This document shows, one piece after another, positions 1-64,000 of a DNA stretch of 64,000 nt (position 1 is the stretch's first letter; each line of letters begins with the position of its first letter). This DNA comes from Streptomyces smaragdinus (GTDB lineage: Bacteria; Actinomycetota; Actinomycetes; Streptomycetales; Streptomycetaceae): contig NZ_WEGJ01000002.1 in NCBI RefSeq assembly GCF_009604385.1, positions 434,001 through 498,000 of the forward strand. The letters are read 5' to 3'. The notes below the pieces were generated by a model. The model searched no databases and had not been told where the DNA came from. It saw only the letters and a list, made by a program, of their open reading frames with translations. The translations under genes and the position numbers were made by a program.

Positions 1-2
1 TC

Positions 3-3000
3 GACCTCGGCGGCCACTCCCTGCTGGCCACCAAACTGGTGAGCCGCATCCGCAAGACCCTCACAGTCGACTTGTCGCTCAAGGAACTCTTCGAGCACGC
101 CACCGTCGCCGACCTGGACCAGCACCTCACCACCCACACCGCACCCGCGACCCCCGAGCCCCTCACCGCCTCACCCCGCCCCGAGCACCTCCCGCTCTCC
201 GCCGCCCAGCAACGCCTCTGGTTCGCCGAACAGCTCGAGGGCCCCAGCGCCCTCTACAACGCCCCCTTCGCCGTCCGCCTGACCGGCGGCCCCATCGACG
301 CGACCGCCCTGCGCCATGCCTTGCGCGACGTGGTGGAGCGGCACGAGATCCTGCGCACCCTCCTGCCCGTGACGGACGGCAACCCCCGCCAGCGGATCCT
401 CGACGCGGCCGACGCCGAACCGCCCTTCGACCTCGTCCGGGTCGCCGACGAGGACGAACTCCGCGACGCCGTCGAGAGGGCCGCCGCGTACGTCTTCGAC
501 CTGGCACGCGAGACACCCCTGCGCGTCCTCCTGGCCCGGGTGGCCGAAGACCAGCACGTCCTGCTGGTGCTGATCCACCACATCGCCGCCGACGGCTGGT
601 CCATCGGCCCGTTCCTCACCGACCTCGAGCGCGCCTACCTCGCCCGGACCCACGGCACGGCACCGGACTGGCGCCCGCTCCCCGTCCAGTACGCCGACTA
701 CGCCCTCGCCCAGCCCCGCATGCTCGGCACCGCCGAGGACCCCACCAGCCCGCTGGCCCGCAAGCTCGACCACTGGCGCCGCACCCTCCAGGACGCACCC
801 GGCGAACTGACCCTCCCCTACGACCGCCCCCGGCCCGCCACCGCCACCGGCCGCGGCGGCTCCATCGACCGCCTCCTCGAGCCGGACGTCCACGCCGCGC
901 TGACCCGGATCGCCGCCGAGCACCGGGTGAGCCTGTTCATGGTGATGCAGGCCGCCGTCGCCGCCCTGTGCACCAGGATCGGCGCCGGCACCGACATCGT
1001 CCTGGGCACCCAGACCGCGGGCCGCACCGACGAGGCGCTGGAAGACCTCGTCGGCTTCTTCGTCAACAACCTCGTCCTGCGCACCAGCACCGCAGGCAAC
1101 CCGGCCTTCACCGAACTGCTCACCCGGGTCCGGGACACCACCCTCGCCGCGTACGAGCACCAGGACCTGCCCTTCGACCGGCTGGTGGAACACCTCAACC
1201 CCGAGCGGGTCCCCGCCCGCCACCCGCTCTTCCAGACCTCGGTCACCATGGACGGCCGCGGCACGCCGCGGAGCTCCTTCGCCGGACTCGACTGCGCCGA
1301 CCACCCCTTCACCTTCGACTACGTCAAGTTCGACCTGGCCTTCAGCTTCGCCGAGCGACCGGACACGGCCGGCATCGACTGCACCATGGAGTACGCGGCC
1401 GACCTCTTCGACGAGACGACGGCCGCCACCTTGATCCGCCGGCTGACCGCACTGCTCCGGACGGTCGCGGCCCGGCCCGGGACCAGGCTCGGCGACCTCG
1501 ACGTCTTGGCCCCCGACGAGCGCGGCCGGATCCTGGAGGGCTGGAACGACACGGCCCGCCCGGCGCCCGCCCGTACCCTCCCGGGGGTGTTCGCCGCCCA
1601 GGCCGCGCGCACCCCCGACGCGGTGGCCCTGGAGGCCGGTGCCGTACAGGTGTCGTACGCCGAACTCGACCGGCGCTCCGACCGGCTCGCCCGGCGGCTG
1701 ACCGACGAAGGTACCGGTCTGGAGACGCCCGTCGCGCTGCTCATGGAGCGGTCCGTCGACCTCATCGTGGCGATGCTGGCCGTGCTGAAGGCCGGCGGTG
1801 TGTACGTACCGCTCGACGACCGTTACCCGGCCGAGCGGATCGCCGGCATCCTCGGGGACACCGGGGCACAGCTGGTGCTCACCGACCGGGACCACGCGTC
1901 CCACCCCGTGCTGCGGGGGCCTGACACGCCCGGCATCCTGGTCCCGCCGGAGGCCGCCGGGGACGAGGTGGCTCCCGTACGACAGCCGGGCCTCGCGCCC
2001 GGGCACCCCGCGTACATCATGTTCACCTCCGGCTCCACCGGTCGTCCCAAGGGCATCGTCGTCAGCCACCACAGCGTCGTCGAACTGGCCACCGACCGCG
2101 GCTGGTTCGAGGCCGCACCGGAGCGGGTGCTGTTCCACGCGCCGCACGCCTTCGACGCTTCCGTGTACGAGATCTGGGTGCCCCTCCTCAGCGGCGGCCG
2201 CGTCGTGATCGCCCCGCCCGGCCAGGTCGACGCGGCCGGACTGGCCGCCCTGGTCGCACGTCACGGGCTGACCCATGTCCATCTGACCGCCGGACTGTTC
2301 CGGGTCCTGGTCGAGGAGGACCCCGCCGCCTTCACCGGCGTGCTCGAGGTCTCCACCGGCGGCGACGTCATCTCGCCCGACGCGGTGCGGCTGCTGCTGG
2401 ACACCCACCCCGGCATGATCCTCCGCGTCACCTACGGCCCCACCGAGACGACCCTGTGCGCCACCCAGCTCGGCCTCACCGCCCCACGGGCCCAGCTGCC
2501 CATCGGCCGCCCCATGGACAACACGCGGGCCTACGTCCTCGACGACTACCTCAAGCCCGTCCCGGCGGGAGTGGCCGGCGAGCTGTACCTGGCCGGCACC
2601 GGACTGGCCCGCGGCTATCTGGGGCGGGCCGCGCTGACGGCGGAACGGTTCGTGGCCTGCCCGTACGGCGGTGCGGGGGAGCGGATGTACCGCACCGGGG
2701 ACGTGGTGCGGTGGAACGCCGGCGGGGAGCTGGAGTTCGTCGGGCGCGGGGACGACCAGGTGAAGATCCGCGGCTTCCGGGTCGAGCCGGGTGAGGTGGA
2801 GGCCGTCCTCGCGGAGCATCCCGCCGTACGGCAGGTGCTGGTGACGGTCCGGGAGGACCGGCCGGGGGAGAAGTCGCTGGTGGCGTATGTCGTGGCCGCG
2901 GCCGAGGAGGCCGATGAGATCCGCGCGTACGCGGCCGGGAAGCTTCCGGCGTACATGGTGCCGGTCGTGATGGCGCTCGACGCGTTCCCGCTGACCGGCA

Positions 3001-6000
3001 ACAACAAGGTGGACCGTGCCGCGCTGCCGGTCCCGGCCCACGAACCGGCGCCGGCCGGGCGCGGTCCGCGCACCCCGCTGGAGCGGGAGCTGTGCGCGGT
3101 GTTCGCCGACGTGCTGGGGAGCGGGCGCGTCGGGATCGACGACAGTTTCTTCGATCTGGGCGGTCACTCCCTGCTGGCGACCCGGCTGGTGAGCCGGATC
3201 CGTACGGTCCTGGGCGCCGATGTGCCGGTGCGTGCGCTGTTCGACCTGCCGACGGTGGCGGCGCTGTCGGGGCACCTCGCGGCGGTCGGCGGTGACGGGG
3301 TGCGTCCGGCGCTGGTGCGTGGCGAGCGGCCGGCGCGGGTGCCGCTTTCCTTCGCCCAGCAGCGGCTGTGGTTCATCGGGCAGCTGGAGGGCGCGAACAC
3401 GCTGTACAACCTGACGAACGCGGTGCGGCTGCGGGGCTGCGTGGATGTGGCGGCGCTGGGTGCGGCGCTCGGTGATCTGGCGGAGCGGCACGAGGTGTTG
3501 CGGACGGTGTTCGCGGTGGCGGACGGGGAGCCGTACCAGCGGATCCTCGCTCCGGGCGAGGGCGTTCCGCCGCTGGAGGTGGTGCGGGTCGTGGACGAGG
3601 CGGAGCTGGCGGCCGTGACCCGCGCGGCGCAGGGTCACCACTTCGATCTGTCCGCGGAGACGCCTCTGCGCGCGCTGCTCGTCGGCACGGCTCCGGACGA
3701 GTGGCTGCTGGTCCTGCTGCTGCATCACGTCGCCAGCGACGGCTGGTCGACGGCGCCGCTCTTCGCGGACCTGGGCGCCGCGTACGCAGCGCGGGTCGCG
3801 GGCCGTGCGCCGCGGTGGGAGCCGTTGCCGGTGCAGTACGCGGACTACACGCTGTGGCAGCGGGAGTTGTCGGCGGGCGAGGACGACCGGCTCGGGTTCT
3901 GGCAGGAGACGCTGCGCGGGGCGCCGGAGGAGCTGGCGCTGCCCTGCGACCGGCCGCGGCCCGATCAGCCCGGGTACGCGGCGGATGTCGTGGAGCTCGA
4001 GATCGAGCCCGGGCTGCATGCCGCGGTGACCCGGATCGCCGCGGAGCGGCAGGTGACGCCGTTCATGGTGCTGCAGGCGGCCCTTGTCGCCCTGTACGCG
4101 CGGGTCGGCGTCGGTACGGATGTGGTGCTGGGTACGCCGGTGGCGGGGCGTACGGATGAGGCGTTGAACGAACTGGTCGGGTTCTTCGTCAACAATCTGG
4201 TGCTGCGGACGAGTGCTGCCGGGAATCCGGGTTTCGCGGAGTTGCTGGGTCGGGTTCGGGATACGACGCTGGCGGCGTACGAGAATCAGGAGGTGCCGTT
4301 CGAGCGGCTGGTGGAGCACCTCAACCCCGGCCGCGTCGCCGGCCGCCACCCGCTCTTCCAGACCCTGATCGCCTACGACGCCCAGACGACCGACCTGCGC
4401 GACGGCTTCGACTTCCACGATCTGCGGGGCCGGATGGAGCCGCTCGGCGGCGAGTCCACGCACTTCGACCTGACCTTCAGCTTCACCGAGACCCCCGGCG
4501 GGGCGGGGCTGCAGGGGGCGCTCGTCTACGCGGTGGATCTCTTCGACCGGGGCACGGTGGAGGTGCTGGCGGAGCGGTTCGTGCGGGTGCTGCGTGCGGT
4601 GGTCGCGGATCCGGCTGTGCGGATCGGTGGGCTGGAGACGCTGCCCGAGGGCGAGCGTGCGGAGCTGCTGGCGTTCGGGTCGGGGGCGGCGCCGGATACG
4701 TCGGCGTGTGGTGTGCACGAGCTGTTCGAGAAGCGGGCGGCGGAGTGTCCCGACGCGATCGCCGTCGCGGGTCACGGCGTTGAGCTGACGTACGCGGAGC
4801 TGGATGCGCGTGCGGAGCGCGTGGCCGGGCTGCTGCGGGGGCGTGGCCTGTTGCCGGAGGAGCCTGTCGCGGTCCTGATGGATCGCGGGGTGGATCTGGT
4901 GGTGTCCGTGCTGGGGGTGGTGAAGGCGGGCGGGGCTTATGTGCCGCTGGATCCGCGGTATCCGGTCGACCGGCTGCGGCTGGTGCTCGACGACTCCGGT
5001 GCACGTACCGTCCTGACGGACGAGACCCGGGCCGGTGGCGTCGCGGGGGAGCTGACCGCAGAACGGACCGTGCTCACCGTAGGCCCGGACCTCCCCGAGA
5101 CCTCACCGGGCGGCGGACCGTACGAGAAGGTCCACCCGGACCAGGTGCTGTACGTGATGCACACCTCCGGCTCGACGGGGACCCCGAAGGGTGTGGCGGT
5201 CACGCACCGCAACGTCGTCGACCTGCTGTCCGACCCGGGCTACCGCAGCGGCGCCTTCGACCGCGTGCTGGTGCACATGCCGACGGCCTTCGACGCCTCG
5301 ACGATGGAGTTCTGGCCGCCCCTGGTGACCGGCGGCCGGATCGTCCTCGCCCCGCCCGGACAACTCGAGGCCCACACGCTGGCGGAGACCGTCGCCGAGC
5401 ACGGTGTCACGCTGCTGGTCGTGGCGTCCGGCCTGCTGAACGCCCTGGCGGCCGAGACCCCGGAGGCGTTCCACGGCCTGCGGCAGATATGGACCGGCGG
5501 CGATGTGGTGTCCCCGGCCACGGTACGCACGGTTCTCGACGCCAATCCGGGTCTGGGCGTGGTTTCCGGGTATGCGCCGACCGAGTGCACGGTGATGAAG
5601 ACGACCTACCTGATGGACGACGCGCGGGGCGTGCCCGATGCGGTGCCGTTGGGTCGTCCGTTGCGGGGTGCGCGGGTGTTCGTGCTGGACGGGTTCCTGC
5701 GTCCGGTTCCGGTGGGTGTCGCGGGTGAGGTGTATCTGGCGGGTCCCGGTGTGGCGCGGGGCTATGTGGGGCGTCGCGGGTTGACGGCGGGGCGGTTCGT
5801 CGCCTGCCCGTTCGGGGAGCCCGGGGAGCGGATGTACCGCACGGGCGATGTCGGGTGCTGGAACGCGGACGGGGAGCTGGAGTTCGTCGGTCGCGGGGAC
5901 GACCAGGTGAAGATCCGTGGCTTCCGCGTCGAGCCGGGTGAGATCGAGGGCGTGCTGGACGGTCATCCCGCCGTACGGCAGGTGTTTGTGACCGTCCGCG

Positions 6001-9000
6001 AGGACCGCCCGGGCGACAAGCGCCTGGTGGCCTACGTCGTCCTCGTACCCGGTACTGAGGCCGAGACCGTCCACACGTACGCGGAGGAACGGCTGGCCGC
6101 CCACATGATCCCCGCCGTCGTCCCGCTCGACGAACTGCCCCTCACCGCCCACGGCAAGGTCGACCGCACCCGCCTGCCCGCCCCGGACACGGCGAAGGCC
6201 GGCAGCCGGGAATTCCGGGAGCCGGCGACGGAGCGGCAGCACCTGCTGTGCCAGGCCTTCGCCGACGTGCTGGACAGCGCTCCGGTCGGGATGGACGACA
6301 GCTTCTTCGACCTCGGCGGCCACTCCCTGCTGGCGACCAAGCTGGTGAGCCGCATCCGCAAGACCCTCTCCGTCGACTTGTCGCTCAAGGAACTCTTCCG
6401 GCACCCCACCGTCGCCGCCCTCGACCACCACCTCTCCACCGGAGATGCCGGCCCCGCCCGTACCAGGCCCCCACTGCGCCCGTCCGCGCCCAGACCCGAA
6501 CCCCTCCCGCTGTCCGCCGCCCAGCAGGGCCTCTGGTTCATCGAGCAACTCGACGGCCCCAGCCCCGTCTACAACACCCCCCTGGCCATCCGCCTCGACG
6601 GCACCGTGGACACCACGGCCCTCGAAGCCGCCCTCGGCGACGTGACCGACCGGCACGAGGCGCTGCGCACCGTCTTCCCCGTCGCCGGCGCCGGCCACCC
6701 CTGCCAGCGCGTACTCACCCCGCGAGACGGCCGCCCCCGACTGCGGACCGTCACCGCGACGGACGAGGACGAACTGCGGACCCTCACCGACGCGGAAGCG
6801 GTACGAGTCCTCGACCTCACCCGCGACCAACCCTTCCAGGCCTGCCTCCTCAGCCTCACCGACACCCGGCACACGCTGCTCCTGCTGATCCACCACATCG
6901 TCCTCGACGGATGGTCCGTCCCCCCGCTGCTCCGCGACCTCGGCGCCGCCTACACCGCCCGCCTCGCCGGCCGGTCCCCGGACCAGGAGCCGCTGCCCGT
7001 CCAGTACGCCGACTACGCGCTCTGGCAGCGCGACCTGCTCGGCTCCGCCGACGACCCCACGAGTGAGCTCTCCCGCCAACTGGCCCACTGGCGCACCGCC
7101 TTGGCCGACGCCCCCGAAGAGCTCACGCTGCCCTGCGACCGCCCGCGCCCCGCCGAGGCCGGCCACCGCGGCGACTGGGTCGCACTGACGGTGGACGCCG
7201 CCACGCACCGGGGCCTGGCCGCCCTGGCCCGCGAGGCCAACGCGAGCACGTTCATGGCGCTGCAGGGCGTGCTGGCCGCGCTGCTCGGCAAGCTCGGCGC
7301 GGGCCCCGACGTCGTTCTCGGCACCGCTGTGGCGGGCCGGCCGGACGAGGCGCTGGACGACCTCGTCGGCTACTTCGTCAACACCCTCGCCCTGCGCACC
7401 GACCTGTCCGGCGACCCGACGTTCCGCCGGCTCCTGGACCGGGTGCGCGAGGCGGACCTCGCCGCCTTCGAGCACCAGGACGTCCCCTTCGAGCGTGTCG
7501 TGGAGGAGCTGAACCCCGCCCGCTCCACCGGACGGCATCCGCTCTTCCAGGTGATGCTCACCGTCAACGACGCGGCGCCGGACGGCGACGGGCTCGAACT
7601 CGGCGACGCCCTGCGCGCGACGGTCGAGGAGACGGCGACAGGCACGGCCAAGTTCGACCTGTCCTTCTCCTTCACCGTCGGGCAGGACACGGCTGGCATC
7701 GACGGCGCCCTCGAGTACGCCACCGACCTCTTCGACCGCTCCACCGCCGAATCCGTCGCCGACCGCTGCGTACGCCTGCTCCGGGCCGCGGTGGCCAACC
7801 CGGATCTGCCGCTGAGCCGCCTCGACATCCTCCGCGACGACGAACGCCGGGCCCTGCTTGCGCCCGCCCCGCAGGTCACCCCCGGCGAGGGGGCGACCCT
7901 CCACGAGCGGTTCGCCGTCCGGGCCGCCCGCACGCCGGACGCGACAGCCGTGGTCAGCGGCACCGAACGCCTCACCTACGCCGCACTCGACGCCCGCGCC
8001 GAGCACCTGGCCGCACTCCTCGCCGAACGCGGCGCCGGACCCGAACGGTTCGTCGCGCTCGCCCTGCCCCGGTCCGCCGACCTCGTCGTGGCCGTCCTCG
8101 CGGTCCTCAAGACCGGCGCCGCGTACGTCCCGGTCGACCCGGACTATCCCGCCGACCGCATCGCCTTCACGGTCCGTGACGCGGACGCGGCGCTGCTGGT
8201 GACCACCCGGGAGACCCACGGCCGGCTGCCCGCCGCCGACGTCCCGTGCCTGCTCCTGGACGACATGCCGCCCGCCGGCCCGGAGGCGCTGCCCCGCCCC
8301 CGGGCCGGCGGGCCCGCCCACCCGGCCTACGTCATCTACACCTCCGGCTCCACCGGCCGCCCCAAGGGCGTCGTCGTCCCCCACGCGAACGTCCTCGCGC
8401 TCTTCGACGCGACCCGGCGCCAGTTCTCCTTCGGCCCCGACGACGTGTGGACCCTGTTCCACTCCGCCGCGTTCGACTTCTCCGTCTGGGAGCTCTGGGG
8501 CCCGCTGCTGTACGGGGGCACCCTGGTCGTCGTCCCGTACGAGACCAGCCGCGCACCGGGGGAGTTCCTGGAGCTGCTGGTACGGGAACGGGTGACCGTC
8601 CTCAGCCAGACGCCGTCGGCGTTCCGGGAGCTGATGCGTGCGGACCGGGAGAACCCCGGACTCGGCGCCCGCCTCGCCCTGCGCCAAGTGGTGTTCGGCG
8701 GCGAGGAGCTGGACCCGGCGGGCCTCGCCGACTGGTACACCCGGCACCCCGACGACGCGCCCCTCCTGGTCAACATGTACGGCATCACCGAGACCACGGT
8801 GCACGTCACCCACCGCCCGCTGGACGCGGCGACCGGCGGCGGCCGCTCCCCGATCGGCCGCCCCATCGACAGCCTGACCTGCCGGATCCTGGATGCCGAC
8901 CTCAACCTGGTGCCGCCGGGCGTGACCGGCGAGCTGTATGTCACGGGGACCCAGCTCGCGCGCGGCTATCACGGCCGGCCCGGCCTGACCGCGTCCCGGT

Positions 9001-10466
9001 TCGTCGCCGACCCGTACGGGACACCGGGCAGCCTGATGTACCGCACAGGTGACCTGGCCCGGCTGCGGCCGGACGGCGAACTGGAGTACCTCGGGCGGGC
9101 CGACAGCCAGGTGAAGATCCGCGGCTTCCGCATCGAGCCCGGCGAGATCGCCGCCGTGCTCGGCGCGCACCCCGGGGTCGACCACTGCGCCGTCGTCGTA
9201 CGAGAGGACCACCCCGGCGAGAAACGCCTGGTCGCCTACGCCGTCCCCGCACCCGGCCACAGCCCCGCCCCGGCCGAACTGCGCTCCCTGGCGGCCGGGT
9301 CGCTGCCGGCGCACATGGTGCCCGCGGCGGTCGTCGTACTGGACGCGCTGCCCCTGACCGCGAACGGAAAGCTGGACCAGCGGGCCCTGCCCGCCCCGGA
9401 AGCCGCCGGATCGGGGCGGGCGCCGCGCACCGGACTGGAGACGGCGCTCTGCGAGATCTTCGCCGACGTCCTCGGGGTACGGACGGTCGGCGCCGACGAC
9501 AACTTCTTCGAGCTGGGCGGACACTCGCTGATCGCCCTGCGCCTCCTCGCCGAGGTCCGCGAACGCACCGGCCTCGAGCTGTCGGTCCGGGACCTGTTCC
9601 GCCGCCCCACGGTGGCGGGCCTGGCCGAGGCGGCGGGCGGAGCCGCGGCGGAGGAATTCCCCGTGCTGCTGCCGCTGCGTACCGGAGGCGGGCGGACACC
9701 GCTGTTCTGCGTGCACCCGGCGGCCGGCATCGGCTGGGTGTACACCGGGCTGCTGCCCCATCTGGGCCCCGACCGCCCCGTGTACGCGCTGCAGGCCCCC
9801 GGGCTCACCGACCTGTCCCGGCACCCCCGTACCGTGGCGGAGCTGGCCGGTACGTACGTCGAGGCGATCCGCGCGGTGCGGCCCGAGGGCCCGTACGCCC
9901 TGCTGGGCTGGTCGTTCGGCGGACCGGTGGCCCATGCCGTGGCCGCCGAATTGCAGCGCGCGGGGGAGCGGGTCGAGCTGCTCGCCGTGCTCGACGGCTA
10001 TCCCGGGGACGGCACGCGGGACCGCATGCTCGTGGAACGCAGCCCCGAGGTGCTGGCGGAGATCCTCGCCACCCTGGGACACCAGGCACCCGACGTCGAC
10101 GCCTGGCCGTCGACCCCGGACGAGTACGCCGCCCTGGTCCGCCCCGGGGCGGGACCGCAGGGACCGCTGACCGGACTGTCGGGGGAGTCGGTCGCCCGGG
10201 TGCTGGAGGTCTTCCTCGCGAACCTCCGCCTAGCCCACGACCGACCCGCCCACCCGTACACGGGCGACCTCCTGCTGTTCACCGCCGACGACGACCGTCC
10301 CGCCGACGCCCCGGCTCCCGGCAGCTGGCAGCCGTATGTGACGGGCCGGGTCGACATCCATGGGGTGCGGGAGGCTCACGGCACCATGACCCGCCCGGAG
10401 GCGTGGGCTCATATCGGCCCGGTGGTGGCCCAAAGGCTCGCCGAGGTCGAGGAGAACCACTCCTGA
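3..10466 (+). CDS. NRPS, partial: (T)-C-A-T-C-A-T-C-A-T-TE, terminal synthetase
   Basis: Peptide-assembly enzyme whose 5' end lies outside the window; 3,487 residues are visible. It opens inside a carrier domain (GGHS, phosphopantetheine Ser at 18-20). Approximate domains by base: C 180-1500 (HHIAADGWS), A 1590-3040, T 3075-3285, C 3340-4660 (HHVASDGWS), A 4720-6180, T 6235-6440, C 6500-7830 (HHIVLDGWS), A 7890-9390, T 9430-9640, thioesterase 9690-10450 with GWSFGG (Ser near 9912). Pocket codes read by eye: DAYHSGTLCK (Dpg/Hpg-like), DAMVWGGVMK (no match known to me) and DFWSVGMVHK (Thr). The TE makes this the releasing enzyme, so Thr is probably the last residue. No epimerase is seen here. 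The Dpg-like code fits the neighbouring dpg genes. The architecture is certain; the specificities are inferences from hand alignment. Confidence 0.95.
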
Positions 10467-10485
10467 GCGGTGACGCCCGTGACAC

Positions 10486-10648
10486 AAACGCCGGACGGGC
10501 ACCCCCGGCCCGCCCGGCGTCTCAGGACAACGGCGACACAAACGCCGTACGGGGTACCCCCAGCTCGCCGGCGTCTGAGGACATCGGGGAGGACATCGGG
10601 CATGCAAACGCCGGACGGGCACCCTCAGCCCGTCCGGCGTTTGAGGAC
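10486..10648. repeat. Three REP-like palindromic units between convergent genes
   Basis: Three units of about 43 bases (10486-10528, 10540-10582, 10606-10648) each start AAACGCCG, carry a GGACGGGC-like arm with its complement, and end in GCGTCTCAGGAC or GCGTTTGAGGAC. Unit 3 is nearly perfect (GCCGGACGGGC / GCCCGTCCGGC); unit 2 is degenerate. They lie between the NRPS stop and the dpgC stop, where they could end transcription from both sides. Such palindromes are common between genes in Streptomyces genomes. Confidence 0.85.
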
Positions 10649-10721
10649 TTCGGCGCGAAGCGCCGAAACGCGTCAGCCGACGGAAAGACGGAAAGCAAGC
10701 CCCCCCCCACCGGCACGGGCG

Positions 10722-12732
<2,011 letters not shown>

Positions 12733-12736
<4 letters not shown>

Positions 12737-13836
12737 CACTGCACCAACGCCGTCTCCAGGGTCGAACCCGGTCCCATCGTCATGAGCACTCCGTAGTCCC
12801 CGGGCTCGGCGACCTGTTCGTCCAGCAGCCGCTCGTACGAGAAGAGGAAGGAGCCGCTGGAGACGTTGCCGTAGTCGCGCAGCACCCCGATGGTGTGGCG
12901 CAGATCGTGGCGGGTGAGCCCGAGGTTGACGATGACCGAGTCGATGACCTTCTTGCCGCCGGAGTGGACCAGCCAGTGCCGGATGTCGCTGCGGCGCAGC
13001 GAGGTGCCTTGCAGCAGGCGGTCGACGACGATCTCGGCGTGCGCGCCGACGACGTAGGGCACCTGGGGGTCGAGGTAGAAGCTGAAGCGTTCCAGTTCGC
13101 GGTCCCAGTCGTAGCGCATGGCGCCGGCGGCGTCGGGGATGATGCAGCTGGCGAACTTCAGCACGGCGGGGCCCGGGGCGGTGTTGCCGGAGCGCAGGGC
13201 GACGGCGGCCGCGCCGTCGCCGAAGAGGCTGTTGACGACGGCGGTACGCATGGAGGAGTCCATGGCGTACGCGGCGGAGCACGCTTCGGTGCACACCATG
13301 ACGGCCAGCTCCCCGGGGTGGGAGGCGGACCAGCCGGAGACCAGGTTCAGGGCGTTGAGGCCCGCGTTGCAGCCCATGCCGACGATGTCGGCGCGGCTGC
13401 AGTGCCGGTCGATGCCGAGGTCGCGGATGAGCAGGGCGCTGAGTCCGGGGGTGAGGAAGCCGGTGGTGGACACGCAGCACAGGTGGCGCAGGTCCGCGAG
13501 GTCGGCGCCGGCCTGTTTCAGGCAGGCCTCGAGGGCTTCGGCGCCCATCTGCAGGGCGGTGTCGCGGTGTTTGTCGAGGAGGTCGCCCTGGGACTCGGGG
13601 GCGCGCAGGCCGTCGGGGCCGGGGTCGGGGAGGCGCAGGTGGCGGCGCTGAATGGCGCTGTTGCGGAAGACGGACGTCACCTTCGGTTCGGTGATCCGGA
13701 AGGCGTCCAGGACCTCTTCCTGGGTCCAGGAGACGGGGGAGACGGCGGTGCCCACGCCGAGCACCCGGGGCTGGTTTGCGGTGCGCGGGGCGGTGGCGGA
13801 CTCGATCACGGCAGTCATCGGAAGGTCCACCCCCAC
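12733..13836 (-). CDS. dpgA: DpgA, type III polyketide synthase
   Basis: Chalcone-synthase-like enzyme of 361-367 residues that condenses malonyl-CoA units toward 3,5-dihydroxyphenylacetyl-CoA. The nucleophile Cys sits in DIVGMGCNAGLNAL, the catalytic His in WLVHSGGKKVIDS, and the Asn in DYGNVSSGSFLFSYE. Other family marks are CCVSTTGFLTPGLSALLIRDLG and VLMTMGPGST near the end. Two starts are possible: GTG 13836 (protein begins MGVDLPMTAV) or ATG 13818 (MTAVIES), which has GGGGGTGGA upstream and overlaps the stop of a 22-codon ORF. I recall homologues beginning MGVD, which favours the GTG, but the sequence alone does not decide. Confidence 0.95.
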
Positions 13837-13883
13837 ATGCGCGGCTTGCTGCGCGGTCGCAGGGACATGGCCAGGTAGGTCAT
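13815..13883 (-). CDS. 22-codon ORF bridging hpgT and dpgA by ATGA overlaps at both ends
   Basis: ATG at 13883 overlaps the hpgT stop (ATGA), and its TGA at 13817-13815 overlaps the ATG at 13818 that can start dpgA (ATGA again). The predicted peptide starts MTYLAMSL, is rich in Arg and Lys in the middle (RPRSKPR), and ends MWGWTFR. It may be a coupling ORF that hands ribosomes from hpgT to dpgA, or a real microprotein. If dpgA really starts at GTG 13836, the arrangement could be chance. Confidence 0.4.
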   Translation of the reverse strand: MTYLAMSLRPRSKPRMWGWTFR

Positions 13884-15244
13884 ACGTGTTGCTCCTCGGG
13901 GGATCGGGTGGTGTCGCTTCGCGCGCGGATGAACCGGGTGAGCCGGGAGACGCCCTCCTCGATCTCGGCGTCGGTGAGGAAGCTGGTCGACAGGCGCAGG
14001 GCGTGGTGGCCGCCGCCGCCCGGGTGGAAGAAGCTCATGGGTGTCCAGATGACCCCGTACTCCTCGGCGCAGTGGGCCAGTGAGGCGGTGTCGGCGCGGA
14101 AGGGCACGCGGACGGTGAGGAAGAAGCCGCCGTCCGGCCGGTTCCAGCCGACGCCGAGTTCCGCGCGTTCGCGGGGCGGGAGGTTGGCGTCCAGGGCGTG
14201 GAGGGTGGCGCGCATGGCGGCGCCGTAGCGGGCGGCGGGCCGGGTGTTGTGGGCGGAGAGCCGGCCGCCTGTCGCGAGGAGTGCGCCGGCGACGACGGCC
14301 TGGCTGAGGGACGGGGTGTTGACCGTCACCATGCCCTTGATTCTGGTGATTTCGTCGGCGAGCAGGCTCGTACGGCCCCGGTCGTCGGTCACCGGCTGGT
14401 CCGCGACGACGAACCCGACGCGGGCGCCGGGGAAGAGCGTCTTGGCGTACGACCCGATGTGCACGACCCGGTGGGAGCGGTCCAGGGACTTGAGGGTGGG
14501 CAGCGGCGGACCGGGGCTCACCCACCGGTAGGGGCTGTCCTCCAGCAGCAGGATGTCGTGGCGTTCCGCCAGCTCCAGCAGCTCGAGGCGGGACGCCATG
14601 CCCATGGTGTTGCCGGACGGATTGGAGTGGTCGGGGATCACGTAGCAGGCCCGCGGGCGCCGGGAGGCGGCCTTCTCGCGCAGGATCACCGCCTCCAGCG
14701 CGGCGCAGTCGAAGCCGTCGTCCGCCTCGGCCACCGTGGCGAGGGTCAGGTCCAGCAGGCGGGCCGCGCCGGTGATGCCCGAGTAACAGGGGTCGGGCAC
14801 CAGCAGTACGTCGTCGGGGCCGCCGAACAGGGCCCGCAGCGTCAGCAGCATGGCCTCCTGGGCGCCCACCGTGATCACGACGGACTCGGCGGGCACGTCG
14901 ATGCCCTCGTCGGCGAGGAGCGAGTCGGCCACGACCGGGCGGATCTGCCCGGCGGTCGCGCCGTACTGAAACACGGCGGTACGCACCTCGTCCGGGGTGC
15001 GGCCGGCCGCGGCCAGATGGTCGAGGTAGCCGCGCAGCCAGGTGAAGACCTGCTCGGTGTCGAAGAACCCGTCGTAGGGCCGGCCCGGGGCGAAGGAGAT
15101 CGCGCCCGGATAGCGGTGGGTTATCTCGTTCAGGAATGTCATGGAGTCGAGCACGGGATCGCTGACGGAGGAATGCAGGTCCCGTTTGTGCAAAAGGGTG
15201 GAGGAGGGGGCCGGATCGGAAGTGCCGAGGCGCTGCACGGACAT
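13880..15244 (-). CDS. hpgT: HpgT-type PLP aminotransferase (Dpg-forming)
   Basis: 454 residues, fold type I aminotransferase of the AAT-I/MocR-like class. In glycopeptide pathways HpgT transaminates the arylglyoxylates to Hpg or Dpg. The PLP Lys lies in HIGSYAKTLFPGARVGF; YVIPDHSNPSGNTM and LLEDSPYRWV are the usual cofactor-binding segments. ATG 15244 is preceded by GAGGGA at good spacing; the open frame continues upstream but does not look coding. It is first in the leftward operon, with an ATGA overlap at its end. No Hpg-forming genes (HmaS, Hmo) are in the window, so the likely job here is making Dpg. Confidence 0.92.
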   Translation of the reverse strand: MSVQRLGTSDPAPSSTLLHKRDLHSSVSDPVLDSMTFLNEITHRYPGAISFAPGRPYDGFFDTEQVFTWLRGYLDHLAAAGRTPDEVRTAVFQYGATAGQIRPVVADSLLADEGIDVPAESVVITVGAQEAMLLTLRALFGGPDDVLLVPDPCYSGITGAARLLDLTLATVAEADDGFDCAALEAVILREKAASRRPRACYVIPDHSNPSGNTMGMASRLELLELAERHDILLLEDSPYRWVSPGPPLPTLKSLDRSHRVVHIGSYAKTLFPGARVGFVVADQPVTDDRGRTSLLADEITRIKGMVTVNTPSLSQAVVAGALLATGGRLSAHNTRPAARYGAAMRATLHALDANLPPRERAELGVGWNRPDGGFFLTVRVPFRADTASLAHCAEEYGVIWTPMSFFHPGGGGHHALRLSTSFLTDAEIEEGVSRLTRFIRARSDTTRSPEEQHV

Positions 15245-15530
15245 GGGGTTTCCCTCGCGATGTCGGAATGTGCGCGGCTCGGTGTTCGCGCACGTGCCGG
15301 AACGGGGCCCACAATCCATGACCGCGGGAGCGTTCGACAAGAGCGGGACCCCGCCGACCGGCGGCAACGCCTCGCCGGGGGTGTTCACTTGACGGACCTG
15401 GGGCGCTGTTGTTGACTCTGCGCGGCCCCGTCCCCGACGGCCGGTTCCGTCCCTCCCGTATTCCTTCTGATGGTGTGTCGGTCCCGGAATTCTCGGGACG
15501 GCCGGCGCGCCGGAGAGAAAGGGCAGCGCT
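15245..15530. promoter_or_regulatory. Divergent promoter region, hpgT / mbtH-NRPS
   Basis: 286 bases between the two divergent biosynthetic operons, so both promoters should lie here. TTGACG and TTGACT hexamers occur at about 15393 and 15412 on the plus strand, but no clear -10 element follows. A GTTCGACA sequence near 15332 resembles one half of the StrR-type site of glycopeptide clusters; I do not find the other half. No regulator gene for the cluster is in view. Confidence 0.5.
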
Positions 15531-15743
15531 GTGGTCAATCCCTTCGACGACGACGAATCCGTCTTTCTGGTCCTGGTGAATTCCGAGGGTCAGCACTCCC
15601 TGTGGCCGGCGTTCGCGGACGTACCCGCCGGCTGGGACCGGGTCTTCGGGGAGGCGACCCGGCAGGAGTGCCTGGCCCACATCGAGTCGTCCTGGACGGA
15701 CATGAGGCCGCGCAGCCTCGTCGAGGCCATGGCGCAGGACTGA
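15531..15743 (+). CDS. MbtH-like protein
   Basis: 70 residues. MbtH-like proteins bind NRPS adenylation domains and are often needed for their folding and activity. The family pattern is clear: N-terminal NPFDDDE, central [19 protein letters not shown], then SWTDMRP. The start is GTG 15531 with GGAGAG upstream. The gene ends 14 bases before the ATG of the following NRPS, so the two are very likely co-transcribed. Confidence 0.97.
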
Positions 15744-15757
15744 CGGGAGCGTTCGCG

Positions 15758-18700
15758 ATGGCACCGACGGCAGACGTCCCCCCGCGGCCGGACACGCTGG
15801 CCGAGTTGATCGGCGCCCAGTGCGACCGCACTCCGGACGCCGTCGCGCTGATCCGCGGGGACGAGCAGGTCACGTATCGCGAACTGCGCTCCCGGGCCGC
15901 CCGGCTCGCCGGGATCCTGGTCCGGCGGGGGATCGGGGCCGAGGACGTCGTCGCCGTGGCCATGCCCCGTTCCGTCGGCGCCGTCTGCGCGCTCTACGCC
16001 GTCACCATGACCGGCGCGGCCTGGCTCCCCCTCGATCCCGCCCTGCCCCCGGCGCGTCTGGCCGGCATGCTGCGTGACGCGGCGGCGGCGCTGGTCGTCA
16101 CCGGGGGTACGGTGCGGCCGGTGCTGCCGCCGGACGCCCCGGAGGCCGTCGACGCCTTCGCGGACGGGCCGGCGGACCTGCCGGTGCCGGTACGCCCGTA
16201 CGGCCCGGCGAACACCGCGTACGTCATCTACACCTCCGGCTCCACCGGCCGCCCCAAGGGCGTCGCGGTCACCCACGCCGGCCTCGCCGCGCTCGCCGCC
16301 ACCCACGGCGGCGCGACCGGGACGGGTCCCGGCGACCGGGTGCTGCAGGCGGCCTCACCGAGCTTCGACGTGTCCGTCTCCGACCTCCTGGCCGCCCTCA
16401 CCCGGGGCGCCGCCCTGGTCCTGCCGGAGGAGTCCGACCAGGTGGTGGGCGAGGAACTCGCCGCGCTGATCGACCGGCAGGGCATCACCCACGCCGACCT
16501 CTCCGTCGGCATGCTCGCCTCCCTCCCCGACGGCCCCCTGCCGACCCTGCGCTCCGTCGTCCTGGGCGGCGAGGCCGTGCCCCGCGAACTCGTCGCCCGC
16601 TGGGCCGACCGCGCCGAGGTCCGCAACGGCTACGGCCCCACCGAGTTCACCGTCACCGCCACCCTCTCCGCCCCCCTCACCGGACTGCGCCGCCCGCCCA
16701 TCGGCACCCCCTGCCTCGGCAGCCACGTCCACCTCCTCGACGACCGGCTGCGCCCCGTCCCCGACGGCGTCCCCGGGGAGATCTACCTGCGGGGCCCGGG
16801 CCTCGCGCGCGGCTATCTGGGACGCCCCGCCCAGACCGCCGAACGGTTCGTCGCCTGCCCCTTCGGCTCCCCGGGCGAACGCATGTACCGCACCGGTGAC
16901 CTGGCGGTCCGGCTGCCCGACGGACAGCTGGACTTCCTGCGCCGCCTCGACGATCAGATCAAGATCCGCGGCTTCCGCATCGAACCGGGCGAGATCGAGG
17001 CCGCCCTGCGCACCCACCCCGACGTCCGCGAGGCCGCCGTCACCGCCTGGACCGACAACGCGGGCCGCCGCCACCTCGTCGCCTACGCCGTATGCGACAC
17101 GGACCCGCCCGCCGGGCTGCGCGAACACTGCGCCGAACGCCTGCCGCACTACATGGTCCCCACCACCGTGGTCGTCCTCCCCGCCCTCCCGCACAACACG
17201 TCCGGCAAGGTCGACCGCGCCGCGCTGCCCGCCCCGGTCCTCGCACCCGACCCCGCCACCCCGGGCGGATCCGCCGACGCGACCGAGAACACCCTGTGCC
17301 ACCTCTTCGGCGAGGTACTCGGCCTGCCCGCCGTGGCCGTCTCCGACTCCTTCTTCGCCCTCGGCGGCGACTCGATCACCGCGATCCAGCTCGTCTCCAC
17401 CGCCCGCCGCGCCGGCCTGCGCATCACCCCGCGCCAGGTGTTCGCCTCACCCACCCCACAGGCCCTGGCCACCCTCGCCGCACCCGTCGCCACCGACGAG
17501 ACGCCCGCCGAGGACCCCGGCGCGGGCATCGGCACCCTGCTCCCCACCCCGATCACCGCCTGGCTGGACACCCGCCCCGGCCCGCAGACCGGCTACCACC
17601 AGTCCCTCGGCCTCTCCCTCCCCGCCGGAACCACCCGGCCCCACCTCACCGCCGCGCTCCAGGCCCTGCTCGACCGCCACGACATGCTGCGGCTGCACGG
17701 CTCCCGAACGACAGCCCCCGGAACCGTCCGGGCCGAAGACATCCTCGAGTGGGTACGCGACGGCGACCGGACCGCCCTCGCCGAGGACGCCCGCCTCCAC
17801 CTCGACCCCGACCACGGCATCGTCCTGCAGGCCCGCTGCCTCGCCCCGCGGACGCCGGACGGCCCCCCGTACCTCATCCTCGTCGCCCACCACCGCGTCG
17901 TCGACGGCGTCTCCTGGCGCATCCTGCGCGAAGACCTCCACACGGCCCTGACCGCCGCCCGCGCCGGACACCCCCCGGTGCTCGAGGCCCCCGCGGTCTC
18001 CTTCCGCACCTGGACCCGGCTCCTCGCCGACGAAGCGCGCGAGGCCGAACTCCCCTTCTGGCGCGAGGTCCTGGACACCCCCGCCACCCTGCCCGGCCCC
18101 CTCGCCTTCGACCCCGCGCGGGACACCCACGCCACCGCCGGCCGCCTCCGGCTCGCCCTGCCCGCCGACACCACCCGCGCCCTCCTCGCCGACCTGCCCG
18201 CCGCCTTCGGCGCCCAGGTCAACGACGTCCTGCTGACCGCCTTCTCCCTCGCCCTGGCCCACTGGCGGACCCGGCGCGACCCCGACGCCGCCACCGCCGT
18301 ACTGATCGGACTCGAGGGCCACGGCCGCGAGGAGCTCCGCCCCGGACTGGACCTCTCCCGTACGGTCGGCTGGTTCACCGCCGTCCACCCGGTCCGCCTC
18401 GACCCCGGCCCGACCCCCTGGCGGGACGTCGAACACGGCGGGGACGCACTCGGCGCCGCCCTGCGCCGGGTCAAGGAACAGCTCCACACCCTCCCCGGCC
18501 ACGGCATCGGCTACGGACTGCTGCGCTACCTCAACCCCACGACCGCGCCCACCCTCGCCCGTACCCCCGAACCCGACGTGGAGTTCAACTACCTGGGCCG
18601 CTTCCCCCAGGACGGCGTCACCGCCGCCGACTGGCTCGACGGCGCCGACCTGCTCGGCGAGGGCGCCGACGCCGACATGGCCCTGCCGCACGCACTCGGC

Positions 18701-21700
18701 CTCGATGTCCTCGCCCTCGACACGGCCGACGGCCCGACCCTCCTCGCCGAATGGAGCTGGGCCGGCAGGCTCCTGACCGACACCGACGTCACCGAACTAG
18801 CCGACGCCTGGTTCACCGCCCTGCGCGGCCTCGTCACCCACGCCCGCACCGGCGCCGTACACGGCCACGTCCCCTCCGACTTCCCCCTGGCCCACCCCGA
18901 CCAGCCCACCCTCGACGCCCTCGCCGCGCACGGCCGCCTCACCCACGTCTGGCCGGCCACCCCCATGCAGACCGGCATGGCCTTCCACGCCGACTACGAC
19001 CGCCACGACACCGACGTCTACACGGCCGTCTCCGTCTTCGACATCACCGGCACCCCCGACGAGCACCGCCTGCGCACCGCCGCGACCGCCCTCCTGGCCC
19101 GCCACCCCCAACTGCGGGCAGGCTTCCACACCCAGGACGACGGCACCCTCCTCCAGGTCGTCCACGACGACGGCGAACCGCAGCTCGTCGTACGGGACCT
19201 CAGCGACGCCCCCGACCCCGAAGCGGCCGCCGCCGCCGTCGTCACCGAGGAACGCACCCGCCGCTTCGACCTCACCGCCCCACCCCTCATCCGCTGGCTC
19301 CTGCTGCGCCTCGCCCCGGGCCAACACCGGCTGATCGTCACCACCCACCACATCCTGCTCGACGGCTGGTCCGTCCCGGTGTTCGCCCAGGAACTGTGGA
19401 CCCTCTACGCCACACACGGCGACCCGAACGCCCTCCCGCCGGCCACCTCCTACGAGAACTACCTCTCCTGGATCGCCGCCCAGGACAAGCCGGCCGCCCA
19501 CACCGCATGGACCCGGGCCCTCGAGGACCTCCCCGGCCCCACCCTCGTCACCGCGTCCCCGCCCTCCCACCGGAACGTGATCCCGCACCGCCTGACCCGC
19601 GAACTCCCGCACCACGTCACCGACGCCCTGGGCCGCACCGCCCGGCGCCACGGCGTGACGGTCAACACCCTGATCCAGTGCGCCTGGGGTGTCCTCCTCT
19701 CCGCCCTCACCGGCAAGGACGACGTCGTCTTCGGCTCCGCGGTCTCCGGCCGCCCGCACGAACTCCCGCACGTGGAGCGCATGGTGGGCCTCCTCATCGA
19801 CACCGTCCCGGTCCGGGTACGGATCCGGCCGGACGACACCTGGGCGGCACTCCTCGAGCGGGTACAGGGCGAACAGGCCCGGCTGATGGAGCACCAGCAC
19901 CTCGGGCTGCCCGAGATCCAGCGGGCCGCCGGTCACGGGCCGCTCTTTGACACCCTGGTCGCGTACGGCAACTACCCGTCGCCCGGGGAACTCGGCGGGC
20001 CGCTGCTGGACGGCGTCGAGGTCGAACTCCGGGAGGACGTGGACAGCGCGCACTACCCGCTGATCCTGGCCGTCCTGCCGGGGGAGGGCCTGTGCCTCCA
20101 GCTCGACCACCAGCCCGGGGCATTCACCGGGGCGGAGGCCCTCCTGGACCGCTTCCAACTGATCCTCACCCAGCTCGGCGACGACTCCCTGGATGCTGTC
20201 GCCTCGGCGGATCTGCTGCTGCCCGATGAGCGTGTGCTGTTGGGCTGGAACAGCAAAGAGCATCCGGCGGCCTCGCTGGGGGAGCTGCTGGTGGCTCAGG
20301 CTCGTCGCACTCCGGACGCGGTGGCGGTGGAGGGCGCGGACGGTTCGGTGCTCTCGTACGCGGAGCTGGTGGCGTGGGCGGGGCGGCTGGCGGGTTCGCT
20401 GGTGGCTGCCGGTGTGGGGCCGGAGTCGTCGGTGGGGGTGCTGACCGGGCGGTCGGTGCGGCAGGTCGTGGGGACAGCGGCGGTGGTGCTGGCCGGGGGC
20501 CGGTACGTGCCGCTGGACGACCGCTATCCCGTGGAGCGGCTGTCGCAGGTGATGCGGGACAGCGGTGTGGCGGCGCTGCTGGTCGACGAGGACCACTCGG
20601 TGCGGGGAGCGGACGTGCCCGTGATTGTCGTGGGCGACCGCTTGGAGTCCGCGGAGCCGGTGATTCCCGTTCGGGTGGAGCCGGATGCCTCCGCCTACGT
20701 GATGTTCACGTCGGGCTCCACGGGCGTGCCGAAGGGCGTTGTCGTCACCCACCGCAATGTGGTGGACCTGGCGTTCAGCGGATGCTTCGACGGCGAGGGG
20801 CACCGCAGGGTGCTGTTTCACTCGCCGGTGGCGTTCGACGCCGCGACGTACGAGCTGTGGGCCCCCTTGCTGCGCGGTGGCCGCGTGGTGGTTGCCCCGG
20901 CGGGCCGGCTGGACGTCGCGGACTACCGGCGCCTGCTGGCGGACGGCCGGGTGGGCGCCCTGTTCATGACGGCGGCGCTCTTCGACCTGGTCGCGCAGGA
21001 GGACCCGGCGGCGTTCGCCACCGTCGCGGAGGTGTGGGCCGGGGGAGAGGCGATTTCCGGCGGGTCGCTGCGGCGGGTGCTCGAGGCGTGTCCGGGTGCG
21101 CGAGTGGTGAACGGGTACGGGCCGACGGAGACCACGACGTTCGCCACGTGCCGTCCGGTGGCCTCGCCGGACGAGGTCGGCGGGGGTGTGCCGATCGGGG
21201 TGGGGCTGGACAACGCGCGGACGTATGTCCTGGACAGCTTGCTGCGTCCGGTGCCGCCGGGGGTGGCGGGGGAGCTGTACGTGGCGGGGCCGGGTGTGGC
21301 GCGGGGGTACGAGGGGCGGCCGGGGCTGACGGCGGAGCGGTTCGTGGCGTGTCCGTTCGGTGGCGCGGGCGAGCGGATGTACCGCACGGGGGATGTGGTG
21401 CGGTGGAGTGCCGGGGGTGAGCTGGAGTTCCTGGGGCGGGACGACGACCAGGTGAAGATCCGCGGCTTCCGGATCGAACCCGGTGAGATCGAGGCGGTCC
21501 TGGCGGAGCATCCGGCCGTGCGCCGGGCCACGGTGCTGGTACGCGAGGACCGCCCGGGCGAGAAGACCCTCGTCGGCTACGTGATCGCCGACGCGACGGA
21601 GACCGAGGCGATCCGCGCCCACGCGACGCGGAAACTGCCCCCGTTCATGGTGCCGCTGCTGGTTCCGCTGGACGCGTTCCCCCTGACCGCCAACAACAAG

Positions 21701-24700
21701 ATCGACCGCAGCGCACTACCGGCACCCGAACAGCCTCCCGTGGGGCAGACGCCGCGCCGACCGCTCACCCCCCGCCAGGAAGCCCTGTGCACCCTGTTCG
21801 CCGAGGTGCTGGACTTGGACCGGGTCGGCCCGGACGACAGCTTCTTCGACCTCGGCGGCCACTCCCTCGCCGCGATGAAACTGGTCGGCCGCATCCGCAG
21901 GACACTGGCCGCGGACCTCACCGTCAAAACCCTCTTCCAGCACCCCACCGTGACCGAACTCGACCAGCGGCTGACGACTTTCGTCGACCGGCCGACGGTA
22001 CGGGCGACGGAACGCCCCGACCCGATCCCCCTCTCGTACGCCCAGCAACGCCTGTGGTTCGCGGAACAGCTGGAGGGCCCGAGCGCCCTCTACAACACCC
22101 CCTTCGCGATCAGGCTGGACGGCGAGATCCAGCTCCCGGCACTGCGCGCCGCCCTCCGCGACGTCGCGGCCCGGCACGAGGCGCTCAGGACCGTATGCCC
22201 GGTCGGCCCCCAGGGCCAGCCGTACCAGCGGATCCTCGCGCCCGACGAGACCGAGGTGCCGCTGGAAACGGCGACCGTCGCGGACGAGGCGGCACGCGCC
22301 CAGGCGGTACGGGCGGCGGGCCTGCGCACCTTCGACATCTCCGCGGAAGCGCCCTTCCGCGCCGCACTGTTCAGCATCTCCGCCACCGACCACGTCCTCG
22401 TCCTCGCCCTGCACCACATCGCCAGCGACGGCTGGTCGGCCGCACCCCTGTTCACGGACCTGGGCACCGCGTACGCGGCCCGGGTCGCGGGTGACACCCC
22501 CGCACTGAAGCCGCTGCCGGTGCAGTACGCGGACTACACGCTCTGGCAGCGCGAATCGCTGGGCGACGAGGGCGACGCACGGACACCGGCGTCGCGACAG
22601 CTGGAATTCTGGCGCCGCACCCTCGCCGACGCCCCCGACGAGCTCGCACTTCCCTACGACCACCCGCGGCCGTCCAGAACCGAACACCACGGCGGCTTCC
22701 TGCGCTTCGACGTCGACGCGGCGGTACACGGGGCGCTCACACGGATCGCCGCGGAGCACCAGGTCAGCATGTTCATGGTGTGCCAGGCCGCGGTGGCCGC
22801 CCTCTACACCCGTATCGGCGCGGGCACGGACATCGTCCTTGGCGCGGCCGTCGCCGGACGTACCGACGAAGCCCTCCACGACCTGGTCGGCTTCTTCGTC
22901 AACAACCTGGCCCTGCGCACCAGCACGGCCGGCAACCCGGCCTTCACCGACCTGCTGGCCCGGGTCCGCACCACCGGCCTGGCGGCGTACGAGAACCAGG
23001 ACGTGCCCTTCGAGCGGCTGGTGGAACACCTCAATCCGGAGCGGCAGCCCGGCCGTCACCCGCTGTTCCAGACCGCGGTGACGATCAACAGCCAGACTCC
23101 GCTGCCGACGGAGTTCGCCCACCTTGCCTGCGCGGAGTACACCTTCGACCTGGACCTGGCCAAGTACGACCTGTCCTTCGACTTCTCCGAGACCTGGACG
23201 TCCGACGCCGTCCCGGCGGGGATCCACGGCACGGTGGAGTACGCCGCGGAGCTGTTCGACGAGGAGACGGTGGCGAGTCTCGCCGGGCGGCTGGTCCGGC
23301 TGCTGGAGGCCGTCGCGGAGCGGCCGGAGAGACGGCTGGCGGACATCGAGCTGGTCACGCCGTCGGAGCGCGAGTGCGTGCTGGTGGAGTGGAACGGCGC
23401 GGAGCGGGAGGTTCCGGACGGGTCGCTGGGGGAGTTGCTGGCGGCGCGGGCCCGGCGTACTCCGGACGCGGTGGCGGTGGAGGGCGCGGACGGAGCGGTG
23501 CTCTCGTACGCGGAGCTGCTGGGCCGGGCGGGGCGGCTCGCGGGAGCGCTGGCGGCGGCCGGTGTGGGGCCGGAGTCGTCGGTGGGGGTGCTGACGGAGC
23601 GGTCCGTGGGGCAGGTGGCGGGGCTGGTCGCGGTGGTGCTGGCGGGGGGCCGGTACGTGCCGCTGGACGACCGGCATCCCGTGGAGCGGCTGTCGCAGGT
23701 GATGTCGGCCGGCGGGGTGACGGCGCTGCTGGTCGACAAGGACCACCGGGAACACGACCTCGTGAAGACGGCGAAGGTACCCGTGGTCGTCGTCTCCGAC
23801 CGGCCGCAGGACGGCACCGAGGAATTCGTACCGCCCCGGGTGGAGCCGGATGCTTCTGCGTACGTGATGTTCACGTCGGGCTCCACGGGCGTGCCGAAAG
23901 GCGTGGTCGTCACCCACCGCAACGTGGTGGACCTGGCGTTCAGCGGATGCTTCGACGGTGAGGGGCACCGCAGGGTGCTGTTCCATTCGCCGGTGGCGTT
24001 CGACGCGGCGACGTACGAGCTGTGGGTGCCGCTGCTGCGCGGCGGCCGCGTGGTGGTGGCACCGGCGGGCCGGCTGGACGTGGCGGACTACCGGCGGCTG
24101 CTGGCGGACGGCCGGGTGGGCGCCCTGTTCATGACGACGGCGCTGTTCAACGTGGTGGCGCAGGACGACCCCTCGGCGTTCGCCGGAGTGGCGGAGGTGT
24201 GGTCGGGAGGCGAGGCCGTCTCGCCGGGATCCTTCCGCCGCGTACTCGAGACGTGCCCGGATCTGCGGGCGGTGCATGTGTACGGGCCGACGGAGACCAC
24301 GACGTTCGCGACCTGCCGCCCTCTCGCCTCACCGGACGAGGCCGGCGGGGGCGTACCGATCGGCGCGGGGCTGGACAACGTACGGACGTACGTCCTGGAC
24401 GACTTCCTGCGCCCCGTGCCACCGGGCGTGGCGGGCGAACTGTACGTGGCGGGGCCGGGCGTGGCCCGCGGCTACGCCGGCCGCCCGGGACTGACGGCGG
24501 AGCGCTTCGTGGCCTGCCCGTTCGGCGACGCCGGTGAGCGGATGTACCGTACGGGCGACGTGGTGCGCTGGAGCACCGGGGGCGAGCTGGAGTTCCTGGG
24601 CCGGGGCGACGACCAGGTGAAGATCCGCGGCTTCCGCATCGAACCCGGTGAGATCGAGGCGGTCCTGACGGAGCACCCCGACGTTCGCAGCGCCCTGGTC

Positions 24701-25222
24701 CTGGTCCGCGAGGACCGCCCGGGCGAGAAGACCCTGGTCGCCTACGTCGTGACGGACACCGAGGACACCGCGAGCATCCACGCCCATGCCAGGCGGAAAC
24801 TCCCCCCGTACATGGTGCCGCTGCTGCTGCCCCTGACCGAGTACCCCCTGACCGCCAACAACAAGATCGACCGCGCCGCCCTGCCGGCACCCCGCCACAC
24901 ACCGACCACCACCCGACGAGCCCCCCTCACCCCCCGCCAGGAACTCCTGTGCGCGGTCTTCGCGGAGACCCTGGGCCTCGACGAAATCGGCGTGGACGAC
25001 AGCTTCTTCGACCTCGGCGGCCACTCCCTCCTGGCCACCAGAATCGTCGGCCGCATCCGCAACGACCTGGGCGGCACCCTCTCCCTCCGCACCTTCTTCG
25101 ACCACCCCACGGTCGCGGCCCTCGACACCCTCCTCACCGACGCCACCCCAGAATCCCCGCCCGCAACCCGCCCGGCCCTCCGCCGCATGCGCCCCCGCCC
25201 CGACGGCCCGGCCCGGCCATAG
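15758..25222 (+). CDS. NRPS, A-T-E-C-A-T-C-A-T, initiating synthetase
   Basis: 3,154 residues. Approximate domains: A 20-490 (no C in front), T 507-575 (GGDS, Ser near 538), epimerase 590-1040 ([19 protein letters not shown]), C 1060-1490 (HHILLDGWS, following an E so probably of the D-L type), A 1505-1985, T 2005-2075, C 2090-2525 (HHIASDGWS), A 2550-3040, T 3062-3130. No thioesterase follows. Pocket codes read by eye: DVSDVGGVTK (unassigned; the Asp at position 4 recalls basic-residue codes), DAYFWGGTFK and DAYFWGVTFK (Val/aliphatic-like). The missing first C domain marks it as the starting enzyme, loading a residue that becomes D. A2 and A3 are close copies at DNA level. ATG 15758 is chosen as the first Met after the mbtH stop. 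Confidence 0.95.
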
Positions 25223-25249
25223 AGAGCCGCCATCATCCAGAATCGAGGC

Positions 25250-25834
25250 ATGGACGTCCCCAAGCTCCTGGAAGCCGCCTCGCTGCTCGTCCCCGAAGCC
25301 GTCGCCACCGAGAACGACATCACGGTGAACGACGTCTGGGAGTACCTCGCCCACGACGAGTGGGAAGTCGCTCTCGACCTGCTGGAGGAACTCGGCGACG
25401 CCCACCCGCTCCCGCTCACCTTCTGGGACACCCTCGCCACCGCCGCCGAGCGAATGAGCCTCGAAAGGAGCGCGGCCTGGTGCCACTGGCGCTGCTACGA
25501 AACGCGCCACGGCATCATCCGGGCCGACCTCACCCTCAGGCCGCCGCAGGAGGCCACCCGGCAGACACCCTTTTCCGGAGCCGGCGTCCTGCGACCCATG
25601 TGGGACATCGGAGACACGACCCCGACCGGCGAACCCAACCTCCACGTAGCCCGACTCTGGGTGGAGTTCACACCTGCCATGGACCCGGGAGGCCGGGCCA
25701 CCGTGCGTCTTGCCCCACTTGTCCCATCCAGGTGGCGGCAGCTTCAGCCCGGTCAATCGATCACCATGCACGAAGACCGCACGATCGCCGGCACGGCGAT
25801 CGTCCTAGAGATCCAGCACCCGCCTGCCGCGTAG
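25250..25834 (+). CDS. Hypothetical protein with EF-Tu-like beta-barrel C-terminus
   Basis: 194 residues, unrecognised. The N-terminal half is helical and acidic (KLLEAASLLVPEA, WEVALDLLEELGDAHP, a small-repeat look). The C-terminal half, from GVLRPMWDIG to GTAIVLEI, resembles the third beta-barrel domain of elongation factor Tu: a GGRATVRLAPL strand, then PGQSITMHEDRTIAGTA. No GTPase domain is present. ATG 25250 has GAGG just upstream and lies 27 bases after the NRPS stop, so it could be co-transcribed, although nothing links its function to peptide synthesis. Confidence 0.75.
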   Translation: MDVPKLLEAASLLVPEAVATENDITVNDVWEYLAHDEWEVALDLLEELGDAHPLPLTFWDTLATAAERMSLERSAAWCHWRCYETRHGIIRADLTLRPPQEATRQTPFSGAGVLRPMWDIGDTTPTGEPNLHVARLWVEFTPAMDPGGRATVRLAPLVPSRWRQLQPGQSITMHEDRTIAGTAIVLEIQHPPAA

Positions 25835-26070
25835 CAGCCACATTCAGTGGCATCAAATGCCCTGATCGTCCGCTTTTCCTGGATAAAGCTTCAATTACGA
25901 TCCGGTGACCCTTTGGCGGGGCGGCGCCCCCTGCGCGGGCTGACGCAACCGGCTGACCAGCGCCTTTCCAACGAAGGCAGAGTGACTGCGAGCCCGTACG
26001 TCGGCTCCGGCGCGAAAAACCGGACGGAACGTGGAACCACGTCGCACACGTCTTAACGGAGTAGAGGGCG

Positions 26071-26089
26071 CCACGGCCGACCGCCGTGG
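26071..26089. promoter_or_regulatory. Inverted repeat upstream of the DUF5937/ArsR regulator
   Basis: Perfect 7-base arms CCACGGC and GCCGTGG with spacer CGACC, ending 27 bases before the regulator ATG. It could be an autoregulatory operator or a hairpin in the leader RNA. It lies within 282 bases (25835-26116) that otherwise hold no gene. Confidence 0.35.
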
Positions 26090-26116
26090 GGGGAAGCGTT
26101 TTCGGGGGGGCTGCGC

Positions 26117-27094
26117 ATGGGTGTGTTACGGCTGCACTTCTCGTCCGGTGACCTGGGACGCACACGGGTCGCCTGCCAACCGGACCCGCTCTGGGAGCTG
26201 GTCATGAGCGCCAACCTGCTGGGAAACCGCGACGGCAGGGCCGTGTTCGCTGCCTGGCGCACCGAAGCCCGGACCCGGCTGGAGAAGCTCCCCCGCAGCG
26301 TGGGCCAGCTCATCCGCCTCCTGGCCCCACCGAGCGGCGACTTCCCCGACCTCCTCACCCCGCTGGCCGCCCAGAAGGGCATCGAAGCGGGCATCGACGC
26401 CGTACTGTCCACGCGGCGCCGGCAACTCGCGCGCGAACTGACGGCCCTGAGCCGAATCCCCTCCTGGGCAGGTCCGCTGATACGCGGCGAACTCGAGGCC
26501 CTCACGGTGCTCGGCCAAGCCCTCAAGGACTACTTCGCCCACGTGATGGGCCCCTGCTGGCCACGCGTCCAGGCCCAGATCGAAGCGGACCGGGTCCGGC
26601 GCGCCAGGGCCTTCATGGCAGGAGGCGCCGACGGCCTCCTCGACAGCCTGCGCCCCACCCTCCGCTGGCAGTCCCCGGTGCTCGAGGCCGACTACCCCAC
26701 GGACCGCGACATCCACCTCGACGGCCGCGGACTGCTCCTGATCCCCTCGGTGTTCTGCTGGCGCACCCCGGTGACGTGGATCGACCCGGCGCTGCCACCG
26801 GTCGTCGTCTACCCGGTCGACCGCACCCCCACCTGGTGGACACCGGAACCCACCACCCGCCGGACCGACCCACTGGCATCCCTGCTGGGCGCCACCCGAG
26901 CCGACCTCCTCCGGGCAGCCACCGACGGCGGCGCCAGCGGCGAACTCGCCCGCCGCACCGGAAACTCACCCGCCATCACCAGCTACCACCTCAAGGTGCT
27001 GCGCGAAGCCGGACTGGTCATCGCCCTCCCGGACGGACCGCAGATCCTGTATGCGGCTACCCCGCTGGGGCGGGGTTTGGCAGCGATGCCGTGA
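26117..27094 (+). CDS. DUF5937/ArsR-family winged-helix regulator
   Basis: 325 residues. The N-terminal 220 residues form the DUF5937-type region (starts MGVLRLHFSSGDLGRTRVA; DGRGLLLIPSVF near 212). A C-terminal ArsR-like winged helix follows (LARRTGNSPAITSYHLKVLREAGLV, around 275-300). There are no metal-binding Cys. GGGGGGG lies about 9 bases before the ATG. It resembles the regulator at 54007-54987. No transporter or enzyme gene adjoins it on the same strand, so its target is unknown. Confidence 0.85.
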   Translation: MGVLRLHFSSGDLGRTRVACQPDPLWELVMSANLLGNRDGRAVFAAWRTEARTRLEKLPRSVGQLIRLLAPPSGDFPDLLTPLAAQKGIEAGIDAVLSTRRRQLARELTALSRIPSWAGPLIRGELEALTVLGQALKDYFAHVMGPCWPRVQAQIEADRVRRARAFMAGGADGLLDSLRPTLRWQSPVLEADYPTDRDIHLDGRGLLLIPSVFCWRTPVTWIDPALPPVVVYPVDRTPTWWTPEPTTRRTDPLASLLGATRADLLRAATDGGASGELARRTGNSPAITSYHLKVLREAGLVIALPDGPQILYAATPLGRGLAAMP

Positions 27095-27246
27095 CGCTCA
27101 TGGCCGACACTCACCGCAGAGGGTCGTGACAACCCAACATGCCCCCGCGCGGGCGCCGCACGGGGGCATGGGTTCGTCGTTTCTACCCGGACGAGAGGTT
27201 GCCGCTCAGTTCCCGATCCCCCTCGAGCCGCGGATCGTGGGCTTGC

Positions 27247-27696
27247 CTAGGCGGATGTGTCGAAGTAGCCGCAGGCGACGTCGCCCTCCCAATTACCGAA
27301 ATGCATCATGTAGTTGCGGGTCTGCGGACCGTAGATGCCGTCGGCGGAGATCCTGTGGTACTGCTGGGCAGCCTTGACGGCGGCCTCGGTCTTCGGGCCA
27401 TAGCTGCCGTCGCGGGCGATGTTGAACACTGCCAGACGTGGCCCGCGCAGGTAGTAGCACTGGTAGAGCGAGGTCTGCAGGGTCTTGACGCCCTCGCCGC
27501 CCGCGCCGCGCTGCAGGTGGCAGTAGGTGTCTCCGCCGGAGGTGGAGGGCACGGCGATGTACGACATGGTGGTCCTGGCTTCCACGTAGCTGGCTGTGGA
27601 GCATACGGGACTCGCGGATGCGGGGCCGGCGGCGACCGCGACGGTGCCCAGGGCCAGCCCGAGGGTGATGAGGAGCGGGACGAGCTTGTTCTTCAT
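27247..27696 (-). CDS. Secreted peptidoglycan-binding-domain protein
   Basis: 149 residues. A Sec signal peptide (MKNKLVPLLITLGLALG, cleavage near ASAS-PV) precedes a peptidoglycan-binding-1 fold: a GEGVKTLQTSLYQC helix, then DGSYGPKTEAAVKAAQQ and DGIYGPQTRNYM. Five Cys in the mature part could form disulfides. The RBS GGAGG lies 7 bases before the ATG. It is last of three small leftward genes for exported proteins. The likely role is wall binding; no catalytic domain is present. Confidence 0.9.
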   Translation of the reverse strand: MKNKLVPLLITLGLALGTVAVAAGPASASPVCSTASYVEARTTMSYIAVPSTSGGDTYCHLQRGAGGEGVKTLQTSLYQCYYLRGPRLAVFNIARDGSYGPKTEAAVKAAQQYHRISADGIYGPQTRNYMMHFGNWEGDVACGYFDTSA

Positions 27697-27733
27697 GGAT
27701 ACCTCCGGTCGTTGGAAGGGCTGCTGCGACGGA

Positions 27734-28102
27734 TCAGAAGCCGCAGTAGGGTCCGGCTCCGTTCCCGGGCAGCAGGGAGTCCTTCACCCATCCGAACCGG
27801 TCGTCGTGCTGGTTGTAGAGATACGTCCAGGTGCCGTTCTCGCCGACAGTCCAGCAGTAGTAGATGAGGTAGTCCTGGTTGTCGGCCCAGCCGACGACCT
27901 TGCAGGCAGTGCTGGAGCCGCTGCGCATATTGGCGCTGACGCCCGCGGTCATCCGTGCGCTGCCGCCCACCATGATGACCCCGGGACGACCGCAGGACGC
28001 GCTTGCCGCGGCGGGCCCGGCGGCTCCCGCGGCAAGCGCGAGTGGAGTGATGATCATTCCGACCGCCAGCGCGGCCAGCTTCGCCTGTCGACTTCCTCGC
28101 AT
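27734..28102 (-). CDS. Small secreted protein, SH3-like
   Basis: 122 residues. N-terminal signal peptide (MRGSRQAKLAALAVGMIITP, Ala-rich cleavage region ending ASA). The mature part contains SANMRSGSSTACKVVGW, WTYLYNQHDDRFGWVKDSLL and a closing YCGF. The pattern of short aromatic strands and the NMRSG motif are like bacterial SH3 domains, which bind cell wall. The start at 28102 has AAGGA at normal spacing. It lies 37 bases upstream of the peptidoglycan-binding gene, so they are probably one operon. Confidence 0.8.
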   Translation of the reverse strand: MRGSRQAKLAALAVGMIITPLALAAGAAGPAAASASCGRPGVIMVGGSARMTAGVSANMRSGSSTACKVVGWADNQDYLIYYCWTVGENGTWTYLYNQHDDRFGWVKDSLLPGNGAGPYCGF

Positions 28103-28194
28103 GACACATCCTTTGATCGGGCCCGGGCGGTCGCCACGGGCAGGAGGACAGACTTCCGAGAGACGGATCGGGGTGTGGTCGTCGGTCGGCCCAC

Positions 28195-28665
28195 TCAGAA
28201 CCCGGCCGGCGGAGCCTCGTTCGTGTACACGTGGCCGTACGACGAGTTGGCGCCGTAGCCGATGCGGATGAAGAAGTTCGTCGCCCGGCCGTTGAAGCTC
28301 GCCGTCTTCTTCGTCCACACGCCGTTGCACTCGCTGGCCTGTGCGTATGTTCCGGCCGGTGACTGGATGACGTTCGACTTGGCGCAGACACCGTCGGTGG
28401 CGGCGTCCAGCAGTTCGAACCGGACGGTCTGCCAGTAGGAGCCGTCGTAGATGTTCTTGCCCCAGGTGACGGTGCAGTTCCGGAGCCTGGCGTGGGTCGC
28501 GCCGTTCTTGTCGTTGACCCACAGCGACTCGCAGGTCGTCGTCTGCGTACGGTCGCCGGTGTCGGCGACGGCGGTGCCCGGCGCGGCGACGGCGATCCCG
28601 AGGGCGGCGGTCAGCCCCAGCGCCATGGTGCCGGCCACGGACTTGCGTGACGTACGTGTGTGCAT
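28195..28665 (-). CDS. Small secreted protein of unknown function
   Basis: 156 residues. Signal peptide (MHTRTSRKSVAGTMALGLTA, cleavage near TAVA-DT). The mature domain has four spaced Cys (TCESLW, LRNCTV, GVCAKS, SECNGV) and many aromatics (GSYWQTVRFE, GATNFFIRIGYG-like strand), suggesting a small disulfide-bonded beta protein. The start at 28665 has GAGGGGGAAG upstream. It is first of the three secreted-protein genes, 92 bases before the next. I do not recognise the family. Confidence 0.8.
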   Translation of the reverse strand: MHTRTSRKSVAGTMALGLTAALGIAVAAPGTAVADTGDRTQTTTCESLWVNDKNGATHARLRNCTVTWGKNIYDGSYWQTVRFELLDAATDGVCAKSNVIQSPAGTYAQASECNGVWTKKTASFNGRATNFFIRIGYGANSSYGHVYTNEAPPAGF

Positions 28666-28872
28666 TGCTTCCCCCTCTGCGGATGACGCGCTCCAGAGTC
28701 TGGCCCGGTGGGGCACAGCCGTGCGACACGCTCCAACTCTGGTCTGAACCGGCTGGTAGGCGCGGCCCCGGCGGGCGCGGACATGGTGCGCTGTCGGATC
28801 TTTTACGGGCGGGTCCTCTGAGGTGCCCACCGTGCGGGCAGAACTGCGGAGCGACCGGCCGGGGCGCAGTGC

Positions 28873-28893
28873 CGAAAATTTTCGAAGAATTTC
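28873..28893. promoter_or_regulatory. Candidate xylanase-type operator box 1
   Basis: Perfect 12-base palindrome CGAAAATTTTCG (28873-28884), overlapped by a second imperfect one, GAAGAATTTC (28884-28893). GAAA-TTTC inverted repeats are described in front of Streptomyces xylanase genes, from memory of that literature. It lies about 700 bases before the xylanase ATG and 210 bases before the start of the divergent secreted-protein gene, so which gene it serves is open. Confidence 0.45.
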
Positions 28894-29060
28894 CGGATGT
28901 TCCAGCGCTGCGAGCCAGGAAATCAGGGTCTTCCGGTCAGGACTTGCCGCAGATCTGTCCGCGAACAGCGCCTGGCGTCCGTGCTCGTCTCGGCTCAGGG
29001 CCAGGTGCAGGCCAATCACTGGTGATGGAGCCGGGGGTGTGGTGACCTCTCGGCTGATCG

Positions 29061-29086
29061 CTCGGGTCTGAAATCTTTCGGCCCGA
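29061..29086. promoter_or_regulatory. Candidate xylanase-type operator box 2, with promoter-like TTGACG downstream
   Basis: GAAATCTTTC at 29070-29079 is framed by CTCGGG and CCCGAG arms (29061-29066 and 29081-29086), giving nested symmetry. A further GGAAAATTC follows at 29091. Downstream, TTGACG at 29111 and AATCAT at 29134, 17 bases apart, make a plausible promoter. Together with box 1 this looks like a multi-site control region for the xylanase gene. Confidence 0.45.
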
Positions 29087-29376
29087 GACCGGAAAATTCT
29101 GCGGAAGGTGTTGACGATCCACCGTCAAGGCTCAATCATTCCTGTCTGAGGGTCCGGTCGCTGTTCGGTATCTCGAACCGCGTCGGCCGCCCTGGGCGGT
29201 GCTGCGCCGCAGCTCCCTCCGCACCGCCGTACGACAGATCCGCACACCGAAGCACCCGTGTCAGACCGTTCCACACCGATGCTCCCAATTTCACTCCGGT
29301 GAGGTCCGCACCCGTGCGTCCCGGCTCTTCGCGCAAGCGGAGAGTCACGCGACGCCGTGTGGCGGCCCCCGGCTGA

Positions 29377-31008
<1,632 letters not shown>

Positions 31009-31039
31009 GGGGTCCAGCCCCGAAGAAGAAAGCTGAACC

Positions 31040-31067
31040 GGGGGAGGCTTACGGCGCGGCCTCCCCC
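31040..31067 (+). terminator. Hairpin terminator after xlnA
   Basis: Perfect 9-base stem GGGGGAGGC / GCCTCCCCC (31040-31048 and 31059-31067) with a 10-base loop, 32 bases after the xylanase stop. There is no T-run, as is usual in Streptomyces. Confidence 0.8.
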
Positions 31068-31088
31068 GCCCCTCCCGGCGCGTCGGCG

Positions 31089-31178
31089 GTGGACACCCAG
31101 GCCCGGTACGTCCCGGTCAACCGCAACAGCGGCAAGCGGCTGGACGTATCCGGCGTGTCCACCGCCGACGGCGCGGGG
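31089..31178 (+). pseudogene. Remnant of a CBM13/ricin-type domain
   Basis: One frame reads AVDTQARYVPVNRNSGKRL then DVSGVSTADGAG, the typical opening of a ricin-type CBM13 as found at the end of Streptomyces carbohydrate-active enzymes. It has no start, no catalytic part and no second repeat, and it dissolves into noncoding sequence. It probably marks a deleted glycosidase gene next to xlnA. The rest of 31179-31445 shows nothing recognisable. Confidence 0.6.
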
Positions 31179-31445
31179 TCAGTCAGCGGACCGGCTCCTC
31201 CCGGAGCCCCGGATTCGTGCCCGAGACCATGAACGGATGCCCGAGGACCCGAACTCGATGCCCGACTTGTGGCCGCTCGTGCCGTCCCGGGCCCGCCGGC
31301 TGGTTGCAGGAGCTGTCCGGCGACGGGGCCGGAACGATCCCGGCCAACCGCTCCGCGAGACGGCTCGATTTCGAGGACGGCCGAGGGGGCCTGCTGCCAC
31401 CGCTGATGACGACGTCATTTCCGGCGCGGCCTCCGGGCCGTGCAG

Positions 31446-32891
31446 TCATCGATTGCTCTTGGCCCGCCTCAGCTGCCGCAGAGCGCTCTCCGCGGCATGG
31501 AACCCGCCCATGCCATGGACACCCGCGCCGGGGGGCGTGGCCGACGAGCACAGATACAGACCGGGCACGCCGAGTGAGTACGGATTCGCCGCGACCCGGG
31601 GCCGGGCGATGATCTGGCGCGCGGTGTTCGCGCCGGCGCTGATGTCACCCCCGATGTAGTTCGCGTTGTACGAGGCCATGGCACCGGTGTTCCGTGCCGC
31701 CACGGCCAGGATTCGGGCGCGGAATCCCGGGGCGAATCTCTCGACCTGGCCGAGGATTGCCTCGGTGGCGTCGCCGGTGTAGCCGTTCGGTACGTGGGCG
31801 TAGGCGTAGATCGGGTTGGCGGTGGGCGAGGAGCGGGACGGGTCGGCGAGGTACTGCTGGCCGAGCAGGACGAACGGCTGGTCCGGCATGCCGCCGGCCT
31901 CGGTCTGGGCTTCGATCCGCGCGATCCGGGCGGCCGAGCCGCCGAGGTGGACGGTGCCCGCCCGGCGGCAGTTCTCGTTGGTCCACGGGATGTCGCCCTC
32001 GATGGCGACGTCGAGCTTGAAGGCGCCCGGGCCGTACGCGTAGCGCTCCAGCGCGCGGCGGACCCGGGCGGGCAGCGTCTGGCCGGCGATGGCCACGGCG
32101 CCGGCGGGGGAGGTGTCGAGGACGGTCACGTCCGGGCGGGAGCCGGTGAGTTCCGTGAGCTGGTCGAGGGAGCGGACCCTGACCCCGGTGAGCACCCGGC
32201 CGCCGTACTCGGCCAGTTCGGCGAGCAGCGCCCTGGTGATCGCCTCGCTGCCGCCCCGGGCGACCGGCCAGCCGACGGTCAGCGTGGCGGCCGTCAGCAT
32301 CATCCCGACGGAGCTGCTCAGGGGCTGGTCGAGCCGACCGAACTTGTGCGCTGCCACGCCCATGAACAGGGCGCGCGCCGGCTCGTCCTCGAACATCCGG
32401 GCGAGCCGTGTGGCCGGCAGCAGTGCCCGCATCCCGAACCGGCCCAGGGCGACCGGGTGACGCGGGAGGTGGGCGACGGGCCGGAGCACCTCGTCGATGA
32501 GGTCGTCGTAGCCGCGGACCGTCGCAGCGAAGAGCCGGCGCCAGCGGTCCGCGTCCACGCCGAGGGAGGCGGCGGTCAGCGCGGCGTCGCGTGCCGCGAC
32601 TCCAGCCCGGCCGTCGTCGAGGGGATGGGCGAGGTCGATGTCGGGCCACAGCCACTTCAGACCGTGACGCTCCAGGTCGAGCGCACGGAAGTACGGCGAG
32701 GCGACCCCCGTGGGGTGGAAGGCCGAACAGTCGTCGTGGAGCAGGCCGGGCAGGGTGCGTTCGCTGGTGCGGGTGCCGCCGCCGGGCCGGTCCGCGGCCT
32801 CGAGCACGGTGACCTCGTGGCCCGCGTGGGCGAGGCGGATCGCGGCGGCGAGCCCGTTGGGCCCGCTGCCGACGACGACGGAGTGGGTCAT
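31446..32891 (-). CDS. CrtI/phytoene-desaturase-like FAD oxidoreductase
   Basis: 481 residues. The N-terminal dinucleotide-binding motif HSVVVGSGPNGLAAAIRLAHAG is followed by VTVLEAADRPGGGTRTSE. The C-terminal FAD segment reads PGLYLCSSATPPGAGVHGMGGFHAA. This is the phytoene desaturase-like superfamily, but no carotenoid genes are near, so the substrate is unknown. Its ATG (32891) overlaps the stop of the DUF3556 gene (ATGA), tying the two together. It is the last gene of a leftward three-gene operon whose first gene is decayed. Confidence 0.88.
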   Translation of the reverse strand: MTHSVVVGSGPNGLAAAIRLAHAGHEVTVLEAADRPGGGTRTSERTLPGLLHDDCSAFHPTGVASPYFRALDLERHGLKWLWPDIDLAHPLDDGRAGVAARDAALTAASLGVDADRWRRLFAATVRGYDDLIDEVLRPVAHLPRHPVALGRFGMRALLPATRLARMFEDEPARALFMGVAAHKFGRLDQPLSSSVGMMLTAATLTVGWPVARGGSEAITRALLAELAEYGGRVLTGVRVRSLDQLTELTGSRPDVTVLDTSPAGAVAIAGQTLPARVRRALERYAYGPGAFKLDVAIEGDIPWTNENCRRAGTVHLGGSAARIARIEAQTEAGGMPDQPFVLLGQQYLADPSRSSPTANPIYAYAHVPNGYTGDATEAILGQVERFAPGFRARILAVAARNTGAMASYNANYIGGDISAGANTARQIIARPRVAANPYSLGVPGLYLCSSATPPGAGVHGMGGFHAAESALRQLRRAKSNR

Positions 32892-34717
32892 GCGTGCGAC
32901 TCCGGTTGTGCGGTGATGCCGTGGAAGTCCGGGTGACGCCAGGACACCGTGAGCGGTACGGGTCCGTTCGGCAGCCAGGGCTGTTCCCTGACGCATTGGC
33001 GCACGTCCCACGTACCCCGCTCGACGACACCGAGGGCGGCGTCGATGATCCGGTAACGCTGCGGTACGGAGGTCCGCCATGGCGTGGCCTGCGACTCGCA
33101 ATAGACCACGACCAGGTCGCCAGGGGCGAGGTCCAGCCGGTCCTGGACCGCGGCGACAAGGCGCTCGTCGTGCAGATGCCCGTCGCCGAAGTTCCAGCCG
33201 AGGACGGAGTTGCAGACGAATTCCCCCTCGCGGATCGTCCGTGCCTCGACGTCGGGGAGCCGGTCGATCAGTACCGAGAAGAGGCCTCGGCCCTGGCTGT
33301 GCATCGAGCGGAAGGCGAGCGCCTTCTGCATGGTCAGCTCGGCGTCCTCGGGCGAGTACGGCGTCGGCCACATGCGCTGGAGCTGGTCGAGCTGGTTCTC
33401 GACGAGGGGCAGTTCGTTGAGCCGGGCCTCGACGCCCGGCTTCATCGCCCAGACGCCGGATGCCCAGTTGCCCGCGTACTGACGCATCGAGGGGAGGAAC
33501 GAGACCAGATCGGGCCGCAGGTTGCCCAGCACCGGCCCCCACAGCAGGAGCGCGAAGACCGGGAGCAGCAGGACCGGGTGTTCCATGTCCCCTATGTTGT
33601 ACGTCGAGGCGTCGAAACCGACCCACAGCACGATGGCGACGTAGCCGAAGAAGACGTTCCACTCCAATGGCACAGCGAGGGGGAACGTCGAGGTGATGAA
33701 GAGGTGGAAGACCAGCATCACCATGGCTCCCACGACGGCCACGGTGGTGTTCGCGGTCAGCATGAGGACGAGCGGGACCAGCACCTCCACCGTCGTACCG
33801 CCGACGTGCGCGAGGAACCACGCCAAGCCCGACGGAAGAACGCCGCCGTCGCGGTAGTGGGCCCGCTTGACGGCGTTCGGCTGCCCCGGGGTGTTGGAGA
33901 TCATGACGGGGACGACGCTGACGAAGTGCTCGCCGAGCTTGGAGACGCCGGCGCCGATCCACACCACACAGATGATCAGCTTGAACGCCACGACGAGGTC
34001 GACGAAGTCGCCCGGCGTCGCCCCGTCGCGCAGCACGAGCGCGCCCAGGACCGCCGAGAACAGCATGACCGGCAGATACTGCTCGGAGCGCGCGGACAGG
34101 AAGACGACCTTGTCGCGCAGTCCCATCAGCGGCATCAGGACCAGCAGCGGGACGAACGCGACCGGCGGTACGAGCTCCTGCGGATCCGTGCCGGACGGCA
34201 GGAGGGCGACGGGCTCGGTGCCCGCGAGCAGCGGCCACGCGAGTGAGCCCAGGACGGCCACGTACAGCAGTACGTCGAACCACGTCCGGGTGTGGCCGCC
34301 GGTCAGCGGGACCTTGCCGGGCCAGGGGGCCATCCGGACGGTGCCGGGCCGCAGCCAGAACCGTACGTTGCCGATCATCGGCGCGAAGTGCCCGCACAGC
34401 GGGCCGAACGTGCCGCCGAAGCCGAGCACCTCGAGGGCCATCAGCCAGACGGCGAGCTTTTGGTAGGCGGCGACGCTGTCGAACCAGGTGCCCGGATCGG
34501 TGAAGGACACGTGGTCGGTGGTGGCGGAGGTGAGGGCCAGGCCGACGACGAAGTAGAGGCCCAGCATCTTCAGGACGTAGATCACGTGCAGCACGCGGGG
34601 CGTGTTGAAGCCCTCGGTGACCCAGGTCGTCGTCATGTGCCGGATCCGCTCCTGCAGCGGAAGGGCGAGGACTTCGGCGGCGGGCCTCGGCTCGGGGGCG
34701 GGCGTGAGGAATCCCAT
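32888..34717 (-). CDS. DUF3556 multi-pass membrane protein
   Basis: 609 residues with about ten hydrophobic segments between residues 40 and 430 (for example VIYVLKMLGLYFVVGLAL, VVAFKLIICVVWIGAGVSKL, VVGAMVMLVFHLFITS) and a soluble C-terminal third (from about 450). Length and layout fit the DUF3556 family, which resembles HTTM/vitamin-K-carboxylase-like membrane proteins; function unknown. The start lies one base after the ligase stop codon, and the stop overlaps the next ATG, so it is tightly coupled on both sides. The pairing with a desaturase-like enzyme hints at lipid modification (inference). Confidence 0.85.
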   Translation of the reverse strand: MGFLTPAPEPRPAAEVLALPLQERIRHMTTTWVTEGFNTPRVLHVIYVLKMLGLYFVVGLALTSATTDHVSFTDPGTWFDSVAAYQKLAVWLMALEVLGFGGTFGPLCGHFAPMIGNVRFWLRPGTVRMAPWPGKVPLTGGHTRTWFDVLLYVAVLGSLAWPLLAGTEPVALLPSGTDPQELVPPVAFVPLLVLMPLMGLRDKVVFLSARSEQYLPVMLFSAVLGALVLRDGATPGDFVDLVVAFKLIICVVWIGAGVSKLGEHFVSVVPVMISNTPGQPNAVKRAHYRDGGVLPSGLAWFLAHVGGTTVEVLVPLVLMLTANTTVAVVGAMVMLVFHLFITSTFPLAVPLEWNVFFGYVAIVLWVGFDASTYNIGDMEHPVLLLPVFALLLWGPVLGNLRPDLVSFLPSMRQYAGNWASGVWAMKPGVEARLNELPLVENQLDQLQRMWPTPYSPEDAELTMQKALAFRSMHSQGRGLFSVLIDRLPDVEARTIREGEFVCNSVLGWNFGDGHLHDERLVAAVQDRLDLAPGDLVVVYCESQATPWRTSVPQRYRIIDAALGVVERGTWDVRQCVREQPWLPNGPVPLTVSWRHPDFHGITAQPESHA

Positions 34718-34718
34718 G

Positions 34719-35833
34719 TCATGCCTCCGTGGTCTGTGCCCGCAGGGCGGGCTTGTTCATGGGCAGCGCCGCGAGGATCGTGATGCCGACCGGAACCGTC
34801 ACCTTGGTCAGGTCGGCCGCGCACAGCTCGCGGAGCTCGCCGGGCGTGATGTCGCGTTCGGCGTGCAGCGTGACGTATGCGGCCGGTTCCTCGCCGAGGG
34901 CGGGGTGCGGCCGGCCGATCACCGCCGCCTCCAGGACGGCCGGATGCGTGTGCAGGACGGTCTCGATCTCCTTGGGGCGGAGGTCGCTTCGGGGCGGTTG
35001 AGATAGCCGCGCATGACGTTGGCGCCGCGGACGACGACCTCGCCGCGCTCGCCCGCCGGGAGGAGGTCGCCGTCGGGAGACATGACGGCCACTTCCTGAC
35101 CGGGCAGCGCGACGCCGACGGTGCCGATCTTGCGCGGCCCGTCCAGCGGATTGGCGGTCGACGCGCAGGTGCCTTCGGTGAGGCCGTAACCCTCGATGAG
35201 GGGGAAGCCGAAGCGTTCCTCGGCGGCCCGCAGCTCGGTGACCGCCTTCAGGAACTCCACCGGGTGGAACCGGGCCAGGATCGAGAGCCGCCCGCCCGCC
35301 GGCATCGTGGCCAGGAAGCTCACGCAGATGGCGTTGACGTGGAAGAGCGGCAGGACCAGCAGGCAGTGGTCGGTGTCGGTGAGCCGGATGGCCTGAGCCA
35401 TCGAGTCGGCCGTCGCAGCGAGGTTGGCGTGGTCCAGCCGGACACCCTGCGGGCGGCCGGTGGAGCCGCTGGTGCAGATGAGCAGATCCAGGTCGTCGGC
35501 GCCGGTATCGACGGAGGAGAGGACGCCGCCCCGGGCCTCGGTCCGCAGGTCGGTGGGCAGCAGGACGGGGCGGCCCGCGGTGCGCTCGTCGTCGGCACCG
35601 GCGACGACCGGCGCGGCGCCGGCGTCCTCGATCGTGATGAGCAGTTCCACCTGGTTGGGCAGCATCGCCGCGACGACCGATCCGTGGCCGACACCCAGTT
35701 CGGGGAACTGCTCCGCGGCGGCCTCGACCCGGTCGCGGAAGTCGCCGTAGGACAACTCCTGGGTCTCGTCGCGCATACAGGGGCGGGCGGTCACCAGGTC
35801 CGTACTCAGCCAGGGCATGTGTGCGAGTGTCAT
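34719..35833 (-). pseudogene. Decayed AMP-dependent acyl-CoA synthetase/ligase
   Basis: The adenylate-forming family is clear: [49 protein letters not shown] and a C-terminal PKEIETVLHTHPAVLEAAVIG. Two lesions are visible. About 60 codons are missing in frame after EFLKAVTEL (near 35230). Near 34990 the motif NRPEAT runs straight into PKEIET, losing the TGD and hinge segments, with a frame change. The remaining span (1,115 bases) is much shorter than the usual 1,500 or so. Essential residues are gone, so it cannot be an active ligase. It sits first in the operon, one base before the DUF3556 start. Confidence 0.88.
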
Positions 35834-36217
35834 TCCCGAAACGTATGGATCCTGAACGACAATGGCACCGTGTCGGAGACACGAAATCTCCCGTGGCGTA
35901 TATCCGCCTGATCGCGCCGACATGGTGGAGCCGCTTAACAACGTCATAGCCACGGACGGCTGTACTCCCGACCAGCGCCCGCAAGCCCGACCACCTCAGT
36001 GGCAGCCCCCTGGTCTCGGGATTGGCGTCAACATGCTGCCGGCTTGCCACCCGTTGCGGGACTCCGGTGAACGCCCCACTCGATCGGGTTATTAACTGAC
36101 TGGGACGGTTCTGCCCACAGATCTTACGAATAGCCTTCCCCCTCAACCGGAAGATCACGGCCGCCATCCCCGGACGTACGCGGCCGCCCTACGAGACCTC
36201 CCAGCAAGGAATCACGC
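35834..36217. other. 384 bases between divergent genes, nothing recognised
   Basis: Contains the start regions of the leftward ligase remnant and of the rightward PQQ-like gene. Locally it is less GC-rich than its surroundings (TTAACAACG near 35935, TTATTAACTGACTGG near 36090). I see no RNA gene, repeat or clear promoter hexamer pair. Confidence 0.5.
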
Positions 36218-37864
36218 ATGCCCGGCACGACCCGCCCCCGCGCCACGCCCGACCTCGACACGCCGACCAGCCGCCCCCTGCGGTCTCAGCCAGGCCTCCA
36301 GCCGAACAGCCCGGATCTCCGCCCCGGGGGCCATGAACACCCCACACCCGTGCCCCCGTTCCCGCCGCAACAGGCCGTTCCCCGCGCCCGTGCCGGATCC
36401 GAACCCCGCGAACCACGACGGCCGGCGATGGTGCCCCGCCACCGGGGCCAGGCCCTACTGGCAGGCGCCGCCCTCGCAGTCGCAGTGCTCACCGGTTGCG
36501 CGGGACAGGAGCCATCCCAGCAAACCTCCACGACCTCCCGCAACAAGACTCCGAACGCACGGAACAACTCGGCGACGACACTCAAGCCCCGAACCACCAC
36601 CGGCCGCGAACTCTTCGCGCTCCCCGTCCCGGACGGCATCGCCCACGGCGAACCGGTCTCCGCCCCCGACGCCTGGGCCGCCCCCGACACATACGTCACC
36701 ACAGCGCCGTACGCGATCCAGGCCCACGACCCGCTCACCGGAGCCGAACAGTGGCACGTCCCCCTGCCCGGCCCGGTCTGCCGGGGCAGCGAGACCATGA
36801 CCTCCGACGGCAAGGTCGCCCTCGTATTCAAGGCGACCCGCGCGGAAAACGGCTACTGCAACCGCCTCGCGGTCATCGACACCCACCGCGGAACCCTGCT
36901 CTGGCAACACCCCCTGCCCGGAAAAGGCACCAAGGGAATGGGCCTGACCGTCGCGGTCACCGACACCACCGCGGCAGCAGCCTGGAACCCACCGGGCTCG
37001 AGCACCTCCGGCGCCCTCGGCTACAGCCTGGACGGCACCAGGCAACTGTGGAACAAACCCCGCCCCGACACCGACCTGGGCAGCAGCCTGTGCGGCGAGG
37101 AGTACACCGGCGGCACCTGGCTCCACGTAACCCGCGGCTGCGTCAGCGACGGAATGACCTTCTTCTCCCTCCACCGCATCGACCCCGCCACAGGCAAGAC
37201 GCTGTGGACCTACCGCGCCCGCGAACCGTACGCGGGCCTCTACCTGGCCGAGAGCAACCCCATGGTGCTCGCGGTCTACGACAAGCGCGACAAGACCGCC
37301 GACGAACCCGTCCTCACCCACGCCACCCGCCTGATCACCCTCGCCGACGACGGCACCGAACAAACCGAGATCCCCATCAAGGACCTGGACGCGGGATGCA
37401 GCGCCTTCACGGGCCGCTGCGGCGGCATCGTGGCCACCGCCGACACCATCTACATCGCCTCGGACTCCACCAAACACCCCGGCAAGATCACCGCCATCGA
37501 CGCGAGCACCGGCGCCCGCAAATGGACCACGTCCGCACAGGACAACCGCGACCTCGCACCACTACGCGCCGACGGCCGCAACGGCGGCCTCATCGCCTAC
37601 GAGTCCCCGGGCGAGACCCGGCACAGCACGATCGTCCCGGGCTCCGCAGCCCGCGTACTGCACCTCAACCCGGCCACCGGCACCCGCGAGGTCTGGCTCC
37701 AACTCCCGGACACCGGCGCCGAATCCCAGGACCACTTCAAGCTGTGGGGCTACGAGAACCTGCCCCTGTTCACCGCCGGCAGGCTCTACCTGCGCGACAC
37801 CACCGTCGCCCCCTCCATCGGCAACCCACCCTGGACCCTCGCCTACGGAGCCGCCACCAACTGA
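36218..37864 (+). CDS. Membrane-anchored PQQ-like beta-propeller (putative lipoprotein)
   Basis: 548 residues from ATG 36218 (AAGGA 8 bases upstream). Residues 1-70 are Pro/Arg-rich. A hydrophobic segment, LLAGAALAVAVLTGCAG, follows and holds a lipobox. If translation starts at the internal ATG 36428 (MVPRHRGQ) the product is a normal 478-residue lipoprotein. The rest shows repeated blades of PQQ-binding-like type: DPLTGAEQWHVPL, DTHRGTLLWQHPL, DPATGKTLWTY, DASTGARKWTTS. Such propellers in Streptomyces are usually extracytoplasmic and of unknown role. The gene stands alone. Confidence 0.8.
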   Translation: MPGTTRPRATPDLDTPTSRPLRSQPGLQPNSPDLRPGGHEHPTPVPPFPPQQAVPRARAGSEPREPRRPAMVPRHRGQALLAGAALAVAVLTGCAGQEPSQQTSTTSRNKTPNARNNSATTLKPRTTTGRELFALPVPDGIAHGEPVSAPDAWAAPDTYVTTAPYAIQAHDPLTGAEQWHVPLPGPVCRGSETMTSDGKVALVFKATRAENGYCNRLAVIDTHRGTLLWQHPLPGKGTKGMGLTVAVTDTTAAAAWNPPGSSTSGALGYSLDGTRQLWNKPRPDTDLGSSLCGEEYTGGTWLHVTRGCVSDGMTFFSLHRIDPATGKTLWTYRAREPYAGLYLAESNPMVLAVYDKRDKTADEPVLTHATRLITLADDGTEQTEIPIKDLDAGCSAFTGRCGGIVATADTIYIASDSTKHPGKITAIDASTGARKWTTSAQDNRDLAPLRADGRNGGLIAYESPGETRHSTIVPGSAARVLHLNPATGTREVWLQLPDTGAESQDHFKLWGYENLPLFTAGRLYLRDTTVAPSIGNPPWTLAYGAATN

Positions 37865-38081
37865 CCAGCGGCCTCCCGCACACTGAGCCATCGACAGGGG
37901 GGCGGCTTCACCCGGGCTGACCACAGCCCGGGCCCGGCGATCTACCCCACCTCGCCCACCGGATCGTCCGGATCAACAGACGCCCCCCGCACGGCTGTGC
38001 AGAATGCCCGATCACCCTGCCCAACCGGCAGGTGTACGGTCTTCATTGACACCGGCGTCGATTCCATCGAGGAAACCTTCC

Positions 38082-38897
38082 ATGCCCGACGGCTCCATCA
38101 GCGACGACATACGGTCGACCCCTCCGATCGACCCCACCCGCCCGCACCAGGCCCGGGTGTGGAACTACTGGGCCGGCGGCAAGGACCACTACGCCGCCGA
38201 CCGGGAGATGGCGGACCAGGTCATGCAGGTCTTCCCCGGCATAGTCGATGTGGCCCGCCAGTCCCGTCATTTCCTGATGCGCGCCGTGCGCCACCTGACC
38301 GTCGAAGCCGGTATCCGCCAGTTCCTCGACATCGGCACCGGCCTGCCCACCGCGAACAACACCCACGAGGTCGCCCAGGCCATCGACCCGACGTGTCGGA
38401 TCGTGTACGTCGACAACGACCCTCTGGTGCTCACGCACGCCCGTGCGCTGCTTGCCTCGAGTCCGGAAGGGGCCACGGACTACATCGAAGCCGATGCACG
38501 CGACGTGGACCGCATTCTGGCCGGCGCCGCCGGAACACTGGACTTCACCCAGCCGGTGGCACTGATGCTGCTCGGGGTCCTGGGCAACGTGCCCGACTAC
38601 GACCAGTGCCGCTCCATCGTGAAGCGACTGACGGACGCGGTCGTCCCCGGCAGCTACCTGGTGATCAACGACGGCATCGACACGGCCGAGCGGGAAGAGG
38701 CCACAGAGGGATACAACCAGAAGGCCGCCAACCCGTACACCAACCGCAGCCCCCGCCAGATCGCCGGCTTCCTCGACGGCGTGGAGCTGCTGGAACCCGG
38801 GGTCGTCTCCACGTCCCTCTGGCGCCCGGACGACCACCAGATCGGCGGCCCGCCGACCGAGGTCGGCGCCTGCTGCGGTGTCGGCCGCAAACGATAG
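38082..38897 (+). CDS. SAM-dependent methyltransferase (DUF574/SAMT family)
   Basis: 271 residues. The family opening (PTRPHQARVWNYWAGGKDHY) and the SAM-binding loop FLDIGTGLPTANNTHEVAQ are clear, as are IVYVDNDPLVLTHARALL and ALMLLGVLGNVPD. Many paralogues occur in each Streptomyces genome; their substrates are mostly unknown. ATG 38082 follows GAGGAAA and is preferred over the in-frame ATG at 38004. It ends 37 bases before the tRNA-like fragment. Confidence 0.88.
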   Translation: MPDGSISDDIRSTPPIDPTRPHQARVWNYWAGGKDHYAADREMADQVMQVFPGIVDVARQSRHFLMRAVRHLTVEAGIRQFLDIGTGLPTANNTHEVAQAIDPTCRIVYVDNDPLVLTHARALLASSPEGATDYIEADARDVDRILAGAAGTLDFTQPVALMLLGVLGNVPDYDQCRSIVKRLTDAVVPGSYLVINDGIDTAEREEATEGYNQKAANPYTNRSPRQIAGFLDGVELLEPGVVSTSLWRPDDHQIGGPPTEVGACCGVGRKR

Positions 38898-38934
38898 GCT
38901 CCAACCTGGTTCCTGCATGCGGTAAGCGCCGACC

Positions 38935-38980
38935 GGAGCAGGCGGGGCTCGAACCCACGGCCGACGGATTATGAGTCCCC
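38935..38980 (-). tRNA. 3' half of a tRNA-Met (CAT), fragment only; possible att scar
   Basis: On the minus strand: anticodon loop CTCATAA (38975-38969), 3' stem TCCGT, variable CGGCC, a good T arm (GTGGG / TTCGAGC / CCCGC) and acceptor 3' strand CTGCTCC (38941-38935). The 5' anticodon stem pairs over only three bases (GGGGA against TCCGT), and no D arm or GGAGCAG acceptor strand exists upstream. So only the half from the anticodon arm to the 3' end remains. Integrative elements use this part of tRNA genes as attachment core. Confidence 0.65.
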
Positions 38981-39048
38981 TACCCCGCAATTCGCGCTAC
39001 CGTCGATGCAGCGGGATCGAGGATGCGACCGACCAGGAGGGGACGAGC

Positions 39049-39333
39049 ATGACCGCTCAGCCGGAGTACACGGCGTCGGACCAACCGGCCCCCCAGATTC
39101 CCCACACCATCAACGCCATCGGCGGGGTTCTCGTCGGCGAGAACCGCGCCCGTTTCTACGGGGAAGTCCTCGCTGCCGACGAGTCCGACGTCGCCGCGGT
39201 CATGCGCCGCTGGTGGATGCGCGCGACGTTGGACGCGGCCCCCGGTGCGACCGAGAGCCGCGCGAACGCCCACGCCGGGCGCAACCTGGTCTCCCTGGAC
39301 GACCTCATGGAGCGAGTGGATACCGTTCAGTGA
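39049..39333 (+). CDS. DUF6247-like small protein, candidate antitoxin
   Basis: 94 residues. AGGAGGGG lies at ideal distance before ATG 39049. The order of motifs (PHTINAIGGVLVGENRARFYGEV, then a helical middle, then HAGRNLVSLDDLMERV) fits small DUF6247-like proteins that in Streptomyces often precede a RelE/ParE-like partner. Its stop overlaps the GTG start of the next gene (GTGA). A toxin-antitoxin role is inferred from size, order and coupling only. Confidence 0.7.
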   Translation: MTAQPEYTASDQPAPQIPHTINAIGGVLVGENRARFYGEVLAADESDVAAVMRRWWMRATLDAAPGATESRANAHAGRNLVSLDDLMERVDTVQ

Positions 39334-39626
39334 CCGAGGACCGACCCGCCCGGCGCAGCTGGACCGCCTCCGTGGAAGAACGATCTGCCGCGACCATCCT
39401 CGCGATGCCGCCGGATCTGGCGAAGCAGGTGACGAACTTCTTCGCCGCCCTGGCCCTGGAAGCCGGCGGCGCCCTCGCCGTCGGCCGCCGCCCGCCGGGC
39501 GACCTGCTGGACGACAGCCACAATCGCTACGGGCTGCAGATCCCCGGTGAGAGCGTCCTCTTTGAGTACGAACTGCATCACGACATCCGGGAGATCCGCA
39601 TTCCCGTCATAGTCTGGCTGGGCTGA
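39330..39626 (+). CDS. RelE/ParE-like small protein, candidate toxin
   Basis: 98 residues, GTG start inside the previous stop. The C-terminal part is a run of short strands (RYGLQIPGESVLFEYELHHD, then IREIRIPVIVWLG) such as RelE-type folds have. The N-terminal half is helical (AATILAMPPDLAKQVTNFFAAL). The catalytic residues of known RelE toxins cannot be assigned by eye. With the upstream gene it makes a compact two-gene cassette 70 bases from the tRNA fragment. Confidence 0.6.
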   Translation: MTEDRPARRSWTASVEERSAATILAMPPDLAKQVTNFFAALALEAGGALAVGRRPPGDLLDDSHNRYGLQIPGESVLFEYELHHDIREIRIPVIVWLG

Positions 39627-39648
39627 ACACCTGCCTGCCGTCGGTGAT

Positions 39649-40881
39649 TCAGCCGCCTGATCCTCCTCCGGCCGGGGCTCCGGTAATGGCCTGCCTCTCC
39701 TGCCCGATCATCTCCTGCAGCGGTGCGCCGTCGCGGTTGCCGAGGATGACGCCGACCCAGCCGCTGTCCGGATAGACGCTCCAGCTGGCGCCGACGCCGG
39801 GGTTGCCGCCGGCGCGCTGGTGGATCCACTGGCCGTTGACGATGGAGACCGGCATCCCGTACGCCCCGAACGACGCCGGTCCGTGGGGAGTCTTGGCGGC
39901 GGTGAGGACGTCGGCCCAGGGCCGGTCCAGGAGCGTGCCGTCGGCCAGCGCGCGGGCGAAGCGGACCAGGTCGGGCGCGGTGGCGAAGCCGCCGTCCCCG
40001 GGAGGGTCGATGAAGGCCCGGCCCGGATTCTTGCCGAGTACGTTCGGGTCCGGGCTGTCGGCGTCCAGGTTGCGTACGGCGTCCACCGTGCTGCCGTCTG
40101 CCAGTCGCATGTACGGGTGCGCGATGTGTTTGTCGGTGAGCCACTGAGGCCGGGTGCAGAACGCCGAGCCGGTCATGCCGCAGCGTCCGAAGATGTTCTC
40201 CTGCACGTAGTCCCAGTACGTCTCGCCGGTCACGGCCTCCACGATCAGGGCGGGTATGGTGACGTCCGCCTCCGTGTGGGCGGTGTTCGGGATGCCGGGG
40301 ACGCCCACCAGTTCGGCCTGCCGGGCGCGCTGGTCGTAGTACTCGTGTACTTCGTCGCGGCTCTGGAAGACGCGTCGTACGTCCTCGTCCGGACTGACCA
40401 GCCCGGAGCTGCCGGACAACAGATGGTGGACGGTCACCCGCTCGGCGATCTCCTCGGCGAACCCCTTCAGATGGGTGCCCACGGTGTCCGACAGCTTGAG
40501 CCTGCCCTGCTGCGCCAACTGCAGGACGGCCACCGCGCCGAACGGCTTGCCCGCCGAGCTGAGGCTGAACGCGATGCCCTCGTGGTTGGCGATTCCTCTT
40601 TCTTCGTCGGCCGTGCCGTAGCTGCGGGACAACACCGTACGGCCATGGTGTGCCAACAGCACCACGCCCGAGAACCTGCCTTCGGCGGCCAGCTTTGCCA
40701 CGTACCGGTCGTAGGCTCCGCCGGGCAGGGTGTCTGGAGGGATGCGGTCGGTCGGGGTCTGGTCGGCGTGCCCTTGGCGGGCGTTGACCAGCGATGTGCC
40801 TGCCACCGCACCGGCAGCCGCCAATCCTCCCCACCCGAGCAGCCACCGCCGGTGGACACCACGTGCGGAATCCGAATTCAT
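39649..40881 (-). CDS. Exported beta-lactamase-fold serine hydrolase (class C / S12-like)
   Basis: 410 residues. The N-terminus (HRRWLLGWGGLAAAG) has twin Arg and a hydrophobic stretch, so Tat export is likely. The SxxK motif is SSAGKPF (around 108). The usual YxN motif is not seen: where the family has YSNTNY this protein has GIPNTAHTEAD, with Ile in place of the catalytic Tyr. Near the end HQRAGGNPG stands where HxG or KTG is expected. It may be a weak or altered esterase or a non-catalytic member. It stands alone, convergent with the toxin-antitoxin-like pair. Confidence 0.85.
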   Translation of the reverse strand: MNSDSARGVHRRWLLGWGGLAAAGAVAGTSLVNARQGHADQTPTDRIPPDTLPGGAYDRYVAKLAAEGRFSGVVLLAHHGRTVLSRSYGTADEERGIANHEGIAFSLSSAGKPFGAVAVLQLAQQGRLKLSDTVGTHLKGFAEEIAERVTVHHLLSGSSGLVSPDEDVRRVFQSRDEVHEYYDQRARQAELVGVPGIPNTAHTEADVTIPALIVEAVTGETYWDYVQENIFGRCGMTGSAFCTRPQWLTDKHIAHPYMRLADGSTVDAVRNLDADSPDPNVLGKNPGRAFIDPPGDGGFATAPDLVRFARALADGTLLDRPWADVLTAAKTPHGPASFGAYGMPVSIVNGQWIHQRAGGNPGVGASWSVYPDSGWVGVILGNRDGAPLQEMIGQERQAITGAPAGGGSGG

Positions 40882-41058
40882 GATTACAGTCCTTTTCCGA
40901 TGGACGAACTGACCTGTGACGTTCAGTGGTCCACTGAAGACGGGTGACTGTTGCGCTGGCGTATGCGTTTTTCGATACGGTCGCGATACACGTTCCGGCG
41001 GATGGCCTGACCAGCCGGTATGTGGTCCCGGGACGCCCCCGCCCCGGGACCACGGCTG

Positions 41059-41727
41059 TTACGCGGGTTCGTAGACGACGGTGCTGGTGGGGCAGCTGAC
41101 CGCGAGGGCCTGGAGTGCGATCTGCTCGGCGGTGTCGATCGTCAGGCCCCAGCGGAGTTTCGTCGCGGTCCATTCGGTGGCGTAGCGGCACACGGCCTCG
41201 GGGGCGGGCGGCAGCCATTCGGCGGGGTCCTGGTCGGACTTGGAGCGGTTGGAGCCCGCGGTGACGGCGATGAGGCTGGTGGACTGTCCGAGGTCGTTGG
41301 CGTAGGCCTCGCGGCGTTCGGGGGTCCAGGCGGAGGCGCCGGAGTCCCAGGCCTCGGCGAGGGGGACCATGTGGTCGATGTCGAGGTTGGAGGCGGCGGT
41401 GACGATGGTGTTGTCGTAGTACGACCACCAGGAGCCGCCGGTCAGGGCGCAGCGGGAGCCGACGGTGGGTGGGGTGACGGCTTCGGCGAGGAGGACTTCG
41501 TTGCGGGTGTTGCAGCCGTCGGTGGGGTTGGCGCCGGAGTTCCAGTGCTTGAAGGCTTCGCGGGTGTAGCCCTCACGGGACTCGGCGCCCAGGGGCAGGA
41601 GGGTGATGGCTTCGCCGAGGGGGAGTACGGAGGGGTCGGGGGCGGCGGCGTGCGCGGGGGCGGCGGCCGTGAGGGACGCGAGGGCGAGTGAGATCGCGGC
41701 GAGGCCGCGGGTGAGGTTCTTGATCAC
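41059..41727 (-). CDS. Secreted HNH-family nuclease (DUF1524-like)
   Basis: About 222 residues from GTG 41727 (TTG 41730 and ATG 41799 or 41814 are alternatives; none has a good RBS). A signal peptide (KNLTRGLAAISLALASLTAA, cleavage near AHAA) precedes the nuclease domain. Active-site His lies in NLDIDHMVPLAEAWDSGAS and the following helix in RREAYANDLGQSTSLIAVTAGSNRSKSDQDP, the pattern of exported Streptomyces HNH nucleases. Four Cys probably form disulfides. Likely role: degradation of extracellular nucleic acid. Confidence 0.88.
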   Translation of the reverse strand: MIKNLTRGLAAISLALASLTAAAPAHAAAPDPSVLPLGEAITLLPLGAESREGYTREAFKHWNSGANPTDGCNTRNEVLLAEAVTPPTVGSRCALTGGSWWSYYDNTIVTAASNLDIDHMVPLAEAWDSGASAWTPERREAYANDLGQSTSLIAVTAGSNRSKSDQDPAEWLPPAPEAVCRYATEWTATKLRWGLTIDTAEQIALQALAVSCPTSTVVYEPA

Positions 41728-41889
41728 CAAGCGTGTGTATCGGCTGGTCACGGGCCGGTCGGAGGGCCACGCCGCCGGTGGCGCGAGGATGACCGCCATG
41801 GCCCAACGCCGCACTGACTTGCCGTTACGGCCGGTGGTTTCCCTGCCTCGTCGCGGACGCCAGGGGCACGGCCGGTGGCCCGAGGAGCG

Positions 41890-42819
41890 TCAGGTGTGTG
41901 TACGGCCGGGCGGTGCGCTGTCGTCGTCGAGCCGGGTCAGGAAGGCCCGCAGGATGTCGGTGACCTCCTCCAGACTCCGGGCGGCGAAGAGCACCGGCTG
42001 GTAGCCGCTGATGGCGTATCTGGTGGTGAGGACGGCGTCGATGTCGAGCGGGCGGACGGTGGAGCGGTGGAGTTGCCGTATCTCGCCGTAGGAGGAGAGC
42101 AGGGCGGCACCGTATGCCTTGGGACGGCCGTCTTCGTCGAGGACTCCGTACTCCAGGGTGAACCAGTAGGCGTCGCTGATCATCTGCAGTACGTCCGGGT
42201 TGTCGATCCTCGTCACCGTCTGCCCGATCAGCCGGTAGATGTCGGCGAACTGCGAGTGCGAGAGGTGGATGCCGTGGCCGAGGACGTCGTGAATGACATC
42301 GGGTTCCGGGGTGAACATGGGCATCGCCGGGTGGCGGACGAACTGGACCGCGTGGAAGTAGCCGCGGGCCATCGCCCCGAGGAACCGCTTGTTGGCGACC
42401 GGACCACCCGCCAGCGTGAAATCGAAACCCGTCAGGGCGCGCAGCCGCGCGCCGACCTCCGTGTGCTGGGGGATTCTGTCCGCGGGGATGGGGGCCTGTT
42501 CCCTGGCCTGCAGGACCGCCCGGCAGGCATGCTCGGCCTGCGTGCTCCACACAACGCGGTGAACCCTGCGCCAGGTCTGGTGCTCGGCACTGCTGTACGC
42601 CACTGGTGGCGACGGATCCCCCACCCGATGGCCGCGAGCGGACGCGGCGATCGCCTGCCGGCGCCGCAGATATGCCGGATCTGCGAATCCGGGGTGCTCC
42701 GAGGCGGTGCCCAGCCGGCCATCAGCCGCGATCGGGGTGCGGAACTGGGAATCGGTCACGGCTTGAGACTGCCAAACGGCGGGACCGGCGGATCCATCGC
42801 TCGGGCAGGTTTCCTGCAT
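41890..42819 (-). CDS. Phenylalanine 4-monooxygenase (aromatic amino acid hydroxylase)
   Basis: 309 residues from ATG 42819; GTG 42759 (protein begins MTDSQFRTP) is an alternative, and neither has a clear RBS. This is a pterin-dependent non-heme iron enzyme converting Phe to Tyr. The two iron-ligand His are in PDVIHDVLGHGIHLSHSQFA and the Glu ligand in WFTLEYGVLDEDG; QHTEVGARLRALTGFDF is the conserved entry segment. It diverges from the HTH/tap/tpg genes. It could supply Tyr to secondary metabolism, but it is 27 kb from the NRPS genes and no Hpg pathway is visible. Confidence 0.92.
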   Translation of the reverse strand: MQETCPSDGSAGPAVWQSQAVTDSQFRTPIAADGRLGTASEHPGFADPAYLRRRQAIAASARGHRVGDPSPPVAYSSAEHQTWRRVHRVVWSTQAEHACRAVLQAREQAPIPADRIPQHTEVGARLRALTGFDFTLAGGPVANKRFLGAMARGYFHAVQFVRHPAMPMFTPEPDVIHDVLGHGIHLSHSQFADIYRLIGQTVTRIDNPDVLQMISDAYWFTLEYGVLDEDGRPKAYGAALLSSYGEIRQLHRSTVRPLDIDAVLTTRYAISGYQPVLFAARSLEEVTDILRAFLTRLDDDSAPPGRTHT

Positions 42820-42903
42820 GATCGGTTTGTTTCACGCGGTCGGCCCACTATCTGGGTCCAACAATCCGTTGTTTCCTTGTCTCGTTGAGGTAGGGTGAGC
42901 CGC

Positions 42904-43272
42904 ATGCCCGAAGACGCCGATGACGAGGCCCGCCGCCACCTGGCGGCACTCGCGGGCGGCCCCGCCGACCCCGACACCCCGGCCCAGCGTCTTGCCCAGG
43001 ACGCGGCCCTGGTCGGCAGGATGCTGGCCGCAGCGGACACCCACCGCGCTCCGGAGGACGAGGCGGCTGTCGCCGCGGCGCTCGCTCTGCTCGCGGGGCT
43101 GCGTCTGTCGCTGGACCGGCTCGAGGCCGGCGTGGTGCTGGAAGCCCGGCGCTGCGGCATGGACTGGCGGCAGATCGCCGCGCGTCAGGGCCTGAACTCC
43201 TCCCAGGCGGCCTCCCAGCGCTACCAGCGACTGGTGACCCGCCTGGAGGAGATCCGCCAGGGCGTGCGGTAG
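42904..43272 (+). CDS. Small HTH DNA-binding protein upstream of tap
   Basis: 122 residues from ATG 42904 (AGGG 8 bases upstream; GTG 42895 is an in-frame alternative). The C-terminal segment (RRCGMDWRQIAARQGLNSSQAASQRYQRLV) is a helix-turn-helix. The N-terminal part is Ala-rich and helical. It lies 23 bases before tap and is probably in the same operon; a gene of this kind commonly precedes tap. It could control tap-tpg or bind the same DNA, which is inference. Confidence 0.75.
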   Translation: MPEDADDEARRHLAALAGGPADPDTPAQRLAQDAALVGRMLAAADTHRAPEDEAAVAAALALLAGLRLSLDRLEAGVVLEARRCGMDWRQIAARQGLNSSQAASQRYQRLVTRLEEIRQGVR

Positions 43273-43295
43273 AAGAGGCGAAGAGGAAGACCGCG

Positions 43296-45344
43296 ATGAC
43301 CCAGGAGCCGTTCGAGTTCGACGCCGCCGTCGATTCTCTCCTCGCCGCCGTCGACGACGGCCGGCTGCTGCCCCCGACCGCCGAGCGGGTCCGGCTGCGG
43401 GAAGCAGCCGGCCTCAGCCATGCCGCCGTCGCCCAGGCGCTCAAGACGCGAGCGGTGAGCGTCGTCGCCTGGGAAGAGGGCCGCAGCGAACCGACCGGTG
43501 AGCGACTGCACGCCTACCGGAAACTCCTGGAGGGCCTCGCCGCACGCTATCCCGTGGCTGCCCCGACACCCCGACTCCCCGATACGCCACCGGCGCAAGC
43601 CCCTGCGGACGCACCCACGCCGCGGCGTACGGCCGCACCCTCACGCCGCCCGGCGCCCCGCAAGCCGGCCAAGCCCCCCGTCGCGGACCCCCGTTTCCCC
43701 CACGGCCCGCTCGCGGTACTCGACGGCGACGGACGCGCCTACGGCATCGACGGGATCGTGCTGGACTGCCCCGCGGCCACGGTCCCCGAGCTCGTGACGT
43801 GGGTGCTGGGCGAAGCCGGTCTGGGCGCGGAGCGGTTGAACCGTAACGGCTTCGACGCGGACCCCCTGATCGTCCTCACCGCGGCGGCCACGGTACGGCT
43901 TGGGCTGCCGGAGCGCCTGGAGGGCCACGAACAGCGCCGCAATCTGCGCCTGGAGCCGGACCACCCGGTGGTCCGCGAGATCATCGCCGCGAAGTGGCAG
44001 CTCACCCAGCGCGGCTTCGGCCCCTGGGCGCGCGTCTACCGTCCCGCGACCACCGGAAGCCGTCAGTGCGTACAGCTGGCCGTACTGCCGTGGGACGCCC
44101 TCGACGAGCGTTCCTGGCCCGGCGTGGCGGAGATGGATCCGCCGGAGATCGCCCGCGTGCTCGGGGTGTACGCGGCCCGCGTGCTCACCCCGCGCGGGTC
44201 CACCGCGGTGTGCGGGCTGGAGCTGATGTCCGCGCTGCGCCCGCCCACCAAGGCGGTGCAGAACAAGACGACCGGCCAGTGGTCCTCCGCGTACAACCCC
44301 GGCAGCCTCGGCACCCGGCCGGTGGATCCGGCACCGCCGGAGGCCACCCCCGAACACCCCGTCGCCCGCGACTGGGACGGCGGCTTCCTCGACGAGGAGG
44401 CCTACCAGTGGGTCCGCGACCCCGGCCTCCTCACCCAGGAGGAACGCCTCCTGCCCTACGCGGTCGGCCTGGACCTGAACACCGCGTTCCTCGCGGCCGC
44501 CGCCCGACTGACCGTAGGCCTGTCCGCCCCCGAACATGTGGCCCGACCGGCGTTCGACAAGCGGATCCCCGGCAGCTGGTACGTCGACCTCTCCCACATC
44601 CCCGTGGACCCGCGCCTGCCCTCCCCGTTCACCCCCACCGGAGAACGCCCCACCGGCCCGGCCTGGTACACCACCCACACCGTCGCCTACGCCCAGGAAC
44701 TCGGCCACGACGTCACCCCCGTCGAGGCGTACCTGCGCCGCGAGACCGGCGCCTACCTGGACCCGTGGCACGACCGGCTGCGCGCCGCGTACGTCGACAC
44801 CCTCGCCGACCTCGGCGTCACCGCAGATCTGACGGACACCGAGTTCCTCGCCGCGATGGCCGTCCACAAGAAGACCGACCCAGGCCTGGCCGCGGTCCTC
44901 ACCGCGATCAAGGCGACGGTCAAGGGCGGCATCGGCAAACTCCGCGAACGTCCCCAGGGCCGTCACTACCGTGACGGCGAACCGTGGCCGGCCCTGTCCC
45001 GCCCGACCTGGCGCCCCGACATCCGCGCCGCGGTGATCGCGAAGGCGCGGGTCAACATGCATCGCAAGCTCCGTAACATGGCGGAGCTCACCGGCCTGTA
45101 CCCTCTGGCCGTGCTGTCCGACTGCGTCGTCTACCCCTCCCCGGGCGAAAGCCCCCTGTCCTTCCTGCCCTACGCCGCCCCCGGCAAGCCCCAGCCCGGC
45201 GTCTTCCGCCTCGGCCCCACCCCGGGCCTGGCCAAACTCGAAGGCGTCCAGGACCTGCCCTGGGCGATCGACCTGATGACCCAGGGCCTGAACCCGGCCC
45301 GCCACATCAAGGGCGGCGACGCCGTCCTCGAGGACGGCGAGTAA
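43296..45344 (+). CDS. tap: Telomere-associated protein Tap
   Basis: 682 residues. Tap binds the folded 3' overhang at linear Streptomyces ends and recruits the terminal protein for end patching. An N-terminal HTH (RLREAAGLSHAAVAQALKTR, around 30-50) precedes a Pro-rich linker (90-130) and the long conserved body (GLDLNTAFLAAAARLTVGLS; HKKTDPGLAAVLTAIKATVKGG near 530). It resembles Tap of other Streptomyces in length and motifs. GAGGAAG precedes the ATG, and the tpg start follows 3 bases after the stop. Confidence 0.92.
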   Translation: MTQEPFEFDAAVDSLLAAVDDGRLLPPTAERVRLREAAGLSHAAVAQALKTRAVSVVAWEEGRSEPTGERLHAYRKLLEGLAARYPVAAPTPRLPDTPPAQAPADAPTPRRTAAPSRRPAPRKPAKPPVADPRFPHGPLAVLDGDGRAYGIDGIVLDCPAATVPELVTWVLGEAGLGAERLNRNGFDADPLIVLTAAATVRLGLPERLEGHEQRRNLRLEPDHPVVREIIAAKWQLTQRGFGPWARVYRPATTGSRQCVQLAVLPWDALDERSWPGVAEMDPPEIARVLGVYAARVLTPRGSTAVCGLELMSALRPPTKAVQNKTTGQWSSAYNPGSLGTRPVDPAPPEATPEHPVARDWDGGFLDEEAYQWVRDPGLLTQEERLLPYAVGLDLNTAFLAAAARLTVGLSAPEHVARPAFDKRIPGSWYVDLSHIPVDPRLPSPFTPTGERPTGPAWYTTHTVAYAQELGHDVTPVEAYLRRETGAYLDPWHDRLRAAYVDTLADLGVTADLTDTEFLAAMAVHKKTDPGLAAVLTAIKATVKGGIGKLRERPQGRHYRDGEPWPALSRPTWRPDIRAAVIAKARVNMHRKLRNMAELTGLYPLAVLSDCVVYPSPGESPLSFLPYAAPGKPQPGVFRLGPTPGLAKLEGVQDLPWAIDLMTQGLNPARHIKGGDAVLEDGE

Positions 45345-45347
45345 CCC

Positions 45348-45938
45348 ATGACGCGCCGTATCCGCCCCACCGGCGCCGCCGCCGACGACGAGGCGATCAC
45401 CCAGGCGATCGAACGCACCGGCCAGGAAGCGTTCACCCGCGAACCGCCGAAAACCCTGAAGGGCCGCATCAACTTCCTGATCCGTACGCTGAAGACCACC
45501 CGGGCGGTGGCAGAGGCGATCGGCGTCAGCCAACGCTCGGTGGAGCGCTACCGCACCGGCGACCGCAAGACCCCGCCCAAAGCCATCACCGACCGCATCA
45601 ACGCAACCGTCCGGACCCACTGGCAGCCCCGCATCCGCGCCCGCCGGCAAAAACACGCCGCGACCACAGGCGGAATCACCATCGAAACCCGCGCCCGATT
45701 CGGCTACACGGCCCCCATCGGCACCACGGACGACGGCCGCTCCCGCCGCCTCACCGTCCACCTCCCCCCGCCCTACGCTCGCCGCCTGTTCGACGCCCGG
45801 GCCGGCCGCACCGGCGAGTCCCCGAACGAGGTACTCGCGGAGGGGCTCCAGGAGCACTACTTCAAGGACGGCGGCCGCCGCGCCGACCAACTCGAGGTCG
45901 AGTTCACCGACATCGACTACATCGACGTCGAATACTGA
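45348..45938 (+). CDS. tpg: Telomere terminal protein Tpg
   Basis: 196 residues. Tpg is covalently bound to the 5' ends of linear Streptomyces DNA and primes end patching. Family marks: KTLKGRINFLIRTLKTTRAVA, the HTH-like AEAIGVSQRSVERYRTGDRK (about 60-80), RFGYTAPIGTTDD and the acidic tail EVEFTDIDYIDVEY. It is directly coupled to tap. Its presence implies a linear replicon end that needs these proteins; the telomere sequence itself is not in the window. Confidence 0.93.
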   Translation: MTRRIRPTGAAADDEAITQAIERTGQEAFTREPPKTLKGRINFLIRTLKTTRAVAEAIGVSQRSVERYRTGDRKTPPKAITDRINATVRTHWQPRIRARRQKHAATTGGITIETRARFGYTAPIGTTDDGRSRRLTVHLPPPYARRLFDARAGRTGESPNEVLAEGLQEHYFKDGGRRADQLEVEFTDIDYIDVEY

Positions 45939-45941
45939 GGC

Positions 45942-46292
45942 TCAGCTGTAGTAGGCGATTTTGTCGTCGAGGACCCCGATCGCCCGCGACAGCGCCGCGA
46001 CTCGCTGCTCCAGGCCGGCACGGCGCTCGCGGAGGAAAGCGACCCGGTCCTGCGCAGAATGGTCGGCGCGCAGGATGGCGACGAATTCCCGCAGGTCCGC
46101 GATGCCGAGGCCGGCGTCACGAAAGCACGTGACCAGACCGATCCAGAAGACGTCGTCCTCGGTGTACTGCCTGCGTCCGCCGCCGGAGCGGCTGATCGGG
46201 CCGATGAGCCCCTCACGCTCGTAGTACCGCAGCGTGTCGAGGGAGACACCGGTGCGGTCGGCGGCTGCCGCCGGGGTGAGGAAAGTGGTCAC
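45942..46292 (-). CDS. MerR-family transcriptional regulator
   Basis: 116 residues from GTG 46292 (AAGGAAA at good spacing). N-terminal MerR winged helix: TPAAAADRTGVSLDTLRYYE, REGLIGPISRSGGGRRQYTEDDVFWI. The C-terminal half is a coiled-coil dimer helix (RRAGLEQRVAALSRAIGVLDDKI). It carries no metal-binding Cys and is of the short type that controls redox enzymes. It lies 22 bases downstream of an aldo/keto reductase gene whose promoter has MerR geometry, so it probably controls that promoter and itself. Confidence 0.9.
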   Translation of the reverse strand: MTTFLTPAAAADRTGVSLDTLRYYEREGLIGPISRSGGGRRQYTEDDVFWIGLVTCFRDAGLGIADLREFVAILRADHSAQDRVAFLRERRAGLEQRVAALSRAIGVLDDKIAYYS

Positions 46293-46314
46293 GGGATTTC
46301 CTTTCCGAACGCTG

Positions 46315-47259
46315 CTACCGCGCTTCGGCGAAGCGCACCAGGTGCCCGTCGTCGAGCCGCACACGGCGTGCGGCGAGTGCCTCCTCGACCTGCTCCACCC
46401 GGCTCGCACCGACGATGGGATCGATCCCCTGACGCATCAGCCACGCGAGGACGACCTGGTTCTTCGTGGCCGACAGCTCACCGGCCACGTCCTCGAGGAC
46501 CGAGAGCACCCGGCCAGTACCGGGATGATCATAAGTCTGCGGAAGCGGCTTGTCCGCGCGCACGTAGGAGCCCCACATCAGCGAGGTGTACGACCACACG
46601 CCGAGCCCCTCCGACCGCGCGAGGTCCAAGTCCTCGTCGGCGAGCAGGCGATGACCGGCTTCCGCGACAGGGGCGAGGGGACGCGGCTGGACCAACGAGT
46701 GCCGCAACTGCAGGGCCGTCCACGGTTCCACGCCCTGTTCCCGAGCCAGCGACCGGGCACGCTCGACGCGCCAGGCGGCATGATTGGCCGCCCCCACCCG
46801 CCGAGCCACCCCCTTCGTGACCAGCGCACCGAAAGCGCCGACGGTCTCCGCCAGCGGCACGGCGCGGTCTTCGGCGTGGGCCCATAGAAGATCGACGTGA
46901 CCGACCCCGAGACGCCCCAGGCTCTCCTCGACACCGGCCTGCACGGCACGGGCGGAAAGACCTTCGGCGCTCTGCGGCCAGGAGTGGGCGACGAGCGGAT
47001 TCTGCCGGACCTTCGTCGCGATCCGCACCGCCTCACGCGCGCCGGGGCGGGCCCGGAGCCACGCCCCGATGACCCGCTCGCTGGCGCCACCGACGCCGCT
47101 CGGATCGGCCCAGAAGGAGTAGCAGTTCGCGGTGTCGAGCCAGACACCGCCGCCGGCGACGAAGGAGTCGAGGATCGCGAAAGCGTCGTCCGCGCCGACG
47201 CGGGTGCCGAAGTCCATCGTGCCGAGGACGATCTGGGGGCCGGTGATGTTGAGGTTCAT
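46315..47259 (-). CDS. Aldo/keto reductase
   Basis: 314 residues. NAD(P)H-dependent TIM-barrel reductase: GTMDFGTRVGADDAFAILD near the start, DTANCYSFW (the Tyr region of the active site), RIATKVRQN with the catalytic Lys, VDLLWAHAEDRAVP, then QLRHSLVQPRP and VGASRVEQVEEALAA. The start is set by the promoter: the -10 element overlaps the upstream ATG at 47268, so translation should begin at ATG 47259, almost at the transcript start. It forms an operon with merR. Confidence 0.9.
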   Translation of the reverse strand: MNLNITGPQIVLGTMDFGTRVGADDAFAILDSFVAGGGVWLDTANCYSFWADPSGVGGASERVIGAWLRARPGAREAVRIATKVRQNPLVAHSWPQSAEGLSARAVQAGVEESLGRLGVGHVDLLWAHAEDRAVPLAETVGAFGALVTKGVARRVGAANHAAWRVERARSLAREQGVEPWTALQLRHSLVQPRPLAPVAEAGHRLLADEDLDLARSEGLGVWSYTSLMWGSYVRADKPLPQTYDHPGTGRVLSVLEDVAGELSATKNQVVLAWLMRQGIDPIVGASRVEQVEEALAARRVRLDDGHLVRFAEAR

Positions 47260-47266
47260 GCCCGTC

Positions 47267-47297
47267 ATCCTCGGAGCTGGTGCGCGCTCCAGGTCAA
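47267..47297 (-). promoter_or_regulatory. MerR-type promoter with 19-bp spacer before the aldo/keto reductase
   Basis: Reading leftward: -35 TTGACC (47297-47292), a 19-base spacer, -10 GAGGAT (47272-47267). The spacer holds perfect arms GGAGC and GCTCC eight bases apart. Over-long spacers with a central palindrome are the signature of MerR-controlled promoters. The predicted transcript start is about 47260, so the mRNA would be leaderless or nearly so. Confidence 0.75.
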
Positions 47298-47435
47298 GTG
47301 CGGTTGTGGAGATACCTCGTGGCCATGCCTCCGGCGGTCGGTCGTGGGCCGGGCTGAGTATTTCGCCGCAGGGCACGACGATCGCCGCTCCGACCCGGGA
47401 TGGCCTTCTGTCCGCAGGGTCACCAGGGGGAGCAG

Positions 47436-48611
47436 ATGGCAGCGCAGCGGCACGGCCTGGACGACCGGCTCGCGGCAGCCGTAACCGCCAAGCACTCCGA
47501 CGCGGTGTGGGCATGTCTGGGAGACGGCGCCGATCCGAACACTCCGGGTCCCGACGGCCTGCCACTGCTCTGCACCGCCGTGGCCGGATTCGACCACGAG
47601 ACCGCCGAGGCACTGACAGAGGGCGGCGCCGACTCCGACCGTGAGCTGCCGGACGGCACCACACCACTCCTTCGCGCCGTCGACCTCGGCTCCCCGGCGC
47701 TGGTCGGCGCCGTGCTCGGCAAGGACCCTCGGCTGCGGCTCGCCGAGGCTGCCCAGAAGCGACTGCTCGACCTCGCCCGGCACTGGCACGAGACCGGCAC
47801 GGCCGAGGAACTGCGCCGGCGCACGGGGACCTCGGTCCCGGCCACCCGGCGTCTGACCGAGGACGACAAATACACGCACGTCGAGGAGGTCTCCCTCGGC
47901 GGGCTCACCGTCCGGGCAGGCCACATCGCCGTCCTCACCTCGCTGGAGTGGGCGTTCGGCGTCCTGCCGCCGGTGGCGGAGCTGATGGCACGCGCCGTCC
48001 CGTACCCGGACAGAACGCATATCAACGGGTCCACGGCGGGCTACATCCTTGCCCACCGCGGAAGCCCGCAGGACTGGTCCGACCTGGTGTCCCTGCGTCA
48101 TCACCCCGACCCCGTCCACCGCCGGTTCCTCGCCGACGTCCTGTGGCACCGGGAACTGCACATCCCCTCCTCCACCTACTACCGCTGGTGCCGCGCGGAG
48201 CGCGGGCCCTGCGAGCGCATCCGCCGGGACGCGGAACTGACCGAGCAGATCCGGCGGATCCACACCGACTCCGGCGGCAGCTACGGCTCCCCACGGGTGC
48301 ACGCCGTCCTGCGGCGGGAGGGCGCGCAGGTGGGCCGCAAGCGCGTGGAGCGTCTGATGCGGGCCGCCGACCTGCAGGGCGTCAGCCCGCGCCGCTCCAC
48401 GAGCTTCACCCGCCGCGACCCGGACGCCACCCTCGCCGACGACCTGGTGCAGCGTGACTTCACCGCGTCGGCACCCAACCGGGCTGGTCCGGATGCCGGG
48501 CGGCAGGGCAGTCGTACCTACTGCGCGCATGCCCGTGCTGAACTGCGAGCTCTGCCGGTTGACGTGCGCCGGGGTCCGGCCCGCCGTGTCAGCAGTGTCA
48601 TGTGTGAATAA
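47436..48611 (+). pseudogene. Ankyrin-repeat gene fused in frame to a broken IS3-type transposase
   Basis: 391 codons from ATG 47436 (GGGGGAG upstream). Residues 1-240 are an ankyrin-repeat protein (AVWACLGDGADPNTPGPDG, ALTEGGADSDRELPDGTTPL; ending PDPVHRRFLADVLWHREL). From codon 242 (base 48159) the frame becomes IS3-family OrfB (HIPSSTYYRW, TDSGGSYGSPRVHAVLRREG, VGRKRVERLMRAA). It then leaves the transposase family after ASAPNR (about 48482), just before its DDE region. The tail to the stop at 48611 is unlike either. The frame may be read as a chimera, but both parents are broken. Confidence 0.8.
48159..48482 (+). mobile_element. IS3-family OrfB fragment (HTH_21-like part only)
   Basis: About 108 codons of transposase without start, without the catalytic DDE core and without recognisable terminal inverted repeats. 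It begins at the codons for HIPSSTYYRW and stops at ASAPNR. It is dead and cannot move by itself. It marks an old insertion and deletion just upstream of the sulfur operon. Confidence 0.8.
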
Positions 48612-48635
48612 ACTGTTTCGCCAATCGGTCCGCGC

Positions 48636-48664
48636 TTGACCTTTTCCGTACGAGGTGAAACTCT
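48636..48664 (+). promoter_or_regulatory. Promoter for the leader peptide and sulfur operon
   Basis: TTGACC at 48636-48641, 17-base spacer, AACTCT at 48659-48664. Transcription would begin about 48671, at the ATG of the leader ORF (48672), so the leader would be translated from a leaderless mRNA. Confidence 0.6.
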
Positions 48665-48671
48665 CCTTCGT

Positions 48672-48740
48672 ATGCCAGGAACCCTGCTGATCAGTCGCCG
48701 GGTGGTCGATTACATGCTGATCGGCACCACGGCCTGTTGA
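48672..48740 (+). CDS. Cys-terminated 22-residue leader peptide (sulfur attenuator)
   Basis: A 22-codon ORF starting MPGT, with core LLISRR, then VVDY, and ending TTAC before TGA. It matches from memory the Streptomyces leader-peptide pattern LLxSRRxxDxxRxxxAxC that precedes sulfur and cysteine genes. Related short Cys-ending leaders in mycobacteria act as cysteine-responsive attenuators. It lies 226 bases before a sulfonate-type ABC permease. It is too short for ordinary gene callers. The Cys as last codon before the stop is the key feature. Confidence 0.75.
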   Translation: MPGTLLISRRVVDYMLIGTTAC

Positions 48741-48966
48741 CCCTGCTGCCGCCTGCCGCGTTCGGCGTGCGCTGGTTCCTGTAGCGCGTTTCCCTTCGGC
48801 TGCCGTGCTCCGTCGTTGCCGCGGTGTATCCGGGTGGATCATTTCCGCGACATTCTTTGCGCTGATTCTTTCGCGCCCCCTTTTCTCTGTTTCAACCTGC
48901 CCTTTCTCCGCTGCAGTCACGCTTTCGCGTCCGGCCGCACCGGCGTACCGGAAAGGTCTCTCCGTC
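48741..48966 (+). promoter_or_regulatory. Leader region between leader peptide and ABC operon
   Basis: 226 bases without a gene, partly pyrimidine-rich (CATTCTTTGCGCTGATTC and TTTCTCTGTTTCAACC stretches, 48850-48900), ending in GGAAAGG before ATG 48967. If the leader peptide is an attenuator, the alternative RNA structures should form here. I could not settle on a unique stem by eye. Confidence 0.4.
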
Positions 48967-49818
48967 ATGCCTGCTGTGCTTTCCCCTGCCCCGACTCGTC
49001 CGCCCGTGTCTGTCGTCCCGGTCCGCACGCTCGCCCTGCGCCGCACCCGGCTGCTGCTGCCTGGAGTGCGGCAGTTGCGCCGGGTCAGCGGGCTGGCTGC
49101 CGCCGTTCTGCTGTGGTGGCTGGGGGCGGTCCAGGGGTGGCTGGGGTCGACCACGCCGTCGCCGGCGGCGGTGTGGCGGGCCGGCGTGGAACTCGTCGGA
49201 TCCGGGGAGTACGGGCATCACTTGCTGGTTTCGCTGGAGCGGGTGGGCCGGGGGTTGTTGATCGGCATCCCGCTGGGGGTGGCGCTGGGGCTGGCGGCCG
49301 GGCTGACGCGCGCGGTGGAGGACGTCATCGACGCGCCGGTGCAGGCGTTCCGGATGCTGCCGCACCTGGCGCTGGCGCCCGTGTTCATCATCTGGTTCGG
49401 CATCGGTGAGACGTCGAAGACGATGCTCATCCTCATCGGGCCGGTGTTCCCCCTGTACATCAACGTGCTGCACGGCATCCGGGGCGTCGACAACCGGCTG
49501 GTGGAGGCGGCGCGTTCGTGCGGGCTGGGGCGGTGGGGGCTGACCCGGCGGGTGATTCTGCCGGGGGCGCTGCCGCAGATCCTCGTCGGGCTGCGGCAGG
49601 CGCTGGGCGTGGGGTGGCTGACGCTGGTGGTGGCCGAGCAGACGGCGACGACCTCCGGCATCGGCTATCTCATGACCGACGCCCGGGAGTTCCTGCGCAC
49701 CGACGTCATGTTCGTCGTGCTTGTCACGTACGCCGTCCTCGGCGTGCTGTCCGATCTGCTGGTACGGCTGATGGAGCGGCGCGCGCTGGCCTGGCGTCGC
49801 GGGTTCGCCGGTGTTTGA
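48967..49818 (+). CDS. ABC transporter permease, SsuC/TauC family
   Basis: 283 residues, inner-membrane permease of the nitrate/sulfonate/taurine class. An N-terminal tail of 35 residues is followed by about six membrane spans (SGLAAAVLLWWLGAV, GLLIGIPLGVALGLAAGL, TSKTMLILIGPVFPLYINV, DVMFVVLVTYAVLGVLSDLLV). The EAA coupling loop is VEAARSCGLGRWGLTRRVILP. GGAAAGG precedes ATG 48967. First structural gene of a five-gene operon; its stop overlaps or adjoins the start of the ATPase. Confidence 0.9.
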   Translation: MPAVLSPAPTRPPVSVVPVRTLALRRTRLLLPGVRQLRRVSGLAAAVLLWWLGAVQGWLGSTTPSPAAVWRAGVELVGSGEYGHHLLVSLERVGRGLLIGIPLGVALGLAAGLTRAVEDVIDAPVQAFRMLPHLALAPVFIIWFGIGETSKTMLILIGPVFPLYINVLHGIRGVDNRLVEAARSCGLGRWGLTRRVILPGALPQILVGLRQALGVGWLTLVVAEQTATTSGIGYLMTDAREFLRTDVMFVVLVTYAVLGVLSDLLVRLMERRALAWRRGFAGV

Positions 49819-49837
49819 GTCTCCCGGAGGAGAGATC

Positions 49838-50593
49838 TTGTCCGTTTCGCCGTCCCTGCCCGCGTACCCCGGTGTCCGGGTACGGGGGGTGACCCGGGCC
49901 TTCGACGGCCGGGTTGTCCTCGACCGGGTCGACCTGGACATCGCGCCCGGTGAGTTCGTCGCGCTCCTCGGCCCCAGCGGGTCGGGGAAGAGCACCCTGC
50001 TGCGGATCGTCGGCGGCATCGACACCGGGGCCGAGGGGGAGATCGGCGTGCCCGGCAAGGTCGCCGTCGTCTTCCAGGAGCACCGGTTGCTGCCGTGGGA
50101 GCGGGTGTGGCGCAACGTCACCCTCGGCCTGGACGGGGGCCGGCTGCGGGAGCGGGCGGTCGCCGCGCTCGGGGAGGTGGGGCTGACGGCGCGGGCCGAC
50201 GCCTGGCCGGGGACGCTGTCCGGCGGTGAGGCGCAGCGGGTGGCGCTGGCCAGGGCGCTGGTGCGGACTCCGGAGCTGCTGCTGCTCGACGAGCCGTTCG
50301 CCGCGCTGGACGCGCTGACGAGGCTGAAGGCGCAGCGGCTGGTGGAGGGGTTGTGGGCGGAGCACCGGCCGTCGGTGCTGCTCGTCACGCACGACGTGGA
50401 CGAGGCACTGCTGCTGGCGGACCGGGTGGTGCTGCTCGGGGACGGGGTGGTGGCGGAGGAGTTCGCGGTGGGGATGGACCGGCCGCGTTCGGTGGAGGTG
50501 CCGCGGTTCGCGCAGTTGCGGCGGCGGTTGCTGGGCGGCCTCGGTGTGGACACCGGGCCGGATCAGATTCGTACGGGAAAGGGATCCGAATGA
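49838..50593 (+). CDS. ABC transporter ATPase, SsuB/TauB family
   Basis: 251 residues. Walker A GPSGSGKST, Q-loop VFQEHRLLPWERV, signature LSGGEAQRVALARAL, Walker B LLLLDEPFAALD and H-loop LLVTHDVDEALLLADRV are all intact. TTG 49838 is chosen because GGAGGAGAG lies directly upstream; GTG 49811 in the same frame would overlap the permease stop. It energises the permease, and its stop overlaps the flavoprotein start (ATGA). Confidence 0.9.
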   Translation: MSVSPSLPAYPGVRVRGVTRAFDGRVVLDRVDLDIAPGEFVALLGPSGSGKSTLLRIVGGIDTGAEGEIGVPGKVAVVFQEHRLLPWERVWRNVTLGLDGGRLRERAVAALGEVGLTARADAWPGTLSGGEAQRVALARALVRTPELLLLDEPFAALDALTRLKAQRLVEGLWAEHRPSVLLVTHDVDEALLLADRVVLLGDGVVAEEFAVGMDRPRSVEVPRFAQLRRRLLGGLGVDTGPDQIRTGKGSE

Positions 50594-52179
50594 GCATCGA
50601 GCTGAGTGCCGACGTGCTGGTTGTGGGCGGTGGTCCGGCCGCGGCGTGGGCGGCGGTGAAGGCGGCGGAGGACGGCGCGCGGGTGGTGCTGGCCGACAAG
50701 GGCTACTGCGGGAGTTCGGGCGCGACGGCGGCAGCCGGGACGGGTGTCTGGTATGTGCCGCCGCATCCGGAGGAACGGGCGGCGGCGAAGGCGTCCCGGG
50801 AGACGCTCGGGGGGCATCTGGCGGATCACCGCTGGATGGACCGGGTGCTGGAGCAGACGTGGCAGAACATGGACGAGGTCGCGGAGGTGTCGCGGTATCC
50901 GTTCCCGGTGGACGCCTCGGGGCGGCAGTCGCGGCGTGGTCTGCAGGGGCCGGAGTACATGCGGCGGATGCGGGTGCGGGTGCAGCGGTCGGGGGTGCGG
51001 ATCCTCGACCACAGTCCGGTGCTGGAGTTGCTGACGGACGCGGACGGGGCGGTGGCGGGCGCGGTCGGGTACCGGCGGCAGGAGGACCGGGCGTTCCGGG
51101 TGCGGGCCGGTGCGGTGGTGCTGGCGACGGGCGGGTGCGCGTTCCTGTCGCGGGCGCTGGGCTGCAATGTGAACACCGGCGACGGGTATCTGATGGCGGC
51201 GGAGGCCGGGGCGGCGATGTCGGGGATGGAGTTCTCCAACGCGTATGCGATCGCGCCGGAGTTCACGTCGGTGACGAAAACGGCGTACTACACGTTCGCG
51301 ACGTTCTATCACGCCGACGGCAGTGTGCTGGAGGGTGCCGGCAGCCAGAAGGGGCGGTCGGTGATCGCGCGGACGCTGCTGGCGGAGGGAAAGGTGCTGT
51401 GCCGGCTGGACCGGGCGGGCGAGGCGGAGCGGCGGGCGATGCGGCTGGGCCAGCCGAACTTCTTCCTGCCGTTCGACCGGCTGGGCATCGATCCGTTCAC
51501 ACAGCTGTTCCCGGTGACCCTGCTGGCGGAAGGCACGGTACGGGGGACTGGGGGGATCCGGCTCACCGGCGACGACTGCGCGACGGACGTACCCGGGCTG
51601 TACGCCGCCGGCGACGCCGCCACCCGCGAGCTGATCTGCGGCGGGTTCACGGGCGGCGGCAGCCACAACGCGGCGTGGGCGATGTCGTCGGGCACCTGGG
51701 CCGGCCGGGGCGCGTCGGCATTCGCCCGGTCGCTGGGGGACACGGCGGGCCGGCGGGCGGCGAGCCCGGTGGGCGGGGCGGGGCTGCGGCCGGCCGGCGG
51801 CGCGGGGCGGGACACGCACCGGGAGGTGGTGGCCGCGGTGCAGGCGGAGGTGATCCCGTACGACAAGAACTATCTGCGCACCGGCGCGGTGCTGACGCGG
51901 GCCCTCGGCACGCTGAACGGCATATGGCGCGAGGTGCGCGACGGTCTGGCGGCCTCCGGGGAGAGCGCGGTGCGGGCGCGGCAGGCGGCGGCGATGACGG
52001 CGACGGGCCGCTGGATGTACACGGCGGCGCTGGCGCGGACGGAGACACGGGGTATGCACAAGCGCGCGGACTTCCCGGCGCAGGACGACCCGGGGCAGCG
52101 GAGGCGGCTGGTCACGGGCGGTCTGGACGAGCTGTGGAGTGTCCCGGAGACGGCGGTTGCGCAGGCGGTGCCCGCATGA
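50590..52179 (+). CDS. AprA-like FAD-dependent oxidoreductase (fumarate reductase/APS reductase fold)
   Basis: 529 residues. N-terminal FAD motif ADVLVVGGGPAAAWAAVKAAEDG. Then DKGYCGSSGATAAAGTG, ATGGCAFLSRALGCNVNTGDG with MEFSNAYAIAPEF, and the C-terminal FAD segment DVPGLYAAGDAATRELICGGFTGGGS. This is the family of succinate dehydrogenase, fumarate reductase and adenylylsulfate reductase alpha chains. It is not identical to any of them by eye, so the substrate is unknown. It overlaps the ATPase before it and the ferredoxin after it by ATGA, so the complex is probably AprA/AprB-like. Confidence 0.88.
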   Translation: MSIELSADVLVVGGGPAAAWAAVKAAEDGARVVLADKGYCGSSGATAAAGTGVWYVPPHPEERAAAKASRETLGGHLADHRWMDRVLEQTWQNMDEVAEVSRYPFPVDASGRQSRRGLQGPEYMRRMRVRVQRSGVRILDHSPVLELLTDADGAVAGAVGYRRQEDRAFRVRAGAVVLATGGCAFLSRALGCNVNTGDGYLMAAEAGAAMSGMEFSNAYAIAPEFTSVTKTAYYTFATFYHADGSVLEGAGSQKGRSVIARTLLAEGKVLCRLDRAGEAERRAMRLGQPNFFLPFDRLGIDPFTQLFPVTLLAEGTVRGTGGIRLTGDDCATDVPGLYAAGDAATRELICGGFTGGGSHNAAWAMSSGTWAGRGASAFARSLGDTAGRRAASPVGGAGLRPAGGAGRDTHREVVAAVQAEVIPYDKNYLRTGAVLTRALGTLNGIWREVRDGLAASGESAVRARQAAAMTATGRWMYTAALARTETRGMHKRADFPAQDDPGQRRRLVTGGLDELWSVPETAVAQAVPA

Positions 52180-52523
52180 TCGAGATCGTCTCCGCGGAGC
52201 GGTGCATCACGTGCGACAAGTGCATCGCGGTGTGCCCGACGAACGTGTTCGACCGGGCGCCCGACGGGCTGCCGGAGATCGCCCGGCAGGAGGACTGCCA
52301 GACGTGCTTCATGTGCGAGGCGTACTGCCCGGTGGACGCGCTGTTCGTGTCACCGACGACCCATCCCGAGCCGGTGGACGAAGCCGGTCTCGGCGACCTC
52401 CTCGGCAGCTACCGGGAGCGGCTCGGCTGGGGCCGGGGCCGCACCCCGGGCGCCCGGCTGGCCGTGGGCCCCGAACTGCGCCGCCCGGCGCCCCCCAGGG
52501 ACAAGAAAGGCACCACCTCATGA
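52176..52523 (+). CDS. AprB-like ferredoxin with two 4Fe-4S motifs
   Basis: 115 residues. Two Cys motifs are complete: CITCDKCIAVCP (residues 10-21) and CQTCFMCEAYCP (about 43-54), together eight Cys for two 4Fe-4S clusters. The C-terminal half is a charged tail ending KKGTTS. ATGA overlaps at both ends tie it to the flavoprotein and the binding protein. It probably passes electrons to or from the FAD subunit, as AprB does for AprA. Confidence 0.92.
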   Translation: MIEIVSAERCITCDKCIAVCPTNVFDRAPDGLPEIARQEDCQTCFMCEAYCPVDALFVSPTTHPEPVDEAGLGDLLGSYRERLGWGRGRTPGARLAVGPELRRPAPPRDKKGTTS

Positions 52524-53476
52524 AACGCCTGCTCGGAATCCTCGCCACGGCCCTCGTCCTGACGACGACGGGCTGCGGCGGCGACGCGGACGCCGGTGAC
52601 GCTTCGTCGGGGAAGACCCTGCGGATCGGCGTGATCGGCTCGAAGGACACCCTGAACGGCCCCGTCGGCTTCCTTCACTCCCGGCACCAGCTGCTGCCGG
52701 CGCTGAAGAAGGAGGGCTTCACGAAGATAGAGGTGTTCCCGTTCCCGAACGGGCCCGACCTCAACCAGGCCCTGGTGGGCGGCAGTCTGGACCTCGCGAC
52801 GTACGGCGACACGCCCGCCCTCGTCGCCCGGGGCAGCGGGCTCGACACCCGGCTCGTGTCGCTGGCCACGGTCAGTCTCGACGCGTCGGTCCTGGTACGG
52901 AAGGACGGGCCGACGTCACTGGCCGGGCTGGACGGGAAGAAGATCGGCGTCCAGACGGGCTCGTACATCCACCGCTATCTGCTGGGCGCGCTGCGCGACG
53001 CGGACGTGGAGCCGTCGGAGCTGCCCCACATCTACTCCACCGACATCGAGGCGCCGCTGGAGCGCGGGGACATCGCGGCGGCGGCCGTGCCGCAGGCGAA
53101 CGCGGAGGTGCTGCGCGCAAAGGGCTACCGGGTGATCGACCATCTGGCGGAGGATCATCCGGACTACGCCGGTACGAGTGTCACGGTGTCGACCGGTGAT
53201 TTCCTCGGCGACCACCCGGCGTTCGCGGGGACGTGGCGGACGCTGCAGAACGACGCGGCGCGTCAGGCGCTGGCCGACTGGAACGGGTACGTGGAATTCG
53301 CACTGACACTCAGCGATTTCCCGGACGACCTCATCAGGTCCACGATCCGCCGGGATCAGCTGCCGACGGAGGCGTTTCCCGGACCGGGGGTGGGACTGCT
53401 GGAGTCGACGAAGGAGTTCCTGGTGGAGGAAGGATTCGTGAAGAAGGACTTCTCTGTCGGGAAATGGCGGGCATGA
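52520..53476 (+). CDS. ABC substrate-binding lipoprotein, SsuA/NrtA-like
   Basis: 318 residues. Lipoprotein signal MKRLLGILATALVLTTTGCGG with lipobox TTGC. The mature part is a periplasmic-binding-protein fold of the nitrate/sulfonate/taurine type: GSKDTLNGPVGFLHSRHQLLPAL, LVGGSLDLATYGDTPALVAR, LDGKKIGVQTGSYIHRYLLGAL, ERGDIAAAAVPQANAEVLRA. It delivers the substrate to the permease encoded at the head of the operon. It is unusual in being last, after the redox genes. Confidence 0.9.
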   Translation: MKRLLGILATALVLTTTGCGGDADAGDASSGKTLRIGVIGSKDTLNGPVGFLHSRHQLLPALKKEGFTKIEVFPFPNGPDLNQALVGGSLDLATYGDTPALVARGSGLDTRLVSLATVSLDASVLVRKDGPTSLAGLDGKKIGVQTGSYIHRYLLGALRDADVEPSELPHIYSTDIEAPLERGDIAAAAVPQANAEVLRAKGYRVIDHLAEDHPDYAGTSVTVSTGDFLGDHPAFAGTWRTLQNDAARQALADWNGYVEFALTLSDFPDDLIRSTIRRDQLPTEAFPGPGVGLLESTKEFLVEEGFVKKDFSVGKWRA

Positions 53477-54006
53477 TCGGAACGTACTGTGGTGTCCGTC
53501 GAGCTGTCGGGCCACCGATCGTCGAGTGGAGCTGCTGCCGGTTGTGCGTGTTCGGCGATTGCGGATGACGGGGCCCGGTTTGATGTCCTGTGCGGCACGG
53601 GAACGAGAACTCCGCACCGTCGTGCCGACTTCGTTCTCCTGTGCTGGTTCTGTGCTGACCCATACCGCTCCCAGCTGCGTTTTCGCAGGTCGGAGCGGTG
53701 TGGGGAACGTTTCGGTTCAACTTCTACGTCTGGAGGCGGCCTGCGCCCTCGCCTGGCGCGACGACGCGCGCACCGAGGAGGCCTACGAACGCGTCGGCCC
53801 GCGAAGAGAAGGATCTCCACTGGGGCGGCAGGCCCGTCATCGCCGCGTAATCAGGCAACCAGGTGGACCTGAAGCCGCGTCCAGTCGCCGCTGACTGGCC
53901 TCGACTCCACTGGGGTTTGCGGCAGGCCACGTCATAGAGGTGTCACTTACGGCCTGGCCGGTGTTCTCTCCCGACGGCGCCTCAAAAGCAGCGGTGTACC
54001 CAACCC
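53477..54006. other. 530 bases without a convincing gene
   Basis: Short open frames exist on both strands but none has a ribosome site together with coding character. The region contains a strong hairpin (53665-53698, separate entry). Near 53740-53790 a frame with EAACALAWRDDARTEEAYER looks faintly protein-like and may be a remnant. Confidence 0.5.
53665..53698 (+). terminator. Strong two-part hairpin downstream of the sulfur operon
   Basis: Outer arms CCGCTCC / GGAGCGG (53665-53671 and 53692-53698) and inner arms CTGCG / CGCAG around a TTTT loop. It lies 189 bases after the binding-protein stop. A terminator is the simplest reading; the distance leaves room for another role. Confidence 0.6.
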
Positions 54007-54987
54007 TCAGCCCGAACCGGCGACCAGTGCCTCGCCCAGCGGGGTGCGCCGGTACAGCACCGACCGGCCGGAGCGGGCGCGGACGAGTAGCCCCGCGTCT
54101 CGCAGGATGGCGAGGTGGTCTCCTACCGCGCCGGGTGTCATGGCCAGGCTGCGGGCGAGGTGGCTGGTGCTGGCGGGGGCGTCGAGCGCCAGTAGGAGGC
54201 GGGCGCGGGCTCGGCCGACCAGGGCGGTCAGCGCGTCGGGTTGGGGGGTGGTTTCCTGTTCGCCCCACAGGGCGGCGGTGCCGCGGGCGCGGTAGACCAG
54301 GGTCTTGGGCCAGGGGTCTTCCAGTTGGGCGGCGATGTTCGCGACGAAGACCGAGGGGATCAGGAGCAGGCCGTCGCCGGTGAGGTGGACGGTTCCGACC
54401 GGGTGGAAGTGGCCGACTTCGATGCCGTTGGCGCGCCAGGTGATGCTCGGGTGCAGGCTCTCGACGGCCGTGGCCCATCCGTGTTCGCCGATTACGCCCA
54501 CCCGGTGCACGACGTCGCGTTCGCAGATCGCGCGCAGTTGGGGCCAGTCCGCGGCGAGTAGTTCGTGCCATGCCTGGTCCATGGCCTCGGCGATCCTGGG
54601 GACGGCGTCCGGTGAGTCGAGCACGGCGCGTACGCGGGGGTCTCGTGCGGATGGGCCGGTCGCGGCGGCGGCGTATTCGTCGCGGGCCGCGTCGAGCGGG
54701 GTGGCCCGGATCGTGGCCAGGTCGTCTGCCCAGGTCTGGTTGAGGCCGCGTGGGGGAGGGGCGACGAAGTTGGGTCCGGATTGCGGGGTGTGCAGGGCGA
54801 GGACGGCGTCCAGTTCGGTCTCGCGGCGAAGCCGTTCGAAGGTCGGCATGAGCCGGGTGGCCCAGGCTCGCGGCAGCGGCTGGTCCTGGCCGGCGAGTGA
54901 GCGCAGCAGGAGACAGAGGTCCAGCGCGGGCGACAGCGCGAAGCGGCTGCGCAGCAGGTCGTCGACGGAGACTTCGAAGCGGAGCAC
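54007..54987 (-). CDS. DUF5937/ArsR-family winged-helix regulator
   Basis: 326 residues, GTG start. The N-terminal region (MLRFEVSVDDLLRSRFALSPALDL; DGLLLIPSVFVANIAAQL near 212) is of the DUF5937 type. A C-terminal ArsR-like winged helix follows (LARSLAMTPGAVGDHLAILRDAGLLVRARSGRSVLYRRTPLG). There is no metal site. It diverges from an MFS transporter over an 88-base gap that holds a 20-base palindrome, so the usual arrangement of repressor and exporter is likely. Confidence 0.88.
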   Translation of the reverse strand: MLRFEVSVDDLLRSRFALSPALDLCLLLRSLAGQDQPLPRAWATRLMPTFERLRRETELDAVLALHTPQSGPNFVAPPPRGLNQTWADDLATIRATPLDAARDEYAAAATGPSARDPRVRAVLDSPDAVPRIAEAMDQAWHELLAADWPQLRAICERDVVHRVGVIGEHGWATAVESLHPSITWRANGIEVGHFHPVGTVHLTGDGLLLIPSVFVANIAAQLEDPWPKTLVYRARGTAALWGEQETTPQPDALTALVGRARARLLLALDAPASTSHLARSLAMTPGAVGDHLAILRDAGLLVRARSGRSVLYRRTPLGEALVAGSG

Positions 54988-55017
54988 CCGGTGATGCTAT
55001 CGGGGGACGCCTGTTTC

Positions 55018-55037
55018 GATTCGTCGGGGGACGAATC
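55018..55037. promoter_or_regulatory. Palindromic operator between arsR-type regulator and MFS exporter
   Basis: Perfect 8-base arms GATTCGTC and GACGAATC with spacer GGGG, centred in the divergent intergenic region. A single strong palindrome here is what a dimeric ArsR-like repressor controlling both genes would use. Confidence 0.65.
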
Positions 55038-55075
55038 ATTGGTGGGGGCGTGGACGTGCGGTGAGGCTGGGCGTC

Positions 55076-56371
55076 ATGATCCCGACCGCCGATCCCGCGC
55101 AGGGCAGCCACCGTGCCACCTATCGGGAGGTGCTGGCCGAGCCGCGATTCAGGCTGCTCTTCTCGACCCGTACCGTCGCGATCACTGCGGGCGCGCTGCG
55201 GATCACCACGTTCTCGGTTCTGGTCTTCGCGGCCACCGGCTCCGCGCTGCTCAGCGCACTGGCCTTCGGCATCGGCTTTCTCCCGCAGCTTTTCGGCTCG
55301 CTGCTGCTGGGCTCACTCGCCGACCGACTGGCGCCCCGCGCGCTCATCGCCGGCGGTTACGCCCTGGAGTGCGCCGCCGCCCTGCTGCTCGCCCTGGTGC
55401 GGATGCCGATCGCGGCAAGCCTGGGTGTCGTGGCGCTCGTCGCCCTCACCACACCGGTGTTCAGCGGTGCGTCGAGCCGGCTGGTCGCGCAGTGGCTGGA
55501 GGGCGACGCCTATGTGCTGGGCCGTTCGCTGAACAATATCGCTGCCTCCGGCGCGCAATTGTTCGGTCTGGCGCTGGGAGGCGCGGTCGTCGCGGCACTC
55601 GGCCCGCGCCGGGCACTCGCGGTGAGTGCCGCACTCTACCTCGGCTGTGCGGTGGCTGTTCGCCTCCGGCTGCCCCGGCTGGAACGTGGGGAGTCCGGCG
55701 GCGACGGCGGGGCCGTACGGGCGAGCTTGCGCGGTGCCGGGCTGCTGTTGCGCGGGCGTACGGTGCGGCGGTTGATGCTGGCCCAGTGGCTGCCGCCGGC
55801 GTTCGTGGCGGGCGCGGAGGGACTGATCGTCGCCTACGCCGGCGGACGCCACTTCGCGTCCGGCTGGTACGCGGTGCTGATGGGGTGTCTGCCGGTCGGC
55901 ATGCTGGTCGGTGATCTGCTGGTGGGGCGGTTGCTGCGGCCGCCCACCCGGGAGCGGCTGGTGGTGCCGTTGGCTTTGCTGATGGGAGTGCCGTTGGTCG
56001 GCTTTGCCGCCGAGCCGGGCGTGGGCGTCTCGTGCTGTCTGCTGCTGCTGTGCGGCTTCGGATTCGCCTACGGGCTCGGCCTGCAGCGGCCGTTCCTGGA
56101 CGCCCTGCCGCAGGACGGCCAGGGCCAGGCCTTCGGCCTGCTCGGCTCCGGCAGCATGACGCTTCAGGGCGTCGGTCCGGCCTGCTTCGGCTCGGTGGCC
56201 GCGGGCGTCGGAACCGGCGGGGCAATGGCCCTGGCGGGCGGTGTGGCGGCGCTTGCCGCCGGGTGGATCCTCACCTGGCACTCACCCATATCCCCGGCTC
56301 CTGTCCGGGACTGCCCGACCGGGTCGGAGAACGGCGCAGGACAGCATGCGTACAGTGCTCCTGCGCGGTAA
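55076..56371 (+). CDS. MFS transporter (macrolide-exporter-like)
   Basis: 431 residues with about 12 membrane spans. TYREVLAEPRFRLLFSTRTV is the usual entry of Streptomyces MFS exporters, and the loop GSLADRLAPRALIAGGYALE is the MFS signature region between helices 2 and 3. Start ATG 55076 with GAGG 9 bases upstream; GTG 55061 is possible. The neighbouring regulator suggests drug- or metabolite-induced export. The substrate is unknown. Confidence 0.88.
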   Translation: MIPTADPAQGSHRATYREVLAEPRFRLLFSTRTVAITAGALRITTFSVLVFAATGSALLSALAFGIGFLPQLFGSLLLGSLADRLAPRALIAGGYALECAAALLLALVRMPIAASLGVVALVALTTPVFSGASSRLVAQWLEGDAYVLGRSLNNIAASGAQLFGLALGGAVVAALGPRRALAVSAALYLGCAVAVRLRLPRLERGESGGDGGAVRASLRGAGLLLRGRTVRRLMLAQWLPPAFVAGAEGLIVAYAGGRHFASGWYAVLMGCLPVGMLVGDLLVGRLLRPPTRERLVVPLALLMGVPLVGFAAEPGVGVSCCLLLLCGFGFAYGLGLQRPFLDALPQDGQGQAFGLLGSGSMTLQGVGPACFGSVAAGVGTGGAMALAGGVAALAAGWILTWHSPISPAPVRDCPTGSENGAGQHAYSAPAR

Positions 56372-56499
56372 CCGTTGCAGGTCGGTCCACTCCCGCGCCC
56401 CTCCGGCAGACGGCTGGTCCCGGCAGCTCAGGTCGGCTCTGCCGGCCGCTGCGGACCACGTACAAGGTCCACGAACCACCCATGGAGGCTCACACCCAC

Positions 56500-57084
56500 A
56501 TGATCGACGAATTCGCGAAGGACAACCTGCACGGGAGACTGCGGCGGGACCGTGAGGCCCTGCTCTGGAAACTCGACGGCCTGTCCGAATACGACGCCCG
56601 CAGACCTCTGACGGCGACCGGAACGAACCTCCTCGGCCTGGTCAAACACGTGGCCACCGTCGAGGCCAGGTACTTCGGCGAGGTCTTCGACCGCCCGTCC
56701 CCGGAACCGCTGTCCCGGTGGCAGGACTCCGACGGCAGCGATCAGTGGGCGGCCGGGGACGAGACCCGCGACCAGATCATCGGCTTCTACCGGCGCACGT
56801 GGGAACACTCGGACGCGACGATCAACGAGCTCCCCCTCGACGCTCCCGGCCACGTGCCCTGGTGGCCGGAGCCTCACTTCAACACGAACCTGTTCGCCGT
56901 CATGCTCCATGTCGTCGGCGAGACCGTCCGCCATGCCGGGCACGCGGACATCCTGCGCGAAAGCATCGACGGCCGGACCGGACTGCGCGCCGAACACGAG
57001 ACGCGGATCGACGAGGAGGCCCGCGCCGCCCACCGCGCGAAGATCGAGCAGGCAGCCAGAGCGGCCATCTCGATCAGGCCATAA
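56500..57084 (+). CDS. DinB-family (DUF664-like) protein
   Basis: 194 residues from ATG 56500 (GGAGG 10 bases upstream; ATG 56482 is an alternative). Four-helix DinB fold of the DUF664 type: LLWKLDGLSEYDARRPLTATGTNLLGLVKHVATVEARYF, with the first metal His in KHVATVE, and LFAVMLHVVGETVRHAGHADILRE with two more. Some relatives are thiol-dependent transferases; the substrate here is unknown. It stands alone, convergent with the DUF4132 gene. Confidence 0.88.
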   Translation: MIDEFAKDNLHGRLRRDREALLWKLDGLSEYDARRPLTATGTNLLGLVKHVATVEARYFGEVFDRPSPEPLSRWQDSDGSDQWAAGDETRDQIIGFYRRTWEHSDATINELPLDAPGHVPWWPEPHFNTNLFAVMLHVVGETVRHAGHADILRESIDGRTGLRAEHETRIDEEARAAHRAKIEQAARAAISIRP

Positions 57085-57127
57085 TCGGACATCGCGGGCG
57101 GTCTGGCGTCGGGCCCCTCCCGGTGAT

Positions 57128-59764
57128 TCAGAGTGTTTCGGTCATCGTGTGGAGGGTCAGGAGGAATTCGGAGGCGGTTACCGCGTCCAGATCGCCGAAG
57201 GTCGCGCCCTCGATCTGGACGGCCAGTAGTTCCTGGGGTTCGGTGTGGCCCGGGTTCCACGCCGGGATGCCGGGGGTGATCTCGAGGGCGAGGGTGCGGC
57301 CTTCTGGCAGGGACAGGGTGAGTTCGTGCTGCATTCCGCCGTCGCCTCTGCCGCCGCGGATCCAGCCCTGGCGTTCCAGGCCGAGGATCTGGCCCGGGGG
57401 GATCTTGCTGCCCACGAAGCGGTCCAGTTTGGTGGCGTTGCGCTCGGCGTCCGTGAATGCCTCGACGGGGCGGCCCAGTTGGGGGAAGGGCTGGAGGATC
57501 TCGTAGTCGGCGAACAGTTCGGACCAGGTGGGCAGATTCCGGTCGAGGTGTACCGGGTGGGTGATGCTCACGGTTCCGGACGTGGGTATCGTCACCGCTT
57601 CGTCGTCCAGGTCGGAGAGGGTGCGGTCTTCGGCGATCCGGAAGGTCGTCGTCGCGCCGTCGTCGGTGGTGTGTGTCCAGACGAGGCGGCGCGCGATGTG
57701 CCACATCAGCGGGTGGTGGACGAGGAGTTCGAGGAAGTCTTCGGTCTTCCAGCGGCGTTCGTTCGCCATGGCGGCTTCCATGCGGCGGATGTGGTCGCCC
57801 GCCAGGGCGCGGACGTCCTTCCTCAGTCCGGCGAATGCGCGGTGGGCGGCGGGCGCCAGCTCCGGGTCGTCCTTGGCGCCAGGCTTGGGGAGGCTCTTGC
57901 GAGACGTGCCGTCCTCGTTGAACACCAGGGGTCTGAGCTGTTCGTCGAAGCCGATCCGGAAGCGTCGCGGCCCGTAGTCGAGCGTTGTACCCCCGTCGGG
58001 GTCCAGGCCGAAGTCCGGGACGAGGCGGTCGGCGAATTCCTCCGCCGTCAGCCCGCGTTCCTTCGCGACGTCGTCCAGGAGCTTGGCCGCACGCTTCTTG
58101 AGGCCCTTGGTCTTGGCCTTGGACATGACCGTGCTCAGCTGCATCAGTGCGACGTCCGAGCCGGTGGAGGCGAGTACGGCCAGTGCGTTGTTCGCGAGCT
58201 TCCGGTGGCGGTCGTAGTAGCTGACGCCACGGGCGAAGGCGCCCAGGCGGCGGGTCGTTTCCGCGTCGCCCGTCCAGCGGAGCTGGGAGAGGGGCCAACC
58301 GTTGTCGCCCGCCTCGGCCGAGTCGCGCCAGTGGTCGAACAGCGCCCAGCCCCACTCGGCCAGCGAGCCGGGATCGCATGCGTCCAGCGCCGTCCGGAAG
58401 GCGGCCGCCGGTGCGCGGCGCGGGCCGGTCCTGGCCAGTCCGCCGATCAGACGGGCGGTCGCGTCGAAGGGCAGGGCACGGTCACGGCCGCTGAGCAGCA
58501 GCTGCGGCAGGAAGACGGGCATTGCCCACGGCGGCAGGGACGGTACGGATCCGGAGGTCAGGGCCTTGGGGAGCTCGTCCGGGGTGGAGTCCTCGACTCG
58601 GGTGTTCTCCGTCGCCTCTATCGCCGTGCGGACATGGGCGGGCAGATCCCAGTCGTCCAACTCGGGCCAGGCGCGCAGATGCTCGCGCAGCAGGACGGCA
58701 GCGGCCCGTGCCTGCTTCGAGTCGCCCCCGGCGAGTGGTGTCAGCATGCGCAGCGCCCGCTTCGGGAAGCGGTTCGCCATCGCCGCCACGAGGGGACGGA
58801 CGTCGTCGCGGTCGAAGCGATCGGTCATCAGCTCGAACGCCTCATCGGTCGGGATCAGCGCGAGGGCGTCCAGGTACGGCTTGCGTGCCTTGATTTCGGA
58901 CTCCCTGTCGACGGCCTTCGCCAGGACCGGCGCGATGCCGGGGCCGACCCCGTCGAGCATGGTGGCGACCAGGCCCGGCAGGGAACCGAAGTCGCGCACC
59001 CAGGGCTCGTAGGGCGGATAGGGATCCAAGCCCACGACCTGCTCCTCGGAGCCCACCATGCACCACAACAGCCGCTTCTCCAGCGCCATCGACACGTGCT
59101 GGGCCAGGCACTCGGCCACCCAGTCCTGCCGGGTGGGGACGAGATAGGACACCACGAGCTGTTGCAGCGGACTGCTGCGATGGTCCGCCAGCTCCCGCAC
59201 GGCCCGCGTGTAGTGCTCCTCGGGCGCGGCGGCGAGCAGGGCACGCATCCGGCGTCCCGCGCCGCTCAGCACCCAGTGGCCCCACTCGTAGTACGCGTCG
59301 TACTGCCCGTACTCGAGGACGAAGTCACCACCCGCGGTCCGCCGGGCGGAGATCTGACCGACCTCGGCGCACGCGCGGGCGGCGAAGGCGAGGCCGTGCT
59401 CGGCAACCCACGCGTCGCTCCACACCTCGGGCGAGGAAAGCCGCCCCGTTCCTTCGAGGACAAACCTACTTTCGATCCGTACGAGCGCGGCCGCGCCCAC
59501 CGGATCCGGCCGACCCCGCAGATAGGAGGAGATGGACCTGACGAAGGCCACCTCGGCATCGCTTCGGGCGGTCCGGGTGAACTTGTCCACGATGTGCTCG
59601 ACATCCGGCCGGATCTCCTCGAGCCGCTTCCGCACCCGCTCCCGAGCACCCGGATCGGGGACGACTTCCGGCTCGGGCACGAGGCCACCACGCCGCGGGT
59701 GGAATACCGCGCGCCAGGAATCCGGGACCACCAGGACATCCTCATCGGGGAGTCGATCGCTCAT
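57128..59764 (-). CDS. DUF4132 large protein
   Basis: 878 residues from ATG 59764 (GTG 59773 possible; no strong RBS). The C-terminal DUF4132 region, residues 550-830, is recognisable: VLASTGSDVALMQLSTVMSK, KTKGLKKRAAKLLDDVAKERGLT, WHIARRLVWTHTTDDGATTTFRIAED and PFPQLGRPVEAF. The N-terminal half consists of helical repeats. The family is sometimes called MolR-like; its function is not established. There is no WGR domain. The gene stands alone between DinB and the cobalt operon. Confidence 0.85.
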   Translation of the reverse strand: MSDRLPDEDVLVVPDSWRAVFHPRRGGLVPEPEVVPDPGARERVRKRLEEIRPDVEHIVDKFTRTARSDAEVAFVRSISSYLRGRPDPVGAAALVRIESRFVLEGTGRLSSPEVWSDAWVAEHGLAFAARACAEVGQISARRTAGGDFVLEYGQYDAYYEWGHWVLSGAGRRMRALLAAAPEEHYTRAVRELADHRSSPLQQLVVSYLVPTRQDWVAECLAQHVSMALEKRLLWCMVGSEEQVVGLDPYPPYEPWVRDFGSLPGLVATMLDGVGPGIAPVLAKAVDRESEIKARKPYLDALALIPTDEAFELMTDRFDRDDVRPLVAAMANRFPKRALRMLTPLAGGDSKQARAAAVLLREHLRAWPELDDWDLPAHVRTAIEATENTRVEDSTPDELPKALTSGSVPSLPPWAMPVFLPQLLLSGRDRALPFDATARLIGGLARTGPRRAPAAAFRTALDACDPGSLAEWGWALFDHWRDSAEAGDNGWPLSQLRWTGDAETTRRLGAFARGVSYYDRHRKLANNALAVLASTGSDVALMQLSTVMSKAKTKGLKKRAAKLLDDVAKERGLTAEEFADRLVPDFGLDPDGGTTLDYGPRRFRIGFDEQLRPLVFNEDGTSRKSLPKPGAKDDPELAPAAHRAFAGLRKDVRALAGDHIRRMEAAMANERRWKTEDFLELLVHHPLMWHIARRLVWTHTTDDGATTTFRIAEDRTLSDLDDEAVTIPTSGTVSITHPVHLDRNLPTWSELFADYEILQPFPQLGRPVEAFTDAERNATKLDRFVGSKIPPGQILGLERQGWIRGGRGDGGMQHELTLSLPEGRTLALEITPGIPAWNPGHTEPQELLAVQIEGATFGDLDAVTASEFLLTLHTMTETL

Positions 59765-59857
59765 GCCGGACACGGTAGACGGCCCCTACGACAACCGGCG
59801 GTGAAGGCGGCCGGCGGCCCGCGCCGATCATCCACTCACTGGCGGCGGTTGCCGGGT

Positions 59858-60649
59858 CTACCGTCCCGCCAGCGGGCAGTCGGCACAGAGCAGGGCCGCC
59901 GACGGCCGCCCGGTGGCCGCCGGAGCCGCGCGGTGGATGAGGCAGCAGGTGCGGCGGCGGAAGGCCGGGCCGGAACGGTCGTTGTGGGTGTCGCGCAGGG
60001 ACGGGTGAGCCAGCAGGTGGACGGTCAGGGTGCGAAGGCGGTCGGCCTCGTGGGGGCGGGCCGTGGTGAGTGCGGTCGAGGCGGAGTGGATCGCGGAGGC
60101 TGTGTTTCCCCAGGCCAGAGGCGGGTGGAGGCCGTACGGGCGCAAGGTGTCCGCGAGGAACTGGGCGAGGTCGTCGAGGAGAACGGCTGCCAGGCGCGGT
60201 GGATCGGGGCGAGTGGTCGCCGGAGGGGCGGGACTTGTGGTGACGGCTCGGGCGTGGTCGGCGGGAACCGAGAGCGGGAACGTGGCGCCCGGTTGCGGAC
60301 GCCACCACACGGATTCCGGGTCGGCGGAGGGGACCGTGTCGTGAAGCGCGGTGAGGGCGAGGAGGGGAGCGGTGAGCCGGGCGATGAGGCCCAGGTGTGC
60401 GGCGGAGGCGGCGACGGGCGGTTCGATCTCCTGCGGGTCGCGACCTCCGGCGGTGGCCAGCAGCGCGCGGGTGGCGTCCATGCGGTCGCGCAGGAGGGTG
60501 GGGTCGTGGCGCAGCTCGGCGATGGTGCGCCAGGGTGTGTCGGCGGATGGGACCGTACCGGGGACATGGGTGTGCACGGCGAAATGCGGGCCGAGGGCCG
60601 CGAGCCGATACGGCGTCGCGGCCCTCGGGGACCCGTCGGGGTGGTTCAC
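59858..60649 (-). CDS. FhuF-like [2Fe-2S] protein in the cobalt operon
   Basis: 263 residues. The C-terminal motif RRRTCCLIHRAAP then LLCADCPLAG gives CC-x(n)-C-x2-C, the [2Fe-2S] signature of FhuF-type ferric-siderophore reductases. The N-terminal 220 residues are weakly conserved and helical. GTG 60649 overlaps the cbtA stop (GTGA), so it is translated with the cobalt transporter. A redox role in metal handling is plausible; iron or cobalt as substrate is not shown. Confidence 0.75.
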   Translation of the reverse strand: MNHPDGSPRAATPYRLAALGPHFAVHTHVPGTVPSADTPWRTIAELRHDPTLLRDRMDATRALLATAGGRDPQEIEPPVAASAAHLGLIARLTAPLLALTALHDTVPSADPESVWWRPQPGATFPLSVPADHARAVTTSPAPPATTRPDPPRLAAVLLDDLAQFLADTLRPYGLHPPLAWGNTASAIHSASTALTTARPHEADRLRTLTVHLLAHPSLRDTHNDRSGPAFRRRTCCLIHRAAPAATGRPSAALLCADCPLAGR

Positions 60650-61488
60650 GTCGGACGGGGCGAGGCAGGAAGATCCCGGGCCAGCAGACGCTCGGCCAGC
60701 GGTCCGAGGACCAGGCCCAGGCAGCCCCAGAGCAGGGCCTGGGCCAGCACGGAGTAGAGCCGGAACCGGTACAGGTCGTCCGCGGGGAATCCGGGGAAGA
60801 CGATGGTGCCCCGCGCGTTCTCGAGGGGCAGTGGTGTCTCGGTGGCGTGGTGGCCGTAGACCTCGACGTTGGCGGCGAGTTCACCGGCATCCGGCAGACC
60901 CCACATGACCAGGCCGATGCCCACGGCGTACCCGGCGCCGGCCAGCAGGGTCGCGTTCCAGTTGCCGTACCGGACGGCGAGTCTTCTGCCGAGCCATACG
61001 GCGAGGACCAGCAGGACGATCGAGCACCCCACCATCGCCAGATAGAGGTTCGAGCGGTCGCGGATGGTGTCCTCGTGGCCGATGGACGGCGGGTTCGCCG
61101 GGTACTTCAGGAACGGCATCAGGTAGAACCCGGCGAATCCGCCCGCGGCGACGAGGAGCGCCAGCACGCGGGGGCGGATCCTGCCGGTCCGGCCCAGGCA
61201 GACGGCGTAGACGACGGCGGTCAGCGCGCCCATGGCCGCGCCGAGGACGATCATGCCGAGGCCGATGCCGGCGTTCGCCTGGACGGCGCGGGTGAAGATC
61301 TCGTGTTCTCCCCCGGACACGGGTGTGCCGGCGGCCTGGTCGAGGGCTGCCTGGGCCGTGTCGCGGGCGGATTCGTAGTCGACGGCCCGGCCGATCAGCG
61401 GCTCCGCGAAGATCCGTGCGAAGACGAAGGCGGCCAGGCCCGCGACTGCGCCGGCCAGGAGGCCGCGCAGGATGAGCTTCTTCTCCAT
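60646..61488 (-). CDS. cbtA: CbtA, cobalt transporter subunit
   Basis: 280 residues with about six membrane spans (ILRGLLAGAVAGLAAFVFAR, GIGLGMIVLGAAMGALTAVV, RVLALLVAAGGFAGFYLMPF, LLAGAGYAVGIGLVMWGL). Family marks include FARIFAEPLIGRAVDYE, FLKYPANPPSIGHEDTI and LPDAGELAANVEVYG. CbtAB systems are predicted B12-regulated cobalt importers. It follows cbtB by 28 bases and overlaps the next gene by GTGA. It is under the leftward cobalamin riboswitch. Confidence 0.93.
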   Translation of the reverse strand: MEKKLILRGLLAGAVAGLAAFVFARIFAEPLIGRAVDYESARDTAQAALDQAAGTPVSGGEHEIFTRAVQANAGIGLGMIVLGAAMGALTAVVYAVCLGRTGRIRPRVLALLVAAGGFAGFYLMPFLKYPANPPSIGHEDTIRDRSNLYLAMVGCSIVLLVLAVWLGRRLAVRYGNWNATLLAGAGYAVGIGLVMWGLPDAGELAANVEVYGHHATETPLPLENARGTIVFPGFPADDLYRFRLYSVLAQALLWGCLGLVLGPLAERLLARDLPASPRPT

Positions 61489-61516
61489 GTGCGGTTGTCC
61501 TCGGTTCCCGTCAGGG

Positions 61517-61732
61517 TCAGTGGCAGGGGAAGCCGAGGAAGTGGCGGGCGTCGTGGACGAATTCGTGGATGTGCGTGTCGTTGCCGAGCACGGAGTACGC
61601 GCCCTGGTCGACGCCGATGAAGTAGTAGACCAGCAGGGCCAGCACCGCGGTTCCGGTCAGCCAGGCGGCGGCCCTGGCGGCGGACAGGACCACCGGAACG
61701 GGGATGGCGGGGGATGCGGACAGACTGCTCAC
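61517..61732 (-). CDS. cbtB: CbtB, cobalt transporter subunit
   Basis: 71 residues with a single membrane span (WLTGTAVLALLVYYFIGVDQ) and a His-rich C-terminus (THIHEFVHDARHFLGFPCH) that probably binds cobalt. GTG 61732 with GAGGAGG 6-7 bases upstream. First gene of the leftward operon, 44 bases after the end of its riboswitch. Confidence 0.95.
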   Translation of the reverse strand: MSSLSASPAIPVPVVLSAARAAAWLTGTAVLALLVYYFIGVDQGAYSVLGNDTHIHEFVHDARHFLGFPCH

Positions 61733-61775
61733 AAGTGCCTCCTCGTGGGATCGTGCGTCCCTTGGTCGTTCGAGC

Positions 61776-61884
61776 GGCGTGACAGGGAGGGTCTGACTTG
61801 CCGTCCGCTCAAAGGCGGCGGTTCACAGTGGCGCGACCGTGCCGGAATCCCACCGGCTTCCTCATGCTGTCACTGGGTGCACCG
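61776..61884 (-). ncRNA. Cobalamin riboswitch for cbtB-cbtA
   Basis: Reading leftward, the conserved core runs GGTGCACC, GAAGCCGGTGGGATTCCGGC, ACGGTCGCGCCACTGTGA, then a GGCAAGTCAGACCC B12-box-like segment. The order and sequence match the AdoCbl riboswitch core. B12 binding would turn off cobalt uptake when cobalamin is plentiful. Confidence 0.92.
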
Positions 61885-61959
61885 TACCCGCTGATTCCCG
61901 ACTGCCGTCAACCACGCCTTCGGGACGGGAGGGCCGGGTGGAGACGGTCCGGGGAATCT

Positions 61960-62070
61960 CCCGTAGGCTTCGGGCACGCTCGCGGTGCAGGAACCCGGTG
62001 AGATTCCGGGGCGGTTCCGCCACTGTGATCCCGGCCGGCAGGGCCGGGGCAGCCAGATACTGGCCGCGGG
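61960..62070 (+). ncRNA. Cobalamin riboswitch for cobN
   Basis: Core segments in order: GCGGTGCAGGAACCCGGTGA, GATTCCGGGGCGGTTCCGCC, ACTGTGATCCCGGCC, and the B12 box GGCAGCCAGATACTGGCCGC (62046-62065). It ends about 50 bases before the cobN GTG. It should repress cobN when B12 is present. Confidence 0.95.
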
Positions 62071-62119
62071 TGATCCGACCGACGTACGGGGCGAGAACCC
62101 CGGAGGAGGACCGCTGCCC

Positions 62120-64000
62120 GTGGCCGCGCCGATCCGTTTTGCCCTGCTCTCCACATCCGATACGGATCTGCTCTCGGCCCGCGCCTGCGGCGCCGACTGG
62201 ACCTGGGCCAATCCGAGCCGGGCCGACGACACCGCCCTGACCGCGGCGATCGACGGCGCGGACCTGGTCGTCTGCCGGCTGCTGGGCTCCCCGCAGGACC
62301 TGTGGCCGGGGCTGGCCGCGGTACGGGAGGGGGGGGTGCCGCTGGTGGTCCTGGGCGGTGAGCTGCAGCCCAGCGCCGAGCTGATGGAGCTGTCCACGGT
62401 GCCCATGGGCGTCGCCGCCGAGGCGCACCGCTATCTCGCCGAGGGCGGCCCCGCGAACCTGGCCCAGCTGCACGCGTTCCTGTCCGACACGGTGCTGCTG
62501 ACCGGTGTGGGTTTCGAACCGCCGCTGACGGTTCCGGCCTGGGGCTGGGCCGACCGCGCCGGGAGCGGCGGCGGGGACGGGCTGCCCCGGGTCGGGGTGC
62601 TCTACTACCGCGCCCACGAGACCAGCGGGAACTCCGGGTTCGCCCACGCGCTCGCGGACGCGATCGACGCCACCGGGCAGGCGGTCGGCGTCCCGGTCTT
62701 CGCCGGTTCGCTGCGCTCCGCGCCCGACGAGCTGTACGCCGCGCTCGCCGGCCTGGACGCCCTGGTCGTCACCGTGCTCGCGGCCGGCGGCAGCGTCCCG
62801 GCCGCGGCCGGTGCCGGCGGGGACGACGAGGCGTGGGACGTGGAGCGGATGGCCGCCCTCGACATCCCCGTCCTGCAGGCCCTCTGCCTGACCTCCTCCC
62901 GTGCCCGGTGGGAGGCCTCCGACGACGGCGTGACCCCGCTGGACTCGGCGAGTCAGATCGCCGTCCCGGAGTTCGACGGCCGGATCATCACCGCGCCGTT
63001 CTCCTTCAAGGAGATCGACGCCGACGGCCTGCCCCGTTACGTCGCCGACCCGGAGCGCTGCGACCGGGTGGCGCGGATCGCCGTCAACCACGCCCGGCTG
63101 CGGCACATCCCCAACGGCCGCAAGAAGCTGGCGCTGGTGCTGTCCGCGTACCCGACGAAGCACGCCCGGATCGGCAACGCCGTCGGCCTGGACACCCCCG
63201 TCTCCGCCGTCCGGCTGCTGCGCCGGCTGCGGGCCGAGGGGTACGACCTGGGCGCGGACAACGACGTCGTACGGGTCCTGGAGCGCGCCGGCCGGGAGGG
63301 CGACAGCGCCGCCGGGGACGCCCTGATCCACGCGCTGATCGCGGCGGGCGGGCAGGACGAGGACTGGCTGACGGGCGATCAGCTCACCGACGCCCACGTC
63401 CGGGTCACCGGCGCCCAGTACGCGCGGTGGACCGCCGATCTGCCCGCCGGTCTGCGCGAGGAGATGGTACGGGCCTGGGGCGAGGCGCCCGGCAGCCTGT
63501 TCGTCGACGACTCCGGACACCTGGTGCTGGCCGCCCTCACGGCCGGCAACATCGTGATCCTCATCCAGCCGCCGCGCGGATTCGGCGAGAACCCGGTCGC
63601 CGTCTACCACGACCCGCAGCTGCCGCCCAGCCACCACTACCTCGCCGCCTACCGCTGGATCGAGCACGGCTTCGGGGCGGACGCCGTGGTGCACCTGGGC
63701 AAGCACGGCTCCATGGAGTGGCTGCCCGGCAAGAACGCCGCACTGTCCGCGTCCTGCGGGCCGGACGCGGCCCTCGGCAGCCTGCCGCTCGTCTACCCGT
63801 TCCTGGTCAACGACCCGGGCGAGGGCGCCCAGGCCAAGCGCCGCGCCCACGCCGTGATCGTCGACCATCTGGTGCCGCCGATGGCCCGCGCCGAGTCGTA
63901 CGGGGACATCGCCCGGCTGGAACAGCTGATGGACGAGCACGCCAACATCGCCGCGATGGACCCGGCGAAGCTCCCGGCGGTCCGCGGCGAGATCTGGTCC
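62120..64000 (+). CDS. cobN: CobN, cobaltochelatase large subunit (3' truncated by window)
   Basis: The first 627 codons of a protein normally about 1,200 residues long. CobN inserts cobalt into hydrogenobyrinic acid diamide in the aerobic B12 pathway, with ATP. It opens FALLSTSDTDLLSARACGA; later VGVLYYRAHETSGNSGFAHAL, LALVLSAYPTKHARIGNAVG and VHLGKHGSMEWLPGKNAALS are CobN/BchH hallmarks. GTG 62120 is preceded by GGAGGAGGA 9 bases upstream. It is under its own cobalamin riboswitch, diverging from the cobalt importer. Confidence 0.96.
   Translation, partial: MAAPIRFALLSTSDTDLLSARACGADWTWANPSRADDTALTAAIDGADLVVCRLLGSPQDLWPGLAAVREGGVPLVVLGGELQPSAELMELSTVPMGVAAEAHRYLAEGGPANLAQLHAFLSDTVLLTGVGFEPPLTVPAWGWADRAGSGGGDGLPRVGVLYYRAHETSGNSGFAHALADAIDATGQAVGVPVFAGSLRSAPDELYAALAGLDALVVTVLAAGGSVPAAAGAGGDDEAWDVERMAALDIPVLQALCLTSSRARWEASDDGVTPLDSASQIAVPEFDGRIITAPFSFKEIDADGLPRYVADPERCDRVARIAVNHARLRHIPNGRKKLALVLSAYPTKHARIGNAVGLDTPVSAVRLLRRLRAEGYDLGADNDVVRVLERAGREGDSAAGDALIHALIAAGGQDEDWLTGDQLTDAHVRVTGAQYARWTADLPAGLREEMVRAWGEAPGSLFVDDSGHLVLAALTAGNIVILIQPPRGFGENPVAVYHDPQLPPSHHYLAAYRWIEHGFGADAVVHLGKHGSMEWLPGKNAALSASCGPDAALGSLPLVYPFLVNDPGEGAQAKRRAHAVIVDHLVPPMARAESYGDIARLEQLMDEHANIAAMDPAKLPAVRGEIWS

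What the first reader, a model, noticed from the sequence alone, without database searches (positions are those of the whole stretch)
48636..53698. Cysteine-leader-controlled ABC importer fused to an AprAB-like redox pair: candidate undescribed organosulfur system
A sulfonate/taurine-type permease, ATPase and binding lipoprotein are joined with an AprA-like flavoprotein and an AprB-like 2x[4Fe-4S] ferredoxin; the ATPase, flavoprotein, ferredoxin and binding-protein genes overlap by ATGA in succession. No SsuD, TauD or SsuE gene is present, so release of sulfur from the imported compound would have to use the flavoprotein-ferredoxin complex. The leader peptide ties the whole unit to sulfur supply. 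The redox genes lie inside the transporter operon, before the binding-protein gene, so they are not a chance neighbour.
Basis: partly seen in the sequence, partly recalled or inferred. Interest (0 to 1): 0.85.

Follow-up and report, generated by a model that had tools for sequence, protein, structure and literature searches.

The report
Cysteine-controlled organosulfur importer with redox enzyme
This Streptomyces-like genome carries a five-gene unit, headed by a tiny cysteine-ending leader gene of a kind that sits before sulfur genes, which likely imports an organic sulfur compound and would free its sulfur with a flavoprotein-ferredoxin pair that passes no named enzyme model tried and recurs beside similar importers in other bacterial phyla.

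Summary
In detail: a cysteine-ending leader ORF (48672-48740), then permease, ATPase, FAD flavoprotein, 2x[4Fe-4S] ferredoxin and SsuA-type binding lipoprotein, the last four overlapping by ATGA, closed by a strong hairpin (53659-53704). The tie to sulfur supply is well supported: the six best matches of a leader profile in the whole genome all precede sulfur genes (cysHDN operon, ssuA-ssuD, cysteine synthase, rhodanese, DszC-like, this operon). The five-gene order recurs in 15 of 44 named actinomycete loci, 12 of them with the leader; 27 of 44 hold organosulfur oxygenase genes against 1 of 20 random stretches. The ferredoxin follows the flavoprotein in 72 of 80 loci.

The flavoprotein is not specifically AprA-like: two catalytic histidines of fumarate reductase and the AprA arginine that could be mapped are replaced. 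And an SsuD-like gene exists elsewhere in this genome behind its own leader, so use of the redox pair is not forced. Best reading: a dedicated, undescribed redox enzyme for an imported organosulfur compound; substrate and reaction untested.

The parts
48636..48662 (+). promoter-like element: TTGACC, 15 nt, GAAACT, 9 nt before the leader ATG; weak in the window. In relatives an xAxxxT hexamer lies 6-7 nt before the leader ATG, which suggests a leaderless transcript
   Evidence: 12 of 12 leader-headed first-layout relatives at 6-7 nt (8 of 12 CATGCT or CATCCT); of 7 second-layout leaders 2 at 7 nt, 1 at 8, 3 at 17-19, 1 none. One search found no sigma-70-like site at its stricter threshold
48672..48740 (+). 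leader ORF MPGTLLISRRVVDYMLIGTTAC*, RR-x-V-D-8 residues-C class, Cys codon next to stop
48741..48966 (+). spacer between leader and permease, pyrimidine-rich (C 37%, T 29%, A 7%); no supported intrinsic terminator or fold
48967..49818 (+). ABC permease, SsuC-type
   Evidence: NF008470 222.9 bits, below cut-off 347
49838..50593 (+). ABC ATPase, SsuB-type (TTG start inferred; GTG 49811 possible)
   Evidence: NF008420 236.7 bits, below cut-off 395
50590..52179 (+). FAD flavoprotein of the fumarate-reductase superfamily, own subfamily with invariant Y219, EGTxRGTGG (314-322), R346-E347, N360 and, in first-type members, C350
52176..52523 (+). small 2x[4Fe-4S] ferredoxin with conserved GxY...GWG tail; partner of the flavoprotein
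52520..53476 (+). substrate-binding lipoprotein, SsuA/TauA-type
53659..53704 (+). stem-loop closing the operon (terminator-like, no U tract)
   Evidence: z -6.1

Best explanation
This is a leader-headed five-gene operon that would be switched on by cysteine shortage, is predicted to import a sulfonate-type organosulfur compound through an SsuABC-like ABC transporter, and likely frees its sulfur with a dedicated FAD flavoprotein / 2x[4Fe-4S] ferredoxin enzyme. Steps: (1) shown: the leader belongs to a class whose six best matches in this genome all precede sulfur genes; inferred: the ribosome stalls at its terminal Cys codon when Cys-tRNA is scarce, which lets the downstream genes be expressed (Rho- or translation-based; not resolved). 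(2) shown: transporter and lipoprotein are nearest to SsuABC and TauA, below the curated cut-offs; inferred: the cargo carries a sulfonate-like group. (3) shown: the ferredoxin follows the flavoprotein in 72 of 80 loci and this operon holds no other enzyme; inferred: the ferredoxin shuttles electrons to or from the flavin, which carries out a two-electron step at or next to the sulfur and yields sulfite. (4) inferred: the sulfite goes to the leader-headed sulfite/nitrite-reductase-family gene beside cysHDN elsewhere in the genome and on to cysteine.
For: Leader profile A1 against the own genome: the six best hits (E up to 0.39) are the window leader and five others, all before sulfur genes (names by NCBIfam: CysH, CysD, CysN, SsuA and cysteine synthase over cut-offs; the SsuD-like, sulfite/nitrite-reductase-like, DszC/SfnB-like, MoaD-like and mercaptopyruvate-sulfurtransferase-like genes under theirs). 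The class is present in 21 of 21 genomes searched, own included, 3-12 matches each. Of 28 newly held leader loci from that search, 18 have a recognisable sulfur-type gene downstream on the leader's strand (12 by panel hits read with the strands; 6 by Pfam: SBP56, two NMT1-type binding proteins, two sulfatases, GCS2), 5 have a GST-like gene (one of them tested), 5 are unclear. Strict leader pattern: 17 of 44 actinomycete loci within 4.5 kb upstream on the + strand, 0 of 44 on the opposite strand, 0 in 400 kb of random sequence. Gene order perm-atp-flavo-fdx-sbp in 15 of 44 actinomycete and 8 of 18 Paenibacillus loci; ferredoxin next to the flavoprotein in 44/44, 18/18, 1/1 (Armatimonadota) and 9/17 (Cyanobacteria) loci. 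At least one of NtaA, TauD, SsuD, DszC/SfnB in 27/44 actinomycete loci against 1/20 random stretches, Fisher p 1.3e-5; aldo/keto reductase as a check 6/44 against 2/20. Nearest solved binding proteins are SsuA/TauA-type. Among chains under 150 residues in the table, the ferredoxin's best match is the PAPS-reductase beta subunit 8a8o_C. Active-site-region residues invariant in 103 of 103 rows, window included.
Against: No substrate, activity or expression was tested. An SsuD-like gene occurs elsewhere in the genome, and related operons of a second layout carry NtaA/DmoA- and TauD-type oxygenases beside the same flavoprotein-ferredoxin pair, so desulfurisation could be done by those. The mapped AprA Arg265 is Ile221 here. 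The window's own leader is not recognised by NCBIfam, and its spacer has no fold beyond chance (z 0.56) and only weak C-richness (9.7% of random stretches as high). Nine of 44 actinomycete and 10 of 17 cyanobacterial loci have no similar ABC gene on the same strand within 6 kb. No sulfur riboswitch passed Rfam's gathering scores in 19 Paenibacillus loci, and no leader of this class was found in 20 loci of Paenibacillus, Cyanobacteria and Pseudomonadota. The five-gene layout was not seen in the three congeners that have a close orthologue: two are of the second layout and one shows only NtaA, flavoprotein and ferredoxin.
Confidence: 0.5

Rival explanations
1. The importer feeds oxygenases encoded elsewhere (SsuD, TauD or NtaA/DmoA type), and the flavoprotein-ferredoxin pair does an auxiliary redox step, for example dehydrogenating the carbon skeleton before or after sulfur release, or supplying electrons.
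For: SsuD-like gene in trans in this genome; of the 13 second-layout loci (binding protein-ATPase-permease before the same pair) 13 hold NtaA and 11 TauD somewhere in the locus, either strand; superfamily members commonly dehydrogenate or reduce C-C or C-N bonds (established knowledge of SdhA, FrdA, NadB); FrdA Arg287 is kept as Arg256.
Against: None of the 12 leader-headed first-layout operons has a panel oxygenase between leader and binding protein, and 10 of the 15 five-gene loci carry a second flavoprotein-ferredoxin pair instead. The two histidines and the HGANR motif that hold dicarboxylates in SdhA/FrdA/NadB are absent.
Confidence: 0.33
2. The pair is an assimilatory APS/PAPS-reductase-like or other inorganic-sulfur reductase, and the transporter carries a sulfur oxyanion.
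For: Both subunits find the M. thermolithotrophicus PAPS reductase (8a8o) by sequence, an assimilatory AprBA-type enzyme (PMC10322725, section 9 read).
Against: 45.8 bits against cut-off 557 for NF005331; mapped AprA Arg265 position is Ile221; the genome already has CysH, CysD and CysN over their cut-offs; transporter and binding protein are sulfonate-type.
Confidence: 0.07
3. The redox genes are ordinary fumarate-reductase or aspartate-oxidase relatives caught in a transporter operon by chance.
For: Sources name relatives 'FAD-binding protein', 'L-aspartate oxidase' or 'succinate dehydrogenase/fumarate reductase flavoprotein subunit'.
Against: Pair conserved beside SsuABC-type genes in several phyla; separate starred side of the tree on a long branch from SdhA, NadB and the AprA-like paralogue; catalytic His residues and HGANR motif of that group missing.
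Confidence: 0.03

Closest known systems
SsuABC / TauABC sulfonate importers (E. coli type)
   Same: Permease, ATPase and binding protein give their best NCBIfam matches to SsuC, SsuB and the SsuA family; solved relatives of the binding protein are 2x26 (SsuA), 3e4r (deposited as 'Nitrate transport protein'), 6ssy (TauA) and 3uif (SsuA).
   Different: All three score below the curated cut-offs, while the genome's other SsuA passes its own (202.2 against 163.5); no SsuD/SsuE/TauD in the operon; redox pair inserted between ATPase and binding protein; lipoprotein.
Dissimilatory APS reductase AprBA and the assimilatory PAPS reductase of Methanothermococcus thermolithotrophicus (8a8o)
   Same: FAD subunit of the fumarate-reductase superfamily plus a separate small 2x[4Fe-4S] subunit; both subunits of 8a8o detectable by sequence.
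   Different: Flavoprotein closer to SdhA/FrdA by score; far below the AprA cut-off; mapped Arg265 replaced; linked to an organosulfur-type importer.
PRK13800-type flavoprotein with HEAT repeats (NF010374) beside an SsuA-type ABC operon
   Same: Also a superfamily flavoprotein tied to a sulfonate-type importer; next to the window-type operon in L057 and L085, and to the second layout in L044.
   Different: This one is truly AprA/PAPS-reductase-like (8a8o, E 6.8e-54 for the L044 copy) and only distantly related to the window's protein.
Cysteine-responsive leader peptides of actinomycetes (NF042934; Ms5788A and Ms4527A models; cys leaders of Mycobacterium in PMC1262725)
   Same: Short ORF with RRxxD...C pattern (NCBIfam class), Cys near the stop, before sulfur genes, no clear intrinsic terminator.
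   Different: Window leader has a single Cys and is too divergent for the NCBIfam models.

Membership tests
SsuABC aliphatic sulfonate transporter | curated cut-offs of NF008470 (SsuC), NF008420 (SsuB), TIGR01728 (SsuA family) | tested here: not met
   222.9/347, 236.7/395 and 89/163.5 bits: works like it, not filed as a member
SsuABC aliphatic sulfonate transporter | binds and imports sulfonates | not testable with these tools
   solved relatives are mostly sulfonate- or taurine-binding proteins
AprBA APS reductase | AprA-type model NF005331 over cut-off | tested here: not met
   45.8 bits against 557; in the genome search the window place scores 33.4 bits
AprBA APS reductase | substrate-site Arg265 (numbering of A. 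fulgidus AprA; role recalled) | tested here: not met
   AprA letters, register: Arg265 falls on position 221, Ile in 72 and Leu in 15 of 87 first-type rows
AprBA APS reductase | partner with two [4Fe-4S] clusters on eight Cys | tested here: met
   eight Cys in 97 of 97 ferredoxin rows
AprBA APS reductase | His398 (role recalled) | tested here: inconclusive
   region not in the printed AprA alignments
Fumarate reductase / succinate dehydrogenase / L-aspartate oxidase | catalytic His232 and His355 and the HGANR motif (FrdA numbering and roles recalled) | tested here: not met
   Tyr219 and Glu314 in place of the two His in 103 of 103 rows; the HGANR motif of the own genome's SdhA and NadB is absent
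Fumarate reductase / succinate dehydrogenase / L-aspartate oxidase | Arg287 of the RDxVSR motif (role recalled) | tested here: met
   Arg256 in 87 of 87 first-type and 10 of 16 second-type rows
Actinomycete Cys leader peptides (NF042934) | RRxxD-8-C pattern in a short ORF before sulfur genes | tested here: met
   of three other own-genome leaders tried with NCBIfam two pass NF042934 (33.3 and 30.1 against 27 bits) and one does not (21.5)
Actinomycete Cys leader peptides (NF042934) | NCBIfam model hit for the window leader itself | tested here: not met
   no family at E up to 1
Actinomycete Cys leader peptides (NF042934) | expression responds to cysteine | not testable with these tools
   needs a reporter

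The most novel reading that the evidence does not exclude
An undescribed, oxygen-independent organosulfur-cleaving enzyme family: a ferredoxin-driven flavoprotein with a new active site (Tyr219, Glu314-Gly-Thr-x-Arg318, Arg346, Cys350) that reductively releases sulfite from imported sulfo-compounds, spread over several bacterial phyla as a one-pair or two-pair module, and in actinomycetes placed under cysteine-leader control as an alternative to SsuD and TauD.
Probability: 0.3. Interest if true: 0.85.

Novelty: new variant of a known kind. Interest (0 to 1): 0.62.

Why it matters
The best-known aerobic routes that free sulfur from sulfonates use oxygenases (SsuD, TauD, MsuD and kin; established knowledge). 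Here a redox pair with a distinct, invariant active-site signature sits inside leader-headed, sulfonate-type importer operons in Actinomycetota and recurs in other phyla, so a testable enzyme function stands behind a protein family to which the sources seen give only generic or superfamily names. The leader link also gives a regulatory handle: a profile built from 18 leaders finds sulfur genes genome-wide and could be used to list the cysteine regulon of actinomycetes.

Tried and rejected
AprA identity of the flavoprotein: rejected. Fumarate reductase, succinate dehydrogenase or aspartate oxidase identity: rejected on the two histidines and the HGANR motif, although Arg287 is kept. Intrinsic attenuator between leader and permease: not supported (2 terminator-like sites against 1.6 expected; fold z 0.56). 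Rho-type C-rich spacer: C exceeds G in 13 of 13 leader-headed first-layout loci (window included), but in the window only as much as in 9.7% of random stretches; left open. Sulfur riboswitches in Paenibacillus: none in 19 loci. NCBIfam hit for the window leader: none. Literature for the module: the listings of ten paper searches (two searches found none) showed no title describing it; the library holds only open papers, so this is weak evidence of novelty. The neighbour panel was drawn from the loci it was then counted in; the random control limits but does not remove that circularity. The strict leader pattern was likewise derived from part of the same loci.
Full report
What is there. The window (most likely a Streptomyces, inferred; the closest named relative of the flavoprotein is in S. 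brasiliensis, 85% identical over its best segment) holds, on the + strand, a leader ORF at 48672-48740, permease 48967-49818, ATPase 49838-50593, flavoprotein 50590-52179, ferredoxin 52176-52523 and binding lipoprotein 52520-53476. Three junctions are ATGA overlaps. A hairpin of -38 kcal/mol, z -6.1, closes the unit. Upstream lies an ORF (47400-48611) with an HTH_21 / IS3-transposase fragment and sub-threshold ankyrin-like sequence; downstream, on the other strand, an ArsR-type regulator (54007-54987).

The leader and the sulfur regulon. The peptide MPGTLLISRRVVDYMLIGTTAC resembles uORFs before the same operon in other actinomycetes. An alignment of 18 (A1) has invariant M, RR, D and C, with eight residues between D and C. 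Searched against the whole own genome, the six best hits are the window leader (39.8 bits) and five others (31.2, 26.1, 22.5, 18.1 and 14.2 bits; E up to 0.39). The stretches behind the five were fetched and read, and nine downstream genes were named with NCBIfam: a sulfite/nitrite-reductase-family gene (best model 391.8 bits, under its cut-off) followed by CysH, CysD and CysN (over cut-offs); SsuA (over cut-off) with the SsuD-like gene; a MoaD-like gene with cysteine synthase (over cut-off); a mercaptopyruvate-sulfurtransferase-like rhodanese (under cut-off); a DszC/SfnB-like gene (under cut-off). The next hits (E 0.46 and 0.5) lie inside frames of 381 and 109 residues; one at E 1.75 lies in a 30-residue frame on the opposite strand of the binding-protein gene and looks like chance. 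In 20 relatives plus the own genome the class occurs 3-12 times each. Of 28 new leader loci held from that search, 12 have a sulfur-panel gene downstream on the leader's strand (my reading of the hits with the strands; the script's own tally, 6 of 28, counted + strand genes without regard to the leader's strand), 6 more have SBP56, NMT1-type binding proteins (two), sulfatases (two) or GCS2 by Pfam, 5 have a GST-like gene (one tested), and 5 are unclear; random stretches of the same length hit the panel in 16 of 200, either strand. NCBIfam knows the class: two of three other own-genome leaders tried pass NF042934 'putative leader peptide', and the Actinomadura leader reaches its cut-off, although the window leader finds no model. 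PMC1262725 (passages) describes leaders with runs of Cys codons before mycobacterial cys operons without obvious terminators; the title of Canestrari et al. 2020 on cysteine-responsive leaderless short ORFs was seen in a reference list, the paper is not held. In 12 of 12 leader-headed first-layout relatives an xAxxxT hexamer ends 6-7 nt before the leader ATG, which fits a leaderless transcript; in the window it is weaker and 9 nt away, and second-layout leaders are mixed. How the leader acts is not resolved: no intrinsic terminator or fold stands out, and the spacer is only mildly C-rich.

The module in other genomes. The genome-contig scan found 492 relatives of the flavoprotein, of which the best 80 were kept: 44 actinomycete, 18 Paenibacillus, 17 cyanobacterial loci and one Armatimonadota MAG. 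The ferredoxin follows the flavoprotein in 44/44, 18/18, 9/17 and 1/1; the five-gene order occurs in 15/44, 8/18, 0/17 and 0/1. Of 59 plasmid records with a relative I opened 14; one had no annotation, and in 13 of 13 annotated ones the flavoprotein is followed by a ferredoxin-type gene. Sulfur-labelled neighbours (SfnB, SsuD/SsuA, TauD, cysDN, cysE, transsulfuration, sulfurtransferase) are seen in 9 of the 13, not in Agrobacterium, Haematobacter, Shinella HZN7 or P. cellulositrophicus. The family is patchy: close orthologues in 4 of 37 same-genus genomes, own included, and in 4 of 396 genomes of the phylum at E <= 1e-90, own included. Of the three congeners, two have the second layout and the third shows only NtaA, flavoprotein and ferredoxin, so the five-gene layout was not met again in that sample of the genus; it is present in named Streptomyces (L031, L033, L034).

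Two layouts in Actinomycetota. First layout, as in the window: leader-permease-ATPase-flavoprotein-ferredoxin-binding protein, in 10 of 15 loci followed by a second flavoprotein-ferredoxin pair; 12 of the 15 have the leader directly in front and none of those 12 has a panel oxygenase between leader and binding protein (L061 has an SsuD-type gene after the second pair, L058 one upstream of the leader). Second layout: binding protein-ATPase-permease before flavoprotein-ferredoxin, 13 loci, with an NtaA/DmoA-type gene somewhere in 13 of 13 and a TauD-type gene in 11 of 13 (either strand), 7 with a leader directly in front. Over all 44 actinomycete loci 27 hold at least one of NtaA, TauD, SsuD or DszC/SfnB, against 1 of 20 random 20-kb stretches (Fisher p 1.3e-5); aldo/keto reductase, as a check, 6/44 against 2/20. 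Cyanobacterial loci: 6 of 17. Seven of 18 Paenibacillus loci hold sulfate-transport genes instead.

The enzyme. By sequence the flavoprotein is a fumarate-reductase-superfamily protein without a named family: its NCBIfam hits are far under their cut-offs (best 25 shown). In the profile search of solved structures SdhA and FrdA come first, the PAPS reductase alpha subunit (8a8o) ninth, AprA below. A 66-row tree puts the family on one starred side (100/99) of a long branch from the own genome's SdhA and NadB and from the AprA-like paralogue; second copies form one group at 86/69, not starred. Aligned with the own genome's SdhA and NadB, the FrdA-type catalytic positions (residue roles recalled) are His232 -> Tyr219 and His355 -> Glu314, the HGANR motif is gone, and Arg287 is kept as Arg256. 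The AprA letters and the register place AprA Arg265 at Ile221. Across 103 rows, window included and L047 left out, Tyr219, Glu314-Gly-Thr, Arg318-Gly-Thr-Gly-Gly, Arg346-Glu347, Gly355-357, Asn360 and Trp363 are invariant; rows were split by tblastn score into a first type (87) and a second type (16). Arg256 is in 87 of 87 and 10 of 16; Cys350 is in 87 of 87 first-type rows and is Thr (9) or Ser (7) in the 16 second-type rows. So the two copies probably do different steps. The ferredoxin keeps eight Cys and the Trp of a GWG tail in 97 of 97 rows.

A truly AprA-like neighbour. In L044, L057 and L085, and in two unnamed same-genus genomes (L170, L171), another SsuA-type ABC operon carries a flavoprotein that in the two copies tested (L044, L057) passes NF010374; the L044 copy matches the PAPS reductase alpha subunit at E 6.8e-54. 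This may be what an 'AprA-like organosulfur operon' should be called; the window's operon is a different one.

How it would work, and how sure. The sulfur link (leader class, neighbours, transporter type) I hold at about 0.9. That the pair acts on the imported compound, about 0.6. The main reading as written, sulfur freed by the pair, 0.5; reductive and oxygen-independent release, about 0.3. By the AprBA/PAPS-reductase precedent (PMC10322725, section 9 read), N5 of reduced FAD can attack the sulfur of a sulfo group and yield a flavin-sulfite adduct; a similar step with another leaving group is chemically plausible for activated sulfo-compounds and is an inference only. The main rival is that the SsuD-like enzyme of this genome or another oxygenase releases the sulfur and the pair handles the carbon part.

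Limits. No structure could be predicted. The loci are those closest to the query, not a random sample. The ten paper searches cover open papers only. The gene starts and the promoter are by inspection.

Noticed in passing
L044:15958-21578, L057:2267-8062, L085:2038-7605, L170, L171: A second flavoprotein-linked operon: SsuA-type binding protein, permease, ATPase and an AprA/PAPS-reductase-like flavoprotein, with HEAT-like repeats at its C-terminal end in the copies read, sometimes next to the window-type operon. Its substrate is unknown.
   Followed up: partly
G000 C77:9210 (-), C1:69762, C1:67150, C15:112133, C2:149024 (L134-L137): Five further Cys leaders in the own genome, before a sulfite/nitrite-reductase-cysHDN operon, ssuA-ssuD, a DszC-like gene, a MoaD-like gene with cysteine synthase, and a rhodanese.
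   Followed up: yes
L135:7159-7452: Between ssuA and the ssuD-like gene of the own genome the ATPase frame is short (97 aa), so that cluster may lack a working ATPase of its own.
   Followed up: no
L195, L203, L183, L202, L185, L187, L190, L204, L206: The same leader class stands before sulfatases, an SBP56-type protein, a glutamate-cysteine ligase family gene and a recurring GST-like gene in relatives.
   Followed up: partly
window 61966-62082 (+): Cobalamin riboswitch, 47.4 bits, gathering 31.5; the gene it controls was not examined.
   Followed up: no
window 47400-48611 (+): ORF that joins sub-threshold ankyrin-like sequence to an IS3-family transposase fragment, just upstream of the operon.
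   Followed up: partly
L047:9998-11575: The flavoprotein gene of Mycobacterium aquaticum holds an internal stop codon; described only.
   Followed up: no
L031, L033, L034, L041, L045, L046, L057, L058, L061, L085: A second flavoprotein-ferredoxin pair follows the binding protein; second-type copies have Thr or Ser where the first type has Cys350. No second pair was found in the own genome.
   Followed up: partly
Cyanobacterial loci such as L070, L080, L088, L105, L106: Flavoprotein-ferredoxin beside a D-2-hydroxyacid dehydrogenase, an SDR, a GST-like protein or an MFS transporter, without similar ABC genes: a different setting whose role is open.
   Followed up: no
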